Part shown: one piece after another, positions 1 to 64,000 of the stretch
Layout of the letters: each line of letters begins with the position of its first letter
Position numbering within the stretch: position 1 is the stretch's first letter
NCBI GenBank assembly: GCA_030681515.1
Contig: JAUXSE010000055.1
Coordinates: 1 to 64,000, forward strand
DNA length: 64,000 nucleotides
From: Geothrix sp.
GTDB taxonomy: Bacteria; Acidobacteriota; Holophagae; Holophagales; Holophagaceae
Direction of reading: 5' to 3'
Made by a program: the position numbers and the translations under genes
The notes under the pieces: model-generated
Seen by the model: the letters and a program-made list of their open reading frames with translations, nothing else
The model's database searches: none
Told to the model about the DNA's origin: nothing

Positions 1-51
1 CATGGCCCCTCTGGCGCCCCATCGCGCAGGCGCGCTGGGGCTGTCACCCCG

Positions 52-75
52 CTGGGGGCACTGCCGTGCCCCCAG
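52..75. repeat. GC-rich hairpin downstream of hutU
   Basis: A perfect 10-base stem (52-61 with 66-75) closes a four-base loop. It lies about 130 bases past the hutU stop and could end that transcript, but no run of T follows on the minus strand, so terminator function is only inferred. The rest of 1-203 shows no gene I can support. Confidence 0.4.
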
Positions 76-203
76 ACCCCCGCCACGTGGTGCCCGGGAG
101 TGGGCAGGATGATCCAGCTATTTCGAGCGGGCACCACTAGGAGCGCCTGCACGACCCCATCCACAGGCTTTTCAGAGGTGCAGGGGGCAGAGATGGGACT
201 GGG

Positions 204-1868
<1,665 letters not shown>

Positions 1869-1929
1869 GGGGGACTCCGGCGGAACCCCCAGTTTCCCAC
1901 GAAGGACGAGTGCGGTCAGGTACGAGCTT

Positions 1930-2919
<990 letters not shown>

Positions 2920-2931
2920 GGGGCCTCCTGT

Positions 2932-3582
2932 TCAGCGGTGCTCGATGATGTCCTTGGCCGCGAAGCGCACCTTGGGGGCGCTGGCGTACTTGTCATCCGC
3001 CGCGCGGTAGCCCAGGGGGCAGGCGGCGACGGTGGCGTAGCCGGTGCCGGCCAGGCCCAGGATCTCGTCGTACTTGGCGGGCTCGATGCCCTCGAAGGGG
3101 CAGGCGTCAATGCCCAGCAGGGCCGCGGAGGTGAGCAGGTTGCCCATGGCGATGTAGGTCTGGCGGGCCGCCCATTCCGGGATGATGGCGTGGCGGGCGC
3201 CATTGACGAGGTCACCCATCATGAAGCCCTTGTAGCCCGCCAGGCTTTCGACGCTGGCGCCGCGCACCTCCGCGATGCGGGCGATGAAGCGGTCCACATC
3301 GGCTTCGGTGATGTCCTGCTTGGCGGCGAGGACCACCAGGTGGCTGCAATCCTCCACCTGGGACTGGTTCCAGGAGGCGGGGCGCAGCTTCGTCTTGAGG
3401 GCCGGGTCGGTGACGATGATGAACTTCCAGGGCTGAAGGCCGTAGCTGGAGGCCGTGAGGACCAGGGCTGCCTCGACCACGGCCCAGTCGGCGGTGGAGA
3501 TCTTCTTCGTGGGGTCGAACTTCTTGGTGGCGTAGCGCCAGGCCAACTGCTGGAGCAGGCTTTCGCCCGGAATCGTGCTCAT
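2932..3582 (-). CDS. Nitroreductase-family NAD(P)H oxidoreductase
   Basis: A 216-residue FMN-dependent nitroreductase-fold protein resembling NfsB. Evidence is the N-terminal RYATKKFDPTKKIS (the family's FMN-contacting RRSxRxF-like start), the LTASSYGLQPWKFIIV block, and the C-terminal CPLGYRAADDKYA stretch. Members reduce nitroaromatics, quinones or flavins with NAD(P)H in the cytosol. The ATG at 3582 follows GAGGAACCC. It lies 30 bases after the thioredoxin gene and 12 before the aldo/keto reductase, in the same operon. Confidence 0.92.
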   Translation of the reverse strand: MSTIPGESLLQQLAWRYATKKFDPTKKISTADWAVVEAALVLTASSYGLQPWKFIIVTDPALKTKLRPASWNQSQVEDCSHLVVLAAKQDITEADVDRFIARIAEVRGASVESLAGYKGFMMGDLVNGARHAIIPEWAARQTYIAMGNLLTSAALLGIDACPFEGIEPAKYDEILGLAGTGYATVAACPLGYRAADDKYASAPKVRFAAKDIIEHR

Positions 3583-3612
3583 GGGTTCCTCAGGTTCAGA
3601 AGGGAGTGGGGA

Positions 3613-3933
3613 TCAAAGGGACTGCTGGATGCGGGTCCGGAGCTGGTCGAGTGGCAGGGTGCCGATGATGCGATCCATGGGCTGGCCGTCCTTGAAGATC
3701 ACCAGGGTGGGCATGCTCAGGACGTCGTACTGCTCGGAAAGGGGTGTGAAATCGTCCACATTCAGCTTGGCGAAGCCGACCTTGCCCTTGAGTTCCGCCG
3801 CGAGGGTCTCCGTCATGGGGGCCAGTTCACGGCAGGGGGCACACCAGGGCGCCCAGAAATCCACCACGGTGATGCCATGGGCCACGGCCTCAGAGAAGGT
3901 CTTGTCAGTCAGGTGCTGGATGAGATCGGACAT
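3613..3933 (-). CDS. trxA: Thioredoxin
   Basis: A 106-residue single-domain thioredoxin. The redox site is FWAPWCAPC with Cys31 and Cys34, and the cis-proline loop SMPTL follows around residue 73. The usual WCGPC is WCAPC here; this is a tolerated variant that may shift the redox potential slightly. No signal peptide is seen, so it is cytosolic. It sits between the WrbA-like flavoprotein and the nitroreductase genes, which suggests it serves thiol repair during the same stress. A perfect 12-base hairpin lies 17 bases upstream of its start, so its translation or mRNA stability may be set separately from the first gene. Confidence 0.95.
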   Translation of the reverse strand: MSDLIQHLTDKTFSEAVAHGITVVDFWAPWCAPCRELAPMTETLAAELKGKVGFAKLNVDDFTPLSEQYDVLSMPTLVIFKDGQPMDRIIGTLPLDQLRTRIQQSL

Positions 3934-3950
3934 GCCGGGGCTCCTAGTTC

Positions 3951-3980
3951 AGCCTTCCAGATTAACGGATCTGGAAGGCT
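3951..3980. repeat. Perfect intercistronic hairpin upstream of trxA
   Basis: A 12-base perfect stem (3951-3962 with 3969-3980) closes a six-base loop in the gap between the WrbA-like gene and thioredoxin. There is no T run on either strand, so it is not a standard terminator. It lies just before the AGGAG site of thioredoxin and could be a processing or stability element. Confidence 0.6.
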
Positions 3981-4033
3981 TCCCGGTCATGACAATCTCC
4001 CGGGTCGAGGACGACAAGGTCAGGAAACCGGGT

Positions 4034-4585
4034 TCAGGAGACTTTCGCCCAGCGGGCCGTGGCGGCGGCGACGCGCTGGCCGAGGCGTTCGGCACTCTTG
4101 CGGTCGGCTGCGTTCGGTTCGACGTCGGGGGCCACCTGGCCGGCCTGGGCCATGACGCCGGTAAAGCTGCCGAGGCGGTTGATGCCTTCCTCGTTGTAGG
4201 GCATCTCGGCGTTGCCGACCCAGATCATGCCGTGCTGCATGGCGTAGATCATCAGCGACTGGAGGGTGTTCAGCTTGTCACCGCTGGGGCTGCCGCTGAT
4301 GGTGAAGCCCGCGGCCAGCTTGTCCTTCCACTTCTGTTCGAGCCAGGGCTTGGAACTGGCGTCCATGAAGGCTTTGAAAGGGGCGCTCACGTTGCCCATG
4401 TAGGTGGGGCTGCCGAAGACGATGGCGTCCGAGGCTTCCAGGGTCGCCCAGTGGGCCTCGATCTCTTCCACCGGGATGAGGCTGGCCTGGGTGCCGGGGA
4501 CGGATTCGGCCCCGGCCTTCACCCGTTCCGCCATCACCTTGGTATGGCCGAAACCGCTGTGGAACACGATGGAAAGCTGGATCAT
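4034..4585 (-). CDS. WrbA-like flavodoxin-fold NAD(P)H:quinone oxidoreductase
   Basis: About 183 residues with a flavodoxin fold: N-terminal beta strand IQLSIVFHSGFGHTKVMAE (phosphate-binding loop), then IVFGSPTYMGNVSAPFKAF, the GSPTYxG motif of WrbA-type NAD(P)H:quinone reductases. These proteins reduce quinones by two electrons and avoid semiquinone radicals. An in-frame TTG lies 15 bases upstream, but the GGAGGAG ribosome site would then fall inside the gene, so the ATG at 4585 is preferred. It is the first gene of the minus-strand operon and is divergent from the HxlR regulator, the arrangement typical of a HxlR target. Confidence 0.88.
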   Translation of the reverse strand: MIQLSIVFHSGFGHTKVMAERVKAGAESVPGTQASLIPVEEIEAHWATLEASDAIVFGSPTYMGNVSAPFKAFMDASSKPWLEQKWKDKLAAGFTISGSPSGDKLNTLQSLMIYAMQHGMIWVGNAEMPYNEEGINRLGSFTGVMAQAGQVAPDVEPNAADRKSAERLGQRVAAATARWAKVS

Positions 4586-4639
4586 GGTTTGCTCCTCCAA
4601 TTGGGCTGTTGCATTCGCTTGGCCCGTGACCCAAACTTT

Positions 4640-4672
4640 AGGTGCTTACGAACGAAAAGAAAGTAGGCACCT
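4640..4672. promoter_or_regulatory. Probable HxlR operator (inverted repeat)
   Basis: Half-sites AGGTGCTTAC (4640-4649) and GTAGGCACCT (4663-4672) are inverted copies with one mismatch and a 13-base spacer, so their centres are about two helical turns apart. The element is in the short divergent region between the WrbA-like gene (start 4585) and the hxlR gene (start 4693). TTAC/GTAA-type inverted half-sites are typical of HxlR/DUF24 dimers. Its role as the regulator's binding site is inferred. Confidence 0.65.
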
Positions 4673-4692
4673 TTTTGGAAGGTAGGAACCCC

Positions 4693-5091
4693 ATGGTTCG
4701 CAAAGCCTGTTCCCTCGCTCCCAATGTCCTCAGCGCCCAGTGCCCCACCCGGCAGGCCCTGGCTCTCATCGCGGACAAGTGGACCACCCTGCTGATCTAC
4801 CTGCTGGCGCGGGGGAAGCAGCGCTACGGCGACCTGCATCGCCAGGTGGGCGGCATCAGCCAGAAAATGCTCACCCAGACCCTGCGGAAGCTGGAGCGGG
4901 ACGGCCTGGTCACGCGCCATGTCTACCCCGAGGTGCCCCCGCGCACGGAGTACGAACTGACCAGGCTGGGCCACACCCTCATTGGTCCCATGGGCGCCCT
5001 CTGCGAATGGGCGGGCACCCATCTGGCGGAACTGGAACAGGCCCGCAAGCGCTACGACCACCTTCAGAAGAAGGCCACCCTCAGCGCCTGA
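4693..5091 (+). CDS. HxlR-family (DUF24) winged-helix regulator
   Basis: About 132 residues. It has the HxlR signature CPTRQALALIADKWTTLLIYLL, then the winged helix with RYGDLHRQVGGISQKMLTQTLRKLERDGLV and the wing PRTEYELTRLG. The Cys of the CP pair (about residue 16) is in the position of the redox-sensing cysteine in YodB/HypR-type members, which respond to quinones, aldehydes or disulfide stress. A second Cys is at about residue 6. A GTG 51 bases upstream is in frame, but it falls inside the operator-like repeat; the ATG at 4693 follows GGAAGGTAGG. It very probably controls the divergent flavoprotein/thioredoxin/nitroreductase/AKR operon. Confidence 0.9.
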   Translation: MVRKACSLAPNVLSAQCPTRQALALIADKWTTLLIYLLARGKQRYGDLHRQVGGISQKMLTQTLRKLERDGLVTRHVYPEVPPRTEYELTRLGHTLIGPMGALCEWAGTHLAELEQARKRYDHLQKKATLSA

Positions 5092-5116
5092 TGTTGTCCG
5101 GTGGGACCGCCTGCTC

Positions 5117-5183
5117 GCTCCACCTATCGCTCCCTGCCCCACAGGGCGCTCCTGCTCGCCCTTCGGGCTCACAGAGGTGGAGC
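5117..5183. repeat. Palindromic intergenic element, copy 1
   Basis: A 9-base perfect stem, GCTCCACCT (5117-5125) with AGGTGGAGC (5175-5183), encloses about 50 bases with its own small hairpin around 5158-5170. It fills the gap between the convergent ends of hxlR and the MocA-like gene. Its minus strand shares the 13-base core GCGATAGGTGGAG with the intergenic element at 32190-32246, so both look like members of one dispersed repeat family. Confidence 0.55.
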
Positions 5184-5238
5184 CTCTGCTCGCGAGTCCC
5201 CCCGGAGCCCCCGCGCCTAGACCGGGCAGAGCCCGGCC

Positions 5239-5793
5239 TCAGCGCCTGGGTCGTTCCAGATCTTCGGGTGTATCTAGATCGGCCTCGCCTCCGGGAAAGG
5301 GCAGGACGGCGGGGTTCTCCCGCAGAAGGATCGCCTTGGCGCCGCGGTCTCCGCGCAGGGCCAGCAGATCGGGGAAGAGGCGCCGCGGCAGCACGGCGGG
5401 AATGCCCAGGGTGCTGGCATAGGCGCAGGCGGCGGGGCGGGCCGGCTCCGCGGTGGCCAGCGCCAGGAGCCGTCTGAGCAGGGTGGCGTCCACCGCCGGC
5501 TGATCCACCGTCAGGATCAGCGCGGCCTCCGCATCCGGTGGCAGGGCGGCGATTCCCGCGCGGAGGGAACTGGCCATGCCTTCGGCGGCCTCAGGGTTGA
5601 TGAGGGTCCGGACTTCCAGATCAGCGATACCTGGATCCCAGTCCCCGACCACGGCCAATACCGGTGCGCAGCCCGCGTCCAGGGCCGCCTGGGCAGCGCG
5701 GCGCAGGAGCGTTCCATCCCCGACTCGCAGCAGGGCCTTGGGGCCACCCATGCGGCGGCCCGAGCCCGCGGCGAGGATGATCGCGGCGGTCAT
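5239..5793 (-). CDS. mocA: MocA-like molybdenum cofactor cytidylyltransferase
   Basis: A 184-residue nucleotidyltransferase of the MobA/MocA type. The N-terminal IILAAGSGRRMGGPKALLRV carries the LAAGxSxRMGxxK signature with Lys19. LTVDQP near residue 95 is the metal-binding DQP motif of the CTP-using MocA branch. Function: converts Mo-molybdopterin to the cytosine dinucleotide form used by xanthine-oxidase-family enzymes. Its start overlaps the xdhC stop by four bases (ATGA), and the operon encodes such an enzyme, which supports MocA over MobA. Confidence 0.88.
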   Translation of the reverse strand: MTAAIILAAGSGRRMGGPKALLRVGDGTLLRRAAQAALDAGCAPVLAVVGDWDPGIADLEVRTLINPEAAEGMASSLRAGIAALPPDAEAALILTVDQPAVDATLLRRLLALATAEPARPAACAYASTLGIPAVLPRRLFPDLLALRGDRGAKAILLRENPAVLPFPGGEADLDTPEDLERPRR

Positions 5794-6761
5794 GGGGATG
5801 GGATCGGTGCGCCGCTGGCCCGCAGGGATCGCCCGCTTCGGCCATGCAGGAAGGCCTGGATCTCCGCGAGGATCGAGAGGGCGATGGCTTCGGGATCGGC
5901 CGCGCCGAGATCAAGGCCCACGGGCGTGTGCAGCCGCGCATCGGAATGAATCCCCTCGGCGGCCAATTCCGCCAGCAGCTTGGCGCCCCGGGCGCGGCTG
6001 CCCATGAGGCCCAGGTAGCCCGCGGGCGAGGGCAGCAGCAGGCGCAGGGATTCCAGATCCTTGGCGTAGTGGTGGGTCATCAGCACCACGGCGCTGCGGG
6101 CGTCCAGGGGAAGCCCCTGAAGAACTTGAGCGGGATGCCCAGCCCGGACGGCATCGGCTTCGGGGAATCGTTCAGGCCGCGCGAAGGCGGGGCGATGGTC
6201 CAGCAGGCCCACGAACCAGCCCAGTTCCTTGACCATGCGGACCAGGGGGCGACTATCGTCGCTGGCGCCGAGGATCCATAGGGCCGTCGGGGGATTAAAG
6301 GTCTCGGTGAAGCCGGACGCTGGCGCGTCCGGCTGGGGGGGAATGCTTCGCATTCCCAAATGATCGGGGTTCAGATCGATATGGAGGGTGAGGCTGGTAC
6401 GAGAGGTCCAGGCCTGCTCGATCCAGGTCATCCATTCGGGGAAACCGTGGAGGGGCTCGACGAGGATGTCGAGGAGGCCCTCGCATCCGCTGCCGCTGCC
6501 CCAGACGAGATCGGCGTCGCCCCGCAGGTCGTACTGCATCCGGCGCGGGCGGTCCTCGGCCAGGCATTCCATGGCACGGGCGTGGACATCACCCTCCAGG
6601 CAGCCCCCGCTGAGGGAACCCCGCAGGGGCCCCTGGCGGTTCAGCAGCAATCGCGCGCCGGTCCGCCGGTAGCTGGCGCCCTCCACCCGAACGAGGGTGG
6701 CCAGGGCGAGGGGGCCTGGGCGCTCGCGGATGAGGCGGAAGATGTCCTGGAGTTCTTTCAC
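5790..6761 (-). CDS. xdhC: XdhC-family molybdenum hydroxylase maturation factor
   Basis: A 323-residue XdhC/CoxI protein. The N-terminal domain has the family's SLSGGCLEGDV motif (about 49-59). A C-terminal Rossmann domain begins at ALWILGASDDSRPLVRM, followed by VLMTHHYAKDLESLRLLL and GYLGLMGSRAR. Family members bind molybdopterin cofactor, help install the sulfido ligand, and deliver the cofactor to the apo-enzyme. It overlaps iorB (upstream) and mocA (downstream) by four bases each, so the operon is translationally coupled. Confidence 0.92.
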   Translation of the reverse strand: MKELQDIFRLIRERPGPLALATLVRVEGASYRRTGARLLLNRQGPLRGSLSGGCLEGDVHARAMECLAEDRPRRMQYDLRGDADLVWGSGSGCEGLLDILVEPLHGFPEWMTWIEQAWTSRTSLTLHIDLNPDHLGMRSIPPQPDAPASGFTETFNPPTALWILGASDDSRPLVRMVKELGWFVGLLDHRPAFARPERFPEADAVRAGHPAQVLQGLPLDARSAVVLMTHHYAKDLESLRLLLPSPAGYLGLMGSRARGAKLLAELAAEGIHSDARLHTPVGLDLGAADPEAIALSILAEIQAFLHGRSGRSLRASGAPIPSP

Positions 6762-8908
6762 TTGAACGAATCAGGTCCCAGCGGCAGCCGCCGGATGCGT
6801 TGGCCGGTGGCGGCGAAGACGGCGTTCAGCACGGCCGGAATGGCCACGGGCACGGGCGGCTCCCCGATGCCCGAGGGGGGCTCGGTGCTGGGGACGATGT
6901 GGGTCTCGATGGCGGGCATGTCCGCGAGACGCAGCACGGGGAAATCGTGATAGCCGGTCTGCACCGTGCGGCCCTTCTCCCAGGTGATCTGCGAGAACAG
7001 GGCCGACAGGCCGAAGGCGATGCCGCCCTCCACCTGGGCTTCGAGGCCCAAGGGATTCAGGGCGATGCCGCAGTCCACGGCGCAGGTGATCTTGTGGATG
7101 CGGAGCTGGCCCTTCTCCACGGACACCTCGGCCACCTCGGCGGCGTAGGTGCGGCCATCGTAGGCGTGGCAGGCGAGACCCAGACCGTGTCCGGCGGGCA
7201 GCTTGCGCCCCCAGCCGGCCTTTCCGGCGGCGACCTGCAGCACCTTCTTCAGGCGCCGGATATCGGCCTCCTCGCGGCCGAACTTGACCACGCCCCGGTC
7301 GCCCATCAGATCCAGGCGCAGCTGGAGCGGATCCTTGCCGATGGCATGGGCGACCTCGTCGAGGAAGCATTCCCGGGCGAAGACATTGGGCACGATCTGG
7401 ATGCCGCGCCACCACCCGAGGGCGGTGGGTGCCTCGACTTCGGCGAAATCCACCTTCAGCGCGGGGATGGCGTAGGGGATGTCCAGGGCGCCGTTGGCCT
7501 CCACGGAGGCCTGGGCTGGCGACTTTTGGCCGCCCATCCAGGAGCGCAGCACGGCGGGGCCCGCGATGCGGTGGGCCCAGGCGGTGAGGGCGCCGGACCC
7601 GTCGAGGCCCGCCCGCATGCGGTGCAGGGTGGCGGGCTGATAGAGGTCGTGCCGGAAATCGTCCTCCCGGTCCCAGACCACCTGCACGGGACCGCCACCG
7701 GCGGCCTTCGCCACCTGGGTGGCCTCGGTGCTGAAGTCGGTGCCGAGGCGGCGTCCGAAGCCGCCTCCGATGAGGGCCACGTTCACCTTCATCTGCTCGG
7801 GCTTGAGCCCTGCGGCGGCCGCGGCCCGTTCCTGGGCGCGGTTCGGGGACTGGCTGCCGGTCCACATCTCGGCCCCATCGGCCCGCATGTGCACGGTGGC
7901 GTTCATGGGCTCCACGGTGGCGTGGGCCTGGTAGGGGAAGGCGTACTCGGCCTCCAGCACCTTGGCCGCTGCCGCCAAGGCCTTGTCCACGTCCCCATCC
8001 TTGCGGGCCTCATCCGCGGGGCCGGTGAGGGCGGCGCGCATCTTCCCTTCCAGGGTCGCGGAGTTGAAATCCTTCGCCGGCCCCTCGTCCCAGGTGGTGG
8101 TGGCGGCCAGGGCCTCGCGGCCCTTGAAGGCGGCCCAGGTGTTGTCCGCGATGACCGCGATCCCGGTGGGGACCTCCACCACGGCCTTCACGCCGCGCAC
8201 GGCCTTGGCCTTGGCGGCGTCCCAGGCCCTGGGCTTGCCGCCGGGCACGGGGCAGCGCAGCACGGCCGCGAAACGCTGGCCGGGGCGCCGCACGTCGAGG
8301 CCGAAGATGGCCTTTCCGGTGACGATGGCGGGGCCGTCGAAGCGGGGCGTCCGCTGGCCCAGCAGGCGGTAGTCGGCGGGCTTCTTCAGCGGTGGATCCT
8401 TGGGTACCGGGAGCTTCGCCGCGGCCTCCGCCAGGGCGCCGTAGCCCAGCTTCTTCCCGCCGGGGCCCAGCACGAAGCCCTTTTCCGTGCGGCACTGCTC
8501 CACGCCCACGTTCCACTCCGCCGCGGCGGCGGCCTTCAGCATCTCGCGAGCGGCGGCGCCAGCCTTCCGGAGGGGCGTCCAGGTGCTGCTCACGCTGGTG
8601 CTGCCGCCGGTCTGCATGGATTTGAAATCCGGGCCGGGCTGGGCGTTGACGACTTCAATCTTCGACCAGTCGAGGTCCATCTCTTCGGCCACGGCCAGGG
8701 GCAGGGCGGTGCGCACGCCCTGCCCCATCTCGGTCTTGGGGACCGTGATGCGCACGGTGCCATCCGGGAGCACGGCCAGGTAGGCATTGGGGCGGAACTC
8801 GGCCCTGGGGGCTTCGCCGGGCCGGGCCTTGGCCTCCAGGTGGAAGCCCAGCACGAGGCCCGCGCCCGTGGCGCCGGCCCCCTTGAGGAAGTCGCGGCGG
8901 CTGGTCAT
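6758..8908 (-). CDS. iorB: Isoquinoline 1-oxidoreductase-type molybdenum hydroxylase large subunit
   Basis: A 716-residue molybdopterin subunit of the IorB/aldehyde oxidase family. It opens with a twin-arginine signal, [17 protein letters not shown], so it is exported folded to the periplasm. Family landmarks include [16 protein letters not shown] (about 60-80), the GGGFGRR cofactor-binding motif in the middle and the PPSGIGEPP stretch near the C-terminus. The same open frame extends far upstream, but the ATG at 8908 overlaps the small-subunit stop as ATGA and starts the Tat signal, so it is the true start. Substrate (aldehyde or N-heterocycle) cannot be read from sequence. Confidence 0.93.
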
Positions 8909-9366
8909 TTCACACCTCCCGCGGCGCGCTTCACGGCTTTCCGGACGCGCGGATAGGTGCCGCAGCGGCAGACATGGTCGGCGAAGGCGTCCTCGATGTC
9001 GCCGTCCGTGGGGTGCGCCTTCCGCTTGAGCAGGGCGGCGGCGGTCATGATCATGCCCGGTTGGCAGTAGCCGCATTGGGCCACGTCCTCGGCGATCCAG
9101 GCCTTCTGCACCGGGTGGGAGCCGTCCTTCGAAAGCCCCTCCACGGTGAGGATGGCGTGCCCGGCGGCCTCCTTGAGGCTCGTCTGGCAGGACCTCACCG
9201 CCTGGCCGTCGAGGTGGACGGTGCAGGAGCCGCAGACGCCCTGGCCGCACCCGAACTTGGTGCCGGTGAGGCCGAGCGTATCCCGGAGGATCCAAAGGAG
9301 GGGTGTGTCGGCCTCGGCGTCCACGGTGCGGGCGCGGCCGTTCACGGTGAGCTGGTAGGCAGGCAT
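8905..9366 (-). CDS. iorA: [2Fe-2S] small subunit of molybdenum hydroxylase
   Basis: About 153 residues. The N-terminal ferredoxin-like domain has CGQGVCGSC and a later Cys (RSC) for the first [2Fe-2S] cluster. The C-terminal helical domain has CGYCQPG and CRCGTYPR for the second, as in all XO-family small subunits. It passes electrons from the molybdenum site of the large subunit. It has no signal of its own and presumably travels with the Tat-signal-bearing partner. A further in-frame ATG lies 18 bases upstream, but GGAGCTGCC precedes the ATG at 9366. No FAD subunit is present, as expected for the two-subunit IorAB type. Confidence 0.93.
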
Positions 9367-9487
9367 GGCAGCTCCTGGAAACATCGTGTGATGAGGGTTC
9401 TACCCTACGCCCACGGAAGCTCCTCCGCAACGGTGGCGCCCCTGGCATCCCTCTCGCCCCTCTTCCTGGCTGTGTCGGGAGTTTGTC

Positions 9488-10018
9488 GTGCTGCGATGGA
9501 TGGTGCTTTCTCTTGGATTGCTGGCGGGCCTGGGCCTCGGGGCCCAGGGAGCCGACCGGCCCGCGCCGTCGCCGACGCCCGCCCAGAAGGAACTGCAGGC
9601 TCCCTTGACACTGGAGGACGGAAACCCGACGCAGGCCCAGGCCCCTGAAGCTGCCCCCTCGGGCCTTCGGGCCTTCGGATCCCTGGTGCTGGTGCTGGGA
9701 CTCGCGGGCGCCAGCCTGTGGGCCCTGAAGAAGTACGGCCGGGGACGCATCCCCGGCAGCGGGGGCGGCAAGCTGCGGGTGGAAGAGACCCTGGCCCTGG
9801 GTGACCGGCGGTACGTATCCATCCTGGAGGCGGAAGGCGAACGGTTCCTCATCGCGCTGACGCCCCAGGGCATCAGCCTGATCTCGCGGCTGGATCCCGG
9901 CGACCGGGGCGAGCCCGGCACCTTTGACGAGGCCCTGTCCCGCCAGGTGGACCTGGGCCGTCCGGTCCCGGTGAAGGAGCTGGAGGCGATGCTCAAGCAG
10001 GGCGGAGGGGGCCAATGA
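9488..10018 (+). CDS. fliO: Flagellar export protein FliO
   Basis: A 176-residue protein with an N-terminal signal-like segment, a Pro/Ala-rich linker, one strong membrane helix (FGSLVLVLGLAGASLWALKKYG, about 62-83) and a cytoplasmic domain LRVEETLALGDRRYVSILEAEGERFLIALTPQGISLIS, the FliO signature. FliO helps assemble the FliP/FliR core of the flagellar export gate. It starts with GTG at 9488; its stop overlaps the fliP ATG. It heads the run fliO-P-Q-R-flhB, and the 120-base region to the divergent iorA should hold its promoter. Confidence 0.86.
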   Translation: MLRWMVLSLGLLAGLGLGAQGADRPAPSPTPAQKELQAPLTLEDGNPTQAQAPEAAPSGLRAFGSLVLVLGLAGASLWALKKYGRGRIPGSGGGKLRVEETLALGDRRYVSILEAEGERFLIALTPQGISLISRLDPGDRGEPGTFDEALSRQVDLGRPVPVKELEAMLKQGGGGQ

Positions 10019-10770
10019 GCCGGATCCTCCGCTGGCTTCCGGCGGTCTTCCTGCTGCTGGCGGGCCTGAGCCTCTGCGCCCAGCAGGCCGCGCCGCTGCC
10101 CTCGGTGACGGTGGACTTCGGCAAGGCCCCTTCGGGCCCGGCCCTCAGTTCGAGCCTCCAGGCCGTGCTGCTGCTGACCATCCTGACCCTGGCTCCGACC
10201 ATCCTGATGACGGCCACCAGCTTCACCCGCATCGTGGTGGTGATGCATTTCCTCCGACAGGGGCTCGGCACTCAGCAGACGCCCTCGAACCAGGTGCTCA
10301 TCAGCCTCTCGCTGGTACTCACCTTCTTCATCATGGCGCCCACGGCGAGGGAGATCAACGCCACCGTCCTCCAGCCCCTGCAGCGCAACGAACTGACCAC
10401 GGATCAGGCCCTGGACCGGACGGCGGCGCCCATGAAGGTGTTCATGCTGCGCCACACCCGGAAGAAGGACCTGGCTCTGTTCCTTCGCATCGCCAAGGCG
10501 CCGGCGCCGAAGACCAAGGCCGATGTCCCCATGGAATGCCTGCTGCCGGCCTTTCTCATCAGCGAACTGAAGACCGCCTTCGAGATCGGCTTCATGATCT
10601 TCCTGCCCTTCCTGGTGGTGGACATGGTGGTGGCCAGCATCCTGCTCAGCATGGGCATGATGATGCTGCCGCCCGTGGTGATATCGCTGCCCTTCAAGGT
10701 GCTGCTATTCGTGCTCGTGGACGGCTGGTACCTCATCGTCGGTTCCCTGGTGAGGGGGTACACGGGATGA
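10015..10770 (+). CDS. fliP: Flagellar export gate protein FliP
   Basis: A 251-residue FliP with cleavable signal peptide (about 1-22, ending LCAQQA). Family blocks LTLAPTILMTATSFTRIVVVMHFLRQGLGTQQTP and the C-terminal SELKTAFEIGFMIFLPFLVVDMVVAS are visible, with about four membrane helices. It forms the core pore of the flagellar type III export gate together with FliQ and FliR. The start overlaps fliO by four bases. Confidence 0.97.
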   Translation: MSRILRWLPAVFLLLAGLSLCAQQAAPLPSVTVDFGKAPSGPALSSSLQAVLLLTILTLAPTILMTATSFTRIVVVMHFLRQGLGTQQTPSNQVLISLSLVLTFFIMAPTAREINATVLQPLQRNELTTDQALDRTAAPMKVFMLRHTRKKDLALFLRIAKAPAPKTKADVPMECLLPAFLISELKTAFEIGFMIFLPFLVVDMVVASILLSMGMMMLPPVVISLPFKVLLFVLVDGWYLIVGSLVRGYTG

Positions 10771-10774
10771 AGAA

Positions 10775-10802
10775 GCTGTCAGCTGTCAGCTATCGGCTAT
10801 CG
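10775..10802. repeat. Four tandem heptamers between fliP and fliQ
   Basis: Two copies of GCTGTCA are followed directly by two copies of GCTATCG in the 57-base fliP-fliQ gap. The unit varies at only two of seven positions. The stretch starts a few bases after the fliP stop and ends before the fliQ ribosome site (GGAGGAGGC). Short heptamer arrays of this kind are scattered in many genomes; no function can be assigned. Confidence 0.7.
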
Positions 10803-10827
10803 GCCGCCCACAGGGAGGAGGCAGGGC

Positions 10828-11106
10828 ATGAATGAGCTGCTGATCGCCCAGATCGGGAAGGAAGCCTTGAAGACCGCCTTGCTGGTGGCGGGGCCCGCGT
10901 TGATCGTGTCGCTGGTGGTGGGCCTCATCATTTCGGTGTTCCAGGTGGTCACCAGCCTGCAGGACCAGACCATCGCCTTCGTGCCCAAGGTCATCGCGGT
11001 GATGATGGTGGTGGCCATCAGCTTCCCCTGGATGATGCAGGTGATGCTCCGGTTCACCACGCGCATGTTCACCGAATTCAACTCCGTCGTGCGGCACCTG
11101 AACTGA
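10828..11106 (+). CDS. fliQ: Flagellar export gate protein FliQ
   Basis: A 92-residue protein with the two membrane helices of FliQ: ALLVAGPALIVSLVVGLIISVFQVV and FVPKVIAVMMVVAISFPWMMQVML, joined by the conserved SLQDQTIAF loop. Length matches the family (about 89). It forms part of the FliPQR export gate in the inner membrane. A strong GGAGGAGG site precedes the ATG. Confidence 0.96.
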   Translation: MNELLIAQIGKEALKTALLVAGPALIVSLVVGLIISVFQVVTSLQDQTIAFVPKVIAVMMVVAISFPWMMQVMLRFTTRMFTEFNSVVRHLN

Positions 11107-11113
11107 GGCCGCC

Positions 11114-11899
11114 GTGACCCCGATCCTCTCCAACCCCGACATCTGGGCTTTCACGGGCGCCAAGGCGGCCTTGTGGGTGCTGGTGCTCACGCGCATCACC
11201 GGCCTGCTGGCGGCCTTCCCGATCCTGGGCTCCGAGCAGATGCCGCTGCAGCTCCGCGCGGCGCTGGGAGCCCTGCTGGCGACGGTGATCCTGCCGGTGA
11301 TTCCCGTCCCCGTAACCGTGCCCTCGGGCCTGCCGGAACTGGCGGGGCTGATGGCTTCCGAACTGGCGATCGGACTGCTGCTCGGCACCGTGGTGGCCTG
11401 GACCCTGGAGGCCGTGGCCTTCGCGGGCACGCTGATGGATACCCAGATGGGCTTCTCCTTCGTGCAGTTCCTGGATCCGGCCACCTCCCAGAGCACCTCG
11501 GTCTCGGGCTCCCTGATGATGCAGATGGCGGCGCTCATGGTCTTCATCACCGGCCTGCACCACCAGATGATCCTCGCCCTGGTGGACAGCTACCGGGTGG
11601 CCCCCATGGGCCAGGGCGTGCCGCTCCAGGTCATGGGGCTCGTTACCCTGATCGGCCAGTTGCTCGCCAAGGGCTTCCAGCTGGCCTTCCCGGTGCTGGC
11701 GGTGCTGTTCCTGCTCGATCTGATCCTCGGCATCTCGGGCAAGTTCATGCCCCAGCTCCAGCTGCTGCAGCTGAGCTTCCCGCTCAAGATCGCGCTGGGC
11801 ATGGTGATCCTGGGCCTGGTGCTGAGGGAGCTGGGCCCCTGGCTGACGCCGCTGCTGGAATCGGCCCCGAGGCTGGCCCTGAAGCTGCTCGGAGGCTGA
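11114..11899 (+). CDS. fliR: Flagellar export gate protein FliR
   Basis: A 261-residue membrane protein with about six helices and FliR landmarks: ALWVLVLTRITGLLAAFPILGSEQMPLQLR at the N-terminus, ASELAIGLLLGTVVAWTLEAVAFAGTLMDTQMGF in the middle and DLILGISGKFMPQLQLLQLSFPLKIALG near the end. FliR completes the FliPQR gate and contacts FlhB. It starts 7 bases after fliQ with a GTG. Confidence 0.96.
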   Translation: MTPILSNPDIWAFTGAKAALWVLVLTRITGLLAAFPILGSEQMPLQLRAALGALLATVILPVIPVPVTVPSGLPELAGLMASELAIGLLLGTVVAWTLEAVAFAGTLMDTQMGFSFVQFLDPATSQSTSVSGSLMMQMAALMVFITGLHHQMILALVDSYRVAPMGQGVPLQVMGLVTLIGQLLAKGFQLAFPVLAVLFLLDLILGISGKFMPQLQLLQLSFPLKIALGMVILGLVLRELGPWLTPLLESAPRLALKLLGG

Positions 11900-11900
11900 G

Positions 11901-12956
11901 ATGGCCCACGATCCCGGCCGCACCGAGAAGGCCACTCCCCGGCGGCGCCAGAAGGCGCGGGACGAGGGGTCGGTCTCCCGCAGTTCCGATTTCGACGGCG
12001 CCATCCTGCTCTGGGGGAACTTCTTTCTCTTCCTGGGGCTCGGGGGGGCCACCCTGGCCCTGATGGCGCAGCAGGTGGCCCACTTCCTTCAGATGGCTCA
12101 GCCGGGTGCACTGGCGGATGCGGGCCGGGTGACGCTCCTCGCCGATGTGCTGATGATCCTGGGCCGTCTGCTGCTGCCCTTTCTCGGGCTCAACTTCCTG
12201 CTGGCCCTGGCCACGGGATTCGCCCAGCGGGGCTTCAGCTTCAGTGCCAAGCCCCTTCAGCCGAAGTTCGACCGTCTGAACCCGGCCCAGGGATTCCAGC
12301 GCCTGTTCTCGACCCGGGCGGTGGTGGATCTCTTCAAGAGCCTGGCGAAGTTCGCGCTGCTGGCCTGGGTGGCCTACTCGGTGCTGGAACCCCGGATCCC
12401 CCTGCTGCTCGCCACGCTGAAGCTGCCCCTGGGCCAGTCCCTGGATTTTTTCCAGAGCGCGGTGTTCGCCCTCTACCGCAACGTGATGCTGGCCATGCTG
12501 GTGCTCGCGGTCGCGGATTTCGCCTGGCAGCGATCCTCATGGGAGAAGGGCATCCGCATGACCAAGCAGGAGGTGAAGGACGAGGCCAAGGACGCGGATG
12601 GAAGCCCCGAGATCAAGCAGAAGCAGAAGTCCATCATGCGGGCGGCGGCCAGGAGGCGGATGCTGGCGGAGGTTCCCAAGGCGACGGTGGTCGTGACCAA
12701 TCCCACCCATGTGGCCATCGCCCTGCGGTACGACGAGGAGATGGCCGCTCCGGTGTGCGTGGCGAAGGGCCTGGATCACCTGGCCCTGAAGATCCGCGAG
12801 CGGGCCAGGGAAACCGGCGTGCCCACCCTGGAACGCCCGGAACTCGCCCGCGCGCTCTACCGCGTGGCGGAGGTGGAGAAGCCGATTCCCCGGGATCTGT
12901 ACCAGGCCGTGGCCCAGGTGCTGGCCTTCGTCTACCGGCTGAGGGGGGCCGCGTGA
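11901..12956 (+). CDS. flhB: Flagellar export switch protein FlhB
   Basis: A 351-residue protein. The basic N-terminus EKATPRRRQKARDEGSVSRS is followed by four membrane helices, the linker KQEVKDEAKDADGSPEIKQKQK and the autocleavage site NPTH (residues 267-270). FlhB cleaves itself between Asn and Pro and switches substrate class from rod/hook to filament. It starts one base after fliR. The gene usually next in order, flhA, is absent here; the following gene encodes a receiver protein, so flhA must lie elsewhere. Confidence 0.97.
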   Translation: MAHDPGRTEKATPRRRQKARDEGSVSRSSDFDGAILLWGNFFLFLGLGGATLALMAQQVAHFLQMAQPGALADAGRVTLLADVLMILGRLLLPFLGLNFLLALATGFAQRGFSFSAKPLQPKFDRLNPAQGFQRLFSTRAVVDLFKSLAKFALLAWVAYSVLEPRIPLLLATLKLPLGQSLDFFQSAVFALYRNVMLAMLVLAVADFAWQRSSWEKGIRMTKQEVKDEAKDADGSPEIKQKQKSIMRAAARRRMLAEVPKATVVVTNPTHVAIALRYDEEMAAPVCVAKGLDHLALKIRERARETGVPTLERPELARALYRVAEVEKPIPRDLYQAVAQVLAFVYRLRGAA

Positions 12957-13023
12957 GGCCCGCGATGGAGTTCGCTGGTGCCCGGGCCGAAAGGGTATTG
13001 TTAGGCCATCCCGAGGATCTCCC

Positions 13024-13671
13024 TTGACCCGCCCCATCGTGCTGCCCCATCTCCCATCGCCGAGCCTCCTGCTGGTGGACGACGATCCCATTCCCCTGGA
13101 AACCCTTTCGACGCTGCTTTCGGCGGAAGGATTCCAGGTGGTCACGGCCTCCACGGGGGAAGAGGCCGAGCGGAAGCTCAGGGCCGAGCAGCCCCCCTTC
13201 GACCTGGTCATCACGGATCTGGTCATGCCTGGAAAGACGGGCATGGATGTGCTGAAGTGCGCCTTGAACCGGAATCCCAGCTGCACCGTGCTGGTGCTCA
13301 CCGGGTTCGGGAGCGTGCGCGAAGCCACGGAGGCCATGGAGCTGGGCGCCTTCGATTTCGTGACCAAGCCGATGCAGATTGATCAGTTCCGGAACACCCT
13401 CCGGCGGCTCATGGAGCGGCGCGATCTGGCCCACGAGCGGGATGAGCTGCGGGCCAAGGTGGCCGCCCTGACCGAACGGGCCGAGCGGTTGGAAACGACT
13501 CTTGGCCGCATGGAGATCCTGGCCAACCAGATCGCGCCCACGGGCGGTCCGGGCAGGTCCGATGCCCTGGCGGATCTTGAGCGGCTGGCTTCCTTGAAAA
13601 CCAAGGGGCTCCTTTCGGACGAGGAGTTCGAACAGGGGAAGAAGAACCTCCTGTCCCGGTGGCTCGCATGA
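13024..13671 (+). CDS. Receiver-domain protein with C-terminal SHOCT motif
   Basis: A 215-residue protein. An N-terminal receiver domain (about 14-135) has the acidic pocket DDD 19-21, phospho-acceptor Asp65 in ITDLVMPG, Thr93 and Lys115. A coiled-coil-like linker (about 135-165) follows, then the C-terminal SDALADLERLASLKTKGLLSDEEFEQGKKNLL, a SHOCT (short C-terminal oligomerisation) motif. No DNA-binding or enzymatic output is seen. The start is a TTG at 13024 after GAGGA; an in-frame GTG lies five codons on. It lies 67 bases after flhB and overlaps the next gene, so a role near the flagellar system is possible but inferred. Confidence 0.85.
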   Translation: MTRPIVLPHLPSPSLLLVDDDPIPLETLSTLLSAEGFQVVTASTGEEAERKLRAEQPPFDLVITDLVMPGKTGMDVLKCALNRNPSCTVLVLTGFGSVREATEAMELGAFDFVTKPMQIDQFRNTLRRLMERRDLAHERDELRAKVAALTERAERLETTLGRMEILANQIAPTGGPGRSDALADLERLASLKTKGLLSDEEFEQGKKNLLSRWLA

Positions 13672-15509
13672 GCCTCGCGGGGCGCCGGGCGGGATGGCCC
13701 TTCCTGCTGGCCGCGCTGTCCCTGCCGGCCCGGCTCCAGGCTGCGCCGCCGCAGTCCGCCCCGCATGGTGCCGCCCCACCGCCGGCGAGGGCCGGGGAGC
13801 AGGGGGCGTTTCCCCGGGCCGCGGGCACCCGCATGACCGATGCCCAGGCCGCGGAACTGGCCAGGGAGGCCCTGGGAGCCGAGGATCCCGCCTCCATCAG
13901 GGCCGCGCTCACCCGTTTCAAGGGCCACACGTTCAAGTCCAGCAAGGTTCCCGAGCGGGAGCTCGTGCTGTATGCCCAGGGCCTGCTCGAAGCCCGCCTG
14001 GGCAACCTCCCCGCGGCGACCGTGGCCCTGAAGAAGCTCGAAAGGCAGTGGCCCAAATCGCCTTTCATGGGCGAGGCTCAGACCATTCTCGCGGAAGACG
14101 CGGTGGCCCGGAGGCGGTACAAGGAGGCGGAAGGACGGCTGCACCAGGCCTTGGCCTCGGACATCCCCTCCGAGCGCAAGCGGAAGCCGCAGGAGCTTCT
14201 GATCTGGACCCTGGTGGAGCAGGGGCGCCCGCAGGAAGCGCTGCCCATCGTGCAGTCCCTCCGTCCGCTCGCGGGCAAGGAGAAACCCAGCGAAAAGGGG
14301 CTGGCGGCCATCGTGGAGGCGCTGGGCGCCGGGGGCGAGCGGGACCAGGCCCAGGGCGTCCGCAAGGACTTCCAGAGCCTCTACCCGCGGAGTGAGCTGA
14401 TGCCCCGGGTGGAGCTCGCCTGGGGCCGGCTGCTGGGACGATCCGGGGATGCGAAGGAGTCCGCGCAGATCTTCCGCAAGCTCATCAAGGATCATCCCCG
14501 ATCGGCCCAGGCCGACGATGCCCGGCTCGCCCTCGCCAGCCTGCTGACCGACGGCAGTCTGCCGGACGCCACGGACATGCCCAGCGCCGAATCGCTGCTG
14601 GCCGAGGTCCGCAAGGGGGGCAAGGGTCCGGCGAAAGGCGTGGCCCAGGTCGTGGAGCTTCGCCTGCTCGTCGGGAAATCGCTGTGGGAGGATGCCCTCA
14701 ACCTGGTGGATCGCATGGAGCCCGGGGTGCGGGAGGGGCAACCCGAGGTGAAGAAACTCTGGTCCGAGGCCTGGAAGGCCTGGGTGGGTCAGCGCCTGGA
14801 GAAGGGTTTTCCCGGCGAACTGCTCGCGCGGATGAAAGCCGGAGCCTTCGCGGCGCTCGACGCCAAGTCCCGCACGGGTGTCGCTGAGCTGCTCGCGGGC
14901 CATGGCCTGCTGGATCTGCTGCCCCGCCTGTTGCCCGAAGCCCCTGCCGCGGAACGGAATGGCCTGCGGAAGGCCGCACTGGCGAAGGTCCAGCCCGAGG
15001 CCCAACCCCTGGCCGTGTCGCGGCTGCTTCCTCCCAGGGGGGGCACGCCGGACGAAGCCCTCATGAGGGCCCGGGCCGAGGGCGCGCTGGAACGCTGGGC
15101 TTCCATGCGCGCGGCCCTCGGCCGGGCGCGGCCCGGAGTGGAGCGCATCAAGGCCGTCCGGCGCCTGCTTCAGCGCCCCTTCGCCCGCCTGGAAACAGCG
15201 GCCCAGCGGCGGGCCGAGGCCGAAGGCTGGCTGGCCCGTGCCCCTGAAAAGGGTGAAACGCGGGAGCCGCTCGCCATCCTCGTCGCCGATTTCCGCCTGC
15301 AGACGGGTGATGCCCGCGGCGCCCTGGCGATGTATCCCGTCCGGGCCGCCGCGCCGGAGGAGCGCGGCTGGGTGGCGCTCATGCGGGCCCAGTCCCTGGT
15401 CAATCTCGGCCAACGGGAGCAGGCCAGGGCGCTCATCAAGGAGGCCCGGGACGAGCAGGGATTCAAAGGGCAGCGGGATGCCCTCGCGAAGAGCCTGGGC
15501 GCCTACTGA
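13668..15509 (+). CDS. Exported tetratricopeptide-type repeat protein, function unknown
   Basis: About 613 residues. It has an N-terminal signal peptide (RRAGWPFLLAALSLPARLQA), then a Pro/Ala-rich stretch and mostly helical sequence with degenerate TPR-like units, such as ELVLYAQGLLEARLGNLPAATVALKKLERQWPKSPFMGEAQTIL and AQIFRKLIKDHPRSAQADDARLALASLL, in the style of YbgF/BamD-like outer-membrane scaffolds. No enzyme motif is visible. The ATG at 13668 overlaps the receiver gene stop as ATGA; a GTG nine bases earlier is also possible. It is the last gene of the flagellar/receiver run. Confidence 0.75.
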   Translation: MSLAGRRAGWPFLLAALSLPARLQAAPPQSAPHGAAPPPARAGEQGAFPRAAGTRMTDAQAAELAREALGAEDPASIRAALTRFKGHTFKSSKVPERELVLYAQGLLEARLGNLPAATVALKKLERQWPKSPFMGEAQTILAEDAVARRRYKEAEGRLHQALASDIPSERKRKPQELLIWTLVEQGRPQEALPIVQSLRPLAGKEKPSEKGLAAIVEALGAGGERDQAQGVRKDFQSLYPRSELMPRVELAWGRLLGRSGDAKESAQIFRKLIKDHPRSAQADDARLALASLLTDGSLPDATDMPSAESLLAEVRKGGKGPAKGVAQVVELRLLVGKSLWEDALNLVDRMEPGVREGQPEVKKLWSEAWKAWVGQRLEKGFPGELLARMKAGAFAALDAKSRTGVAELLAGHGLLDLLPRLLPEAPAAERNGLRKAALAKVQPEAQPLAVSRLLPPRGGTPDEALMRARAEGALERWASMRAALGRARPGVERIKAVRRLLQRPFARLETAAQRRAEAEGWLARAPEKGETREPLAILVADFRLQTGDARGALAMYPVRAAAPEERGWVALMRAQSLVNLGQREQARALIKEARDEQGFKGQRDALAKSLGAY

Positions 15510-15546
15510 TCCGGATATGCTGGGGGCACATCCCCCGGAGATCCTG

Positions 15547-16125
15547 ATGCGCCCCCTGATCGCCGTTCTTCTGTCCCTCGCCGCGCTCGGCCTTGGTGCC
15601 GCGCCCAAACCGAAGGTGAAGCTCACCACCTCCATGGGTGTGATCGTCGTGGAACTGGAGCCCGAGGGCGCGCCGAAAACGGTGGAGAACTTCCTGAAAT
15701 ACGTGAAGAAGGGCCAGTACAAGGGGACCATCTTCCACCGCGTCATCCCTGGATTCATGATCCAGGGAGGCGGCTATGTGGACTACCTGGGGAAGAAGCG
15801 CACGGAGGCTTCGATTCCCAACGAGGCCGACCGCGCCATGGCCGCGGGCCTGAAGAACCGCCGCGGGACGGTGGCCATGGCGCGGACGCCGGACCCCCAC
15901 AGCGCCGCGGCCGAATTCTTCATCAACGTGGTGGACAACCCGTCCCTGGACTTCAAGGGCAAGGCCAATGACAAGACCTGGGGCTACTGCGTGTTCGGGA
16001 AGGTCGTGCAGGGCATGGACGTGGTAGACCGCATCAAGGCCGTGAAGACGAGCAACAAGCGCAGCGATTTCCTGAACCTTCCGGTGAAGCCGGTCCTCAT
16101 CAAGGACGCGGCTCTGATCCCATGA
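15547..16125 (+). CDS. Exported cyclophilin-type peptidyl-prolyl isomerase
   Basis: A 192-residue cyclophilin with signal peptide (MRPLIAVLLSLAALGLGA). The catalytic fold is marked by TIFHRVIPGFMIQGGGY (the FHR and QGG motifs) and the block AMARTPDPHSAAAEFFINV. It catalyses cis/trans isomerisation of X-Pro bonds, here in the periplasm. The open frame extends upstream, but GGAG sits before the ATG at 15547 and the signal starts there. Its end overlaps the convergent Kdo-kinase-like gene by 26 bases. Confidence 0.93.
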   Translation: MRPLIAVLLSLAALGLGAAPKPKVKLTTSMGVIVVELEPEGAPKTVENFLKYVKKGQYKGTIFHRVIPGFMIQGGGYVDYLGKKRTEASIPNEADRAMAAGLKNRRGTVAMARTPDPHSAAAEFFINVVDNPSLDFKGKANDKTWGYCVFGKVVQGMDVVDRIKAVKTSNKRSDFLNLPVKPVLIKDAALIP

Positions 16126-16810
16126 CGCCGTAGGCTTCCGCCGGGGCGCCGAGCTTGCGCAGGCTGCGCTCCAGCCGCGCGCGGTAGCGGGGCCACAGGT
16201 CCGTGTCCGGGGGCTCGAAGCGGGCCCGGTCCCAGTCCAGGAACAGGGCGCCGCCCTGGGGTGGCAGCATCACGTTCGTGGCGTTCAGGTCGGGCGACCA
16301 GAGGCCCCATTCGCACAGCGAGACCACGGCGCGGCGGATGTCCGGCGCCCGCTGGGTGGTGAGGTCCCATCGCCGGGGCCAAGGTTCCCCTTCCGCCATG
16401 CGGGTGATCAGGACGCCCTCCACTCCTATTCCGCTGGGCCGCCAGGCGTAGCCAAGGGGCTCCACCGTGGGGAAGCCAGCCTCCCATAGTCCGCGGTGGA
16501 CCGCATGTTCCGCGGCGAACCGGAGATGCGTGCGGTAGGTCCTTTCGTTGAGGTGACGAAGGAATCCGCCCCGCCGGTAGGGCCTCAGAACCATATCGCC
16601 CACCCGGAGGATGCCTCCTCGTCCGAAGGCGCCGGGAAGCAGGGCCGGTTCTCCGGCGGGAACGATGCCGCCGGGTGTGCATACCCTCCATCCGCCGCCG
16701 AAACCGGGCAGTTCCAGGTTCAGGCGGCAGCCGAGGGGACGGAGCGGCATGCCGGCCTCGAAGGGCCAGCGGGGCGGGAGGGGGGGGACGATGTAGGGGT
16801 CGTGGATCAT
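16100..16810 (-). CDS. Kdo-kinase-like (KdkA/InaA family) LPS kinase
   Basis: About 236 residues, the length of KdkA 3-deoxy-manno-octulosonic acid kinases. The protein-kinase-like fold shows MVLRPYRRGGFLRHLNERTY (nucleotide-lysine region), HRGLWEAGFPTVEPLGYA, LITRMAEGEPWP, then the catalytic loop SPDLNATNVML with its Asp and Asn, and LFLDWDRARFE in place of DFG. The usual HxDLN histidine is not conserved (WSPDLN). KdkA phosphorylates Kdo in the inner core of LPS at the cytoplasmic face. The open frame extends upstream, but the ATG at 16810 begins the family homology. The identity as a Kdo kinase rather than another WaaP-type kinase is inferred. Confidence 0.75.
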   Translation of the reverse strand: MIHDPYIVPPLPPRWPFEAGMPLRPLGCRLNLELPGFGGGWRVCTPGGIVPAGEPALLPGAFGRGGILRVGDMVLRPYRRGGFLRHLNERTYRTHLRFAAEHAVHRGLWEAGFPTVEPLGYAWRPSGIGVEGVLITRMAEGEPWPRRWDLTTQRAPDIRRAVVSLCEWGLWSPDLNATNVMLPPQGGALFLDWDRARFEPPDTDLWPRYRARLERSLRKLGAPAEAYGVMGSEPRP

Positions 16811-17157
16811 GGCGTGGACTCCAGCTTGGCGCGTCCCAGGGAGCCTGTCCAAGCATTCGCGCGGGGCGTTCCCTGGATTTGGACAGGCTCCCCGGCAGAA
16901 CGCCAGGGAGGGCGATGGAACGAACCCAGGGGCAGCTGTCAACCCGGAAATGCTCCACCCACCTGCCACCAAAAGTGGGCATGGACCCAAGTGGCTTGTG
17001 ATGAAAGGAATTCTTCAGATTCCGGATTCCGCTTCCCACAGTGGATGTGGAAATCGCCCCCGGGCCGGCTTGTCCGGGATGCGCATTTTCCCGATTTCTA
17101 CAGAATGCCCATCCGCGTTTCCACGCCATCCATCCGCCGGGTCACTATGCTGATGGT
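16811..17157. other. Divergent intergenic region with palindrome
   Basis: About 347 bases separate the Kdo-kinase-like gene from the DUF2344 gene, which are divergent. Apart from the inverted repeat at 16839-16892, I see no gene and no clear ribosome site except near 17158. Promoters for both flanking genes should be here; I could not place -35/-10 boxes with confidence. Confidence 0.5.
16839..16892. repeat. 14-base inverted repeat, 26-base spacer
   Basis: GGGAGCCTGTCCAA at 16839-16852 is perfectly inverted at 16879-16892. The spacer is GC-rich without coding. It lies just upstream of the Kdo-kinase-like start and resembles a dispersed palindromic (REP/MITE-like) element rather than a regulatory dimer site, because the arms are long and widely spaced. 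Confidence 0.65.
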
Positions 17158-18273
17158 GTGAGCGCGCGGACACCCCATCCTTCCATCCCCGCCGAGGCCT
17201 TGGCCCGGCAGGCGCGGCTGCATGCGGCGCTCCGGGCCATGGAGGAGGCGGGCCCAAGCCGGGAACCAGCATGTCTCCAGGAGCTTCGGGCGATGCTTGC
17301 CGGCCGGTCCTCGCTTGATCTCGAAGGCGGGATCGAGACGATCCTGGCCGGCGATCTCGTGGAGGAGGCGGGCGAGCTGCTTCGCGCCTCCCGTCGCGAC
17401 GCGGTGGACCGGGCACCCGTCGAGGCCCTTGCCGCTTGCCTGGCCCCTTTCGCGGCCAAGGCACGGCAGCGCCGGTCGGCCCTCTGGCAGCTGGATGCGC
17501 GGCGCACGCTGATCCGTTTCGGCTATGCGAAGGAGGACGGAGCCCTCGGCTTCGACGATGGGGATCTCCACGCCCTTTTTCTCCAGGCGTTTCGCCTCGA
17601 AGGGCTTCACCTCGCCCTGGACCTCGGCAAGCGGCCCCGCCCCCTCCTGAGTGCCGGACTGCCCCTTCCCGCAGGCGCCGGCGGCCGGGCGGAGTCCATG
17701 GACGCGGTGCTGAAGCGGGAGCCGCTGGATGAGCCGGAGGCCCTGATGGCACGGCTGAACCATCGCCTGCCGGAAGGATTGCGGATCCATCAATGGGACT
17801 CGCTGCCGGGATTCGTTTCGACGGTGGGCGACCGGGCCCTGCGGTCCCACTGGCGCTGGGAGATCCCCCCCCAACACCGGATCCGCGCCGAGGCGAAAGC
17901 CGCCGCGTTCCTTGAGGCGGGTGCATGGCCCTGGGACCGCGGTGGTGCCACGCCGGATGCGCCTCTGGACCTCCGGACGCTCGTTCTCGATGTGCGCTGG
18001 GAGGGTGGCGCGCTCTGTTTCGCCACGCGCATGGGGGCCTTCCACGCGATCAATCCGCTCAAGATGCTTGGAACCATCCTGGATCTGGATCCGGCCCGCA
18101 TCATGGGGCTCGTCCGCACCGGCGTGGACCTGAAACCGGACGCGCGCCTGGGCCGGGCCGAACGCTTCGAGCCCAAGCTGAAGAACATGTACGAGGACGC
18201 CGTGCTGCTGGGCGGCGGATCGAACATCGTCCTGGTGGACGAGGATGACGACGAGCCGATCCGGCTAGGCTGA
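17158..18273 (+). CDS. DUF2344 / TIGR03936-family protein, stand-alone
   Basis: About 371 residues. Residues around 115-225 match the DUF2344 domain: RTLIRFGYAKEDGALGF, then DLHALFLQAFRLEGLHLAL, GKRPRPLLSAGLPLPAGAGG and DEPEALMARLNHRLPEGLRI. In most genomes this domain sits beside, or is fused to, a B12-binding radical SAM protein and near rnase G; here neither is present. An N-terminal helical part (about 1-110) and a C-terminal part (about 235-371) flank it and are not recognised. GTG at 17158 is the likely start; the end overlaps ftsW by nine bases (convergent). Function unknown. Confidence 0.72.
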   Translation: MSARTPHPSIPAEALARQARLHAALRAMEEAGPSREPACLQELRAMLAGRSSLDLEGGIETILAGDLVEEAGELLRASRRDAVDRAPVEALAACLAPFAAKARQRRSALWQLDARRTLIRFGYAKEDGALGFDDGDLHALFLQAFRLEGLHLALDLGKRPRPLLSAGLPLPAGAGGRAESMDAVLKREPLDEPEALMARLNHRLPEGLRIHQWDSLPGFVSTVGDRALRSHWRWEIPPQHRIRAEAKAAAFLEAGAWPWDRGGATPDAPLDLRTLVLDVRWEGGALCFATRMGAFHAINPLKMLGTILDLDPARIMGLVRTGVDLKPDARLGRAERFEPKLKNMYEDAVLLGGGSNIVLVDEDDDEPIRLG

Positions 18274-19380
18274 GGCATCCTTGCTGATGGACAGCAGGAG
18301 CCCCAGGCAGATCAGGCTGGTGATGAGGCTGTTGGGCCCGAAGGAGATGAAGGGCAGGGGGATGCCCTTGTTGGGCGCCAGCGAAAGCACCACGCTCATG
18401 TTCATGAGGGCCTGCACGACCAGCAGCAGCACGAACCCCATGGCGCAGAGCTTCAGGTAGCTGTCGCCCACGCGGCGCGCGATGCGGTAGCCCCGCCAGA
18501 GGATTCCGATGAAGAGCGCCAGGATGGTCACGGTCCCGATCAGGCCCGCCTCCTCGGCGATGACCGCGTAGATGAAGTCCGTGTGGGCTTCCGGCAGGTA
18601 GAAGAGCTTCTGTTTCCCGCCGCCGAGCCCCACGCCCATGAAGCCCCCGTTGCCCACGGCCACGAGGCTCTGGAGTGCCTGGTGCCCCTTTCCGAGGGGA
18701 TCGGCCTCAGGGTTCAGGAAGCTGGTCACGCGGGCCAGGCGGTAGGGGGAGAAGACCACGAAGGCCGTTCCAAGGGCCCCCAGGAAGGGGATGGCCAGCG
18801 CGAAGATCCATTTGGGGGCTCCGCCCAGGAACACCACCATGAGCGCCACGAAGACGATGAGAAAGGTGGTGCCGAAATCCGGTTGCCGGAGGATCAGCGC
18901 GAGCGGGATGAGCAGGATCCCCGCGAGGCCGAGCAGCTTGGGAAGGGCGTCGCGGTGGTTCGTCCAGGCCTCGCGGTTCCTCACCATCCACGCAGCCGCG
19001 ATGAGCACCGACAGCGGCTTGAAGAACTCCGAGGGCTGAAGGCTCATGGGGCCCATCCGGATCCAGCGGTGCGCTCCGTTCACCTTGGGCCCGAAGACCA
19101 GCACCGCCACGAGCAGTATCACCAGGGTCAGGTAGGCCACCTGCAGGGGGCGGGGGTGGTCCTGGACGGTGGCGAGATCCACCTGGGAAAGCGCCAGCAT
19201 GAACGCGATGCCGATGCTGCCGCCCAGGAGCTGGCGCGTCAGGAAGGCGGTGGCCGCCGCGTGGTTCTGGGAGGCCTTGATGGCCGAGGCGGAATAGATC
19301 CACACCATGCCCACGGCCACCAGGGCCAGGGCGAAGAGCACCAGCCAGCGGTCCACGGGACGGCGGACATCCGGGGCCAT
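18265..19380 (-). CDS. ftsW: FtsW/RodA-type SEDS peptidoglycan glycosyltransferase
   Basis: A 371-residue protein with about ten membrane helices. SEDS landmarks: VGMVWIYSASAI near the N-terminus, NGAHRWIRMGPMSLQPSEFFK (central loop), LRQPDFGTTFLI, the long loop with QSLVAVGNGGFMGVGLG and LPEAHTDFIYAVIAEEAGLIG, and PLPFISFGPNSL at the C-terminal end. It polymerises lipid II glycan strands with a class B PBP. The length and sequence fit FtsW; no divisome genes flank it, so RodA is not excluded. It starts one base after glmM. Confidence 0.9.
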   Translation of the reverse strand: MAPDVRRPVDRWLVLFALALVAVGMVWIYSASAIKASQNHAAATAFLTRQLLGGSIGIAFMLALSQVDLATVQDHPRPLQVAYLTLVILLVAVLVFGPKVNGAHRWIRMGPMSLQPSEFFKPLSVLIAAAWMVRNREAWTNHRDALPKLLGLAGILLIPLALILRQPDFGTTFLIVFVALMVVFLGGAPKWIFALAIPFLGALGTAFVVFSPYRLARVTSFLNPEADPLGKGHQALQSLVAVGNGGFMGVGLGGGKQKLFYLPEAHTDFIYAVIAEEAGLIGTVTILALFIGILWRGYRIARRVGDSYLKLCAMGFVLLLVVQALMNMSVVLSLAPNKGIPLPFISFGPNSLITSLICLGLLLSISKDASA

Positions 19381-19381
19381 G

Positions 19382-20701
19382 CTAGGTGAGGGCCAGATCG
19401 CGGCGGGCCGCGGATTCGAGCTCGTGGAGGGCCTGATCCACCCAGGTGGCTTCCTGGGCCTCCACCATGAGGCGGAGCTTGGGCTCGGTGCCGGACCAGC
19501 GCACCACCTGGCGCACGCCGTCGCCCCAGCGGGCTTCTATGGCGACCATCGCCGAGACGAGGTCCCCGCAGGCCTCGACGGCCCTGCGGTCCCGGGCCAC
19601 CACGTTGACGAGGCGCTGGGGCCAGGGGCGGAAGGTCCAGGCCCAGCGCCGGTCCGCGGGACGGTGGAGAAGGGCGCGCAGGATGGAGAGGGCCGCGGCG
19701 AGGCCGTCACCACTGGGGCCCACCCGTTTCTGGATGAGGTGGCCCGATGCCTCCGCGGCGAGATCCCATCCCCGCCTCGCCATCTCGCGCAGCAGGTACT
19801 TGTCGCCCACGGCGGTGCGCACGAAGGGGATGCCCGCCTGCGTCAGGGCCTGGGCCAGGCCGCCATTGGTCATCAGCGTGCCCACCACGCCTGGAGGAGC
19901 ATCCCCGCAGGCCACGCGGTCCTGGGCCAGCAGCCAGACCATCTGATCGCCGTCCACGACCTGGCCCGCGCCATCCACCAGCAGGCAGCGGTCGCCATCA
20001 CCGTCGAAGGCGATGCCCAGATGGGCCCGCTGGGCCACCACGGCCCCTGCGAGCGCATCCAGATGCGTGGATCCCACGCCCACGTTGATCCTCGGGCCGT
20101 CGGCGGGCACGCCGAGCCAGTGGATGGTCCCGCCCCGGAAGAGTTCGATGGCCGCTTCCGCCGTGGCGCCGTGAGCGCAGTCAATCACCACGCGGAAGTC
20201 CGGGGGAAGGGTGATTCCTTCGAGATGGGCGAGGTAGGGCCGCAGATCCAGCCGCGTGGGCGGGGCGGAGATCGTCGTGGGTTCGGCCAGCTCGTCGAAG
20301 GCCAGCTCGATGGCCCCCTCCTGCTCCTCCTCCAGCTTCTCGCCGAGCTCGTTGAAGCCCTTGAGCCCGTTGTCCTCCGGCGGGTTGTGGCTGGCGGAGA
20401 TCATGAGACCCCAGGTCTTGTCGCCCTCGGTGCTCAGTTTCGCCACATTCCACGCGACGGCGGGGGTCGGGGCCATGCCAAGGACCAGCACCTTCAGGGC
20501 CAGGCCGACGCCCAGGATGAAGGCCTCGGACATGGGGCCGGAGCTGGACCTTGGATCCCATCCCACCACCAGCTGCTTCACGCCGGCCTGGCGGGCCACC
20601 TGGCCCCAGGCGGCACCCCAGCGGGAAACCTCCTCAAGGGTGAGGGGGGAGCGCGTGGCGACGCCCCGGATGCCATCGGTACCGAAATAGCGGAGACTCA
20701 T
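19382..20701 (-). CDS. glmM: Phosphoglucosamine mutase
   Basis: A 439-residue alpha-D-phosphohexomutase. It opens with YFGTDGIRG; the phosphoserine loop is ISASHNP (Ser104), the metal site FDGDGDR lies near residue 235 and the C-terminal RWSGTEPKLR binds substrate phosphate. It converts glucosamine-6-P to glucosamine-1-P for UDP-GlcNAc, the first step toward peptidoglycan and LPS. It follows folP by nine bases; the ftsH-folP-glmM order is conserved in many bacteria. Confidence 0.97.
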   Translation of the reverse strand: MSLRYFGTDGIRGVATRSPLTLEEVSRWGAAWGQVARQAGVKQLVVGWDPRSSSGPMSEAFILGVGLALKVLVLGMAPTPAVAWNVAKLSTEGDKTWGLMISASHNPPEDNGLKGFNELGEKLEEEQEGAIELAFDELAEPTTISAPPTRLDLRPYLAHLEGITLPPDFRVVIDCAHGATAEAAIELFRGGTIHWLGVPADGPRINVGVGSTHLDALAGAVVAQRAHLGIAFDGDGDRCLLVDGAGQVVDGDQMVWLLAQDRVACGDAPPGVVGTLMTNGGLAQALTQAGIPFVRTAVGDKYLLREMARRGWDLAAEASGHLIQKRVGPSGDGLAAALSILRALLHRPADRRWAWTFRPWPQRLVNVVARDRRAVEACGDLVSAMVAIEARWGDGVRQVVRWSGTEPKLRLMVEAQEATWVDQALHELESAARRDLALT

Positions 20702-20710
20702 TCCGCCAGA

Positions 20711-21529
20711 TTACCCGATGGCGTGCGTCCTGAAGATTCTGAAACCCCAGCGGAGGGCCTGGGCGTGGGCCAAGGCCGTGAGGCCATCGCGCTGGTCCGG
20801 GGGGAGCGACGGCGTACCGGCCCGGGCGGCCAGGAACCGCTTGCGCGAGAGGCCGAGGCAGATCCGGTCCGCGGGCCAGGCCAGGGCGGCCGGAAGATCG
20901 GGCAGGGCCTCCCACAGGGCCAGGTCCTCGGGGAACGTGGTCCCGAAGCCGAAGCCCGGATCCAGCAGCACGCGGCCCTCGGGGATTCGCGCCCCGCGCA
21001 GGCGGTCCCGCAGGGCCCGCAGTTCCGCGATGACGGCTTCCGCGCCCTTCGGCGCCGGAGCCTCGTAGGGTGGCATATGGAATCCGGCCCCCTCCCGGCG
21101 GCTGCGCATGGCGATGAGGCCGCAGAAGGAATCCAGAACCAGATCCAGCATGTCGGGATCGGAAAATCCCGTGACATCGTTGATGACCACGGCCCCCGCC
21201 GCGAGGCCGCGGGCGGCCACGGCCGGATGGCGGGTGTCCAGGCTGAGGGGAATGCCGGGCAGGGTTTCACCCAGGGCGGACAGCACGGGCTCCAGGCGGC
21301 TCCACTCCGTGGCGGCGTCCACGGGCGCGGCGCCGGGGCGGGTGCTTTCCGCGCCCAGGTCCAGCATCCCCGCGCCGGCCGCCCGGAGCCCTCGGGCCTG
21401 GGCCAGGGCGGATTCCGGATCCATGAACCGCCCGCCATCACTGAAGGAATCCGGCGTGAGGTTCAGGATGCCGATGAAAAGGGGACCACCCATCAGGAGT
21501 GGTCCCCAATCGAACGGAGGAGCCGTCAC
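20711..21529 (-). CDS. folP: Dihydropteroate synthase
   Basis: A 272-residue TIM-barrel enzyme that condenses p-aminobenzoate with dihydropterin pyrophosphate in folate synthesis. Signatures: [16 protein letters not shown] (pterin-binding loop), [12 protein letters not shown], and [17 protein letters not shown] in the C-terminal half. The ATG overlaps the ftsH stop by four bases. The pabB gene, which supplies the other substrate branch, lies at 34.7 kb on the same strand but in a separate unit. Confidence 0.96.
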
Positions 21530-23454
21530 GCGGGCTTGAGGGCGGGATCGAGCCCGGGGTCCGTGGCGGGTCCTTCCACCGCGGCCGGCGTGGGTGGCAG
21601 GGCGGCGGCCTTGGGCGGTGGCAGGGTGCCGCCCTTCATGAGGATGTCAATGTCATTGCCGTCGAGGGTCTCCCGGACCAGGAGGGCCTCGGCGATGGCC
21701 ACCAGCTGGTTCCGGTGGCTTTCGATGGCGGCCTTGGCCTTCCGGTAGTTCCGCATGACGAACTCATGAACCTCCGCATCAATCATGCGGGCCGTGTCTT
21801 CGGAAATCTCCCGGTGCTGGGTGAAATCACGGCCCAGGAAGATCTCGTGCTGGCCCCCGCCGAAATTGAGGGGGCCCAGCTTGTCGCTCATGCCGAATTC
21901 CGTGACCATGGACCTGGCCATGTCCGTGGCCTGCTGGATATCGTTGGCCGCGCCCGTGCTGAGCTGGTTGAAGAAGATCTCCTCGGCGATGCGGCCGCCC
22001 ATGGCGATGGCGATGCGGCTCTCCATGTAGTCCCGGGTGGTGTTGTAGCGGTCCTTCAGAGGCAGCTGCCAGGTGACGCCCAGGGCGCGGCCCCGGGGGA
22101 TGATGGTGACCTTGTGGAGCGGGTCGCTGTCGGGTACCACCGCGGCGACGACCGTGTGGCCGGCCTCGTGGTAGGCGGTGATGCGCTTGTCCTCCTCGGT
22201 CATCACGAGGCTGCGGCGCTCGGCGCCCATGTAGACCTTGTCCTTGGCGTTCTCGAAATCGGCCATCTCGACCCACTTCTTGCTGCCGCGGGCGGCGGTG
22301 AGGGCGGCCTCGTTGCAGAGGTTGGCCAGATCGGCGCCGGCGAAGCCAGGCGTGCCGCGGGCCAGGACTTCCAGGTCCACATCAGGGCTGAGGGGAATCT
22401 TGTCGGTGGTATGCACCTTCAGGATCTCGAAGCGGCCCTTCACGTCGGGGCGGTCCACCACCACGCGGCGGTCGAAACGGCCGGGGCGGAGCAGAGCGGG
22501 ATCCAGGACATCGGGGCGGTTGGTGGCGGCGACGAGGATGACGCCCTCGTTGCCTTCGAAACCGTCCATCTCGACCAGCAACTGATTCAGGGTCTGTTCC
22601 CGCTCGTCGTGGCCCCCGCCCAGGCCGGCGCCGCGATGGCGGCCCACGGCGTCAATCTCGTCAATGAAGACGATGCAGGGGGCGCTCTTCTTGGCCTGTT
22701 CGAAGAGGTCGCGCACGCGGCTCGCGCCCACGCCCACGAACATCTCCACGAAGTCGGAACCCGAGATGGAATAGAACTGGACCTTGGCCTCGCCCGCGAT
22801 GGCCCGGGCCAGCAGGGTCTTGCCGGTCCCCGGAGGGCCCATCAGCAGCACGCCCTTGGGGATCTTGCCGCCCAGTTTCAGGAACTTGGCGGGATCCTTC
22901 AGGAACTCGACGATCTCCTTCAATTCTTCCTTGGCCTCGTCACAGCCCGCCACATCCGCGAAGGTGGTGCGCTTGGTGTTGCTGGAAAGCCCCTTGGCGC
23001 GGGCTTTCCCGAAGCTGAGCGCCTTGTTGCCGCCCATCTGGGCCTGGCGCATGAACACGAACCAGAGCACCACGAAGACCAGCAGTGGCGCCCAGAACAT
23101 CAGCACATAGGCGAAGTTGTTCTCGGTGGGCTTGGCGGCCTTGAATTCGTCAAGCTGGCCCTCGGTCTTCCAGCTGAGGATGACCTTGCCCAGGTCCTGC
23201 ATGGGCGGTGCCACGGTGCGGAACCGCTCGATGGCCTCGCCGGTCTTGGGGTTCTTTTCGGGCTGCCTGTAGGTGCCTTCGACATCGAAACCGGATAGCG
23301 TCACGGATTTGTACCTGCCCCCCACGCCTTCGGTGTAGAAGGTCGAGAAGGGGATTTCGATCTGCTTGCTGTTCTGGGGGATCTGGCGGAAGGCCAGCAC
23401 CAAGAGGGCGATGATGCCCAGCCAGACCAGCACGCTTTTCATCATGGAATTCAA
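21526..23454 (-). CDS. ftsH: ATP-dependent membrane zinc protease FtsH
   Basis: About 642 residues: N-terminal membrane helix, periplasmic domain, second helix, then the AAA+ domain with Walker A GPPGTGKT, Walker [16 protein letters not shown], the second region of homology and the zinc site HEAGH in [12 protein letters not shown]. FtsH degrades unassembled membrane proteins and short-lived regulators. Start choice: AAGGAG followed by TAAACC and TTG at 23454 gives [11 protein letters not shown] with ideal spacing, whereas the first ATG downstream would be 15 bases from the site. The C-terminal tail is Pro/Ala-rich. Confidence 0.96.
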
Positions 23455-23559
23455 AGGTTTACTCCTTGGGGCCGGAGCCCAGGTGGCCATCCAGTGTACT
23501 AGGCCCGGGAAGGCGGCGGGCGGGGAGTATGTCCAAGCCATGGCTGGGGGCCCGATTGA

Positions 23560-24537
23560 TCACTGGGACACGCTCCTGCGCCTTAGATGCAGATACCCAC
23601 CGTCAGGTTCAGGGTTCAGGTGGAAATTCCCCCAGAAGGAGGGTTTCCGGGCATGGGCAAGGCGTTCCGCGAGCCAGGGCGCGAGGTCCCGCAGCAGGGC
23701 CGATTCCCGCGGCCAATCCAACCGCCGGAACGCGGCTTCCAGTGTCCAGCGCAGCTCTGGCTCGGTCCAGGCTTCCCGCCGGAAGGTGATGCGGTCCTCC
23801 GCGACGAACCACCTGGATCCCTCCCACCCGGTGATGAGGGCCCGGGCCAGGCGCTCGGCCTCTTCGGCCTGCAGGTGTGTCTCGAACAGGTGGCGATCCA
23901 GTTCTGGCGCCTCCTTGCGCATCTCGTCGAGAAGCGGCCGCCAGCGGTTGCGTGCGGTGAACGGCTCGGCGTTGCTGGCGTCCTCCCGCCACGGGATGTT
24001 CCGGGACTCGAGATAGCCGCGCAGATCAGCCCGGTGGGTCTCGGCCAGGGGCGACCAGCGCAGGCCCTGGCGCGGTGCCAGGGGATGCAGGCAACCCAGG
24101 CCGCCGCCGCGCGCGAGGCGCAGGAAGACCGTCTCCGTATGATCGTCCAGGGTGTGTCCCGTGGCCACCGCGCAGGCGCCGCCCTGTCCGGCCTCCTGGC
24201 GCAACCAGTCCCATCGCAGGTTGCGCGCGGCCATTTCGAGGCCGAGGCCCCGTTCCTGGGCATGGGCCTTCACGCCGAGCGAGGCTTCGGCCAGATCGAG
24301 ATCCAGCGCCCTGCATAGCTGGCGCACGAAATCCGCATCCTCGGGCGATTCCGGCCGCAGCCCGTGATCCGCATGGGCCACGGCCAGATCGAGCCCCAGG
24401 CTCCTGCGGAGCGTCCAGAGCAGCACCAGCAGCGCCACGGAATCGCCGCCGCCCGAGCAGGCCACCAGCACGCGGCCGCTGACGCCATCACCGCGGCGCT
24501 GGATCTGGGCCAAAAGATCGGATTCAAAGCGGTTCAT
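23560..24537 (-). CDS. tilS: tRNA(Ile)-lysidine synthase
   Basis: A 325-residue N-type ATP pyrophosphatase with the PP-loop VACSGGGDSVALL near residue 30, HADHGLRPES, and ATGHTLDDHTETVFLRLARGGG, all hallmarks of TilS. It converts C34 of the CAU-anticodon isoleucine tRNA to lysidine, so that it reads AUA. The enzyme is short compared with E. coli TilS (432), lacking most of the C-terminal domain, as in many bacteria. It lies upstream of ftsH, a common pairing. Confidence 0.94.
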   Translation of the reverse strand: MNRFESDLLAQIQRRGDGVSGRVLVACSGGGDSVALLVLLWTLRRSLGLDLAVAHADHGLRPESPEDADFVRQLCRALDLDLAEASLGVKAHAQERGLGLEMAARNLRWDWLRQEAGQGGACAVATGHTLDDHTETVFLRLARGGGLGCLHPLAPRQGLRWSPLAETHRADLRGYLESRNIPWREDASNAEPFTARNRWRPLLDEMRKEAPELDRHLFETHLQAEEAERLARALITGWEGSRWFVAEDRITFRREAWTEPELRWTLEAAFRRLDWPRESALLRDLAPWLAERLAHARKPSFWGNFHLNPEPDGGYLHLRRRSVSQ

Positions 24538-24547
24538 GGTTAACGGT

Positions 24548-25273
24548 CTAGGACAGCCGTGAAAGGAGGTCGAGGAGGGCCTTCGGCACGGGCTTCTCGC
24601 ACCACAGGCCTTCGGCCCAGTCGCACATGCGGAGCGAACCCCAGTGCATGGCGCGGCCCAGGACGCCGCGGCGGAAGGCGGGGTGGGCGATGCGCGTGAG
24701 GGGCTGGGAAGGATCCTGGGCGAACTGGCTGCCGAAGGCGTCGAAGGCCGCCATGCGCCGTTCCCACACGGCGCTCACATCCACCAGCAGGTCGGGCGGA
24801 CCCGGATTCTCGCCGCCCACCCAGGCCAGGGCCTCGGGGCGCCAGGGGGCGCCGGGGCAGGGGTAGTTCCTCAGGCCGGCATAGTAGGCCGCCTCCCGGG
24901 CCAGCCGGTGGGCGCGGCGATGGTCGGGATGGCGGTCATCCGGGGCGGGCAGGATCAGCACCCGGGGCCGCAGGCGGCGGATCTCGGCCATCAGGCACTG
25001 CCGGTTGGCTTCGTCCTCCGTGAAGCGGCCGTCGGGAAAGTCCAGCACCAGGCGCGTCACGCCAAGGATATCCGCGGCCGCCTGGGCCTCGGCGCGACGG
25101 GTCTCCCCGGTCCCCCGGGTGCCGAGCTCGCCGCTGGTGAGATCGAGGATGGCGGCCTTCATGCCCCGGTCCGAGGCCAGGGCCAGGATGCCGCCCACAT
25201 GGACCTCCACATCGTCCGGATGGGCGCCGAGGGCGAGGATATCGAGGCCAAGGTCGTCGGAATCGGGACTCAT
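24548..25273 (-). CDS. bshB1: Bacillithiol deacetylase BshB1 (LmbE family)
   Basis: A 241-residue LmbE-like zinc deacetylase. The zinc site is GAHPDDVEVHVGG near the start and DRHPDHRRAH near residue 120; DLTSGELGTRGTGETRRAEA and LGVTRLVLDFPDGRF are typical of the BshB1 branch. It removes the acetyl group from GlcNAc-malate to give the amine to which cysteine is added. A longer frame exists upstream, but the ATG at 25273 overlaps bshC by four bases. Its pairing with bshC supports the bacillithiol role. Confidence 0.92.
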   Translation of the reverse strand: MSPDSDDLGLDILALGAHPDDVEVHVGGILALASDRGMKAAILDLTSGELGTRGTGETRRAEAQAAADILGVTRLVLDFPDGRFTEDEANRQCLMAEIRRLRPRVLILPAPDDRHPDHRRAHRLAREAAYYAGLRNYPCPGAPWRPEALAWVGGENPGPPDLLVDVSAVWERRMAAFDAFGSQFAQDPSQPLTRIAHPAFRRGVLGRAMHWGSLRMCDWAEGLWCEKPVPKALLDLLSRLS

Positions 25274-26445
25274 GGTTCCTCCACCAGGATCACGGGGGTC
25301 GCGCCGTCCATGCGGTCCAGGATGGCATCTAACAGGGCGCCGTTCCGAAGCCAGGGAACCCCGGGCATCACGCGTTCCTGGGGGACGCCAAAGGGAAAGA
25401 GGGCTTGGCGCAGATGTTCGGGATCGCCTCCGAGCAGGGTGGCCGCCGCCTCCCGGTGCAGGCGCCGGTCGAGTTTCTCCAGCCGTTCGCGGCTTCGCGC
25501 CTGCTCCCGCTGGAAGCGCGCACGCAGGGGACCCGGCCAGGAGGGATCCGGATCCGCGGCCTGGAACCGCGCCGTGGGGAGGGCGCCAGGCCAGGGCGCG
25601 AAGCGATCCCAGTCGCCGAGGCGCAGCGCGTCGAGCTGCCCGGCGGACACGCGGAATCCCGGGGGCACCACGAATACGCTGGGGCGCGGGAGGGTCCCCG
25701 GCGCAGGGAGGCCCACCCGGTCCCAGAGCGGTTCGCAGAGGCGCCAGTAGGCCTGCTCCGAGGGCCCCAGCACCACGGCGGAAACGGGCAGCAGGAGGGA
25801 TTGCATCAGGGGCCGGAGGGCGGCGCCGGGGCTGAGCCAGTGGCCCTGGGGCAACGGCTCGCCGCGCTCCAGCCGCTGCCGCCGGCCCGCGCGGGGATCC
25901 AAAGAGAACCAGGCGGCCTGCACCCGCGGATCCAGGGGCAGGGGGGCGCCCGCGGCGGCCAGCCGTTCGGCTTGGCGCGCCAGGGGGGACTCGAGATCGA
26001 GGCCCCGCCACCGTTCCAGCTCGGCCTGGATGGATTCGCGGTGCGCTGGATCCGTGGGCGAGAAGGGGCGGAGGCCGCGTTCCCACAAGGGCCGCCCCAG
26101 GGCAAGGACATGACCCCGCAGGGTGGGCTCCCGCGGTTCAGGCAGGGGCCCCCACAGGGCGGAAGCCTCGGCCTGGTGCCCCGGGGTCCAGGGCAGCCAG
26201 CCCGTGGCGGTGCCCAGGCGGGTGTCAAAGCGGAACCGGTGGCGCACCAGGCGACCCCCGGTCCATCCGGCCACGGAGGCCACCTCCGCGCGGTCATGAT
26301 CCTCGTCCGCCATCCAATAGACGGCTTCGGCCCCCGTGCGCCGGGCCTCGGCCAGGGCCGCCAGGGCCTTGACCACGGAAAGGGCGGGGCTCCATCCGGC
26401 ACCGATCTGCTGACCGGTGGCGATGACGGGCCGCGGCGCCGTCAT
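25270..26445 (-). CDS. bshC: Bacillithiol cysteine ligase BshC (short form)
   Basis: About 391 residues. BshC signatures: VIATGQQIGAGWSPALSVVKALAAL (TGQQ motif) and AVYWMADEDHDRAEVASV (WMAxEDHD). It is assigned to add L-cysteine to GlcN-malate, the last step of bacillithiol synthesis. Typical BshC is about 540 residues; this one is roughly 150 shorter, but keeps both N-terminal motifs and the helical C-terminus (PLRARFQREQARSRERLEKLDRRLHRE). The ATG at 26445 with GAGG upstream is preferred over a GTG 57 bases earlier. bshA is not in the window. Confidence 0.88.
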   Translation of the reverse strand: MTAPRPVIATGQQIGAGWSPALSVVKALAALAEARRTGAEAVYWMADEDHDRAEVASVAGWTGGRLVRHRFRFDTRLGTATGWLPWTPGHQAEASALWGPLPEPREPTLRGHVLALGRPLWERGLRPFSPTDPAHRESIQAELERWRGLDLESPLARQAERLAAAGAPLPLDPRVQAAWFSLDPRAGRRQRLERGEPLPQGHWLSPGAALRPLMQSLLLPVSAVVLGPSEQAYWRLCEPLWDRVGLPAPGTLPRPSVFVVPPGFRVSAGQLDALRLGDWDRFAPWPGALPTARFQAADPDPSWPGPLRARFQREQARSRERLEKLDRRLHREAAATLLGGDPEHLRQALFPFGVPQERVMPGVPWLRNGALLDAILDRMDGATPVILVEEP

Positions 26446-26528
26446 TGACGCCCTCGGAAGGTTGGGTCCGGTCCGGTCCATCCGCGCTGTGGCGTCGTAC
26501 ACATGAATTCCAGCCTACCCGATATGCG

Positions 26529-27002
26529 ATGCTCGACGGCATGCAGAGCATCGGACCCTGGATCCCCCCCGCCTCGCCCGATCTGGCCGCCCTCGCCATG
26601 GACGCCGCGGATGAGGCGGGTCTTGCCTCGCTGCGGGCCTGGCCCGAGCTGCGCAAGGGCGGCATCGGGTTCGGCGCTCTGCCGCCCTTCCTGTGCTGGC
26701 GCGGCCGGGAGGACGGTGCCTGGCATCTGGTCCTGCTCCAGGCCCGGGAGGTGGGGGCCCTGGTCCCCGGGGCGCGGACGGCGCCGCTGCCCGCGGGCTG
26801 GCTCGACTCGCTCGATCTGGAATCCCTCGCCCGGCCCCTGGCGCGGCATCCGGATTTTCCGGGCGGAGCCTCGGTCCATGTCGTGCACCTGCCTGGCGGG
26901 GAATCGTTCCGGGTCCGCACCCTCGGATCCGCGGCGCCGGAGCTGGTGGCCGAGGTTCTGAAGCGCACGAGCCACATCCAGGTCTGGAACTTGTCCGATT
27001 AG
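26529..27002 (+). CDS. Hypothetical protein
   Basis: About 157 residues, no recognised family and no signal or membrane segment. It is composed of a helical N-terminus (PDLAALAMDAADEAGLASLRAWPELRKGG), a strand-like middle (AWHLVLLQAREVGALVPG) and a C-terminus ending in VAEVLKRTSHIQVWNLSD. Start is uncertain: ATG at 26529 or 26541, with no strong ribosome site. It is divergent from bshC with about 80 bases between. It may be a small cytosolic protein; no function can be given. Confidence 0.6.
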   Translation: MLDGMQSIGPWIPPASPDLAALAMDAADEAGLASLRAWPELRKGGIGFGALPPFLCWRGREDGAWHLVLLQAREVGALVPGARTAPLPAGWLDSLDLESLARPLARHPDFPGGASVHVVHLPGGESFRVRTLGSAAPELVAEVLKRTSHIQVWNLSD

Positions 27003-27055
27003 GGGCCGTGCCAAAATTACCTGTTCAGTTCGGGTTATTTTGCTACGGCCCCTTA
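27001..27055. repeat. Imperfect 24-base inverted repeat
   Basis: AGGGGCCGTGCCAAAATTAC on the left (from 27001) matches the inverted right arm ending near 27055 (TTTTGCTACGGCCCCT) at about 20 of 24 positions, with a 7-base loop. It begins right at the end of the preceding gene. The long imperfect arms and GGGGCCGT tips resemble a small palindromic mobile-type repeat more than a terminator, since no T run follows. Confidence 0.6.
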
Positions 27056-27123
27056 TGCCGATCCGCCACCGAATCGGCCCGTTTGTTTTGTCGCAACGGC
27101 TTAGGATGCTTCAGGAGATCGCC

Positions 27124-28428
27124 ATGGTGAGCCTCGACCTGTCCACCCTCAAGGAAGCCGCGATGGCCGTGGCCCTGGGCCTGATGATGGGGCTCGAGCG
27201 CGAACGCAGCGGCTTCGAGCGCAGCCAGGAGGGGCGGGAGGAACCCCCCCGTGGGGAACCGGACCGCGCGGAGCCGCTGCACGGCAACCTGGGGGCCCGC
27301 ACCTTCGCCCTGCTCACGCTGCTGGGTTGGATCTCCGTGAAGGTGGGCGGCGGCCATCTGGCCATGCCCATCGCCGTGATGGCCTTCGCGGCGCTGCTGA
27401 TCGGCCTCTTCTACCACGCGACCAGCGCCTCGGACCGCGGCCTTACCACGGAGATCGCCGCCCTCGCCGCCCCCCTGCTGGGCATGCTGCTCACCCGCGA
27501 CGCGCCGCTGGCGGTGGCCGTGGCGGTCATCGTCACCCTGCTGCTGCTGTCGAAACCCTGGATCCGGGCCTGGATCCCCAGGCTGCACCGCGAGGACCTG
27601 ACCGCCGCCATGCAGCTGCTCATCGTGTTCGCGATCGTCCTGCCCATGCTGCCCGCCCGGACCCTGGATCCCTGGGGGGTGCTGTCGCCGCGCAAGGTGG
27701 GATGGATGGTGGCCCTGATCGCGGCGGTGGACTTCCTTGGCTATGCCCTGAACCGCGTGCTGGGCTCGCGCCGGGGCGCCGTGTTGACGGGACTGGTGGG
27801 TGGGCTGGTGAGCTCCACGGTGGTGACCGTCACCATGGCCCGCCAGGCCCGGGAGGACCCCGCCCTCCGCGGGCCGGGCCAGGTGGCCGTGATGCTGGCG
27901 TGCGCGGTGATGAGCCTCCGCGTGGCCGTCCTGGCGGGCGTGGTGGGGGGGGTGGCCCTGGCCCGGCCGCTGCTGCTGCCCATGGCGGCCATGGTGCTGG
28001 TGCTGCTCGGGGCCAGCGCCTGGATCTACCGTTCAGGCGCCATGCAGGTGGGCGGGGAGGAGATACCCCTCCGGAATCCCTTCCACCTCAAGCGGGCTGC
28101 CGCATGGGGGCTGGCGCTGGCCACGGTGCTGCTGGTTTCCGCCGCGGCCCGGGCCTGGTTCGGGGATCGGGGACTGCTGATCGCCGCGGGACTGTCTGGC
28201 CTGGCGGATGTGGACCCCATCACCCTCGCGGTGAGCAGCCAGGTCCGCGGGGCGGGCCTTTCAGCATTCACGGCCGTGCTGGCCATCATCCTGGCCGTGG
28301 GTGCCAACACCCTCGTCAAGGCTGGATTGGCCTGGATCTCCGGAGGCCGGGCCTTCGGCAGGCCGTTGGCCGGGATGCTCGGGGGCTCCCTGGCGGTGGC
28401 GCTCCTGGTGGCCTGGATCCAGAGCTGA
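27124..28428 (+). CDS. MgtC/DUF4010-family integral membrane protein
   Basis: About 434 residues with roughly twelve membrane helices. The N-terminal part carries the MgtC/SapB-like motif AMAVALGLMMGLERERSG and GARTFALLTLLGWI; the C-terminal half matches DUF4010 (GGLVSSTVVTVTMARQAREDP, GLADVDPITLAVS, then two closing helices). The family is found in many bacteria; a role in ion homeostasis is often suspected but not proven. The frame is open upstream; CAGGAG before the ATG at 27124 fixes the start. The gene stands alone. Confidence 0.88.
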   Translation: MVSLDLSTLKEAAMAVALGLMMGLERERSGFERSQEGREEPPRGEPDRAEPLHGNLGARTFALLTLLGWISVKVGGGHLAMPIAVMAFAALLIGLFYHATSASDRGLTTEIAALAAPLLGMLLTRDAPLAVAVAVIVTLLLLSKPWIRAWIPRLHREDLTAAMQLLIVFAIVLPMLPARTLDPWGVLSPRKVGWMVALIAAVDFLGYALNRVLGSRRGAVLTGLVGGLVSSTVVTVTMARQAREDPALRGPGQVAVMLACAVMSLRVAVLAGVVGGVALARPLLLPMAAMVLVLLGASAWIYRSGAMQVGGEEIPLRNPFHLKRAAAWGLALATVLLVSAAARAWFGDRGLLIAAGLSGLADVDPITLAVSSQVRGAGLSAFTAVLAIILAVGANTLVKAGLAWISGGRAFGRPLAGMLGGSLAVALLVAWIQS

Positions 28429-28452
28429 CGGCCTATTGGATCCTGAACAGGC

Positions 28453-28638
28453 TCACTTGCCGCGGTTGCTCATGCGGGTGTGGGTCACGCCTGATTTGCC
28501 CTGAGGCTTGGTGGACGCCCTCACCGCTGGCTTGGGCCCTGCGTTGGCCCTGGGCTTGGCCGCGGTGGCGGTGGAGGCGGGCTTGTCCGAGGCCTGGACG
28601 GATTTCAGGAGGTCGGCGGGGACGAGCGGCTTGGTCAT
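28453..28638 (-). CDS. Small basic Ala/Lys/Pro-rich protein
   Basis: 61 residues, low complexity: an N-terminal amphipathic start (MTKPLVPADLLKSVQA), then repeated Lys-Pro/Ala units and a basic tail (KSGVTHTRMSNRGK). The composition resembles small histone-H1-like or nucleic-acid-binding tails, but no family is recognised. An AGGAG site at ideal spacing precedes the ATG, which is the main reason to accept it. It sits convergent to the DUF4010 gene and divergent from the aldehyde dehydrogenase. Confidence 0.55.
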   Translation of the reverse strand: MTKPLVPADLLKSVQASDKPASTATAAKPRANAGPKPAVRASTKPQGKSGVTHTRMSNRGK

Positions 28639-28741
28639 GGTGAGACTCCTGCGTCCAGTCTACCCGCAGGGGGGAGAACGGATGCCTGACCGCGAGGTAA
28701 GCTCATGAATGCCGGCGGATCTTTCCGCGAGAGGGTGGGTC

Positions 28742-30073
28742 ATGGGCGCGAAGGTGTGGGAAGGGATGGTGGTGGATTCGCTTCGGGCCTTTGGCGCATG
28801 GAAGGATGCGTCAAGGCTGGATCGGCGACGCGTGCTGGAGGCCTGGTGGGAGCAGGTGGCCCTGGTGCGGGAGGAGCTGGCCCGGGGGATCACCGAAGAG
28901 ACGGGCAAGCCCATCACCCTGGCGCGGGGAGAAGTGGGGCGGGCCGAGCTGACCTTGCGCGCCACGATCGAGGCGGTGGCCTCCTTCGGGGAAGTGGCGG
29001 TCCCCTACGATCTCATGCCGGGCGCGGAAGGCTGCAAGGCCGTGCTGCGCCGCTTCCCCATGGGCCCGGTGCTGGCCATCACGCCCTTCAACTTTCCGGT
29101 GAACCTGGCCATGCACAAACTGGCACCCGCCGTGGGCGCGGGTTGCAGCGTGATCTGGAAGCCCTGCCCGCAGGCCCCGCGCACGTCCCGCCTGCTCTGG
29201 GAGAGCTTCGAGGCGGCGCGGCTCCAGGCGATGGCGCCGGTCCACCTGATGCAGCTGGCGGGGCCGGATCCGGCCGCCGCCGAGGAACTGGCCCGGGATC
29301 CCCGCATCGCCGCCGTGAGCTTCACCGGCTCCGAACGCGTGGGGCGGCATCTGGAGCGGGTCCTGGCGGGCAAACGGCTGCTGCTGGAACTGGGGGGGAA
29401 CGGCGCCGTGGTGGTGGACGAGGGCGTGGATGCCGCGGCCGTGGCCCGGCAGATCGCCCCCGCGGCAGTGGCCGGCGCCGGGCAGAGCTGCTCCAAGGCC
29501 CAGCGGATCTACGTGCACCGCCGGCTCTGGGACACCTTCGTTCCCGCCTTCGTGGATGCGGTGAAGGCGCTGCCCGTCGGCGATCCGATGGATCCGGCCA
29601 CCGTGGTGGGGCCCATGATTGACGAAGGGGCGGCCCAGCGCATGGATGACACCCTCAACCGGGCCCTGGGCCAGGGAGCCGTGATCCTGCTGCGTGGGAC
29701 CCGCCAGGGCGCCCTGCTTCCTCCTGCCATCCTCACGGGCGTGGATGAACTGGATCCCCTCCAGTGCGAGGAGTGCTTCTCCCCGGTCACCCTCGTGACA
29801 GTCGTGGACTCCTTCGAGGATGGCCTTGATCGCGCCGCGGCCACGCGCTTCGGACTGCGGGCCTGCGCCTACAGCCGGGATCAGCGGCACCTCCGCTTGG
29901 CGGAATCGAAACTGCGGGCGGGCGGCGTGCTTCTGAACCTGCCGCCCACCTTCCGCCTCGACGCGGCGCCCTTCGGGGGCGTCGGGGCCAGTGGCAACGG
30001 ATTCGAGGGTCCGGCCTGGGCGATGGAGGGCTTCACGGAAGGCCGCCTCATCGTCGAAGGCCCGGCCCTGTAA
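28742..30073 (+). CDS. NAD(P)+-dependent aldehyde dehydrogenase
   Basis: About 443 residues of the ALDH superfamily. Catalytic residues are Glu216 (LLLELGGNG) and Cys250 (GAGQSCSKAQRIYVH), spaced 34 residues apart as in classical ALDHs. Coenzyme-binding GPVLAITPFNFPVNLA and KPCPQAPRTS are present, and the C-terminus (PPTFRLDAAPFGGVGASGNGFEGP) is closest in style to lactaldehyde/succinate-semialdehyde-type members. Substrate is uncertain. A GTG/ATG choice is settled by the GGTGGGTC site before the ATG at 28742. The following gene starts 22 bases later, then pta. Confidence 0.92.
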   Translation: MGAKVWEGMVVDSLRAFGAWKDASRLDRRRVLEAWWEQVALVREELARGITEETGKPITLARGEVGRAELTLRATIEAVASFGEVAVPYDLMPGAEGCKAVLRRFPMGPVLAITPFNFPVNLAMHKLAPAVGAGCSVIWKPCPQAPRTSRLLWESFEAARLQAMAPVHLMQLAGPDPAAAEELARDPRIAAVSFTGSERVGRHLERVLAGKRLLLELGGNGAVVVDEGVDAAAVARQIAPAAVAGAGQSCSKAQRIYVHRRLWDTFVPAFVDAVKALPVGDPMDPATVVGPMIDEGAAQRMDDTLNRALGQGAVILLRGTRQGALLPPAILTGVDELDPLQCEECFSPVTLVTVVDSFEDGLDRAAATRFGLRACAYSRDQRHLRLAESKLRAGGVLLNLPPTFRLDAAPFGGVGASGNGFEGPAWAMEGFTEGRLIVEGPAL

Positions 30074-30095
30074 GATTCGAGGAGGAGTCCCGCCC

Positions 30096-30458
30096 ATGTC
30101 CTTGACCATGCCCTTCCAACCCGGTGAGCTGGTGGTGGTGGTGCTCCAGTCCCCGCGGGAGCGCGTCTGGGGCCGCATCCTCGGGCTGGATGCCGCGGGC
30201 GTCGCCCTCCGCGGGCTGGACCTGACCCCCTGGGAGGAGGTGCTGACCCTCGTCCGCACGGGGCAGGCCGATCAGGTGGCCTTGGGCACCCGCTTTCTGC
30301 CCATGCATCGCGTCGAGACCATGTACCTCGATGAGGCCAGTTCGGGTGCTCCCAGCCTGGCGGACGACTTCCGTGCGCGATCCGGGCAGGATCCCCACGC
30401 CTTTCTCGCGGACCCCCCCACGCCCAAACCCGTCTCCCGGCCCCCGAGGACCCCATGA
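30096..30458 (+). CDS. Conserved-looking small protein, Sm-like barrel possible
   Basis: 120 residues, no signal. The N-terminal half alternates short hydrophobic strands ([28 protein letters not shown]) and ends with [12 protein letters not shown], a layout like small beta-barrel (Sm/SH3-type) proteins; the C-terminal 35 residues are Pro-rich and likely disordered. This is a structural guess only. A perfect AGGAGGAG site precedes the ATG. Its stop overlaps the pta start by four bases, so it is co-translated with acetyl-phosphate metabolism. Confidence 0.72.
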
Positions 30459-31459
30459 CCCACGCCAACCACACCCACTGGATGGAGCGTTTCCGCGCCC
30501 GCGCCAAGGGGCTGCAGCGCCACATCGTGCTCCCCGAGGGCCGGGACGATCGCACCCTCCAGGCCGCCCAGCTGCTGCTGGACCAGGGCCTCTGCCGCCT
30601 CACGCTGCTGGGTGATCCCGCCGGCATGGCGCAGCGGGGCGCGGCCCTGGGGCTCTCGCTGCAGGGGGCCGAGCTGTTGGATCCCGCCGGCAGCGCCCTG
30701 CTGCCGGAACTGGCGGGGGCCTACTACGAGCGCCGGAAGGCCAAGGGCATCAACGAGGCCCAGGCCCTGGAAGCCGTGCACAATCCGCTCTGGTTCGGCG
30801 CGATGCAGGTGCAGACGGGCCACTGCGATGGCCTGGTGGCCGGGGCCCTGAACACCACCGCGGAGACGGTGCGGGCCTGCCTCCAGGCCATCGGTGCCGC
30901 CAAGGGCATCAAGACCGTCTCCAGCTTCTTCCTGATGATCCACCCGGACGCGGCCTTCGGCGAGCAGGGCGCCATGCTCTTCGCGGACTGCGCCGTGGTA
31001 CCCGATCCCACGCCCGATCAGCTGGCGGACATCGCCCTGGCTTCGGCGGAGAACGCCCGCAGCGTGCTGGGCGTGGAACCCCGCGTGGCCCTGCTCAGCT
31101 TCTCCACCCGGGGATCCGCCGAACACCCCCGCGTGGACAAGGTGCGCGCCGCCCTGGCGATTCTCAGGGAGAAGGCGCCCAACCTGGCCGTGGATGGTGA
31201 GCTGCAGGCCGATGCGGCCCTGCTTCCCTCGGTGGGCCAGAAAAAGGCGCCGGGCTCTCCCGTGGCGGGCCGGGCCAATGTGCTGGTCTTCCCCGATCTG
31301 GATGCCGGGAACATCTCGTACAAGCTCACGGAACGCCTGGGCGGCGCCGTGGCCCTGGGTCCGCTGCTCCAGGGCCTGGCCCGGCCCGCCAACGACCTGA
31401 GCCGGGGGTGCAGCGCCCAGGACATCGCGGACGTGGCGGTGCTGACGGCCCTCCAGTGA
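30455..31459 (+). CDS. pta: Phosphate acetyltransferase
   Basis: A 334-residue short-form Pta (catalytic domain only, no N-terminal DRTGG-type region). Evidence: [16 protein letters not shown] at the N-terminus, [29 protein letters not shown] (the family's conserved central block) and [21 protein letters not shown] near the end. It interconverts acetyl-CoA and acetyl phosphate. An ackA partner is not in the window. It starts inside the stop of the preceding gene and ends overlapping purN. Confidence 0.94.
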
Positions 31460-32037
31460 AGCGCCTCGCCCTCTTCATCTCGGGCACCGGCGGCAACGCC
31501 CTGAACCTGCTCAGGGCCTGCCGCGAGGGCCGGGTGCCGGGCCTCCCAGTCCTGGGGCTCGCGTCCACGGGCAGCGCCGGAGGCCTCGCGCGGCTCGAAG
31601 CAGAAGGGCTGGCCACGGCCGTGGTCGTCCGCACGGATTTCGATTCGGACGAGGCCTTCTCCGAGGCCTGCTACCGGGAGGCCGAGGCCGCTGGCGCCGA
31701 GATCATCTGCCTCTGTGGATGGCTGAAGAAGCTCGCGGTGCCGCCGCGGTGGGCCGGCCGCATCCTCAACATCCATCCGGGGCTGCTGCCCCGGTACGGC
31801 GGACCCGGCATGTACGGCATGCGCGTCCATCGCGCGGTGCTGGAGGCGGGCGAGGTGGAATCCGGGGCCACGGCGCACCTCGTGGATGGCGAGTACGACC
31901 ACGGGCGGATCCTCGATCAGATGCGGGTGCCGGTCCTGCGGGGCGATACGCCGGAGGATCTCCAGAGGCGGGTGTACGCCGCGGAGATGGAGCTGTTTCC
32001 CAGAGCCCTGGCCGCGTTCCTGGACAAACAGGCATAG
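31456..32037 (+). CDS. purN: Phosphoribosylglycinamide formyltransferase
   Basis: About 193 residues. It opens with [16 protein letters not shown], the glycine-rich PRPP-type loop of PurN; the catalytic block is [13 protein letters not shown] (Asn and His) and [11 protein letters not shown] carries the catalytic Asp region. It transfers a formyl group from 10-formyl-THF in purine synthesis. GTG at 31456 overlaps the pta stop (GTGA). Confidence 0.94.
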
Positions 32038-32252
32038 ACTATTGCCATGAGCACGCAGCAGGAGCGAAGTGCCACTTTGGCAAAGCCGAAGCCCGAGCGC
32101 GAGGCAGGAGCCGAGCACCACCGGACATTCGTCCGGCCCCGAAGGGGTGAGGCCCAGGATGGGCCGAATGAGGGGCACGGTACAGGGAGGCTCTACCTCG
32201 GCAAGCGAAGCGCGCCGGAGCACGCGCAGCGTGCGATAGGTGGAGGTGCCGT
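32038..32252. repeat. Structured intergenic repeat region, element copy 2
   Basis: About 215 bases rich in short palindromes: CCGGACATTCGTCCGG at 32121-32136, CCCC/GGGG around 32137-32147, GGCCC/GGGCC at 32151-32165. The last part, 32190-32246, has GCTCTACCT opposed to AGGTGGAGG and shares the 13-base core GCGATAGGTGGAG (32233-32245) with the element at 5117-5183. The core also forms the ribosome-binding stretch for nnr. A 69-codon open frame spans the region but looks non-genic. Confidence 0.55.
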
Positions 32253-33647
32253 GTGATCCCCCTCCACACCGCCGACGAGATGCGGGCCGCGGAGCGCCAG
32301 GCCATCGAAAGCTGGGGCATTCCGTCGCTGATCCTCCAGGAGCACGCTGCCCTGGGGGCCTTGGCCCTGCTTCCTCTGGGCGAGCCGATCCACGTGCTGG
32401 CCGGTCCCGGGAACAATGGGGGCGATGCCCTGGCCCTGGCCCGCCTCGCACGGCTGCAGGGCCGCGAGGTCGCGGTGTGGTCCCCCTTCGCCCAGCCCGA
32501 GTGGCGCGGGGACGGGGCGCTCCAGGCCCGCCTGTGGAAGGGGCTCGGAGGCGAGATCCACACCGGTGCCGACCCTGGCGGGATCATGCGGTCCTGGCGG
32601 GGCTGGGCGGTGGACGGCCTCTTCGGCCTGGGCACCACGCGGCCCCTGGATGGTCCGGCGGCCACCTGGGTGAAGGCCCTGAACGCCAGTGTCCTGCCGG
32701 TGCTGGCCCTGGACCTGCCCTCGGGTCTGGATCCCAGTGCGGCGGAAATCCCCGGCGAAGCCGTGCGCGCCACGCGGACCGCCTGTTTCGGGGCGCGCAA
32801 GGTCTGCCACGGATTGATGCCCGCCCGGGACCATTGCGGCGAGATCACGGTGATCCCGATCCCGCTGGGCCAGGCGCCGAAGGCCGGGATGCACCTGCTG
32901 GACCGCCCGGTCCTTTCCCCCAGGGCCTGGAATGCCCACAAGGGCAGCTTCGGACACGTGGCCATCCGGGCGGGCAGCCTGGGCATGAGCGGGGCCGCGG
33001 TGCTGGCGGCCCTGGGCGCCCTGCGCGTGGGCGCGGGCCTGGTGACGGTGCTTGCGGAACCCGATGTCCGCGCCGAGATCGCGAGCCAGGTGCCCGAGGC
33101 CATGGTGCGCCCCTGGCGCGGATCCGTGCCCGAGGAGGTGGATGTCCTCCTGGTGGGCCCCGGGGGCATCTCCCAGGTGCCGGACTGGGACGGCCCCCTG
33201 GTGGTGGATGCCTCGGCCCTGAAAGAGGGTGAGGGAAAACGGTGGATGGAGCGGCCTGGCACTGCCATCACGCCCCACCCGGGTGAATTCGCACGGCTCT
33301 TCCGGCTCGCGCGCCCGCTCCTGATGGACGAGCGCCTGGCCCAGGCCCGCCAGGTGGCCGCCGGGAAACCCGGCGTCCTGATCCTCAAGGGGGCCCAGAG
33401 CGTCATCGCCGGCGGCGCCCGGGAGGACCTGTGGATCAATCCCACGGGCCATCCGGGCCTGGCGACGGGGGGCAGTGGCGATCTGTTGGCGGGCATGGTG
33501 GCCGGTTTCCGCGCCCAGGGCCTGCCCATGCGCGAGGCGGCGGCCGCGGCGACCTGGTTCCATGGCGCCGCCGCGGACCGCCTCCCCGGCGCGGGTCTGC
33601 TGCCCCGGGATCTTGCGGATCTGCTGCCGGAGCTGCTGCGTGGCTGA
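32253..33647 (+). CDS. nnr: Bifunctional NAD(P)H-hydrate epimerase/dehydratase
   Basis: 464 residues: an N-terminal YjeF_N epimerase domain (QEHAALGALALL, VLAGPGNNGGDALALARL) and a C-terminal carbohydrate-kinase-like dehydratase domain (HKGSFGHVAIRAGSLGMSGAAVLA, TPHPGEFARLF, NPTGHPGLATGGSGDLLAGMVAGF). It repairs hydrated NAD(P)H. GTG at 32253 follows GGTGGAGG, which belongs to the upstream repeat. The C-terminus overlaps tsaE by eight bases, an association with tsaE also seen in E. coli. Confidence 0.95.
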   Translation: MIPLHTADEMRAAERQAIESWGIPSLILQEHAALGALALLPLGEPIHVLAGPGNNGGDALALARLARLQGREVAVWSPFAQPEWRGDGALQARLWKGLGGEIHTGADPGGIMRSWRGWAVDGLFGLGTTRPLDGPAATWVKALNASVLPVLALDLPSGLDPSAAEIPGEAVRATRTACFGARKVCHGLMPARDHCGEITVIPIPLGQAPKAGMHLLDRPVLSPRAWNAHKGSFGHVAIRAGSLGMSGAAVLAALGALRVGAGLVTVLAEPDVRAEIASQVPEAMVRPWRGSVPEEVDVLLVGPGGISQVPDWDGPLVVDASALKEGEGKRWMERPGTAITPHPGEFARLFRLARPLLMDERLAQARQVAAGKPGVLILKGAQSVIAGGAREDLWINPTGHPGLATGGSGDLLAGMVAGFRAQGLPMREAAAAATWFHGAAADRLPGAGLLPRDLADLLPELLRG

Positions 33648-34071
33648 ACGGTTCCTGGACGACGACTCCGCCACGGAGGCCCTGGGCGAGGCCCTGGCCC
33701 GGATCACGCCGCCCGGTGGAACCTGGCTGCTGCGGGGCGAACTGGGCGCGGGCAAGACCACCTGGACCCGGGGCTTCCTGCGCGGGTTGGGGGGCGATCC
33801 CTACGATGTGGCTTCGCCCACCTACGCCGTGCTGCACCGTTATGAGCTTCCGGTGGGCTGCCTCTTCCACCTGGATCTCTACCGGCCCGGGCCGGATGGC
33901 TCCTGGAACCTGGGCCTGGAGGAGGCCATCACGGCTGCCGACCGCCTGGTGGTGGAGTGGGCGGGCGAGGATGGCCCCTGGCCCACGGCCTGGGTGGCCC
34001 GCCTGAGGATGGTGGCCGAAGGCGGGGGCCGCCGGGCGGAATGGACTCTGCCTGGCGAGCCTGTCGCTTGA
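33640..34071 (+). CDS. tsaE: tRNA t6A biosynthesis ATPase TsaE
   Basis: 143 residues. Walker A is GELGAGKTTWTRGFLRGLGG, followed by VASPTYAVLHRYEL and LFHLDLYR (the family's FHxDLYR-like motif) and GLEEAITAADRLVVEWA. TsaE supports TsaB/TsaD in making threonylcarbamoyladenosine on ANN-reading tRNAs. The GTG start at 33640 lies within the nnr end. No tsaB or tsaD is in the window. Confidence 0.92.
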   Translation: MAERFLDDDSATEALGEALARITPPGGTWLLRGELGAGKTTWTRGFLRGLGGDPYDVASPTYAVLHRYELPVGCLFHLDLYRPGPDGSWNLGLEEAITAADRLVVEWAGEDGPWPTAWVARLRMVAEGGGRRAEWTLPGEPVA

Positions 34072-34214
34072 TGATCGGTTCCTGAGTCTGCTCCTGACCC
34101 TGGCGGGGGTGCCGTTCGAAGGGAGCTCGGCGCCACCGATGCCGCGGCGGGACGAATAATTCACTTCACAAATCCGCGAAATGCCTTAGGATTCGGGCAA
34201 ATCCCGGGGGGGCG

Positions 34215-34721
34215 ATGCTGAAGGGACGTGAACGCCACGGAATCGGCGAGGTGATCGCCGTGGACCGGAACTATGTCCCCATGCAGGAAGTCAGCCGCCG
34301 CCGCGCCCTGTGCGCCGTCGTGTCCGGCCGGGCCCACGTGTTGAACCCAGTGACCTTCGAGCGTCACGGCAATCTGGAGGGCCGCCTCGACCTGATCATC
34401 TTTCCGCATGTCCAGGCCTGCAGCGATTCGAAGCTGCTGCTGGGCCGCCTGGAACGCCGGGTGCTGCGCCGCGATCACTTCGTCTGCCAGTACGAGGGTT
34501 GCCAGAAGAAGGCCACGACCGTGGATCACGTGCTGCCCCTCTGTCAGGGCGGATCCACCACCTGGCAGAACCTGGTGGGGTGTTGCCTGACCTGCAATCA
34601 GACCAAGGGCGGGCGCACCCCTGAGCAGGCCGGGATGGTGCTGAAGCGCCAGCCCAAGGGCCCGCGGGCCCACCTCTTCGAGCAGTTCGAGGCGCTTCTG
34701 AAGCGGGCCAACGCCGCCTGA
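34215..34721 (+). CDS. HNH endonuclease-domain protein
   Basis: 168 residues. The C-terminal half holds an HNH domain with structural zinc: CQYEGCQKKATTVDHVLPLCQGGSTTWQNLVGCCLTCNQTKGGRTPEQAGM, in which the DH, N and CxxC-CxxC elements are visible. The N-terminal part (about 1-85) is a small unrecognised domain with IAVDRNYVPMQEVSRRRALCAVVSGRAHVL, common in free-standing bacterial HNH proteins of unknown role. No phage, toxin or restriction context is seen. A GGGGGGCG stretch precedes the ATG. Confidence 0.85.
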   Translation: MLKGRERHGIGEVIAVDRNYVPMQEVSRRRALCAVVSGRAHVLNPVTFERHGNLEGRLDLIIFPHVQACSDSKLLLGRLERRVLRRDHFVCQYEGCQKKATTVDHVLPLCQGGSTTWQNLVGCCLTCNQTKGGRTPEQAGMVLKRQPKGPRAHLFEQFEALLKRANAA

Positions 34722-34731
34722 GCCGCCACCA

Positions 34732-36012
34732 TCAGCCGGTGATCGCGCGGGTCTTGAGGTGCAGTTCGGCCCATTCGCGGGCGGGATCGCTGCGCCGAGT
34801 GATGCCGCCCCCCGCCCAGTAGGTGAGGCGATCCCCCTGGATCTGGGCGGTGCGGATGGGCAGGGCCAGATCCAGGTCGCCGCCGGGAGAGATCCATCCG
34901 ATCGCCCCGCAGTAGAACCCCCGGGGCCCGGCCTCGGCCTGGGCCAGGTGGCCGCAGACCGCGTGCTTCGGCGCCCCGGTGACGCTCCCGCCGGGCAGCA
35001 CGGCGCGGAGGAGATCGGCCAGACCCAGCCCCGGCCGGGCGGTGGCCTCCACGGTGCTGACCAGGTGCTGGACGGTGGGGTAGGGCTCCACCGCCATGGG
35101 CCGGACCACGCGCACCGATCCGGGCCGGGCGACGCGCCCCAGGTCGTTCCGCACCAGGTCGAGGATCATGGTGTGTTCCGCGCGCTCCTTGGGGTCGGCG
35201 GCCAGGGCTTCCGCCGCCGCCCAGTCCCGCTCCGGATCGCCGCTCAGGGGCGCGCTCCCCTTGATGGGCTGGGACCAGAGGCGGTCCCCCCGGCGGGCCA
35301 GCAGGCGCTCCATGCTGAGGCTCAGCAGGCGCAAGCTGCCGAGGTCGAGCAGGGCGCCGAAGGGTGGCCGGGCCCGGCGGAAGGCCGAAAGGGCGAAGGT
35401 CACCGGGTCTCCTTCGAGGCGCCCCTCGAAGGGCACGCAGAGGTTTGCCACATAGAAGCCGCCCTCCAGGATGCGTTCCTGGATGCGCTCGACGGCCGCC
35501 CGGTGCCCGGGCTCACTCCACACCGGGGCCAGGTCCAGCGAGGCGCGGCCCAGGGTGCAGACCGGCGCGAGGCGGGCCCGCCAGGCGGCGGGATCGGGCG
35601 GATCGGGGGTCCAGGACCAGAGTTCGGCCTTCCCGTCCTTCAGGTGCAAGGCTTCGCGCACAGCCGTCCAATGCTGTCCCAGGTGGCCGGGATCCAGGGG
35701 TTTCCGGGGCAGGTTCGCCTCATCGCAGGCCAGTTCGAAGGTGGCCGCGCCGACCCAGGGGAGAGACTGAGCAGCCAGGGCCGATTCGAGGGCCCCCCAC
35801 GGGGAGAGGGGCAAGGGCACCTGTTCCAGGAGGGTGGTCCAGGCGTGGCCGTTCCAGGTGGAGGTGAGGACCGGCCCCGGCAGGGCCAGGAGGCCTTCCC
35901 CAGTGTGTCCCGTATGAAGCCAGGGGAACCCTTCCCGCAGCATCCCCTGCGCACAGGCTGGCCAGGGGCCCGGGAGCTGGAAGGGCATGCGATGCCTGGG
36001 AATGAGGTCCAT
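34732..36012 (-). CDS. pabB: Aminodeoxychorismate synthase component I
   Basis: About 426 residues of the chorismate-binding family. The catalytic region shows PIKGSAPLSGDPERDW, EHTMILDLVRNDLGRVA, GSVTGAPK and FYCGAIGWI. PIKG with Lys marks PabB rather than TrpE (PIAG). It makes 4-amino-4-deoxychorismate toward p-aminobenzoate and folate. A longer frame to 36090 exists, but GGAGCCTCC sits before the ATG at 36012. It stands alone, divergent from pepA. Confidence 0.88.
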   Translation of the reverse strand: MDLIPRHRMPFQLPGPWPACAQGMLREGFPWLHTGHTGEGLLALPGPVLTSTWNGHAWTTLLEQVPLPLSPWGALESALAAQSLPWVGAATFELACDEANLPRKPLDPGHLGQHWTAVREALHLKDGKAELWSWTPDPPDPAAWRARLAPVCTLGRASLDLAPVWSEPGHRAAVERIQERILEGGFYVANLCVPFEGRLEGDPVTFALSAFRRARPPFGALLDLGSLRLLSLSMERLLARRGDRLWSQPIKGSAPLSGDPERDWAAAEALAADPKERAEHTMILDLVRNDLGRVARPGSVRVVRPMAVEPYPTVQHLVSTVEATARPGLGLADLLRAVLPGGSVTGAPKHAVCGHLAQAEAGPRGFYCGAIGWISPGGDLDLALPIRTAQIQGDRLTYWAGGGITRRSDPAREWAELHLKTRAITG

Positions 36013-36116
36013 GGAGGCTCCGGTCCGCGAGCCGGAAAGGCGGGCGGGAGCACCCTCCGGGGGGGAGGGCGCGATGCATGGGGACATCATCCCATCGGAA
36101 TCTGGAACTGCGTCTG

Positions 36117-36155
36117 TTGACTAGCGTTGAAAAAAATTGCACTAACAAATTACGT
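36117..36155 (+). promoter_or_regulatory. Possible pepA promoter region
   Basis: The 115 bases upstream of pepA are strikingly AT-rich for this genome. TTGACT at 36117-36122 is a good -35 candidate; AT-rich ACTAAC/AACAAAT sequence follows about 17 bases later, but no good TATAAT match is seen. The exact -10 box is uncertain. Confidence 0.35.
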
Positions 36156-36236
36156 TCTTGTGACAGTTAATGAACGAAAAATGGGCTTTTCTTTTTTCCA
36201 GCTTGGTTCTAGGCTTTTTGATCAGGAGGAACTCCC

Positions 36237-37709
36237 ATGCCTTCAGTGGATATCAGTTCTCAAACCGGCAAGGACTTCGCGGGAGATGCGCTGATCGTTC
36301 CGGTTTTCTCCGGACGCGAACGCCATCGTCTGCCCCTCGCCATCAGCAAGGTCGCCCGGCAGGTGATGGACGAGGAGGATTTCAAGGCGGACTATCTTGA
36401 AGTTGTCCCACTGCATCATCCCAATGGCGTCAAGGAGAGCCGCTGGATGGTGCTGGTGGGCCTCGGCGATGAAGAGAAGGTGACGATCAACAAGATCCGA
36501 AAGGCCGTGGGCACCGCGGCCCGGTTCTGCCTCAAGAAGAAGTGGAAGAAGATCGGCGTGCTTTCGCCGTCCACCTCCACCATTGACCACGACGCGGTGC
36601 AGGTGGCGGTGACCGAAGGGGCGCTGCTCGCCAACTATGATTTCGTCGCGTTCAAGGGCGGCAAACAGGAGCCTAAGCAGTTCGCCTCCATCGAGATCTT
36701 CACCAACGGCGACGACACCCGTAAGGCGCGCCGCAAGCTGCCGATGGTCGAGATCGGCGTGGCGGCCTGCCACCGTGTGCGGGACCTCGCCAATACGCCC
36801 GCGGGGGATCTCTATCCCGAAGTCTTCGCGGAAACTGCGGCGAAGCTGGCCAAACAGCACAAGCTCCATTGCGAGGTGCTGGACGTGCCAGCGCTCGAAA
36901 AGGGGGGGTTCCGGTCGGTGCTCGCCGTGGGCCAGGGCAGTGTCCGGCCCCCCAGGGTGGTCAAGCTCGAATACAAGCCGAAAGAGAAGCCCAAGAAGCA
37001 CGTGGTGCTGGTGGGCAAGGGAGTCTGTTTTGATTCCGGGGGGCTCTCCCTCAAGGATGCCTCCGGCATGGAGACCATGAAGGACGACATGACCGGCGCC
37101 GCCATCGTGCTCGCCACCCTCGTGGCCTGTGCCCAGCTTGATGTTCCCGTCCAGGTGACGGGCCTGATCGGCCTGGTCGAGAACATGCCCTCGGGATCGA
37201 GCTACAAGCCCGGTGACGTACTCCGCAGCCGCAGCGGCAAGACCATCGAGGTGCTCAATACGGACGCCGAAGGCCGCCTGGTGCTCGCGGACCTCCTCCA
37301 CCTGGCCGGGGAACTGGGCGCCGACCATGTCGTGGACCTGGCCACCCTCACCGGGGCCGCGCTCGTCGCCATGGGCGATGGTGTGTCCGCCGTGATGGGC
37401 ACCGACCAGAAGCTGGTGGACCACCTCATGGATGCGGGCAGTTCCGTGGGGGAGTACCTCTGGCAGCTGCCCCTGGTCGAGGAATACACGGACCTGCTCA
37501 AGAGCCCCCTGGCCGATCTGAAGAACATCACCGGCATCCGTTGGGGCGGCACCATCACCGCTGGGCTCTTTCTCCGGGAGTTCGTGGGGGGTGGATCCTG
37601 GGCCCATGTGGACCTGTCGGGCGGCTGGTCAGGCAAGGAGCGGGACTACCGCACCCATGGCGGGAGCGGCGAAGGCCCCCGATTCCTCCTGGAATGGCTC
37701 ATGGATTGA
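36237..37709 (+). CDS. pepA: Leucyl aminopeptidase (M17)
   Basis: 490 residues. The catalytic C-terminal domain carries VGKGVCFDSGGLSLKDASGMETMKDDMTGAA (metal- and bicarbonate-site Lys and Asp residues) and NTDAEGRLVLADLL, the M17 signature. The N-terminal domain (about 1-165) is of usual length. It releases N-terminal Leu and other residues in the cytosol, using two metal ions. A strong AGGAGG site precedes the ATG and a clear terminator follows, so it is monocistronic. In some bacteria PepA also binds DNA; nothing here shows that. Confidence 0.96.
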   Translation: MPSVDISSQTGKDFAGDALIVPVFSGRERHRLPLAISKVARQVMDEEDFKADYLEVVPLHHPNGVKESRWMVLVGLGDEEKVTINKIRKAVGTAARFCLKKKWKKIGVLSPSTSTIDHDAVQVAVTEGALLANYDFVAFKGGKQEPKQFASIEIFTNGDDTRKARRKLPMVEIGVAACHRVRDLANTPAGDLYPEVFAETAAKLAKQHKLHCEVLDVPALEKGGFRSVLAVGQGSVRPPRVVKLEYKPKEKPKKHVVLVGKGVCFDSGGLSLKDASGMETMKDDMTGAAIVLATLVACAQLDVPVQVTGLIGLVENMPSGSSYKPGDVLRSRSGKTIEVLNTDAEGRLVLADLLHLAGELGADHVVDLATLTGAALVAMGDGVSAVMGTDQKLVDHLMDAGSSVGEYLWQLPLVEEYTDLLKSPLADLKNITGIRWGGTITAGLFLREFVGGGSWAHVDLSGGWSGKERDYRTHGGSGEGPRFLLEWLMD

Positions 37710-37731
37710 GGAACCGGTGGAAACCGGGTCG

Positions 37732-37759
37732 AAAAGGGGGGCATCGCCCCCCTTTTTTT
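37732..37759 (+). terminator. Rho-independent terminator of pepA
   Basis: A stem GGGGGGC (37736-37742) with GCCCCCC (37746-37752) and a three-base loop is flanked by four A and followed by seven T (37753-37759). It is the one textbook intrinsic terminator in the window. Confidence 0.92.
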
Positions 37760-37781
37760 CAAATAGATGGAGATGTCCCCC

Positions 37782-37810
37782 TTGACCGCAGGGCTCGGAT
37801 GGGGATTTAT
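37782..37810 (+). promoter_or_regulatory. Candidate sigma-70-like promoter for the HU-type gene
   Basis: TTGACC (37782-37787), a 17-base spacer and ATTTAT (37805-37810) lie about 50 bases before the HU/IHF-type ATG and just after the pepA terminator. Spacing is ideal; the -10 match is only fair. Confidence 0.45.
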
Positions 37811-37858
37811 TGAGGACTGCCCTCAAGCCACCTGAGACCCACACCCCTCGGAGTTCCC

Positions 37859-38155
37859 ATGGAAGCGATGGAGACCCTCACCAAGGCCGACCTCTCCCGG
37901 CACCTGATGGAGCGGCTCGAACTGGGAAAGAAGGACGCGGATCTCCTGGTCAACACGTTCCTGGAGAGCATCATCGAGTCCCTCAAGACCGGCGAAGGAG
38001 TGGAGCTGCGCGGCTTCGGCAGCTTCCGCCTGCGGGACCGCCGGGCCCGCCAGGGCCGCAACCCGCGCAGTGGCGAAAGCATCCAGGTGCCGCCGAAGCG
38101 CGTGGTCTATTTCAAGCTGGGCAAGGAATTGCGCAGCAAGCTCATTGACGAATAA
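37859..38155 (+). CDS. HU/IHF-family DNA-binding protein
   Basis: 98 residues. The sequence fits the HU/IHF fold: TKADLSRHLMERLELGKKDADLLVNTFLESI (helical base), VELRGFGSFRLRDRRARQGRNPRSGE (the GFGxF and RNP-arm region) and VPPKRVVYFKLGKELRSKL. The arm sequence RNPRSGESIQVPPKR includes the intercalating proline. It bends DNA as a dimer. Start is 37859 or, nine bases later, an in-frame ATG. Whether homodimeric HU or an IHF subunit cannot be told. Confidence 0.93.
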   Translation: MEAMETLTKADLSRHLMERLELGKKDADLLVNTFLESIIESLKTGEGVELRGFGSFRLRDRRARQGRNPRSGESIQVPPKRVVYFKLGKELRSKLIDE

Positions 38156-38181
38156 CCCCCTCGTTCCGATCTGGAGTCCCC

Positions 38182-38919
38182 ATGCGCCTTCGCCATCTGC
38201 TCCTTCCTCTCCTGGCGGTGTTCGCGATGAGCGCACCGGCCTTCGCCCAGACGAAGCTATCCAAGGCGGAGAAGGCGAAGCTCCCCCGCATCGCCATCCT
38301 TGATTTCAAGACGGCGCCCGATGCCTGGCACGGCTGGCGCCACGGCGGGTGGGGCAATCAGATGGGAACCATCTCCAATCAGCTGCGGGACCTCTTCACC
38401 ACCGAGATCGTCGAGAAGGGCCAGAACAAGATCCGCGTCATCGAGCGGGAGCGCCTGGCCGAGATCCGCGGGGAACTGGATTTCCAGCAGAGCGGCGAGG
38501 TGGATACCGCCACGGTCCAGAAGATCGGCAAACTGCTTGGTGTGAAGTACGTGATGACCGGCAAGGTCACCCGGTTCGCCTACAAGGAGGGTGGCTTCAA
38601 GACCGGCTGGGGGGTGGGCGCCCTGGTGAGCAAGGTGACCGGGGATGGCATGGCCGGGGCCGTGGCCGGCAGCGTGAATATCAAGAAGGCCTCCTTCACG
38701 GGCCGGCTGGACATCCGGCTCATCGAGGTGGAGACCGGCGAGATCCTGGGGGCCTGGAAGGACGAGGACAAGGTCGCCGATACCAGCGTCAAGGTTGCGG
38801 GCACGGGCGCCGAGGTGCAGTACGACGAGGAGCTGGTGAACAAGGTGTTCGAGCCCATCGTCCAGCGCATCACCCCCAAGCTGCTGCGTGCCACCGTGTC
38901 GGCCAACGAAGACGAGTGA
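38182..38919 (+). CDS. CsgG-like exported protein
   Basis: 245 residues with signal peptide (RHLLLPLLAVFAMSAPAFA). The body resembles the CsgG/FlgT-like fold: RIAILDFKT, QLRDLFTTEIVEKGQNKIRVIERERLAEI, LGVKYVMTGKVTRF, then GRLDIRLIEVETGEILGAW. No lipobox Cys is present, so it is probably periplasmic and not the curli pore itself. Such proteins often assemble in the periplasm or at the outer membrane. No csg genes are nearby. It starts 26 bases after the HU-type gene. Confidence 0.82.
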   Translation: MRLRHLLLPLLAVFAMSAPAFAQTKLSKAEKAKLPRIAILDFKTAPDAWHGWRHGGWGNQMGTISNQLRDLFTTEIVEKGQNKIRVIERERLAEIRGELDFQQSGEVDTATVQKIGKLLGVKYVMTGKVTRFAYKEGGFKTGWGVGALVSKVTGDGMAGAVAGSVNIKKASFTGRLDIRLIEVETGEILGAWKDEDKVADTSVKVAGTGAEVQYDEELVNKVFEPIVQRITPKLLRATVSANEDE

Positions 38920-38930
38920 TCCGGGAAGGC

Positions 38931-39923
38931 TCAGCGGATCGGACGGGGCCCCGCGGGGCCCCGTCCGGTATCCAGAGGAAACCAGGTGTCAACCGCCGTC
39001 CGGATGGCCCCGGCATAGTCCGGACCCAGGGCTTCAGCGCAATGGAGATGCCAGGTGGGGACTTCGATCACGCGTCCCGTCTGGAAGTGCGCCGCCACGG
39101 ACCGCTGGACGTCCGGGGGGGCGAGACGGTCCTGGGCCGCCAGGAAGCAAAGGCTGGGCGTGTGGAGGCGCGACCCGTCCAGGCGGCGGAGGAGGTCCGT
39201 CTCTTCGGGGGGGTAGCCGCCCATGTGCCCGGCGGCGAAGGCCGCCGCGGCGCCGATGGGAGGCGCGAGGAGGTGCCACCAGCGGTCTTCCGGTCCCCGG
39301 ACCAGGCGCTCGGCGAAGCTGCGGGCGCTGGCCGGGGCGCCCTCCCAGATGATTCCGGCCAGGGGTCCCTGGCCTTCCCGTTCCAGTTCGGCGAGTGCCA
39401 GCAGGCCCACGGAGGCGCCCAGGCTGCGCCCCAGAAGGAGGATCCTGCGGCGGGGGAGGCCTGAGGCCTCCAGGTGGTGCACCATCCGCACCACTTCCCG
39501 GGATTCCATCACGCCGAAGGTGACGGAGGGGGCGGGTCCCCCCCGGCGCAGGGCATCGTCCCGCCGCCGGTAGGTGAAGATCGCGGCGTCGAGCCGCGGG
39601 AGCCACTTCAGGGCGGGGCTGGTGCCCCAGCGGTCGTCGCCGAATCCGTGGAGCAGGAGCGCGACGCCGGGCGAGGGCGTGGGACGCGTGAAACGCCAGA
39701 GCTGGAGGCCTTCCACTTCCTCGCTGCTCCAGGTGCCGCCTGGGTCCCCATCCTGGCCCTCGGCCAGTTCCCGGTAGGTGGCCTCCACCCGGGCCAGGGG
39801 CTGGGGCCGGTAGAAGGGTGGGTCCACCAGTTCCCGGGCCACGGCCCGGGTTTTCCATCCGGCGAATCCAACGATCCCCAGGAGGGAGACCAGCCCCGGA
39901 AGGAACCAGACCACCCGCCTCAC
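38931..39923 (-). CDS. Alpha/beta hydrolase, membrane-anchored
   Basis: About 330 residues. An N-terminal hydrophobic anchor (VVWFLPGLVSLLGIVGFAGW) is followed by an alpha/beta hydrolase core: VALLLHGFGDDRWG (oxyanion region), nucleophile LLGRSLGASVGL (GRSLG), acid in LAAQDRLAPP and catalytic His in VPTWHLHCAEALG. Substrate unknown. The start is taken as GTG at 39923, overlapping the ferredoxin stop (GTGA); the frame is open far upstream but without a start site that fits. Confidence 0.82.
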   Translation of the reverse strand: MRRVVWFLPGLVSLLGIVGFAGWKTRAVARELVDPPFYRPQPLARVEATYRELAEGQDGDPGGTWSSEEVEGLQLWRFTRPTPSPGVALLLHGFGDDRWGTSPALKWLPRLDAAIFTYRRRDDALRRGGPAPSVTFGVMESREVVRMVHHLEASGLPRRRILLLGRSLGASVGLLALAELEREGQGPLAGIIWEGAPASARSFAERLVRGPEDRWWHLLAPPIGAAAAFAAGHMGGYPPEETDLLRRLDGSRLHTPSLCFLAAQDRLAPPDVQRSVAAHFQTGRVIEVPTWHLHCAEALGPDYAGAIRTAVDTWFPLDTGRGPAGPRPIR

Positions 39924-40213
39924 CAGTAGCCCGTGGTGATGAGAAGATCGGCGCCAGCCGCGGGCATCCAGCACTGGCAGCCGAGCCGCTGATCGGCTCC
40001 TGCTGCATTCTTGGTGAGGACGGCGGCTTCGCGGGGGGAGGGGGGATCCAGGACCCCGGCGCCCCGCAGGATGGTCATCAGACACTTTCCGCAGGCGCCC
40101 TTACCCGAACAGGCAGAAGCCACCGGCAGGCCCACCTCGATGCATCGGGCCATGAGCGTCCCCCATTCGCCGAGGATGTGGTCCCGCTGGCGGGTCCGGG
40201 CCACCACGACCAT
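39920..40213 (-). CDS. [2Fe-2S] ferredoxin-like protein
   Basis: 97 residues with the plant-type ferredoxin cysteine pattern ACSGKGACGKC (three Cys) and a later RLGCQC. It carries a single [2Fe-2S] cluster for electron transfer in the cytosol. It sits between the lipoprotein gene (two bases upstream) and the hydrolase (four-base overlap). Which partner it serves is not visible; similar small ferredoxins lie beside oxygenase or Mo-enzyme genes in other bacteria. Confidence 0.88.
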   Translation of the reverse strand: MVVVARTRQRDHILGEWGTLMARCIEVGLPVASACSGKGACGKCLMTILRGAGVLDPPSPREAAVLTKNAAGADQRLGCQCWMPAAGADLLITTGYW

Positions 40214-40215
40214 GG

Positions 40216-40641
40216 CTATTTCAGGAGGGTCGCGGTCACGCCTGGAAGGCCCTCGGCGGCGGGGAGTGGATCCGGCTTGCCGTAGAGCACCGAATCGAGC
40301 CGCTGGGTGAGCGTGACCTGGTAGATGCCCTTGCCGGCGGGCAGGTCCAGTTCCCCCATGTCCGGGCTGAAGGCTTCGCGCTGGCTGGTCAGAAAGAACC
40401 GGTGCTTGCCAGGTGTGAGCCCCTTCACCTGGAGGATGATGGCGCCCTTGGGGAGCTGCTGCACGGGGATGCGGGCGCCGTCCAGAGTGAGTTCCACGGG
40501 GCCTCGCACGGCCTTGGTGAACCGGAAGACGATGGAACCCGCGGGGATGGGGGAGCTGGGCGCCAGGGGCACCTTGCGGCAGCCCAGGAAGGACGCGGCG
40601 CCCAACAGCACCATGGCGGGAAGGACGGGGTGGAACCTCAT
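40216..40641 (-). CDS. Predicted lipoprotein
   Basis: 141 residues. The N-terminal signal ends in a lipobox (ASFLGC, Cys about residue 21), so the mature protein should be lipid-anchored at the outer or inner membrane. The body has beta-rich, PEGA-like sequence (GPVELTLDGARIPVQQLPKGAIILQVKGLTPGKHRFFLTS). Function unknown. It is the first gene of the lipoprotein-ferredoxin-hydrolase run. Confidence 0.78.
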   Translation of the reverse strand: MRFHPVLPAMVLLGAASFLGCRKVPLAPSSPIPAGSIVFRFTKAVRGPVELTLDGARIPVQQLPKGAIILQVKGLTPGKHRFFLTSQREAFSPDMGELDLPAGKGIYQVTLTQRLDSVLYGKPDPLPAAEGLPGVTATLLK

Positions 40642-40687
40642 GAAACCTCCGGATCCTCCATCATATGCGATGAAAGACCCCGAGGTC

Positions 40688-41179
40688 TCAGCCCCGCTCG
40701 ATCAGCACGGCGGCCTGGGCCGCGAGGCCCTCACCGCGGCCGGTGAACCCCAGCTTTTCCGTGGTGGTGGCTTTCACGTTCAGCGCGTCCGGAGGAAGGC
40801 CCATCAGAGGCGCGATGAGGTCGCGCATCCGCAGGCGATGGAGTCCGATCTTCGGGCGTTCTCCGATGAGACACACGTCCGCGTTCACGACCCGCCATCC
40901 CCGCTCGGACAGGTCGCCCATGACCCGTTCCAGCAGCTGTGCCGAGTCCGCGCCCTTGTAGGCCGGGTCAGTGTCGGGGAAATGCTGGCCGATGTCTCCG
41001 AGGCCCGCCGCGCCGAGCAGGGCGTCCATGAGGGCGTGGAGCATCACGTCCGCATCGCTGTGCCCCGCGAGTCCGCGATCATGCGGGATCTCGCAGCCCA
41101 TGAGAACCAGCGGACGGCCCTCTTCCGGCGCCGCGAAACGGTGGACGTCGAATCCCTGTCCGACCCGGAACACGGTCAT
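40688..41179 (-). CDS. ispF: 2-C-methyl-D-erythritol 2,4-cyclodiphosphate synthase
   Basis: 163 residues. Zinc-site motif GQGFDVHRF (Asp, His) at the start, LAGHSDADVMLHALMDALLGA with the metal-binding His, and NVKATTTEKLGFTGRGEG near the C-terminus. It cyclises CDP-ME phosphate in the MEP isoprenoid pathway. The ATG overlaps the histidine-kinase stop by four bases, an unusual partner; no ispD is adjacent. Confidence 0.96.
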   Translation of the reverse strand: MTVFRVGQGFDVHRFAAPEEGRPLVLMGCEIPHDRGLAGHSDADVMLHALMDALLGAAGLGDIGQHFPDTDPAYKGADSAQLLERVMGDLSERGWRVVNADVCLIGERPKIGLHRLRMRDLIAPLMGLPPDALNVKATTTEKLGFTGRGEGLAAQAAVLIERG

Positions 41180-42702
41180 GTGCCCTCCGCCCCCAGCACC
41201 TGGTGGTTCCCCGTGGATTCATCCGAGATCTTGAAGGTTCCGGTGATGGGATGCTCGGGCAGGGTGATGATGACCTCGGTCCCGCTGCCTTCTTCGCTGA
41301 GGAATTCCAGGGTCCCGCCGTGTTCCTCCACGATCTTCTTCACGGTGGCCATGCCCAGGCCCGTGCCCTTCTTCTTCCCATAACTGAAGAAGGGCTCGAA
41401 AATCCGTTTGATCACCTTCCGGGGGATGCCATGCCCCCGGTCCTTCACGCGGATCTGCACCCCGCCCGTGACCTGGTTCCAGGCGACGAGAATCTCGCCG
41501 CTCATGTCGGTGGTGGCATCGAGGGCATTGGCCAACAGGTTCTCCATGACCCTCGTGAAGCGGCCGGGGTCGAGTTTCACCTGGCAGGACATGCCATCGG
41601 TTTTGAGGTTGACCCCCATTTCCGCGGCCCGGGGGATCATGGGTTCGAGGATGGCGTCCAGGAAGGGCCGCAGATCCACGGTCTCCCGGTTGGGCTCGCG
41701 CACCTTCGCGAAATCGAGGACATCCTGGCTCAGGTGGGTGAGGCGGTCCACGCACTCCAGGATCTTCCGGCAGTGATGGCGGATCTTGTGATCCTCGGTG
41801 GACAGCTCCAGCAGGTCCGCGTGTCCCCGCAGCACGAACAGGCCATTCTTGAAGTCGTGCACGATGGAACTGGCCACCTGGCCCACGGTCGCCAGCACAT
41901 GGCTGCGGAGGTTCTCCTCGGAGAGCCGGGTCCGTTCGATGGCGATGGCGCACAGGGAAACGATGGCCTCGAAGGTCTCCCGGTCCGGCGGTTCCGTGAT
42001 GGGACGCCGGCTGTCGAGGTAGACGACGCCGATGCGGCGGCCCTGCAGCAGCAGGGGGAGGCAGAGGATCGTCTTCAGCTCCAGTCGCTGGATGGACAGA
42101 TGGCTCATCAGCAGGTGGTCTTCGGCGACATTGAGGATCCAGATGGGATCCCCGGTCTCGAACACCTTGTGGACGCTGGAGAGCGAGAGCTGGATGGCCC
42201 CTTCCAGTTCCTGTCCCAGGTTGCGCTGCACGCGGGTGGCCAGTTCCCCGTCCTCCAGCAGCATGAGGAAGCCGCGGTCCGTGCCCGAGATGGCAAGGAG
42301 GCGATCCAGGGATTGTTCCAGCAGATCTTCGAGATCAATTTCCTGGGCCAGGAGCTGGGCGGTCTCCAGAATGGCCTGAAGGTGCAGTTCGGAGCGGCTC
42401 TGGTCCAGGCTCAGCAGGGTCAGGGTATAGGCGCCGTCCGCCAGGCGGAGCGGCGTGCCGGGCTCCCAGGCTGCGCGACCCAGCTGCTGGTCCTTGTAGA
42501 AGCTGCCATGGGTGGTCTGAAGATCCTCGGCCCACCAGATGTCGTCCCGGAGCTCCAGGCGCATATGGTTGCGGCTGATCATGCTGTCCGAAAGCACCAC
42601 ATCGCACAGGCTCTGCCGGCCCAGGGTGACCGAGCGGGTGAGCGGCACGGCGCGTTCGAATCCATGCCGGTCGCGGATCAGGAGCTGGTAGCGCTGGGCC
42701 AC
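41176..42702 (-). CDS. Sensor histidine kinase with FHA and GAF domains
   Basis: About 508 residues without membrane helices. N-terminal FHA domain (about 8-100: TLGRQSLCDVVLSDSMISRNHMRLEL, TTHGSFYKD), GAF domain (about 115-275: TDRGFLMLLEDGELATRVQ, LCLPLLLQGRRIGVVYLDSRRP), dimerisation helix with phospho-accepting His in IVHDFKNGLF, then HATPase_c with ENLLANALDA, KDRGHGIPRKV and KGTGLGMATVKKIVEEHGG. It should sense a phosphopeptide or small signal in the cytosol; its response regulator is not adjacent. GTG at 42702 follows GGGAGA. It is coupled to ispF and divergent from ruvB. Confidence 0.92.
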   Translation of the reverse strand: MAQRYQLLIRDRHGFERAVPLTRSVTLGRQSLCDVVLSDSMISRNHMRLELRDDIWWAEDLQTTHGSFYKDQQLGRAAWEPGTPLRLADGAYTLTLLSLDQSRSELHLQAILETAQLLAQEIDLEDLLEQSLDRLLAISGTDRGFLMLLEDGELATRVQRNLGQELEGAIQLSLSSVHKVFETGDPIWILNVAEDHLLMSHLSIQRLELKTILCLPLLLQGRRIGVVYLDSRRPITEPPDRETFEAIVSLCAIAIERTRLSEENLRSHVLATVGQVASSIVHDFKNGLFVLRGHADLLELSTEDHKIRHHCRKILECVDRLTHLSQDVLDFAKVREPNRETVDLRPFLDAILEPMIPRAAEMGVNLKTDGMSCQVKLDPGRFTRVMENLLANALDATTDMSGEILVAWNQVTGGVQIRVKDRGHGIPRKVIKRIFEPFFSYGKKKGTGLGMATVKKIVEEHGGTLEFLSEEGSGTEVIITLPEHPITGTFKISDESTGNHQVLGAEGT

Positions 42703-42814
42703 GACATCTCCCGGTGTTGGAGGAAGGGGGGCGGAGGAGGTTCGACTTGGTGAGTCCAAGATTATCCGGCCACCGGCTGGACACAAGTGGAAGTCCCGTG
42801 AGGGAATAGAAGCC

Positions 42815-43828
42815 ATGCACCGACACCCCGATCTCGACCCCACCGCCGCCTCCGAGGATCCGGCCGAATACTCGCTCAGGCCGCAGAGACTTCAGGAATA
42901 TATCGGCCAGGAGAAGGTGAAGGCCCGTCTCGAGATCGCCCTCCAGGCCGCCACCCGGCGCGGGGAGGTGCTGGATCACGTGCTGCTCTTCGGCCCTCCG
43001 GGATTGGGGAAGACGACCCTGGCCCACGTGCTGGCCAACGAGATGGGTGCGCCGTGCAAGGTGATCCAGGCCCCCGCGCTGGAAAAGAAGGGCGACCTGG
43101 CCGCCATCCTCACCAACCTGGAAGCCGGTGAGTTCCTTTTCATTGACGAGATCCACCGGCTGCCCGCGCCCATCGAGGAACTGCTCTACTCCGCCATGGA
43201 GGATCGCAAGCTCGACATCCTCATCGGGCAGGGCCCCAGCGCCCAGACCCTGAAGGTGGATCTGCGCCCCTTCACGCTGGTGGGCGCGACCACGCGGGCC
43301 GGGCTCATCTCCAAACCGCTCCATGACCGGTTCGGCATGGTCCATCGCCTGGAGTTCTACACCCGGGCGGAGCTGGCCATCATCGGTCGGCGCTCCGCCG
43401 ATCTCCTGGGCATCCACCTCGCCACGGAAGGGTCCGAGGCCATCGCCCGCCGCAGCCGGGGCACCCCGCGCATCTGCAACCGCCTGCTGCGCCGGTGCCG
43501 CGACTATGCCGAAGTGAAGGGCGACGGGACCATCACCCTGGCCTCCGCCGAGGCATGCCTGAAACTTCACGAGGTGGACGATCTGGGGCTGGACGCCCTG
43601 GATCGGGAGTATCTCCAGGCCATCTGCCACAAGCACCGCGGGGGCCCCGTGGGCCTGCGCACCCTGGCCGCGGCCCTGGGCGAGGATGACGGCGCCTTGG
43701 AGGACCTGGTGGAGCCCTACCTCATGCAGGTGGGATTCCTGGACCGGACGCCCCAGGGAAGGAAGGCCACCGATGCCGCCTATGCCTACCTGGGCGTGAC
43801 ATCCGATCCGGGGCCGCTGTTCCGGTAG
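42815..43828 (+). CDS. ruvB: Holliday junction branch-migration helicase RuvB
   Basis: 337 residues of the standard RuvB length. N-terminal SLRPQRLQEYIGQEKVK, Walker A GPPGLGKTTLA, Walker B FLFIDEIHRLP, sensor GATTRAGLISKPL and the C-terminal winged helix (YLMQVGFLDRTPQGRKAT) are all present. RuvB hexamers drive branch migration with RuvA. ruvA and ruvC are not adjacent. Confidence 0.97.
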   Translation: MHRHPDLDPTAASEDPAEYSLRPQRLQEYIGQEKVKARLEIALQAATRRGEVLDHVLLFGPPGLGKTTLAHVLANEMGAPCKVIQAPALEKKGDLAAILTNLEAGEFLFIDEIHRLPAPIEELLYSAMEDRKLDILIGQGPSAQTLKVDLRPFTLVGATTRAGLISKPLHDRFGMVHRLEFYTRAELAIIGRRSADLLGIHLATEGSEAIARRSRGTPRICNRLLRRCRDYAEVKGDGTITLASAEACLKLHEVDDLGLDALDREYLQAICHKHRGGPVGLRTLAAALGEDDGALEDLVEPYLMQVGFLDRTPQGRKATDAAYAYLGVTSDPGPLFR

Positions 43829-43834
43829 GTCAAG

Positions 43835-43885
43835 GAGCGCCTAACAAAACCCCATCGCGGCATCGTCGGGTGTTGGTAGGCGCTC
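43835..43885. repeat. Inverted repeat between convergent ruvB and bactofilin
   Basis: Arms 43835-43852 and 43868-43885 match as inverted copies at 16 of 18 positions (GAGCGCCTA-CAA-A-CCC pattern) with a 15-base loop. It fills the 60-base gap between two gene ends and could act as a bidirectional terminator, though T runs are lacking. Confidence 0.6.
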
Positions 43886-43888
43886 GCT

Positions 43889-44347
43889 CTAAAGCCTGGA
43901 ATCGGCCTTTTTCAGCTCCGGGAGTTTCCCGGGAACCGGAAGCGATCCGCCCTTGGCCGCCCCGCCGGCCTCCAGGTTCTGGGTCACGTCCTTTCGGACG
44001 CAGACGCCCTGGAGCGTCCCACCCTCGTCCACCACCAGCGAGCCGACTTCCACATCGCCTTCCACATAGCCCGTGCCGTGGATCTCCAGGCAGTCGGTGA
44101 TCTTCATGGTGCCTTCGGCCCGGCCCGTCACCACCAGGTGCTTGGCGAAGATGGTGCCCTTCACCAGACCCCCGGGGGCGATGGAGACCTCGCCCGTGGA
44201 ATGGATGATGCCGTCCACCGTGCCTTCGACGCGCAGACTGCGGGTGCCGGTATGGATCTCCCCGGTCAGCGTCACATCCTTGCCCAGCAGGGAGTGGATG
44301 GCGGGAGCGGATTCAGGCTTGGATTTATTGCTGCGGAAGACGGCCAC
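43889..44347 (-). CDS. Bactofilin
   Basis: 152 residues. A right-handed beta-helix bactofilin core is evident: HSLLGKDVTLTGEIHTGTRSLRVEGTVDGII, GEVSIAPGGLVKGTIFAKHLVVTGRAEGTM, ITDCLEIHGTGYVEGDVEVGSLVVDEGGTLQG, flanked by short tails. Bactofilins form nucleotide-free filaments that place cell-wall enzymes. The start is GTG at 44347 with GGAGCAACCC upstream. It lies 11 bases after a M23 peptidase gene, the classic bactofilin partner. Confidence 0.93.
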   Translation of the reverse strand: MAVFRSNKSKPESAPAIHSLLGKDVTLTGEIHTGTRSLRVEGTVDGIIHSTGEVSIAPGGLVKGTIFAKHLVVTGRAEGTMKITDCLEIHGTGYVEGDVEVGSLVVDEGGTLQGVCVRKDVTQNLEAGGAAKGGSLPVPGKLPELKKADSRL

Positions 44348-44358
44348 GGGTTGCTCCT

Positions 44359-45330
44359 TCAGGACGGCTTGCCAAGGGCACGAAGCCACTGGCGCTGGAG
44401 CCGGAGGTAGGGCTGGGGATTGACGGGCTTTCCGCTCTGGCGGACCTCGTAATGGAGGTGGACGCCGGTGGCGTTGCCGGAACGCCCCATGGTCCCCAGA
44501 ATATCGCCCCTGGACACCTTCTGCCCGGCTTTCACCAAGGCGTGGTTCAGGTGGGCGTACAGGGTCTCCCGATCCGGGGTGTGGCGGACCCGCACACCGT
44601 ATCCATAGCGATCCATCCATCCCGATTCCACCACCTCCCCATCGGCCGTGGCCTGGATGGGGGTGTCGAGCGCGTTGCTGATGTCTATGCCGGTGTGGTA
44701 GCCCAGCAGGCCATCGCCAGCCTCGTTGCCCCGGGAGAATGGACTGACCCTCACGCCGAATCCCGAGCTGAGGTATCCGGCGGTGGGGGGGATCGAGGGC
44801 GTCCGGCTCCAGGCCCGGATCACGGGCTCCATGCGGGCGCGAACCACGGCGGCCTGCTTGGAGGTGTAGTCCAGATCTCGCCGGAGGCGGGACAGACGTT
44901 CCTGGGTGCCCGGGGGCAGGGGCGCGGCAGGCGGCTGTCCAGGCGCGGGGGGCAGAGGGGAACCGGCGGAGGCTTTGGGGTCCAGCAGCTTCAGCAACTC
45001 CGTGTGCTGCTGTCGGAGGGTGGCGACCTCAGCTTCCAGAGCCTGAGCCTGGTCCAGGGAGGAGTGCAGCTGTTCCTGCTGCTCCTGGGTCTCCTTCTGG
45101 AGGTGGCCAAAGCTCATGATTTTCTTGGTCGCCCAGAATCCGTACCCGGATCCGACCATGGCCAGGGCCGAAAAGCCCATGACGCCGCCCAGCACCCAGA
45201 GCATCGTCCGGCGGGTGAGGGACCAGCGGAAGGTGCGGTGGCTGAAGACGACCATCACGGTGAGCCAGCGCGCAGAATCGGGGCGGCTGGACCGCACGGC
45301 ACGGCGTCGTTCGGGTTGGGGGTTGGACAT
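44359..45330 (-). CDS. M23 peptidoglycan endopeptidase
   Basis: 323 residues: one N-terminal membrane helix (MLWVLGGVMGFSALAMVGSGYGFW), a coiled coil (about 80-120), and a LytM/M23 domain at the C-terminus with zinc ligands in GYHTGIDIS (HxxxD) and GVHLHYEVR (HxH), preceded by LSSGFGVRVSPFS. It cuts peptide cross-bridges in the periplasm. Pairing with the bactofilin gene 11 bases downstream matches the cell-shape modules known from Helicobacter and Myxococcus. Confidence 0.93.
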   Translation of the reverse strand: MSNPQPERRRAVRSSRPDSARWLTVMVVFSHRTFRWSLTRRTMLWVLGGVMGFSALAMVGSGYGFWATKKIMSFGHLQKETQEQQEQLHSSLDQAQALEAEVATLRQQHTELLKLLDPKASAGSPLPPAPGQPPAAPLPPGTQERLSRLRRDLDYTSKQAAVVRARMEPVIRAWSRTPSIPPTAGYLSSGFGVRVSPFSRGNEAGDGLLGYHTGIDISNALDTPIQATADGEVVESGWMDRYGYGVRVRHTPDRETLYAHLNHALVKAGQKVSRGDILGTMGRSGNATGVHLHYEVRQSGKPVNPQPYLRLQRQWLRALGKPS

Positions 45331-45390
45331 GGTCCCCCAGCATACCTGGGAATCCGCTAGAGATCGAATCGTCTTCTTACAACGAAAGAT

Positions 45391-46311
45391 CTAGAGAGGC
45401 GCCAGCATTGATCTTGACAGCCACCACTCCAGGGCATGGCCTGTGAAAAACACGAGTCCAACAAGGCTGTTCAGCGTGAAGAAAGCCTGGTCAATGCGGG
45501 AGAGATCCCCGTTCCGGACCAGCCACTGTTCCCGGGCCAGCATGGCCGCGACGACGCCCCATCCGGCCCAGGGCCAGAGCAGGGCACCCATCTGATGGTT
45601 GAAGATTGCCCAGCACAGGAGCGCGAGCAGATGGAGTGCCCGTGAGAGGAGCAGCGCCCGATGGGTGCCGAGTCTCGATGGGATGGAGTGGAGGCCCGCC
45701 GTCCGGTCGAAAGCCTCGTCCTGAAGCGAGTAGAGGATGTCGAAGCCCGCGGTCCAGGCCAGCACGCCCCCGGACAACCAGAGGGCCGGCGCCTCGATCC
45801 TCCCGGTCACGGCGATCCAGGCGCCCAGCGGCGCGCCGGACAGGGACAACCCCAGCACCACGTGGGCCCAGGCCGTGAAGCGCTTGCAGAGGGAATAGCC
45901 CAGGATGATGACCATCGCCAGGGGCGACAGGGCCCAGGTGAGCGGCCCCAGGGCCCCGGCGGCCACGCCGAACAGGACGATGCCCGCGCCCATGAGCGCC
46001 ATCGCGCCCACCCGCGACACCCGGCCCGCGGGCAGGGCGCGGCCGGTGGTGCGGGGGTTCTCCGCATCCACATCCACATCCACGAGCCGGTTGAAGGTCA
46101 TGGCCGCCGTGCGCGCGCCCACCATGGCCGCCAGGATCCAGAGTGAAGTCCTCAGCGGTGGAAGCCCCTGGGCGGCTGCGAGCGCCCCCAGCAGGGCGAA
46201 GGGCAGGGCGAACACGGTGTGTTCGAACTTGATCATGTCCAGGAGCTCGCGGGCCTGGCCCGAGGGCGTCCGGAATGGGGGCGTGGATTCAGTCATCGTG
46301 GGGTCCATCAT
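45391..46311 (-). CDS. UbiA-family prenyltransferase
   Basis: 306 residues with about eight membrane helices. The two Asp-rich motifs that bind prenyl diphosphate are FNRLVDVDVDAENPRT and YSLQDEAFDRTAGLHSIPSRLG. It attaches a polyprenyl chain to an aromatic acid in quinone synthesis (4-hydroxybenzoate, or the futalosine-route precursor in menaquinone makers, MqnP). The sequence alone does not separate UbiA from MqnP. Start could be 46311, 46308 or 46296. The next gene upstream encodes a secreted protein eight bases away. Confidence 0.9.
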   Translation of the reverse strand: MMDPTMTESTPPFRTPSGQARELLDMIKFEHTVFALPFALLGALAAAQGLPPLRTSLWILAAMVGARTAAMTFNRLVDVDVDAENPRTTGRALPAGRVSRVGAMALMGAGIVLFGVAAGALGPLTWALSPLAMVIILGYSLCKRFTAWAHVVLGLSLSGAPLGAWIAVTGRIEAPALWLSGGVLAWTAGFDILYSLQDEAFDRTAGLHSIPSRLGTHRALLLSRALHLLALLCWAIFNHQMGALLWPWAGWGVVAAMLAREQWLVRNGDLSRIDQAFFTLNSLVGLVFFTGHALEWWLSRSMLAPL

Positions 46312-46319
46312 CCAACCAA

Positions 46320-46832
46320 TCAGTCCTTTTGTCCCTCTGGGAGGGCCTGATCCGGTCCCTCGCCCGGTGCGCCTGGAAAGACGGCCCAGAGGGTGCCGGA
46401 CCAGGGCGCCTCCCGGGGCTGTCTGGCGATGATCCCCGTGAGCCGGCCTTCGCAGCGAAGTTCGATCCTTCCTCCTGCGCGAACCTCCATGACGAGCGCG
46501 CGGGTGTGGGTCTTCTGGGTGGCGGCCCAGTTGTCCGGATAGGCGCCGGAGGCCTTGCGGTGGATGTTGAGCATGTAGATGGAGCCGTTCTTCAGCACCG
46601 TGAGGTCAAGCTGGAAATCCGGTGTGCCGTCCTTGGCCACCAGCCTCCCCTGCAGTTTCACGGCGCCGGGCAGCCCGCCTTTGGCGGGGGCCGAGCGGAG
46701 GTTCATCAACTCGAACCGGTAGAGGGTATTGCCGATCTTCAGATCTCCACCACCCTGTGGCTTCACATCAACCACCTGAGCGTGGAGTGCGACACAAAGG
46801 ACGAGAGAGGGCAGGGGGCTTGGGAAGTTCAT
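46320..46832 (-). CDS. Predicted secreted protein, function unknown
   Basis: 170 residues with a short signal peptide (FPSPLPSLVLCVALHAQ). The mature part is beta-rich (GNTLYRFELMNLRS, LQGRLVAKDGTPDFQLDLTVLKNGSIYML) with a Pro/Gly-rich C-terminal end. No family recognised. It is the first gene of a two-gene unit with the UbiA-type enzyme and divergent from ppiB. Confidence 0.68.
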   Translation of the reverse strand: MNFPSPLPSLVLCVALHAQVVDVKPQGGGDLKIGNTLYRFELMNLRSAPAKGGLPGAVKLQGRLVAKDGTPDFQLDLTVLKNGSIYMLNIHRKASGAYPDNWAATQKTHTRALVMEVRAGGRIELRCEGRLTGIIARQPREAPWSGTLWAVFPGAPGEGPDQALPEGQKD

Positions 46833-46889
46833 GCTGTCTCCGGAAGGACTGTCTCTATATCCTGGTGGTTTGACTCAGAGAGGTGAACC

Positions 46890-47351
46890 ATGACCCGCGT
46901 GCTCTTCCAGACCGACAAGGGCGACATTAACCTGGAACTCTTCCCGAAGGAGGCCCCGGTTACCGTGGCGAACTTCGTGAAACTCATTGAAGCCGGCTTC
47001 TATGATGGCCTGGCCTTCCATCGCGTCATCCCCGACTTCGTCATCCAGGGCGGATGCCCCAACACCAAGGCTGGCGCCTCCGGCATGCCCGGTACGGGTG
47101 GTCCCGGCTGGAAGATCAAGTGCGAGACGGCGGGCAACCCCCACAAGCACAAGCTGGGCGCCGTCTCCATGGCCCACGCCGGGAAGGACACCGGCGGCAG
47201 CCAGTTCTTCATCTGCAACGGCGGCGCCCCCAGCCACCTCGACGGTGTCCACACGGTCTTCGGCCAGTGCGCGGCGGACGCCGACATCCAGGTGGTGAAG
47301 GCCATCAAGGCCAACGACCGGATCGTCAAGGCGATGGTGGTGGAGGCGTAG
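46890..47351 (+). CDS. ppiB: Cytosolic cyclophilin-type peptidyl-prolyl isomerase
   Basis: 153 residues without signal peptide. Cyclophilin motifs: [34 protein letters not shown] and HTVFGQC. It catalyses proline isomerisation in the cytosol and complements the exported cyclophilin at 15.5 kb. An AGAGGTGAACC site precedes the ATG. A strong hairpin follows. Confidence 0.95.
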
Positions 47352-47367
47352 CCGGCCTTTGGTCCTG

Positions 47368-47402
47368 CGCAGAATCGGGCGGCAAAGCCGCCCGATTCTG
47401 CG
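47368..47402. terminator. Strong hairpin between ppiB and tag
   Basis: A perfect 16-base stem (47368-47383 with 47387-47402) closes a three-base loop AAA. No T run follows on the plus strand, so termination would need Rho or the stem itself; the stem ends in TTCTGCG. Likely an atypical terminator for ppiB. Confidence 0.65.
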
Positions 47403-47430
47403 TCAAGAAAAGAATGGGGAGGGGGGAGGC

Positions 47431-48012
47431 GTGACTGGGCTTGACCGGCGGGAACGAATCCGCTGCGGGTGGTGCGGCACGGATCCCGCCTACATCGCCT
47501 ATCACGATGAAGAGTGGGGCGTCCCCGCCCACGACGACCGGCACCTCTTCGAGATGCTGATCCTGGAGGGCGCCCAGGCGGGGCTCAGCTGGATCACGAT
47601 CCTCCGGAAGCGCGAAGCCTACCGGAAGGCCTTCCTGGGCTTCGATCCCGTCCGCGTGGCGGCCCTGTCGGACCTGGATCTCGAAGCCAGGCTCCTGGAT
47701 TCCGGCATCGTGAGGAATCGCCTGAAGGTCTTCTCGGCCCGGGACAACGCCCGGGCCTTCCTGGAAGTGCAGCGCGAATCCGGGAGCTTCGATGCCTTCC
47801 TCTGGTCCTTCGTGGGCGCAAGCCCGAAGGTGAACCATCCGAAGACCCTGGCCGAGGTCCCGTCCGTGGCGCCGGAGGCCGTGATCCTGAGCAAGGCCCT
47901 CATGAAGCGGGGCTTCCGATTCGTCGGGCCCACCATCATGTATGCCTACATGCAGGCCGTCGGCATGGTGGACGACCATGTGGCCACCTGCTGGAAGCGG
48001 CGCGGAACCTGA
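47431..48012 (+). CDS. tag: DNA-3-methyladenine glycosylase I
   Basis: About 193 residues. Tag hallmarks: RCGWCGTDPAYIAYHDEEWGVPAHDDRHLFEMLILEGAQAGLSWITIL at the N-terminus, then GFDPVRVAALSD and the zinc-site region near the end (HVATCWKR). It removes 3-methyladenine from alkylated DNA. GTG at 47431 follows GGGGGAGGC; the frame is open further upstream across the hairpin. Confidence 0.94.
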   Translation: MTGLDRRERIRCGWCGTDPAYIAYHDEEWGVPAHDDRHLFEMLILEGAQAGLSWITILRKREAYRKAFLGFDPVRVAALSDLDLEARLLDSGIVRNRLKVFSARDNARAFLEVQRESGSFDAFLWSFVGASPKVNHPKTLAEVPSVAPEAVILSKALMKRGFRFVGPTIMYAYMQAVGMVDDHVATCWKRRGT

Positions 48013-48060
48013 CTCGCGGAGCGGGCCCCGGGCCGGTAGACTGGAAGGCTCGGAGCCCCC

Positions 48061-49962
<1,902 letters not shown>

Positions 49963-49976
49963 CTTTTTTTGCCGGC

Positions 49977-50029
49977 GAGGAACGGTGAACAAGAAGGCCG
50001 CTTACTCACCGTTCCTCACTGTTCCTCAC
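49977..50029. repeat. Inverted and direct repeat after metG
   Basis: GAGGAACGGTGA (49977-49988) is perfectly inverted at 50006-50017, with a 17-base loop; the right arm is followed by a near-copy (TGTTCCTCAC) repeated in tandem. It overlaps the 5-prime end of the next open frame. Confidence 0.65.
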
Positions 50030-50383
50030 AGGTTTTCTCTTGAGGTTCTCTTGGCTATTCCGGTTCTTGGTTTCGAAGCTGAGATCCTTTCCGATGCCCC
50101 CTTCGAGGTCGTGTGCGCCCGCCTACGGGAGCCCGCCTCCCTGAAGTGCCTGTGCCCCTTCGGGCCGTGGACCCTCACAGAAGACGGTGGGCAACTCGTG
50201 CTTTCCTGGACCCGCTCGCGCTTGGGGTCAAAGGAAGTCGGAGAGTTGCGCGTTTTGCCCCATGAGCGTGGGGTGCATCTGCGTCTTGAGGCCCGGCACA
50301 GGGGCTGGGTGGCCTTCTGTACCTTTGGAATCCTCCGCTGGCACGCGGATCGCCTGCTGGACCGTTTCGTGGAGGAATTGTGA
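49985..50383 (+). CDS. Hypothetical protein
   Basis: Up to 132 residues, no recognised family. The core is EAEILSDAPFEVVCARLREPASLKCLCPFGPWTLTEDGGQLVLSWTRSRLG, then a C-terminal helix (WHADRLLDRFVEEL); the layout of strands with a long C-terminal helix faintly recalls START/SRPBCC folds, a guess only. The GTG at 49985 lies inside a repeat; a TTG at 50051 with GAGGTTCTC upstream, giving 110 residues, is equally or more likely. Its stop overlaps the xth ATG. Confidence 0.6.
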   Translation: MNKKAAYSPFLTVPHRFSLEVLLAIPVLGFEAEILSDAPFEVVCARLREPASLKCLCPFGPWTLTEDGGQLVLSWTRSRLGSKEVGELRVLPHERGVHLRLEARHRGWVAFCTFGILRWHADRLLDRFVEEL

Positions 50384-51159
50384 TGCGCTTCTACAGCTGG
50401 AATGTGAACGGTTTCCGCTCGGTCCTGAAGAAGGGCTTCATGGACTGGCTGGAGGTGACCGAGCCCGATGTGCTCTCGCTCCAGGAGATCCGCTGCGAAT
50501 GGGAAGAGGTGGACCTCGCCGTCCGCCGTCAGCTGGAGAGCGCCTACGATGTCTGCTGGTTTCCCGCCACGAGCAAGAAGGGCTATGCGGGCTCGGCCAC
50601 GCTCACGAAGAAGGAGCTTGGCTTCAGCCATGCCAAAGGCCTGGGCATCGAAGGCTACGATGCCGAAGGACGGATGATCGTGTCCCGGAAGGACCAGCTC
50701 GTCTTCATCGCGGGCTATTTCCCGAACGCCTCCCAGGGGCTGGTGCGCCTTCCCTTCAAGCGCCAGTTCGCCAAGGATCTCGCGGGCATCCTGGCCAGGC
50801 ATCACGCCGCGGGCGATCAGGTGATCCTCACGGGCGATCTGAACGTGGCCCCCGAGGAGATTGACCTCGCCCGCCCCAAGGACAACACCAGGAATCCCGG
50901 TTTCACGCCCGAGGAGCGCGAAGACTTCAAGCTCTACCTGGGCGCGGGCCTGGCGGATGTGCTGCGGGAGCGGAACCCGGGCGTGCCGGGCCTCTACACC
51001 TGGTGGACTGCCCGCGGCGGAGCGCGCGAGCGGAACGTGGGCTGGAGGATTGATCTGTTCCTGGCCAGCCGGCTGCTGATGGATCGCGTGAAGGACGCCC
51101 GCATCCACGCCGATGTGCTGGGCTCCGACCACTGCCCCATCAGCCTCGAATTGACTTGA
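50383..51159 (+). CDS. xthA: Exodeoxyribonuclease III
   Basis: 258 residues. The EEP-nuclease fold is clear: RFYSWNVNGFRSVLKKGF, metal-binding Glu in VLSLQEIRCEWEE, LTGDLNVAPEEIDLARPKDN (Asp and Asn) and C-terminal VLGSDHCPISLEL (catalytic His). It repairs abasic sites and trims 3-prime blocks. ATG at 50383 overlaps the preceding stop. A long palindromic terminator follows. Confidence 0.96.
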   Translation: MRFYSWNVNGFRSVLKKGFMDWLEVTEPDVLSLQEIRCEWEEVDLAVRRQLESAYDVCWFPATSKKGYAGSATLTKKELGFSHAKGLGIEGYDAEGRMIVSRKDQLVFIAGYFPNASQGLVRLPFKRQFAKDLAGILARHHAAGDQVILTGDLNVAPEEIDLARPKDNTRNPGFTPEEREDFKLYLGAGLADVLRERNPGVPGLYTWWTARGGARERNVGWRIDLFLASRLLMDRVKDARIHADVLGSDHCPISLELT

Positions 51160-51170
51160 TCTTTACCTAA

Positions 51171-51214
51171 CGCCAAAAGGTAAGGGCCCCGATCGGGGCC
51201 CTTACCTTTTGGCG
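51171..51214. terminator. Perfect 44-base palindrome, bidirectional terminator
   Basis: CGCCAAAAGG-type arms form a completely self-complementary 44-base palindrome (22+22) between the convergent ends of xth and the TPR gene. AAAA and TTTT tracts lie inside the stem, so a U-rich segment is transcribed from either side. It should terminate both transcripts. Confidence 0.85.
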
Positions 51215-51221
51215 CAGATGC

Positions 51222-52244
51222 CTACTTAATGTTTTTCAGCGAAGGATCCTTCAGCATCTCCTTGATCTCAGAAGCTTTTTCGCCCGTGGGGGAGATCTCG
51301 AGGTACTTGAGGAAGTGCTGCCTGGTTCCCTTGAGGTTCATGTTGGAGTACTCGACCATTCCGAGCAGGTAGTGGGCCTTGGCGTACTGGGGATCCACCT
51401 CAAGGGCTTTCATCAGGTGGGCCTTGGCCTCCTTGGTCTTGCCATCGTTGAACGCGGCAACGCCCTTGTTGTAGATGACATCTACATTCGGTCCCTGCAG
51501 GGTCTCCAGCATGGCGGAGTACTTCTGCTCGGCGGCCTTATCGCCCTTGGCCTTGCTGGTCTCGATGAGCCCGGCGATCACCCGCTCATCCTTGGGGTTC
51601 CGTTCCAGGGCCTTCAGGAGGTAGGGCTCGCCGTCCTCTTTTTTGGTCCCGGCCTGGGCGAGGCAGATGCCCAGCACGCGCTCGATCTTCAGGATTTCGG
51701 GAGCCAGGTCAGCCTTGGCCTGCTCGTCCTTCAGCTTCTCCTTGGCCTCGACAAGGGTCTTGTAGGCCTTGTCCAGGTGGGGCAGGGCCTCATCGTACTT
51801 GCCGTCGTTGTAGAGCGGAATGGCGAGGTTGAAGGCATCGCGGCCCTCCGCATCCAGGATCTGTCCCGGATCCTCCGAGGCGACCGGGGTGCCGCCAGCC
51901 GGCACGGCCAGGGTACGGGCCTCCGCGGGGGTGAGGAGGGTGATGTTCTTGATGATGACATCCGCGAGGGGAACCTTGATCCGCTCCTGGTAATCCACAT
52001 AGCCCTCGGCGCTGGCGGTGAGATCGAATTCCTTGGGTTCCAGGCCAACCTGGAGGTAGTTCCCCGACTTGTCGGGGAACAGATCCTTGCTCCAGTTGCG
52101 GTCGGTGCGCTTGAGATTGACCTTGGCGCCGGGAACCGCCTTGCCTTCCTTGTTGAGGACCTTGCCGGAGATCCGACCGGTCTGTTCAGCCTGGATGGAC
52201 ATACAGGCCGCGGGGAGCAGCAGGGTGAGAATCAGACGTCGCAT
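51222..52244 (-). CDS. Exported carboxypeptidase-regulatory-like and TPR protein
   Basis: About 340 residues. Signal peptide (RRLILTLLLPAACMSIQA), then a carboxypeptidase-regulatory-like beta domain (TGRISGKVLNKEGKAVPGAKVNLKR, about 23-95), and TPR units in the C-terminal two thirds, for example AFNLAIPLYNDGKYDEALPHLDKAYKTL, YNKGVAAFNDGKTKEAKAHLMKALEVDPQYAKAHYLLG. Likely a periplasmic scaffold; no catalytic motif. GGAGGAAGAACC precedes the ATG at 52244. Confidence 0.85.
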   Translation of the reverse strand: MRRLILTLLLPAACMSIQAEQTGRISGKVLNKEGKAVPGAKVNLKRTDRNWSKDLFPDKSGNYLQVGLEPKEFDLTASAEGYVDYQERIKVPLADVIIKNITLLTPAEARTLAVPAGGTPVASEDPGQILDAEGRDAFNLAIPLYNDGKYDEALPHLDKAYKTLVEAKEKLKDEQAKADLAPEILKIERVLGICLAQAGTKKEDGEPYLLKALERNPKDERVIAGLIETSKAKGDKAAEQKYSAMLETLQGPNVDVIYNKGVAAFNDGKTKEAKAHLMKALEVDPQYAKAHYLLGMVEYSNMNLKGTRQHFLKYLEISPTGEKASEIKEMLKDPSLKNIK

Positions 52245-52430
52245 GGTTCTTCCTCCAAACCCATCCATCGTTCCACAGGGCTGCCCTGGCGCCGAGTGCT
52301 TTTCGTCAAGATCACGCCACGCGCGGGATTCTCCCCCCGCGGAGGGCCGCCTTCCCAGGCTGGGTGCAGGAAAAATCGGGCTGTGGTAGGCTTCCCGGCA
52401 GACAAGTCCTGAAAGCGTTCGAGGTAGCCC

Positions 52431-52718
52431 ATGAATCCAGCGGTGCCGGAAGCATCATTGACGGCCCTGATGCACCTCCTGACTGAACAGGCCTTGATGG
52501 CGCTGGGCGTCCCCCATCCGATGATGAAGGATGCGCCCCCGGCAAACCCGGTGGTGGCGCGGTTCTATGTGGATCTGCTCACCGTGCTCAAGGAAAAGAC
52601 CGAGGGGGCCCGGACGGATCCGGAGAGCCGCCAGCTGGATGAAATCCTGTACGAACTGCGCATGCGCGCGATGGACCTCCAGCCCGCCGCGGAAGCGCCT
52701 GCGGTCCCGAAGCCATGA
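52431..52718 (+). CDS. DUF1844 protein
   Basis: 95 residues. The helical core MHLLTEQALMALGVPHP, VARFYVDLLTVLKEKTEG and QLDEILYELRMRAMDL matches the DUF1844 family, small cytosolic proteins of unknown role found mostly in Acidobacteria, Deltaproteobacteria and relatives. Its stop overlaps the following gene's ATG as ATGA, so it is translationally coupled to the large membrane protein. See the finding on this trio. Confidence 0.85.
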   Translation: MNPAVPEASLTALMHLLTEQALMALGVPHPMMKDAPPANPVVARFYVDLLTVLKEKTEGARTDPESRQLDEILYELRMRAMDLQPAAEAPAVPKP

Positions 52719-54589
52719 GCGCGAGGAGGCTCGGCATGAGATTCTGGCGGACCGCATCCATGGCGGCCATGGCGGCACTGCTCGCGGCAGCCCCGGCCCA
52801 GGTTCCGGACCTTCCCGCGGCTCCGGTCCGGGCGGCGGCGGAAACGATCCCGGCCATCGCCCTCAGCCATCGGGTGCAGCATCTCATGGACGCCCTGGCC
52901 AAGGGGGATCCGGAGGCTGTCCGGGCCGCCCAGCTGGAAGTGGAGGCGCTCCGGCGCACCTACTCCACGTTGGACGTGGCCCCCCTGGTGGAAGCCATGG
53001 CCTTCTGGGCCCGGCAGCAGGGTGTGGCGGGCAAGGCGGCCCTGGGACTGGAGGGGCTCCAGGCTGTCGAGCGGTGGGCTCCCGATCATCCGACCCTGCT
53101 GGGTACGCGCATCACCCTCATGCGGGAGCAGGGGCTTCAGGGCTGGCTCTGGAGTTTCCCGGACCTGCTCCGGCTTACCAGGTTGCGCATGGAGAACCCG
53201 GCCCACCGCTGGCTCTGGCTGGTCCAGCATCTCGGCATGCTCCGGCTCGCTGCCACCCTCTTGCTGTGGGGATGGGCCCTGACCCTGGGATTGCGGTACC
53301 GGAACGTGCTCCGCCATTTGTGGGAGGAGCCGCTGAAACACCGGGGGCTCGCCCCCATCCTGACCGCCCTGGTGGGTGGGCTGGTATTGAGTGGGCCGGT
53401 CCTTCTGGGCCTGGATCCGATGGTCGCGGCCATGCTGTGGCTCGTCCTGCTGGCGCCGTTCCTGCACGCCGCCGAGGTCAAGGTGACGGCCTTCATCCTG
53501 GTGCTACAGCTGGTCCACCCCGCGCTGGGAGCCCTCGAGCCATGGGCCGCCCGGGAGCCGCGGCCCAGCCTGCTGACGCTCCAGTTGCAGCCCCAGGTGC
53601 ACCCGGTTCCACCCTCGGCGCTGCGGCTCCTGCCGCCCTCGGACCAGGCCTTCCTCGCCGGATGGACCCAGCTCCAGAATCAGGAATGGAAGGCCGCGGA
53701 GGCCTCCTTCCAGGGGCTGGTCGGGCGCCTTCCCGAGCAGGCGGAGGTGCTGAATAACCTGGGGGTGGCCCAATTCCAGTCGGGGGATGTCGCGGCTGCC
53801 GACCAGACGTTCACCCGGGCCCTCGCCGCGGGGCCAAAAATGGAAGTGCTTCTGAATCAGAGCATCCTGGCGTTCAACCGCCTGGATACGGCCCTGGGCG
53901 CCTCCAAGCGGGACGAGGCGCAGATCGCCGCGCCGGAGGCCTATGCGCTCCTGATCGCCCTGAACGATGCCCGCAAGGATGAGCGCACCTATCCGATGCC
54001 CCTCCCCGACACGCCACAACGGGTGCAGGCCCTGGCCGACGCTTCCGGAGAAGGGAAGAGTGCCGCAGCCTTCCATTTCACCGAACCGGCCTTTCTGGCG
54101 GCGCTGCTGATCCCGCTCCTCGGCCTCATCGCCTTTCTCGCCAGGGTGCGGGCCAGCGTCCGCATGGCCCATCCGACCCAGTGCATCCGCTGTGGGGAGC
54201 CCTTCCACACCACGGACAGCCCTGATTCGGAGGTCTGCCCCAAGTGCCACCATCTCTTCGTGCTGCGGGACGGACTCCATGCGGAGAACCGGCGCAAAAA
54301 GCTCGACGAGGTGGCGGACCATCAGCAGGCCACGCGCTGGATCCACAAAACCCTCCTCATTCTGCTCCCAGGCTGTGACCTCGCCTTCCTGGGGGAGACG
54401 CGGGAAGGGTTGATCGAATTCCTGCCCTTCTGCCTCGCGGTGGGCATGGTCCTCGCCACCGGGCGGTCCGTCCGCTATCCGGGCGAGATCCTCGCGGACC
54501 CCACCTCCACCTGGCTGGCGGTGGGCGCGGCGCTGGTGGGGCTCTTCTACCTTCGCTCCTGGCTGAAGCTGATCTTGAGGAGGGCCTGA
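52715..54589 (+). CDS. TPR membrane protein with zinc ribbon
   Basis: 624 residues, unrecognised as a whole. Signal-like N-terminus, helical region to about 160, three or four membrane helices (about 170-275), a soluble TPR-like part (AFLAGWTQLQNQEWKAAEASFQGLVGRLPEQAEVLNNLGVAQFQSGD, about 310-370), a membrane helix near 465, then a zinc ribbon CIRCGEP...CPKCHH (Cys490, Cys493, Cys508, Cys511) and two C-terminal helices. The zinc ribbon would face the cytosol. It sits between DUF1844 and DUF4388 genes with one- to four-base spacing. Confidence 0.78.
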   Translation: MSARRLGMRFWRTASMAAMAALLAAAPAQVPDLPAAPVRAAAETIPAIALSHRVQHLMDALAKGDPEAVRAAQLEVEALRRTYSTLDVAPLVEAMAFWARQQGVAGKAALGLEGLQAVERWAPDHPTLLGTRITLMREQGLQGWLWSFPDLLRLTRLRMENPAHRWLWLVQHLGMLRLAATLLLWGWALTLGLRYRNVLRHLWEEPLKHRGLAPILTALVGGLVLSGPVLLGLDPMVAAMLWLVLLAPFLHAAEVKVTAFILVLQLVHPALGALEPWAAREPRPSLLTLQLQPQVHPVPPSALRLLPPSDQAFLAGWTQLQNQEWKAAEASFQGLVGRLPEQAEVLNNLGVAQFQSGDVAAADQTFTRALAAGPKMEVLLNQSILAFNRLDTALGASKRDEAQIAAPEAYALLIALNDARKDERTYPMPLPDTPQRVQALADASGEGKSAAAFHFTEPAFLAALLIPLLGLIAFLARVRASVRMAHPTQCIRCGEPFHTTDSPDSEVCPKCHHLFVLRDGLHAENRRKKLDEVADHQQATRWIHKTLLILLPGCDLAFLGETREGLIEFLPFCLAVGMVLATGRSVRYPGEILADPTSTWLAVGAALVGLFYLRSWLKLILRRA

Positions 54590-54590
54590 G

Positions 54591-55760
54591 ATGGCACTGG
54601 AAGGATCCCTTCGGGACTTCGACCTCTTCTCCCTGTTCAACATGATCAAGATCCAGGGGAAGAACGGGACCCTGGTGCTCTCCCAGGGCCAGGAGTTCGT
54701 CAAAGTCTTCTTCGAGAATGGCGAGATCGTGGGATGCGATTCGAACCAGGTCCGCATGGAAGACCGTCTGGGCACGATGCTTGTGCGCCTGGGGCGCCTC
54801 ACGGGCGAGGAACTGCTGGCCATGGTCCAGGTGCAGCGCCAGACCCTCAAGCGCATGGGCACGCTGCTGCTGGAGAGCGGCAAGGTCGGGCCCTCGGACC
54901 TGCAGGATGCCCTCTTCGGCCAGGCCACGGCCATCCTCCACCGCACCTTCCGCTGGGTGGAGGGCGATTACCGCTTCGACTCCATGCTTCCGCCGGACCT
55001 GGACCGGGATCATTTCGTGCCGATTCCCGTGGATACGGTGTTGATGGAGGCCGCCCGCATCCAGGACGAATGGCCCGAGGTCGAGCGGCGCCTTCCGGGC
55101 ATGGACATCCCTCTCGGCAAGTCACCGCAGGCCCAGGCTCTGCATCTGGATATCAACCGCGATGTGTCGTTGCTTCTGGATGGCCGGGGCCATGTGCAGC
55201 AAGGGGCCTCCGGGCTCACGCACGAGCAGGAGATGGTGCTTTCCTACTTCGACCATCCCCAGAGCATCAACGACATCGTCCAGGTCAGCCGCTATGAGGA
55301 ACTGGACTCCTGCAAGGCCATCGCCGATCTCATCGAGGCCGGTCTTCTGGAACCGGTTTCTGGCGGTGCCCCGAAGGTTTTGCGCCCCTGGGTGATGGAT
55401 GGACACCCTGATCTCGTGCCCAGGCCATGGGAACCGAGTCCTTTCCTTTGGCTTCTGGTGGCGCTCGGATTCATCCTGCCCCTGGCCCTCTATGTGCCCC
55501 ACCATCGCGGGTCCATGAACATGGGCCTGGCCAGCCTCCAGCCCGTGGACGTGCGCGTGGTCCCCGAGGGGCCGACCCGCCTGCGGCAGGCCTGGGCCCT
55601 CCGGATGGCCGCGCCCAAGGACGGAGGTGTCATGCTGGCGAAGGAACTGGGTCGGCCCCTGGAAGGGAAGAACCCCGTCGCGGATCTGACCCGGCTTCCC
55701 GATCCGATGGCCCCACCTCCCGCGCCGCCCCCCGAGCCCGCCACCCCCTCCAAGCCATAA
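54591..55760 (+). CDS. DUF4388 (PATAN-like) membrane protein
   Basis: 389 residues. The N-terminal domain is DUF4388: LEGSLRDFDLFSLFNMIKIQGKNGTLVL and VFFENGEIVGCDSN. The middle continues with QRQTLKRMGTLLLESGKVGPSDLQDALFGQATAILHRTFRWVEGDYRF, typical of the same group. A single membrane helix (LWLLVALGFILPLALYVP, about 285-303) precedes a C-terminal tail ending in PMAPPPAPPPEPATPSKP, a disordered Pro-rich end. In other bacteria DUF4388 proteins act in gliding/two-component pathways; here the role is unknown. It starts one base after the TPR/zinc-ribbon gene. Confidence 0.82.
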   Translation: MALEGSLRDFDLFSLFNMIKIQGKNGTLVLSQGQEFVKVFFENGEIVGCDSNQVRMEDRLGTMLVRLGRLTGEELLAMVQVQRQTLKRMGTLLLESGKVGPSDLQDALFGQATAILHRTFRWVEGDYRFDSMLPPDLDRDHFVPIPVDTVLMEAARIQDEWPEVERRLPGMDIPLGKSPQAQALHLDINRDVSLLLDGRGHVQQGASGLTHEQEMVLSYFDHPQSINDIVQVSRYEELDSCKAIADLIEAGLLEPVSGGAPKVLRPWVMDGHPDLVPRPWEPSPFLWLLVALGFILPLALYVPHHRGSMNMGLASLQPVDVRVVPEGPTRLRQAWALRMAAPKDGGVMLAKELGRPLEGKNPVADLTRLPDPMAPPPAPPPEPATPSKP

Positions 55761-55769
55761 GGACTTCCG

Positions 55770-56369
55770 ATGTTCGTGCACCAGCGCCAGGGTTCCCTGG
55801 AGGTGATCTGCGGCCCGATGTTTTCAGGCAAGTCCGAGGAGCTCATCCGCCGCATCAAGCGGGCCATCATCGCCAAACAGAAGGTCCAGGTGTTCAAGCC
55901 GGCCCTGGACGATCGCTACGACGCCAGCGCCATCGCCAGCCATAGCCAGTGCAAGCACGACGCCATCCCCGTGAAGGACACGGTGGAACTGGCCCGGCAC
56001 CTGGATCCAGAGGTCGAGGTGGTGGCCCTGGACGAGGTCCAGTTCATGGACGAAGGCTTGATTCCCATCATCGAAGCCCTCGCCGACCGCGGCGTGCGCG
56101 TCATCGCCGGCGGCCTGGATCAGGATTCCAATGGCGAGCCCTTCGGCATCATGCCGCTGCTGCTGGCGAAGGCGGAATACGTCACCAAGCTCCAGGCCAT
56201 CTGCATGGTCTGCGGAGCCCTGGCGGGGCGAACCCAGCGCATGGTGCACACCGGCGGCCAGGTGCTGGTGGGCGCCGCCGAAGCCTACGAGGCCCGCTGC
56301 CGCCACTGCCACGAAGTGCCCCACGCCACGGGCCAGCGGCTGATCGAAGAGCCCGCCCAGGGTTCCTGA
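55770..56369 (+). CDS. tdk: Thymidine kinase
   Basis: 199 residues. Walker [19 protein letters not shown], Walker [12 protein letters not shown], and structural zinc cysteines in [16 protein letters not shown] and RCRHCHEV. It phosphorylates thymidine for salvage. It follows the DUF4388 gene by 10 bases and may be cotranscribed with it, though the link is probably incidental. Confidence 0.96.
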
Positions 56370-56535
56370 TTTTCCACTTCGTCAAATCGTTCCCCCTCAT
56401 GACACTGATCCGGCCGGTGGCGGGGGATGAGTCCCGGGCCTGGATTTGACAGGGCGGTAGACTGGCCTTGGCGCGCTGCTGCAGCGCCGTTTACCTTTCC
56501 CGCCCGAGGCTTCAGGGCATTCCAGGAGATCTCCC

Positions 56536-57726
56536 ATGGCCGGCGCCTACGCCACCTTCACCCACATCACCGACTACATGGGCTTCGAGGGCCTGCTCAC
56601 GGACGAAGAGCGGATGATCCGTGAATCGGCCCGGAAGTTCGTCAATGCCGAAGTGCTGCCCATCATCGAGAAGCACGCCCAGGACCAGACCTTCCCCAGC
56701 CACCTCATCCGGAAGATGGGCGAGCTGGGCTTCTACGGCCCCTCGCTGCCCGAGGAATACGGCTGCATGGGCGTGTCCAACGTCGCCTACGGCCTGCTGA
56801 TGTACGAGCTGGAGCGGGGCGATTCCGGCCTCCGCTCCTTCGCCTCCGTGCAGGGCAGCCTCGTCATGTGGCCCATCTACGCCTACGGCAGCGAAGAGCA
56901 GAAGAAGCACTGGCTGCCCAGGCTGGCCACCGGTGAAGTGATCGGCTGTTTCGGCCTCACCGAGCCGGATTTCGGCTCCAACCCCGGCGGCATGCTCACC
57001 AAGGCCGTGCGCGAACCCGGCGGGAAGTGGCGCATCAATGGCACCAAGATGTGGATCACCAACGGCACCGTGGCTGACGTGGCCGTGGTGTGGGCCCAGA
57101 CCGAGGACGGCATCCGCGGCTTCCTCGTGGAGAAGGGCGCCCCGGGCTTCAGCGCCCCAGAGATGAAGGGCAAGTGGAGCCTGCGCGCCTCTACCACCTC
57201 CGAGCTGGTGCTGGAGGACGTGATCGTGGATGAGGCCAAGTCCCTGCTGCCCAACGTGAAGGGCCTGAAGGGGCCCCTGGGCTGCCTCACCCAGGCCCGC
57301 TACGGCATCGCCTGGGGCGCCCTGGGCGCCGCCGATGCCTGCTACCAGTGCGCCCTGGATTACGCGCAGACCCGCATCCAGTTCGACCGCCCCATCGCCG
57401 GCTTCCAGCTCCAGCAGGAGAAGCTGGCCTGGATGGTCACCGAGCTCACCAAGGGCCAGCTGCTGGTGCATCAGCTGGGCCGCCTGAAGGACGCCAGGAC
57501 CTACACGCCCGCCCAGGTCTCCATGGCCAAGATGAACAACGTGAACGTGTCTCTCGAGATCTGCCGCAAGGCCCGCACCATCCTTGGCGCCAACGGCATC
57601 CTCGACGAGTACCCCATCATGCGCCACATGGCCAACCTCGAGAGCGTCTACACCTATGAGGGGACACACGATATGCACACCCTCATCATCGGCCAGGAGA
57701 TCACGGGGATTCCCGCCTACCGCTGA
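56536..57726 (+). CDS. gcdH: Glutaryl-CoA dehydrogenase-type acyl-CoA dehydrogenase
   Basis: 396 residues of the FAD acyl-CoA dehydrogenase family. EVIGCFGLTEPDFGSNPGGMLTKA and MWITNGTVADVAVVWAQ bind FAD and substrate; ARYGIAWGALGAADACYQCALDYAQTRIQFDRPIAGFQLQQEKLAWM is the GCDH-type core; the catalytic Glu375 lies in YEGTHDMHTLIIGQEITG. GCDH oxidises glutaryl-CoA to crotonyl-CoA in Lys/Trp breakdown. A ribosome site AGGAGATCTCCC precedes the ATG. Confidence 0.9.
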   Translation: MAGAYATFTHITDYMGFEGLLTDEERMIRESARKFVNAEVLPIIEKHAQDQTFPSHLIRKMGELGFYGPSLPEEYGCMGVSNVAYGLLMYELERGDSGLRSFASVQGSLVMWPIYAYGSEEQKKHWLPRLATGEVIGCFGLTEPDFGSNPGGMLTKAVREPGGKWRINGTKMWITNGTVADVAVVWAQTEDGIRGFLVEKGAPGFSAPEMKGKWSLRASTTSELVLEDVIVDEAKSLLPNVKGLKGPLGCLTQARYGIAWGALGAADACYQCALDYAQTRIQFDRPIAGFQLQQEKLAWMVTELTKGQLLVHQLGRLKDARTYTPAQVSMAKMNNVNVSLEICRKARTILGANGILDEYPIMRHMANLESVYTYEGTHDMHTLIIGQEITGIPAYR

Positions 57727-57737
57727 GGCCTTTTCCA

Positions 57738-57773
57738 CGCTAAATCGCGGGCCGCATGGCCCGCGATTTAGCG
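57738..57773 (+). terminator. Hairpin between gcdH and patatin gene
   Basis: A perfect 16-base stem (57738-57753 with 57758-57773) closes a four-base loop GCAT. The right arm ends in GATTTAGCG with no T run after it. It most likely ends the gcdH transcript; the patatin ATG is 13 bases further, so its promoter must be upstream or it is read through. Confidence 0.65.
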
Positions 57774-57786
57774 CCTAGAATGCCTC

Positions 57787-58770
57787 ATGGCCCGCCCATT
57801 TCGAATCCTCTCCATTGACGGCGGCGGCATCCGCGGCCTCATCCCGGCCCTGGTGCTTGCCGAGCTGGAACGGCAGACGGGGCGGCCCGTCGCGGACTGC
57901 TTCGACCTCATCGCGGGCACCAGCACGGGGGGCATCCTGGCCCTGGGGCTCACGCGACCTGGCGAAGGGGGGCGGCCCCGGTATTCGGCGCAGGATCTGG
58001 CCAACCTCTACCTGAAAGAAGGCGCGCGCATCTTCGACGAAAGCCTCTGGCGGCGGCTCACCAACCCCATGGGGCTCCGCGCCGCCAGGTATCCGCCGGA
58101 GGGCATCGAGGGTGTGCTGGCCCAGTATTTCGGCGAGACGCGGCTCAAGGATGCGCTCGCCGAAGTCCTGGTGACGGCCTACGACCTGGAGAAACGGGAC
58201 GCCTTCTTCTACCGCCGCCGCCGGGCCCGCGAGGATGCCCGCTACGACGTGCCCATGCGCGTGGCGGCCCGGGCCACCAGCGCCGCGCCCACCTACTTCG
58301 AGCCCGCCCTGGTGTCGTGGCCCGCGGAGCGGGATGTGCTGGTGGATGGTGGCGTCTTCGCCAACAACCCCGCCATGTGCGCCTACGCGGAGGCCTGGCA
58401 GACCCTGGCCGAAGCGGGCCGGAGTGCCGACGACGTCCTTCTCGTGTCCCTGGGCACGGGGGTCTACACCCCGCCCTACCGCTACGAGGAAGCCAAGGGC
58501 TGGGGCGTGGCCGGGTGGGCCAGGCCCGTGCTGGACGTGATCTTCGATGGCGTGGCCGACACCGTGGACTACCAGCTGCGCCAGCTGCTGCCCGCCGCGG
58601 CGGACGGCGCACCCCGCTACCACCGCTTCCAGACCGGCCTCGACGCTGGCCTCGGCGAGATGGATGACACCAGCCCCCAGCATCTGGAGGGCCTGCATCG
58701 CGCTGCCGAAGCCATCCTTCAGCGCCAGGCGGCCGAAGTGGAAGCCCTCGCGAAGCGGCTCACGAGTTAG
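57787..58770 (+). CDS. Patatin-like phospholipase
   Basis: 327 residues. It opens with RILSIDGGGIRGLIPALVLAELE (oxyanion hole DGGGIRG), has the nucleophile elbow GTSTG (Ser46) and the catalytic Asp187 in VDGGVFANNP. It should hydrolyse membrane lipids. CBASS effectors such as CapV look similar, but no nucleotidyltransferase or CBASS partner lies nearby. It ends overlapping the convergent universal stress protein gene by four bases. Confidence 0.9.
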   Translation: MARPFRILSIDGGGIRGLIPALVLAELERQTGRPVADCFDLIAGTSTGGILALGLTRPGEGGRPRYSAQDLANLYLKEGARIFDESLWRRLTNPMGLRAARYPPEGIEGVLAQYFGETRLKDALAEVLVTAYDLEKRDAFFYRRRRAREDARYDVPMRVAARATSAAPTYFEPALVSWPAERDVLVDGGVFANNPAMCAYAEAWQTLAEAGRSADDVLLVSLGTGVYTPPYRYEEAKGWGVAGWARPVLDVIFDGVADTVDYQLRQLLPAAADGAPRYHRFQTGLDAGLGEMDDTSPQHLEGLHRAAEAILQRQAAEVEALAKRLTS

Positions 58771-59195
58771 TGCGTCTTGTCCGTCCGCACCACGAGCACA
58801 TCACAGGGGGCCAGCCGCACGACCCTGGCGGCGGTACTGCCGAAGAGCAGGCGCTCCAGCGTGGAATGTCCCACCTGGGCCACCACCAGCAGGGTCCGGG
58901 GATCAGCTTCGGATACCAGCTCCTCGGCGGGCCCACCCCACTTCACGATCACGGAGGCCCCGGCATAGGGCTTGACCCAGCCGTTCAGCTGTTCCCGGGC
59001 GTGGTCCTCCATGGTGTGGAGCCAGGCGGGGTCAGGCAGCGCGATCTGGGCTTCCGGCAACATGGGCGCCGGGGGCTGAAGCACATGCATGGCCACCAGC
59101 GGCACGCCGCACTGGGCGGCCCAGGTTCCGGCCCGTTCCAGGGCCTGCTTCGAGGCTTCGGAGAAATCCACACCCACCAGCACCCGCGTGATCAT
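58767..59195 (-). CDS. Universal stress protein (UspA family)
   Basis: 142 residues. The single Usp domain begins ITRVLVGVDFSEASKQAL, with ATP-binding GHSTLERLLFGSTAARVV (G-x2-G-x9-G-S/T type) and ends in APCDVLVV. Usp proteins bind ATP or act as stress chaperones; no further domain is fused. Gene stands alone. Confidence 0.93.
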   Translation of the reverse strand: MITRVLVGVDFSEASKQALERAGTWAAQCGVPLVAMHVLQPPAPMLPEAQIALPDPAWLHTMEDHAREQLNGWVKPYAGASVIVKWGGPAEELVSEADPRTLLVVAQVGHSTLERLLFGSTAARVVRLAPCDVLVVRTDKTH

Positions 59196-59371
59196 GGCAG
59201 CCTCCGTCCGGACACCCCAAAGATAAGGCCATGGTCTTCAATCTGTGCGGTTTTTTTCAGGGTTGGGGTTGAAATAAGAGTTGCAACACATAAAATGGAC
59301 CCAGGGGCGCCAGGCTCCCCCTTCCACCCGCCGGATCCCGCGGCCACTCCGGGTTCGCCTGAGGAGGTTCC
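59196..59371. other. Intergenic region, no gene seen
   Basis: 176 bases between the divergent usp and pirin-like genes. It holds an AT-rich stretch near 59265-59295 that may be a promoter; I see no repeat or small gene. Confidence 0.4.
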
Positions 59372-59761
59372 ATGCGCATCAAGCCGGTTTCATCCCTCAT
59401 TCCCGGCCTGCCCACCCAGGATGGCCACCGCGTGCCGCTCATCCGCCTGGTACCCGGCCAGGGCCAGCGCGGCGACGAAGCCTTCCGGGCCATGGATCCC
59501 TTCCTGCTCATGGATCATTTCGGTCCCATGGTGCTGGCTCCAGGCACGGACGCGGGCTTCCCGCCCCATCCGCACCGCGGCTTCCAGACGCTCACCTACT
59601 TGATCCAGGGCGCCTTCCGGCACCGGGATAGCACGGGGGCATCGGGCCTGCTGCGGCCCGGCGGCGCCCAGCTGATGAACGCCGGATCCGGCATCGTCCA
59701 CGAGGAGATCGAGCAGGCGTTCCTGGACTATCAGGCGGGGCGCATGGGGCATCTGGACTGA
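59372..59761 (+). CDS. Pirin-like protein with internal deletion
   Basis: 129 residues. The N-terminal cupin of pirin is present: DPFLLMDHFGPMVL, GFPPHPHRGFQTLTYLIQG (metal-site His pair), RHRDSTGASGLLRPGGAQLMNAGSGIVHEE. The next residues, EIEQAFLDYQAGRMG, match the extreme C-terminus of full-length pirins, where a short EEIxQAxxDYxxGRFG tail is usual. About 130-150 residues between these parts, the second cupin, seem missing, yet the frame is intact. AGGAGG precedes the ATG. It is either a shortened functional cupin or a decaying gene. Confidence 0.8.
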   Translation: MRIKPVSSLIPGLPTQDGHRVPLIRLVPGQGQRGDEAFRAMDPFLLMDHFGPMVLAPGTDAGFPPHPHRGFQTLTYLIQGAFRHRDSTGASGLLRPGGAQLMNAGSGIVHEEIEQAFLDYQAGRMGHLD

Positions 59762-59762
59762 A

Positions 59763-61151
59763 CTACAGCGGCTTCGCCTCGAGCTTCCGCACGAAGGTGA
59801 ACCGCCCTGATGCCAGCTTGCCCAGGGCCCGTGCCAGGGCTTCGCGGCTGCAGGCCAGCTCCGCGCTCCAGGCCTCCAGGGGCAGTTCTCCGCCGTCGGG
59901 ATGGGCCTCGACCCAGGCTTCCCACAGGGCCGAAAGCGCTGCGGCCTCTGGTTCCTGGCGGTCCCGCCAGCCGCGCTCCTGGGGGCGCTTCGGTTCGTAG
60001 AAGGCCGTGCCCCGGAGCTTGTCGGGAAGGAAGGCCTGCTCGCGGTCGTAGTCGTCGTGGGAGTAGTGGTAGCCCGCCCCGCGGCCCGCCTTGCGGGCGG
60101 TGGCGGTGTGGGCGTCGCGGATGGCTTCGGGAATGGGCGCGTCCTCCGCCGCCAGGGCCGCATCCACGGCCAGGATGGTGGCGTTGCTCTTGGGGGCGTT
60201 GGCCACGTAGATCACGGCCTGGGCCAGGGGGATGCGGGCCTCGGGCCAGCCGATCTGCTCCACGGCGCGGCTGGCGGCCTCGCAAAGGATGAAGGCCTGG
60301 GGGTCAGCGTTGCCCACGTCCTCGGCGGCGCAGACCATGAGGCGCCGGGCGATGAAGCGGGGATCCTCACCGCCACGGATCATGCGGCTCAGGTAGTAGA
60401 GGGCCGCGTCGGCGTCGGAACCGCGCAGGCTCTTCTGGAAGGCGCTGGCCAGGTCGTAGTGGCCGTCGGCGCGGTCGAACATCATGCGTCCGCCCAGGGC
60501 GCCCTGAAGGGATTCCAGGTCCGGATCCGGCATCTCCATCCAGGTTTCCAGACCGGAAAGGGCCGAGCGCAGATCGCCCCCGGCCCAGTGGGAGAGCCAC
60601 TCGAAGACTTCGCCGGGTTCCGGTTCGGCGCCGCGCTCCTTCGCCCAGGCCCGCTTCAGCACCTTCAGGATGTGGGCTGGCTCCAGGGCCTGGAGGGCGA
60701 TGAGCTGGCAGCGGCTGCGCAGCGCCGGATTCAGGTAGAAGGCCGGATTCTCCGTGGTGGCGCCGATGAGGACGGCCTCGCCGCGCTCCAGGAAGGGCAG
60801 CAGGATGTCCTGCTGGGCCCGGTTGAAGCGGTGGATCTCGTCCAGGAACACCACGGGCGGCACGTGGCGGAAGAGTGGCATCTCGCGGCTGTCCGCCAGG
60901 AACTTCTTCAGCTCCGCCGCGCTGCCGCTGGCCCCCGAGAACTCCATGAAACCGTGGCCCGTGGCCTCCGCGAGGATGCGGGCCAGCGTCGTCTTGCCCG
61001 TGCCCGGCGGGCCCCACATCACCATGGACGGCAGGCGTCCGCCCGCCGTGAGGCGCGTCAGCGCCCCCTTGGGCCCCAGCAGATGGGCCTGGCCCACCAC
61101 CTCGTCGAGGGTGGCGGGGCGGAGGCGTTCGGGCAGGGGGATGTGGGACAT
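59763..61151 (-). CDS. rarA: Replication-associated recombination protein RarA
   Basis: About 462 residues. AAA+ clamp-loader-like: RPATLDEVVGQAHLLG, Walker [14 protein letters not shown], Walker B FLDEIHRFNRAQQD, ATTENPAFYLNPALRSRCQ, then MIRGGEDPRFIARRLMVCAAEDVGNADP and YHYSHDDYDREQAFLPDKLRG of the MgsA group. RarA works at stalled replication forks. After the usual RarA end, about 65 extra residues follow with a helical/winged-helix look. The ATG at 61151 precedes the homology; the frame extends upstream. Confidence 0.93.
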   Translation of the reverse strand: MSHIPLPERLRPATLDEVVGQAHLLGPKGALTRLTAGGRLPSMVMWGPPGTGKTTLARILAEATGHGFMEFSGASGSAAELKKFLADSREMPLFRHVPPVVFLDEIHRFNRAQQDILLPFLERGEAVLIGATTENPAFYLNPALRSRCQLIALQALEPAHILKVLKRAWAKERGAEPEPGEVFEWLSHWAGGDLRSALSGLETWMEMPDPDLESLQGALGGRMMFDRADGHYDLASAFQKSLRGSDADAALYYLSRMIRGGEDPRFIARRLMVCAAEDVGNADPQAFILCEAASRAVEQIGWPEARIPLAQAVIYVANAPKSNATILAVDAALAAEDAPIPEAIRDAHTATARKAGRGAGYHYSHDDYDREQAFLPDKLRGTAFYEPKRPQERGWRDRQEPEAAALSALWEAWVEAHPDGGELPLEAWSAELACSREALARALGKLASGRFTFVRKLEAKPL

Positions 61152-61195
61152 GGGTGGCCGGACCTCCAGCCTATCCGCTGTGCTAGGCTCCCCGC

Positions 61196-62383
61196 ATGCG
61201 CCAGCTTCCCGCCTACGAACGCGATCCATATGCCACGAGCCTGGAGACCCGCATCAAGCGCTGCGGGGAGGAACAGGGGCGGCCCTTCGCGGTCCTGGAG
61301 GACACGGTCTGCTACCCCGAAGGCGGCGGGCAACCCTGCGATCTGGGCACGGTGAACGGGATCGCCGTGGTGGATGTGCAGAAGCGCGAAGGTGAGATCC
61401 GGCACTACCTGGGTTCAGCCGTGCCCGAGGGCCCGGCCTCGCTGAAGCTGGACTGGAACCGCCGCTTCGATCACATGCAGCAGCACACGGGCCAGCACCT
61501 GCTGACGGCCGTGGCGCAGGATCAGTTCCAGTGGGCGACCACGGCCTTCCATCTGGGGGCGTCGGTCTGCGACATCGAGATCACTGCTCACTCCTTTTCG
61601 CTACGCGAAATGGAGCAATTGGAAGAAGCTGTGGCGGCGGAGATCCGCGCCCGGCGCGAGGTCACGGCCCGCCGGGTGGATGTCGAGGCCTACGGGCAGG
61701 AGGCCGTGCGCTCCCGGGGCCTGCCTGAAGGGCACACGGGCGATATCCGTCTGGTGCAGATCGCCGGGGTGGACCTGAACACCTGCGGCGGCACGCACCT
61801 GCGCCACACCGGCGAGATCGAGGCCCTCAAGCTGCTGGGCACCGAAAGCCTCCGTGGGGGTACGCGCCTCTACTATGTGGCCGGAAGGCGCGCCAGGCTG
61901 CGCCTGGGCGCGCATGAAAAGCGCAACGCCGCCCTGCGCACGCTGTTGGGCGCGCCGGACGAAGAGCTGGTGCCGGCGCTCCAGATCAAGCTCGACCAGT
62001 TGCTGGCCCTGGAACGGCGCAGCCGGAAGCTGGAGGAGGAACTGGCCGAGTACCAGGCCGCGGCCCTGGCGGCGCGGCCCGGCAACCTGGTGGAAGCCCA
62101 TCTGGAGGGCCGGGACATGGCCTTCCTCCAGAAACTGGCCCGGGGCGTCCTCGCGGTGGCTCCCGCCAAGGCCGTGTTCCTCACCGCCGATGTGGGCGGG
62201 CAGGGGCTCTTCCTGCTCAGTGCGGGGGCGTCCTCCAGCCTCGATGTGCCCGGGGCCGGCCAGGCCGTGGCGGCCCTCCTGGGCGCCAAGGGCGGGGGTG
62301 CGGGCAAGACTTTCCAAGGCCGGGCGCCCAGCCTGGCGGCGCGGGCCGAAGCCCTCGCAGACCTCCAGGAACGGGAGGGCTGA
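61196..62383 (+). CDS. AlaX-like alanyl-tRNA editing protein with DHHA1 domain
   Basis: 395 residues. The editing domain shows CYPEGGGQPCDLG, the zinc ligands HTGQHLL and CGGTHLRHTGE, and a C-terminal DHHA1-like part (ALAARPGNLVEAHLEGRDMAFLQ, LLSAGASSSLDVPGAGQ) joined by a coiled coil (RSRKLEEELAEYQ). Such proteins hydrolyse mischarged Ser- or Gly-tRNA(Ala). Divergent from rarA with 44 bases between. Confidence 0.92.
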   Translation: MRQLPAYERDPYATSLETRIKRCGEEQGRPFAVLEDTVCYPEGGGQPCDLGTVNGIAVVDVQKREGEIRHYLGSAVPEGPASLKLDWNRRFDHMQQHTGQHLLTAVAQDQFQWATTAFHLGASVCDIEITAHSFSLREMEQLEEAVAAEIRARREVTARRVDVEAYGQEAVRSRGLPEGHTGDIRLVQIAGVDLNTCGGTHLRHTGEIEALKLLGTESLRGGTRLYYVAGRRARLRLGAHEKRNAALRTLLGAPDEELVPALQIKLDQLLALERRSRKLEEELAEYQAAALAARPGNLVEAHLEGRDMAFLQKLARGVLAVAPAKAVFLTADVGGQGLFLLSAGASSSLDVPGAGQAVAALLGAKGGGAGKTFQGRAPSLAARAEALADLQEREG

Positions 62384-62386
62384 CCC

Positions 62387-63232
62387 ATGCTCCGGCCCCT
62401 TCACCCATGGATCACGGGCCTCTCCAGGCTGCTGATCTGGGCCCTCCTGGCCTACGCCGGACTCTGCCTGGCGGCCTTTCTGGCGCAGCGGCGGATGCTG
62501 TACTTCCCGGATCGCGGCGGCGAGCCGGAGGCCCTCCAGCGGGCTGCCCGCCTGGGGCTCGCCCCCTGGCGGGATGGGGCCGGCCGTCTGCTGGGATGGC
62601 GGCGCCCCTTGATGACGGGCTCCCGGCCCCGGGTGCTGGTGCTGCACGGGAATGCCGGGGATGCCCTGGGCCGGGTGGTCTACCTCCCGGTGCTGGAGGC
62701 CGCGGGCTTCGAGGGGGTGCTGCTGGAGTACCCGGGCTACGGGTGCCGCCCCGGGGCCCCCACGGAGGCCACCCTGGTGGCGGATGCCCGGGCCGCCCTT
62801 TCGCTCCTGCGCCAGGAGCGGACCCCGGTGGTGCTGATGGGGGAGAGCCTCGGTTCCGGTGTGGCGGTCCAGGCGGCCGCCGCGGATCCCGATTCGGTGG
62901 CCGGGCTCCTGCTGACCGTGCCCTTCGCGCGGATGACCGAGGTGGCGGCCCATCACTATCCCTACCTCCCCATGGGCCTGCTGCTGCGGGACCGCTGGGA
63001 CAGCCTGGGGGCGGCCCGGGGTTATCCCGGCCCCGTGGCGGTGCTGGTGGCGGGACGGGATGAGGTGGTGGGCCCCGGGCAGGGGCACCGGCTGGCCGGG
63101 GCCTTCCCCGGGCCGGTCCGGGTCTGGGAGGCACCCCAGTCCGGGCACAACGAGCTTCAGCTGGATCCGGGCCGGCCCCCCTGGTCCGACATGCTGGCCT
63201 TCCTCCGGGAGCAGGCCGGGATGCGACAATGA
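62387..63232 (+). CDS. Alpha/beta hydrolase, membrane-anchored
   Basis: 281 residues. An N-terminal membrane helix (LLIWALLAYAGLCLAAFLA) precedes an alpha/beta hydrolase core of the YqkD/Bem46 kind: VLVLHGNAGDALGR, GVLLEYPGYGCRPGAPTEA, nucleophile LMGESLGSGVAVQ (GESLG), acid in VLVAGRDEVV and catalytic His in SGHNEL. Substrate unknown. It starts three bases after the editing protein gene. Confidence 0.88.
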   Translation: MLRPLHPWITGLSRLLIWALLAYAGLCLAAFLAQRRMLYFPDRGGEPEALQRAARLGLAPWRDGAGRLLGWRRPLMTGSRPRVLVLHGNAGDALGRVVYLPVLEAAGFEGVLLEYPGYGCRPGAPTEATLVADARAALSLLRQERTPVVLMGESLGSGVAVQAAAADPDSVAGLLLTVPFARMTEVAAHHYPYLPMGLLLRDRWDSLGAARGYPGPVAVLVAGRDEVVGPGQGHRLAGAFPGPVRVWEAPQSGHNELQLDPGRPPWSDMLAFLREQAGMRQ

Positions 63233-63239
63233 TTCCGCC

Positions 63240-64000
63240 ATGGATCTGATCTACCTCGACCACAACGCCACCACGCCCCTGGACCCCGAGGCCTTCGAGG
63301 CCATGCGCCCCTGGTTCACGGAGCGCTTCGGCAATGCCAGTTCCGCCTACGCGCTGGGGCATCTGTCGGATGGCGCGGTGGTGGCGGCGCGGGAGCAGGT
63401 GGCGGCCCTGGTGGGTTGCACGCCGGCAGAAATCGTCTTCACCAGCGGCGGCACCGAAAGCCTGAACCACGCCTTCCGGGGCGTGTGGGAGGCCTTCCCG
63501 GCGAAGCGGCACCTGGTGGCGACCGCGGTGGAGCATCCCGCCGTGCGGGCGCTGGTGCTGTGGTGGCGCGCCCAGGGGGGCGAGGTCACGGACGGGGGCG
63601 TGGATGGCGAAGGGCGCCTCGACCTGGCGGCGCTCGAAGCCGCGGTGCGCCCGGATACGGCCCTGGTGGCCGTCATGGCCGCCAACAACGAATCGGGCGT
63701 GCTCTTCCCGGTGGCCGAAGCCGCCCGCATCGCCCATGCCAAGGGCGCCCTCTTCCTGGTGGACGCCACCCAGGCCATGGGCAAGCTCCCGGTGGACGCG
63801 GCGGCCTGGGGCGCCGATCTGCTCTGCCTCAGCGGGCACAAGTTCCATGGGCCGAAGGGCGTGGGCCTGCTCATGATCCGCCGCGGCGTGCGCCTGAAGC
63901 CCCTGATGCTGGGCGGCTCCCAGGAGCGCGGACGCCGGGGCGGTACCGAGAACGTGCCGGGTCTCGTGGGCCTGGGCAAGGCCGCGGAACGGGCCCAGGC
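63240..64000 (+). CDS. Cysteine desulfurase (partial, cut by window end)
   Basis: The first 253 residues of a NifS/IscS-type enzyme run off the right edge. It opens with LIYLDHNATTPLDPEA, has EIVFTSGGTESLNHAF, VEHPAV, and the PLP-binding Lys201 in LSGHKFHGPKGVG, followed by LGGSQERGRRGGTENV. It takes sulfur from cysteine for Fe-S clusters or tRNA thiolation. The ATG at 63240 is seven bases after the hydrolase stop. The catalytic cysteine loop should lie beyond the window. Confidence 0.94.
   Translation, partial: MDLIYLDHNATTPLDPEAFEAMRPWFTERFGNASSAYALGHLSDGAVVAAREQVAALVGCTPAEIVFTSGGTESLNHAFRGVWEAFPAKRHLVATAVEHPAVRALVLWWRAQGGEVTDGGVDGEGRLDLAALEAAVRPDTALVAVMAANNESGVLFPVAEAARIAHAKGALFLVDATQAMGKLPVDAAAWGADLLCLSGHKFHGPKGVGLLMIRRGVRLKPLMLGGSQERGRRGGTENVPGLVGLGKAAERAQ

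Follow-up and report, generated by a model that had tools for sequence, protein, structure and literature searches.

A conserved gene unit of Acidobacteriota encodes a predicted inner-membrane c-di-GMP receptor with an MshEN-type motif inside a PATAN domain

The c-di-GMP-binding MshEN domain is typical of the motors PilB and GspE, and its published motif (Wang 2016, PMC5013675) comprises two 24-residue stretches separated by a 5-residue spacer. Binding can be lost from MshEN folds, as reported for PilF GSPII-A, and in PilF a leucine-type change in the opening residue of motif I goes with higher affinity (PMC11731258). PATAN regulators, which carry the DUF4388 domain, bind PilB1 in Synechocystis (PMC10519157; PMC9090330), and PATAN genes lie close to some MglA/MglB genes (PMC4316618). 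Here, we describe a three-gene unit of Acidobacteriota in which a PATAN domain and an MshEN-type motif occur in one protein. Our partial coverage of the literature found no report of PATAN/DUF4388 and MshEN in a single protein, or of the trio; the novelty of both is provisional.

The unit lies on the plus strand at positions 52431–55760 of a 64,000-nt stretch of Geothrix sp. DNA (assembly GCA_030681515.1, contig JAUXSE010000055.1), hereafter the window. An ORF check found there all three genes described in an earlier note on this DNA. The first (52431–52718) encodes a cytosolic DUF1844 protein of 95 amino acids and shares four bases (ATGA, 52715–52718) with the second (52715–54589), which encodes a 624-residue TPR/zinc-ribbon membrane protein, here TPR-Zn. 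The third (54591–55760) encodes a DUF4388 (PATAN) protein of 389 amino acids and starts after a 1-base gap (TGA-G-ATG) from the TPR-Zn end at 54589; the overlaps of one to four bases previously reported are thus confirmed at the first junction and replaced by a gap at the second. A thymidine kinase gene (55770–56369, plus strand) starts nine bases past the DUF4388 gene and may be co-transcribed with it; we dropped a functional link, as this neighbor is not conserved outside some genera. Upstream, the minus strand (51222–52268) encodes a divergently transcribed TPR protein with a carboxypeptidase-regulatory-like domain, which occupies the same place in most Holophagaceae loci examined.

Domain assignments and topologies largely bear out the earlier description of the three proteins. 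The DUF1844 protein matches PF08899 (52.3 bits versus a cut-off of 27) and lacks a TM helix, as expected of a small cytosolic protein. Hydropathy and an AlphaFold2 model (pLDDT 83.9) agree on the helices of TPR-Zn (res. ~168–278, 455–482, 564–584, and 603–621), predicting a signal-like N-terminus, an N-terminal helical domain, a TM cluster, periplasmic TPRs, a TM segment, a zinc ribbon on the opposite, cytosolic side, and two more TM helices. The TPRs of the window copy are weak (res. ~314–375; TPR_16 at 32.6 bits versus a cut-off of 32.7), and no Pfam zinc-ribbon model reached its cut-off in the window protein. Judged from sequence, both assignments are clear across the family: TPR_1 is matched by 27 of 29 relatives, and the four cysteines of the CxxC-x14-CxxC ribbon (CIRCG...CPKC, res. 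490–511; 54182–54247, plus strand), C490, C493, C508, and C511, do not vary among 29 sequences that span several classes. A fold search with the TPR-Zn model gave generic repeat-protein matches only and was dropped.

The DUF4388 protein consists of a cytosolic PATAN domain with a helical insertion, a winged-helix region, a single TM helix, and a short proline-rich periplasmic tail; the membrane anchor and the tail agree with the earlier note. PF14332 matches residues 4–161 with 85.9 bits (cut-off 25), the TM helix (res. 281–305; 55431–55505, plus strand) is predicted from hydropathy, and AlphaFold2 gave a mean pLDDT of 76, with values of mostly 81–88 in the insertion region. The winged-helix region (res. 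169–260), where HTH_27 matches weakly, shows similarity (Z about 8) to winged helices, including the N-terminal domain of MccB, a likeness that may reflect just a common fold. Together, these topologies suit a shared inner-membrane assembly. The term 'envelope-spanning', which the earlier note applied to the presumed complex, goes too far, because the two membrane proteins both seem to reside in the inner membrane and the unit encodes no outer-membrane part.

What the earlier note missed is the nature of the helical insertion in the PATAN domain, whose sequence is that of a complete MshEN-type motif, predicted to bind c-di-GMP. The insertion repeats the published layout (res. 59–82 and 88–111; 54765–54923, plus strand), with RLGTMLVRLGRLTGEELLAMVQVQ and RMGTLLLESGKVGPSDLQDALFGQ joined by the spacer RQTLK, and carries the defining pattern RLGxx(LVI)(LVI)xxG..xxxxLxxxLxxQ twice at 5-residue spacing. 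Deviations in the window copy are the conservative V79 and M89 in place of two contact leucines, and R69 and K98 at the first of two hydrophobic positions after the glycine. NCBIfam flags residues 59–108 as MshE-related (NF053729, E = 1.9e-7) with 30.8 bits, short of the 38-bit cut-off, while orthologues from other lineages and classes score 48–61 bits and exceed it. A pattern search of the same genome found the full tandem motif in none of its paralogous DUF4388 proteins.

Conservation within the insertion follows the ligand contacts. Across 28 non-redundant DUF4388 orthologues, the 12 contact positions, as defined by Wang 2016 (PMC5013675), have a mean entropy of 0.49 bits, versus 1.70 bits for the other 41 insertion positions, and none of 100,000 random draws of 12 positions was as low. 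A profile of the orthologues finds PilF (9.5e-15), PilB (3.4e-9), and MshE (1.1e-8) in the PDB, all through residues 55–112. In the AlphaFold2 model, the insertion forms helices at residues 56–66, 72–85, 89–96, and 101–119, the predicted four-helix bundle expected of MshEN. The best Foldseek match is the GSPII domain of PilF (1.6 Å over 53 columns, probability 0.99), and VIA also ranks PilF and PilB first, with Z of 9.4–10 to PilB and c-di-GMP-bound PilF. We give most weight to the sequence evidence because the Foldseek E-value of 0.42 is weak. In one orthologue subgroup, motif I begins with leucine.

The motif was also compared with the distribution of GGDEF domains. The host genome encodes eight, and the tiny genomes that lack the trio have none but are reduced overall. 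One Holophagaceae genus retains the unit with an eroded motif, and its two more complete genomes encode 5–17 GGDEF domains; probable c-di-GMP production therefore does not always go with a retained motif, and the idea that motif loss tracks loss of c-di-GMP synthesis is unsupported.

The gene order recurs throughout the phylum. Within the class, TPR-Zn was found in 83 of 93 genomes (a few matches being weak), DUF4388 in 87, a count that takes in paralogues, and DUF1844 in 54. Gene maps of 20 genomes, drawn with a simple ORF caller, show the TPR-Zn/DUF4388 pair in each of the three Holophagae families that these maps cover. The TPR-Zn ORF is immediately 5' of DUF4388 in 76 of 77 named loci, the remaining locus ending at a contig end. 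Beyond Holophagae, in a sample of 396 acidobacterial genomes, 84 of the 86 other-class genomes with both genes among the matches listed have TPR-Zn immediately before DUF4388 on the same strand; in the two others, the genes lie on different contigs or ~2.5 kb apart. The pair is not universal in the phylum, and many genomes have only weak generic TPR matches. A recurrence of this extent is more than chance, and it confirms the tightly packed unit that the earlier note had read from one sequence; scattering of the trio in relatives, named there as evidence against it, is not what we see. A plasmid search beyond the phylum returned one distant DUF4388 match. Two MAG records titled Deltaproteobacteria and Bacillota (L103 and L108) contain Holophagaceae-like copies of the unit (59–62% identity), so their titles are probably wrong.

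The surroundings of the unit differ by lineage, and we dropped conserved neighbors as a functional clue. They include DnaK/Hsp20/DnaJ; a glycosyltransferase, YegS, and a DegP-like gene; LpxC and a HAMP/CheZ-like gene; and thymidine kinase. In Acanthopleuribacter-like loci (L039, L042, and L043), a second, shorter DUF4388 gene and the HAMP/CheZ-like gene separate LpxC from the TPR gene. In two families of the class, a gene of 200–270 amino acids with no Pfam match directly follows DUF4388 (L041:4672-5409 and L044:8863-9468).

The periplasmic tail of the DUF4388 protein differs between lineages. In orthologues of other lineages, 11 of 15 tails match the T2SSG domain (for example, 24.1 bits versus a cut-off of 21), and a profile of these tails finds GspG structures. 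In the window protein, a Pfam search gave no match to T2SSG (PF08334), and the tail (55506–55757, plus strand) is shorter and proline-rich, with no recognizable GspG-like domain. It is possibly a degenerate counterpart of that domain.

Computation shows that the gene unit and the binding-site residues are conserved, and it shows the domain architecture and a matching predicted fold; from these observations we propose that the unit is probably a phylum-wide inner-membrane c-di-GMP receptor module, built from DUF4388 and TPR-Zn and often accompanied by DUF1844 as a small cytosolic accessory. The steps that we infer, from ligand binding through protein–protein contact to signal transfer, would proceed as follows. 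The four-helix MshEN-type insertion of the cytosolic PATAN domain would bind one c-di-GMP, a strongly predicted step, and binding would alter the contact of PATAN with the cytosolic face of TPR-Zn, formed by the zinc ribbon and an amphipathic helix. The signal could then cross the membrane along the one TM helix of the DUF4388 protein and reach its periplasmic tail, which most other lineages have in a GspG-like form, while TPR-Zn would offer its periplasmic TPRs to an envelope partner. An envelope machine might respond, which is a lead only. The fuller scheme, a previously undescribed, phylum-wide transmembrane module whose PATAN-embedded MshEN passes the cytosolic c-di-GMP signal on to a GspG-like domain in the periplasm and to a dedicated TPR-zinc-ribbon partner, is a tentative proposal that we hold with somewhat less than even confidence.

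Three other readings were weighed. The conserved unit could work together with an insertion that has lost c-di-GMP binding and persists as a structural or protein-binding four-helix bundle, much as reported for PilF GSPII-A (PMC11731258). The window copy under the NF053729 cut-off and the genus with an eroded motif in a retained unit would fit this, but conservation in the insertion peaks precisely at the ligand contacts, among them R, G, and Q residues for which a role in the core is not evident, and other-class orthologues exceed the cut-off; we consider lost binding quite improbable. Regulation by contact with a PilB/GspE motor, with type IV pili or type II secretion as the target and the cyanobacterial PATAN response regulators as the model, is rather unlikely in our estimate and would be a more specific form of the receptor proposal, not an exclusive alternative. 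Its appeal comes by analogy from PATAN–PilB binding in cyanobacteria, the position of PATAN genes near some MglA/MglB genes, the typical occurrence of MshEN in PilB/GspE, and the orthologue tails that resemble GspG, and not from gene context. Next to the unit there are no genes for pili or secretion. Genomes that have the pair and genomes that lack it are not distinguished by their T2SSE motor counts, and co-occurrence with T4P/T2SS motors was set aside on that ground. An output of this kind is a lead only.

The third reading concerns membership: DUF1844 may be an unrelated housekeeping gene that lies upstream by chance, leaving TPR-Zn and DUF4388 as one system. A single copy of the gene occurs in 340 of 396 acidobacterial genomes, and many of these lack the pair. 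Two families of the class and several Holophagaceae genera yielded no copy next to the pair, although a strongly diverged one may persist there. At ten loci from genomes without a strong pair match (L136–L144 among them), it is followed by a metallo-beta-lactamase-fold gene in seven and by RibF in six, with MazG often nearby. Set against this, in all 18 other-class genomes where both were among the matches listed, DUF1844 lies directly 5' of the pair and in its orientation, as it also does in Holophagaceae, and it overlaps TPR-Zn by four bases in the window. We regard the chance reading as doubtful, if a serious contender, and treat DUF1844 as a looser member. Conservation of the trio across Acidobacteriota, which the earlier note named as a check, stands for the pair and not strictly for DUF1844.

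If the receptor proposal is true, DUF4388, the TPR-zinc-ribbon protein, and perhaps DUF1844, all uncharacterized families, would gain a shared function, and Acidobacteriota a predicted membrane c-di-GMP receptor that one binding assay could check. In one PATAN lineage at least, the helical insertion would then be a c-di-GMP-binding domain.

Three described systems come closest to the unit. It shares with the MshEN/GSPII domain of MshE, PilB, and PilF the two 24-residue motifs, the 5-residue spacer, the predicted four-helix fold, and the contact residues, but here they sit within PATAN, in a membrane protein that has one TM helix and no ATPase, and no MshEN C-subdomain is recognized. Like PatA, PixE, and PixG, the protein has a DUF4388/PATAN domain with a helical insertion; unlike them, it lacks a receiver domain and has a membrane anchor, a winged-helix region, a periplasmic tail, and a fixed TPR-zinc-ribbon partner. 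Finally, orthologue tails share the LP..L..L, DPWG.xY.Y, and DG features of the C-terminal domain (T2SSG) of the major pseudopilin GspG, a domain not recognizable in the window copy. Whereas GspG joins this domain to a pilin N-terminal helix, in the orthologues a TM helix links it to the receptor part in the cytosol.
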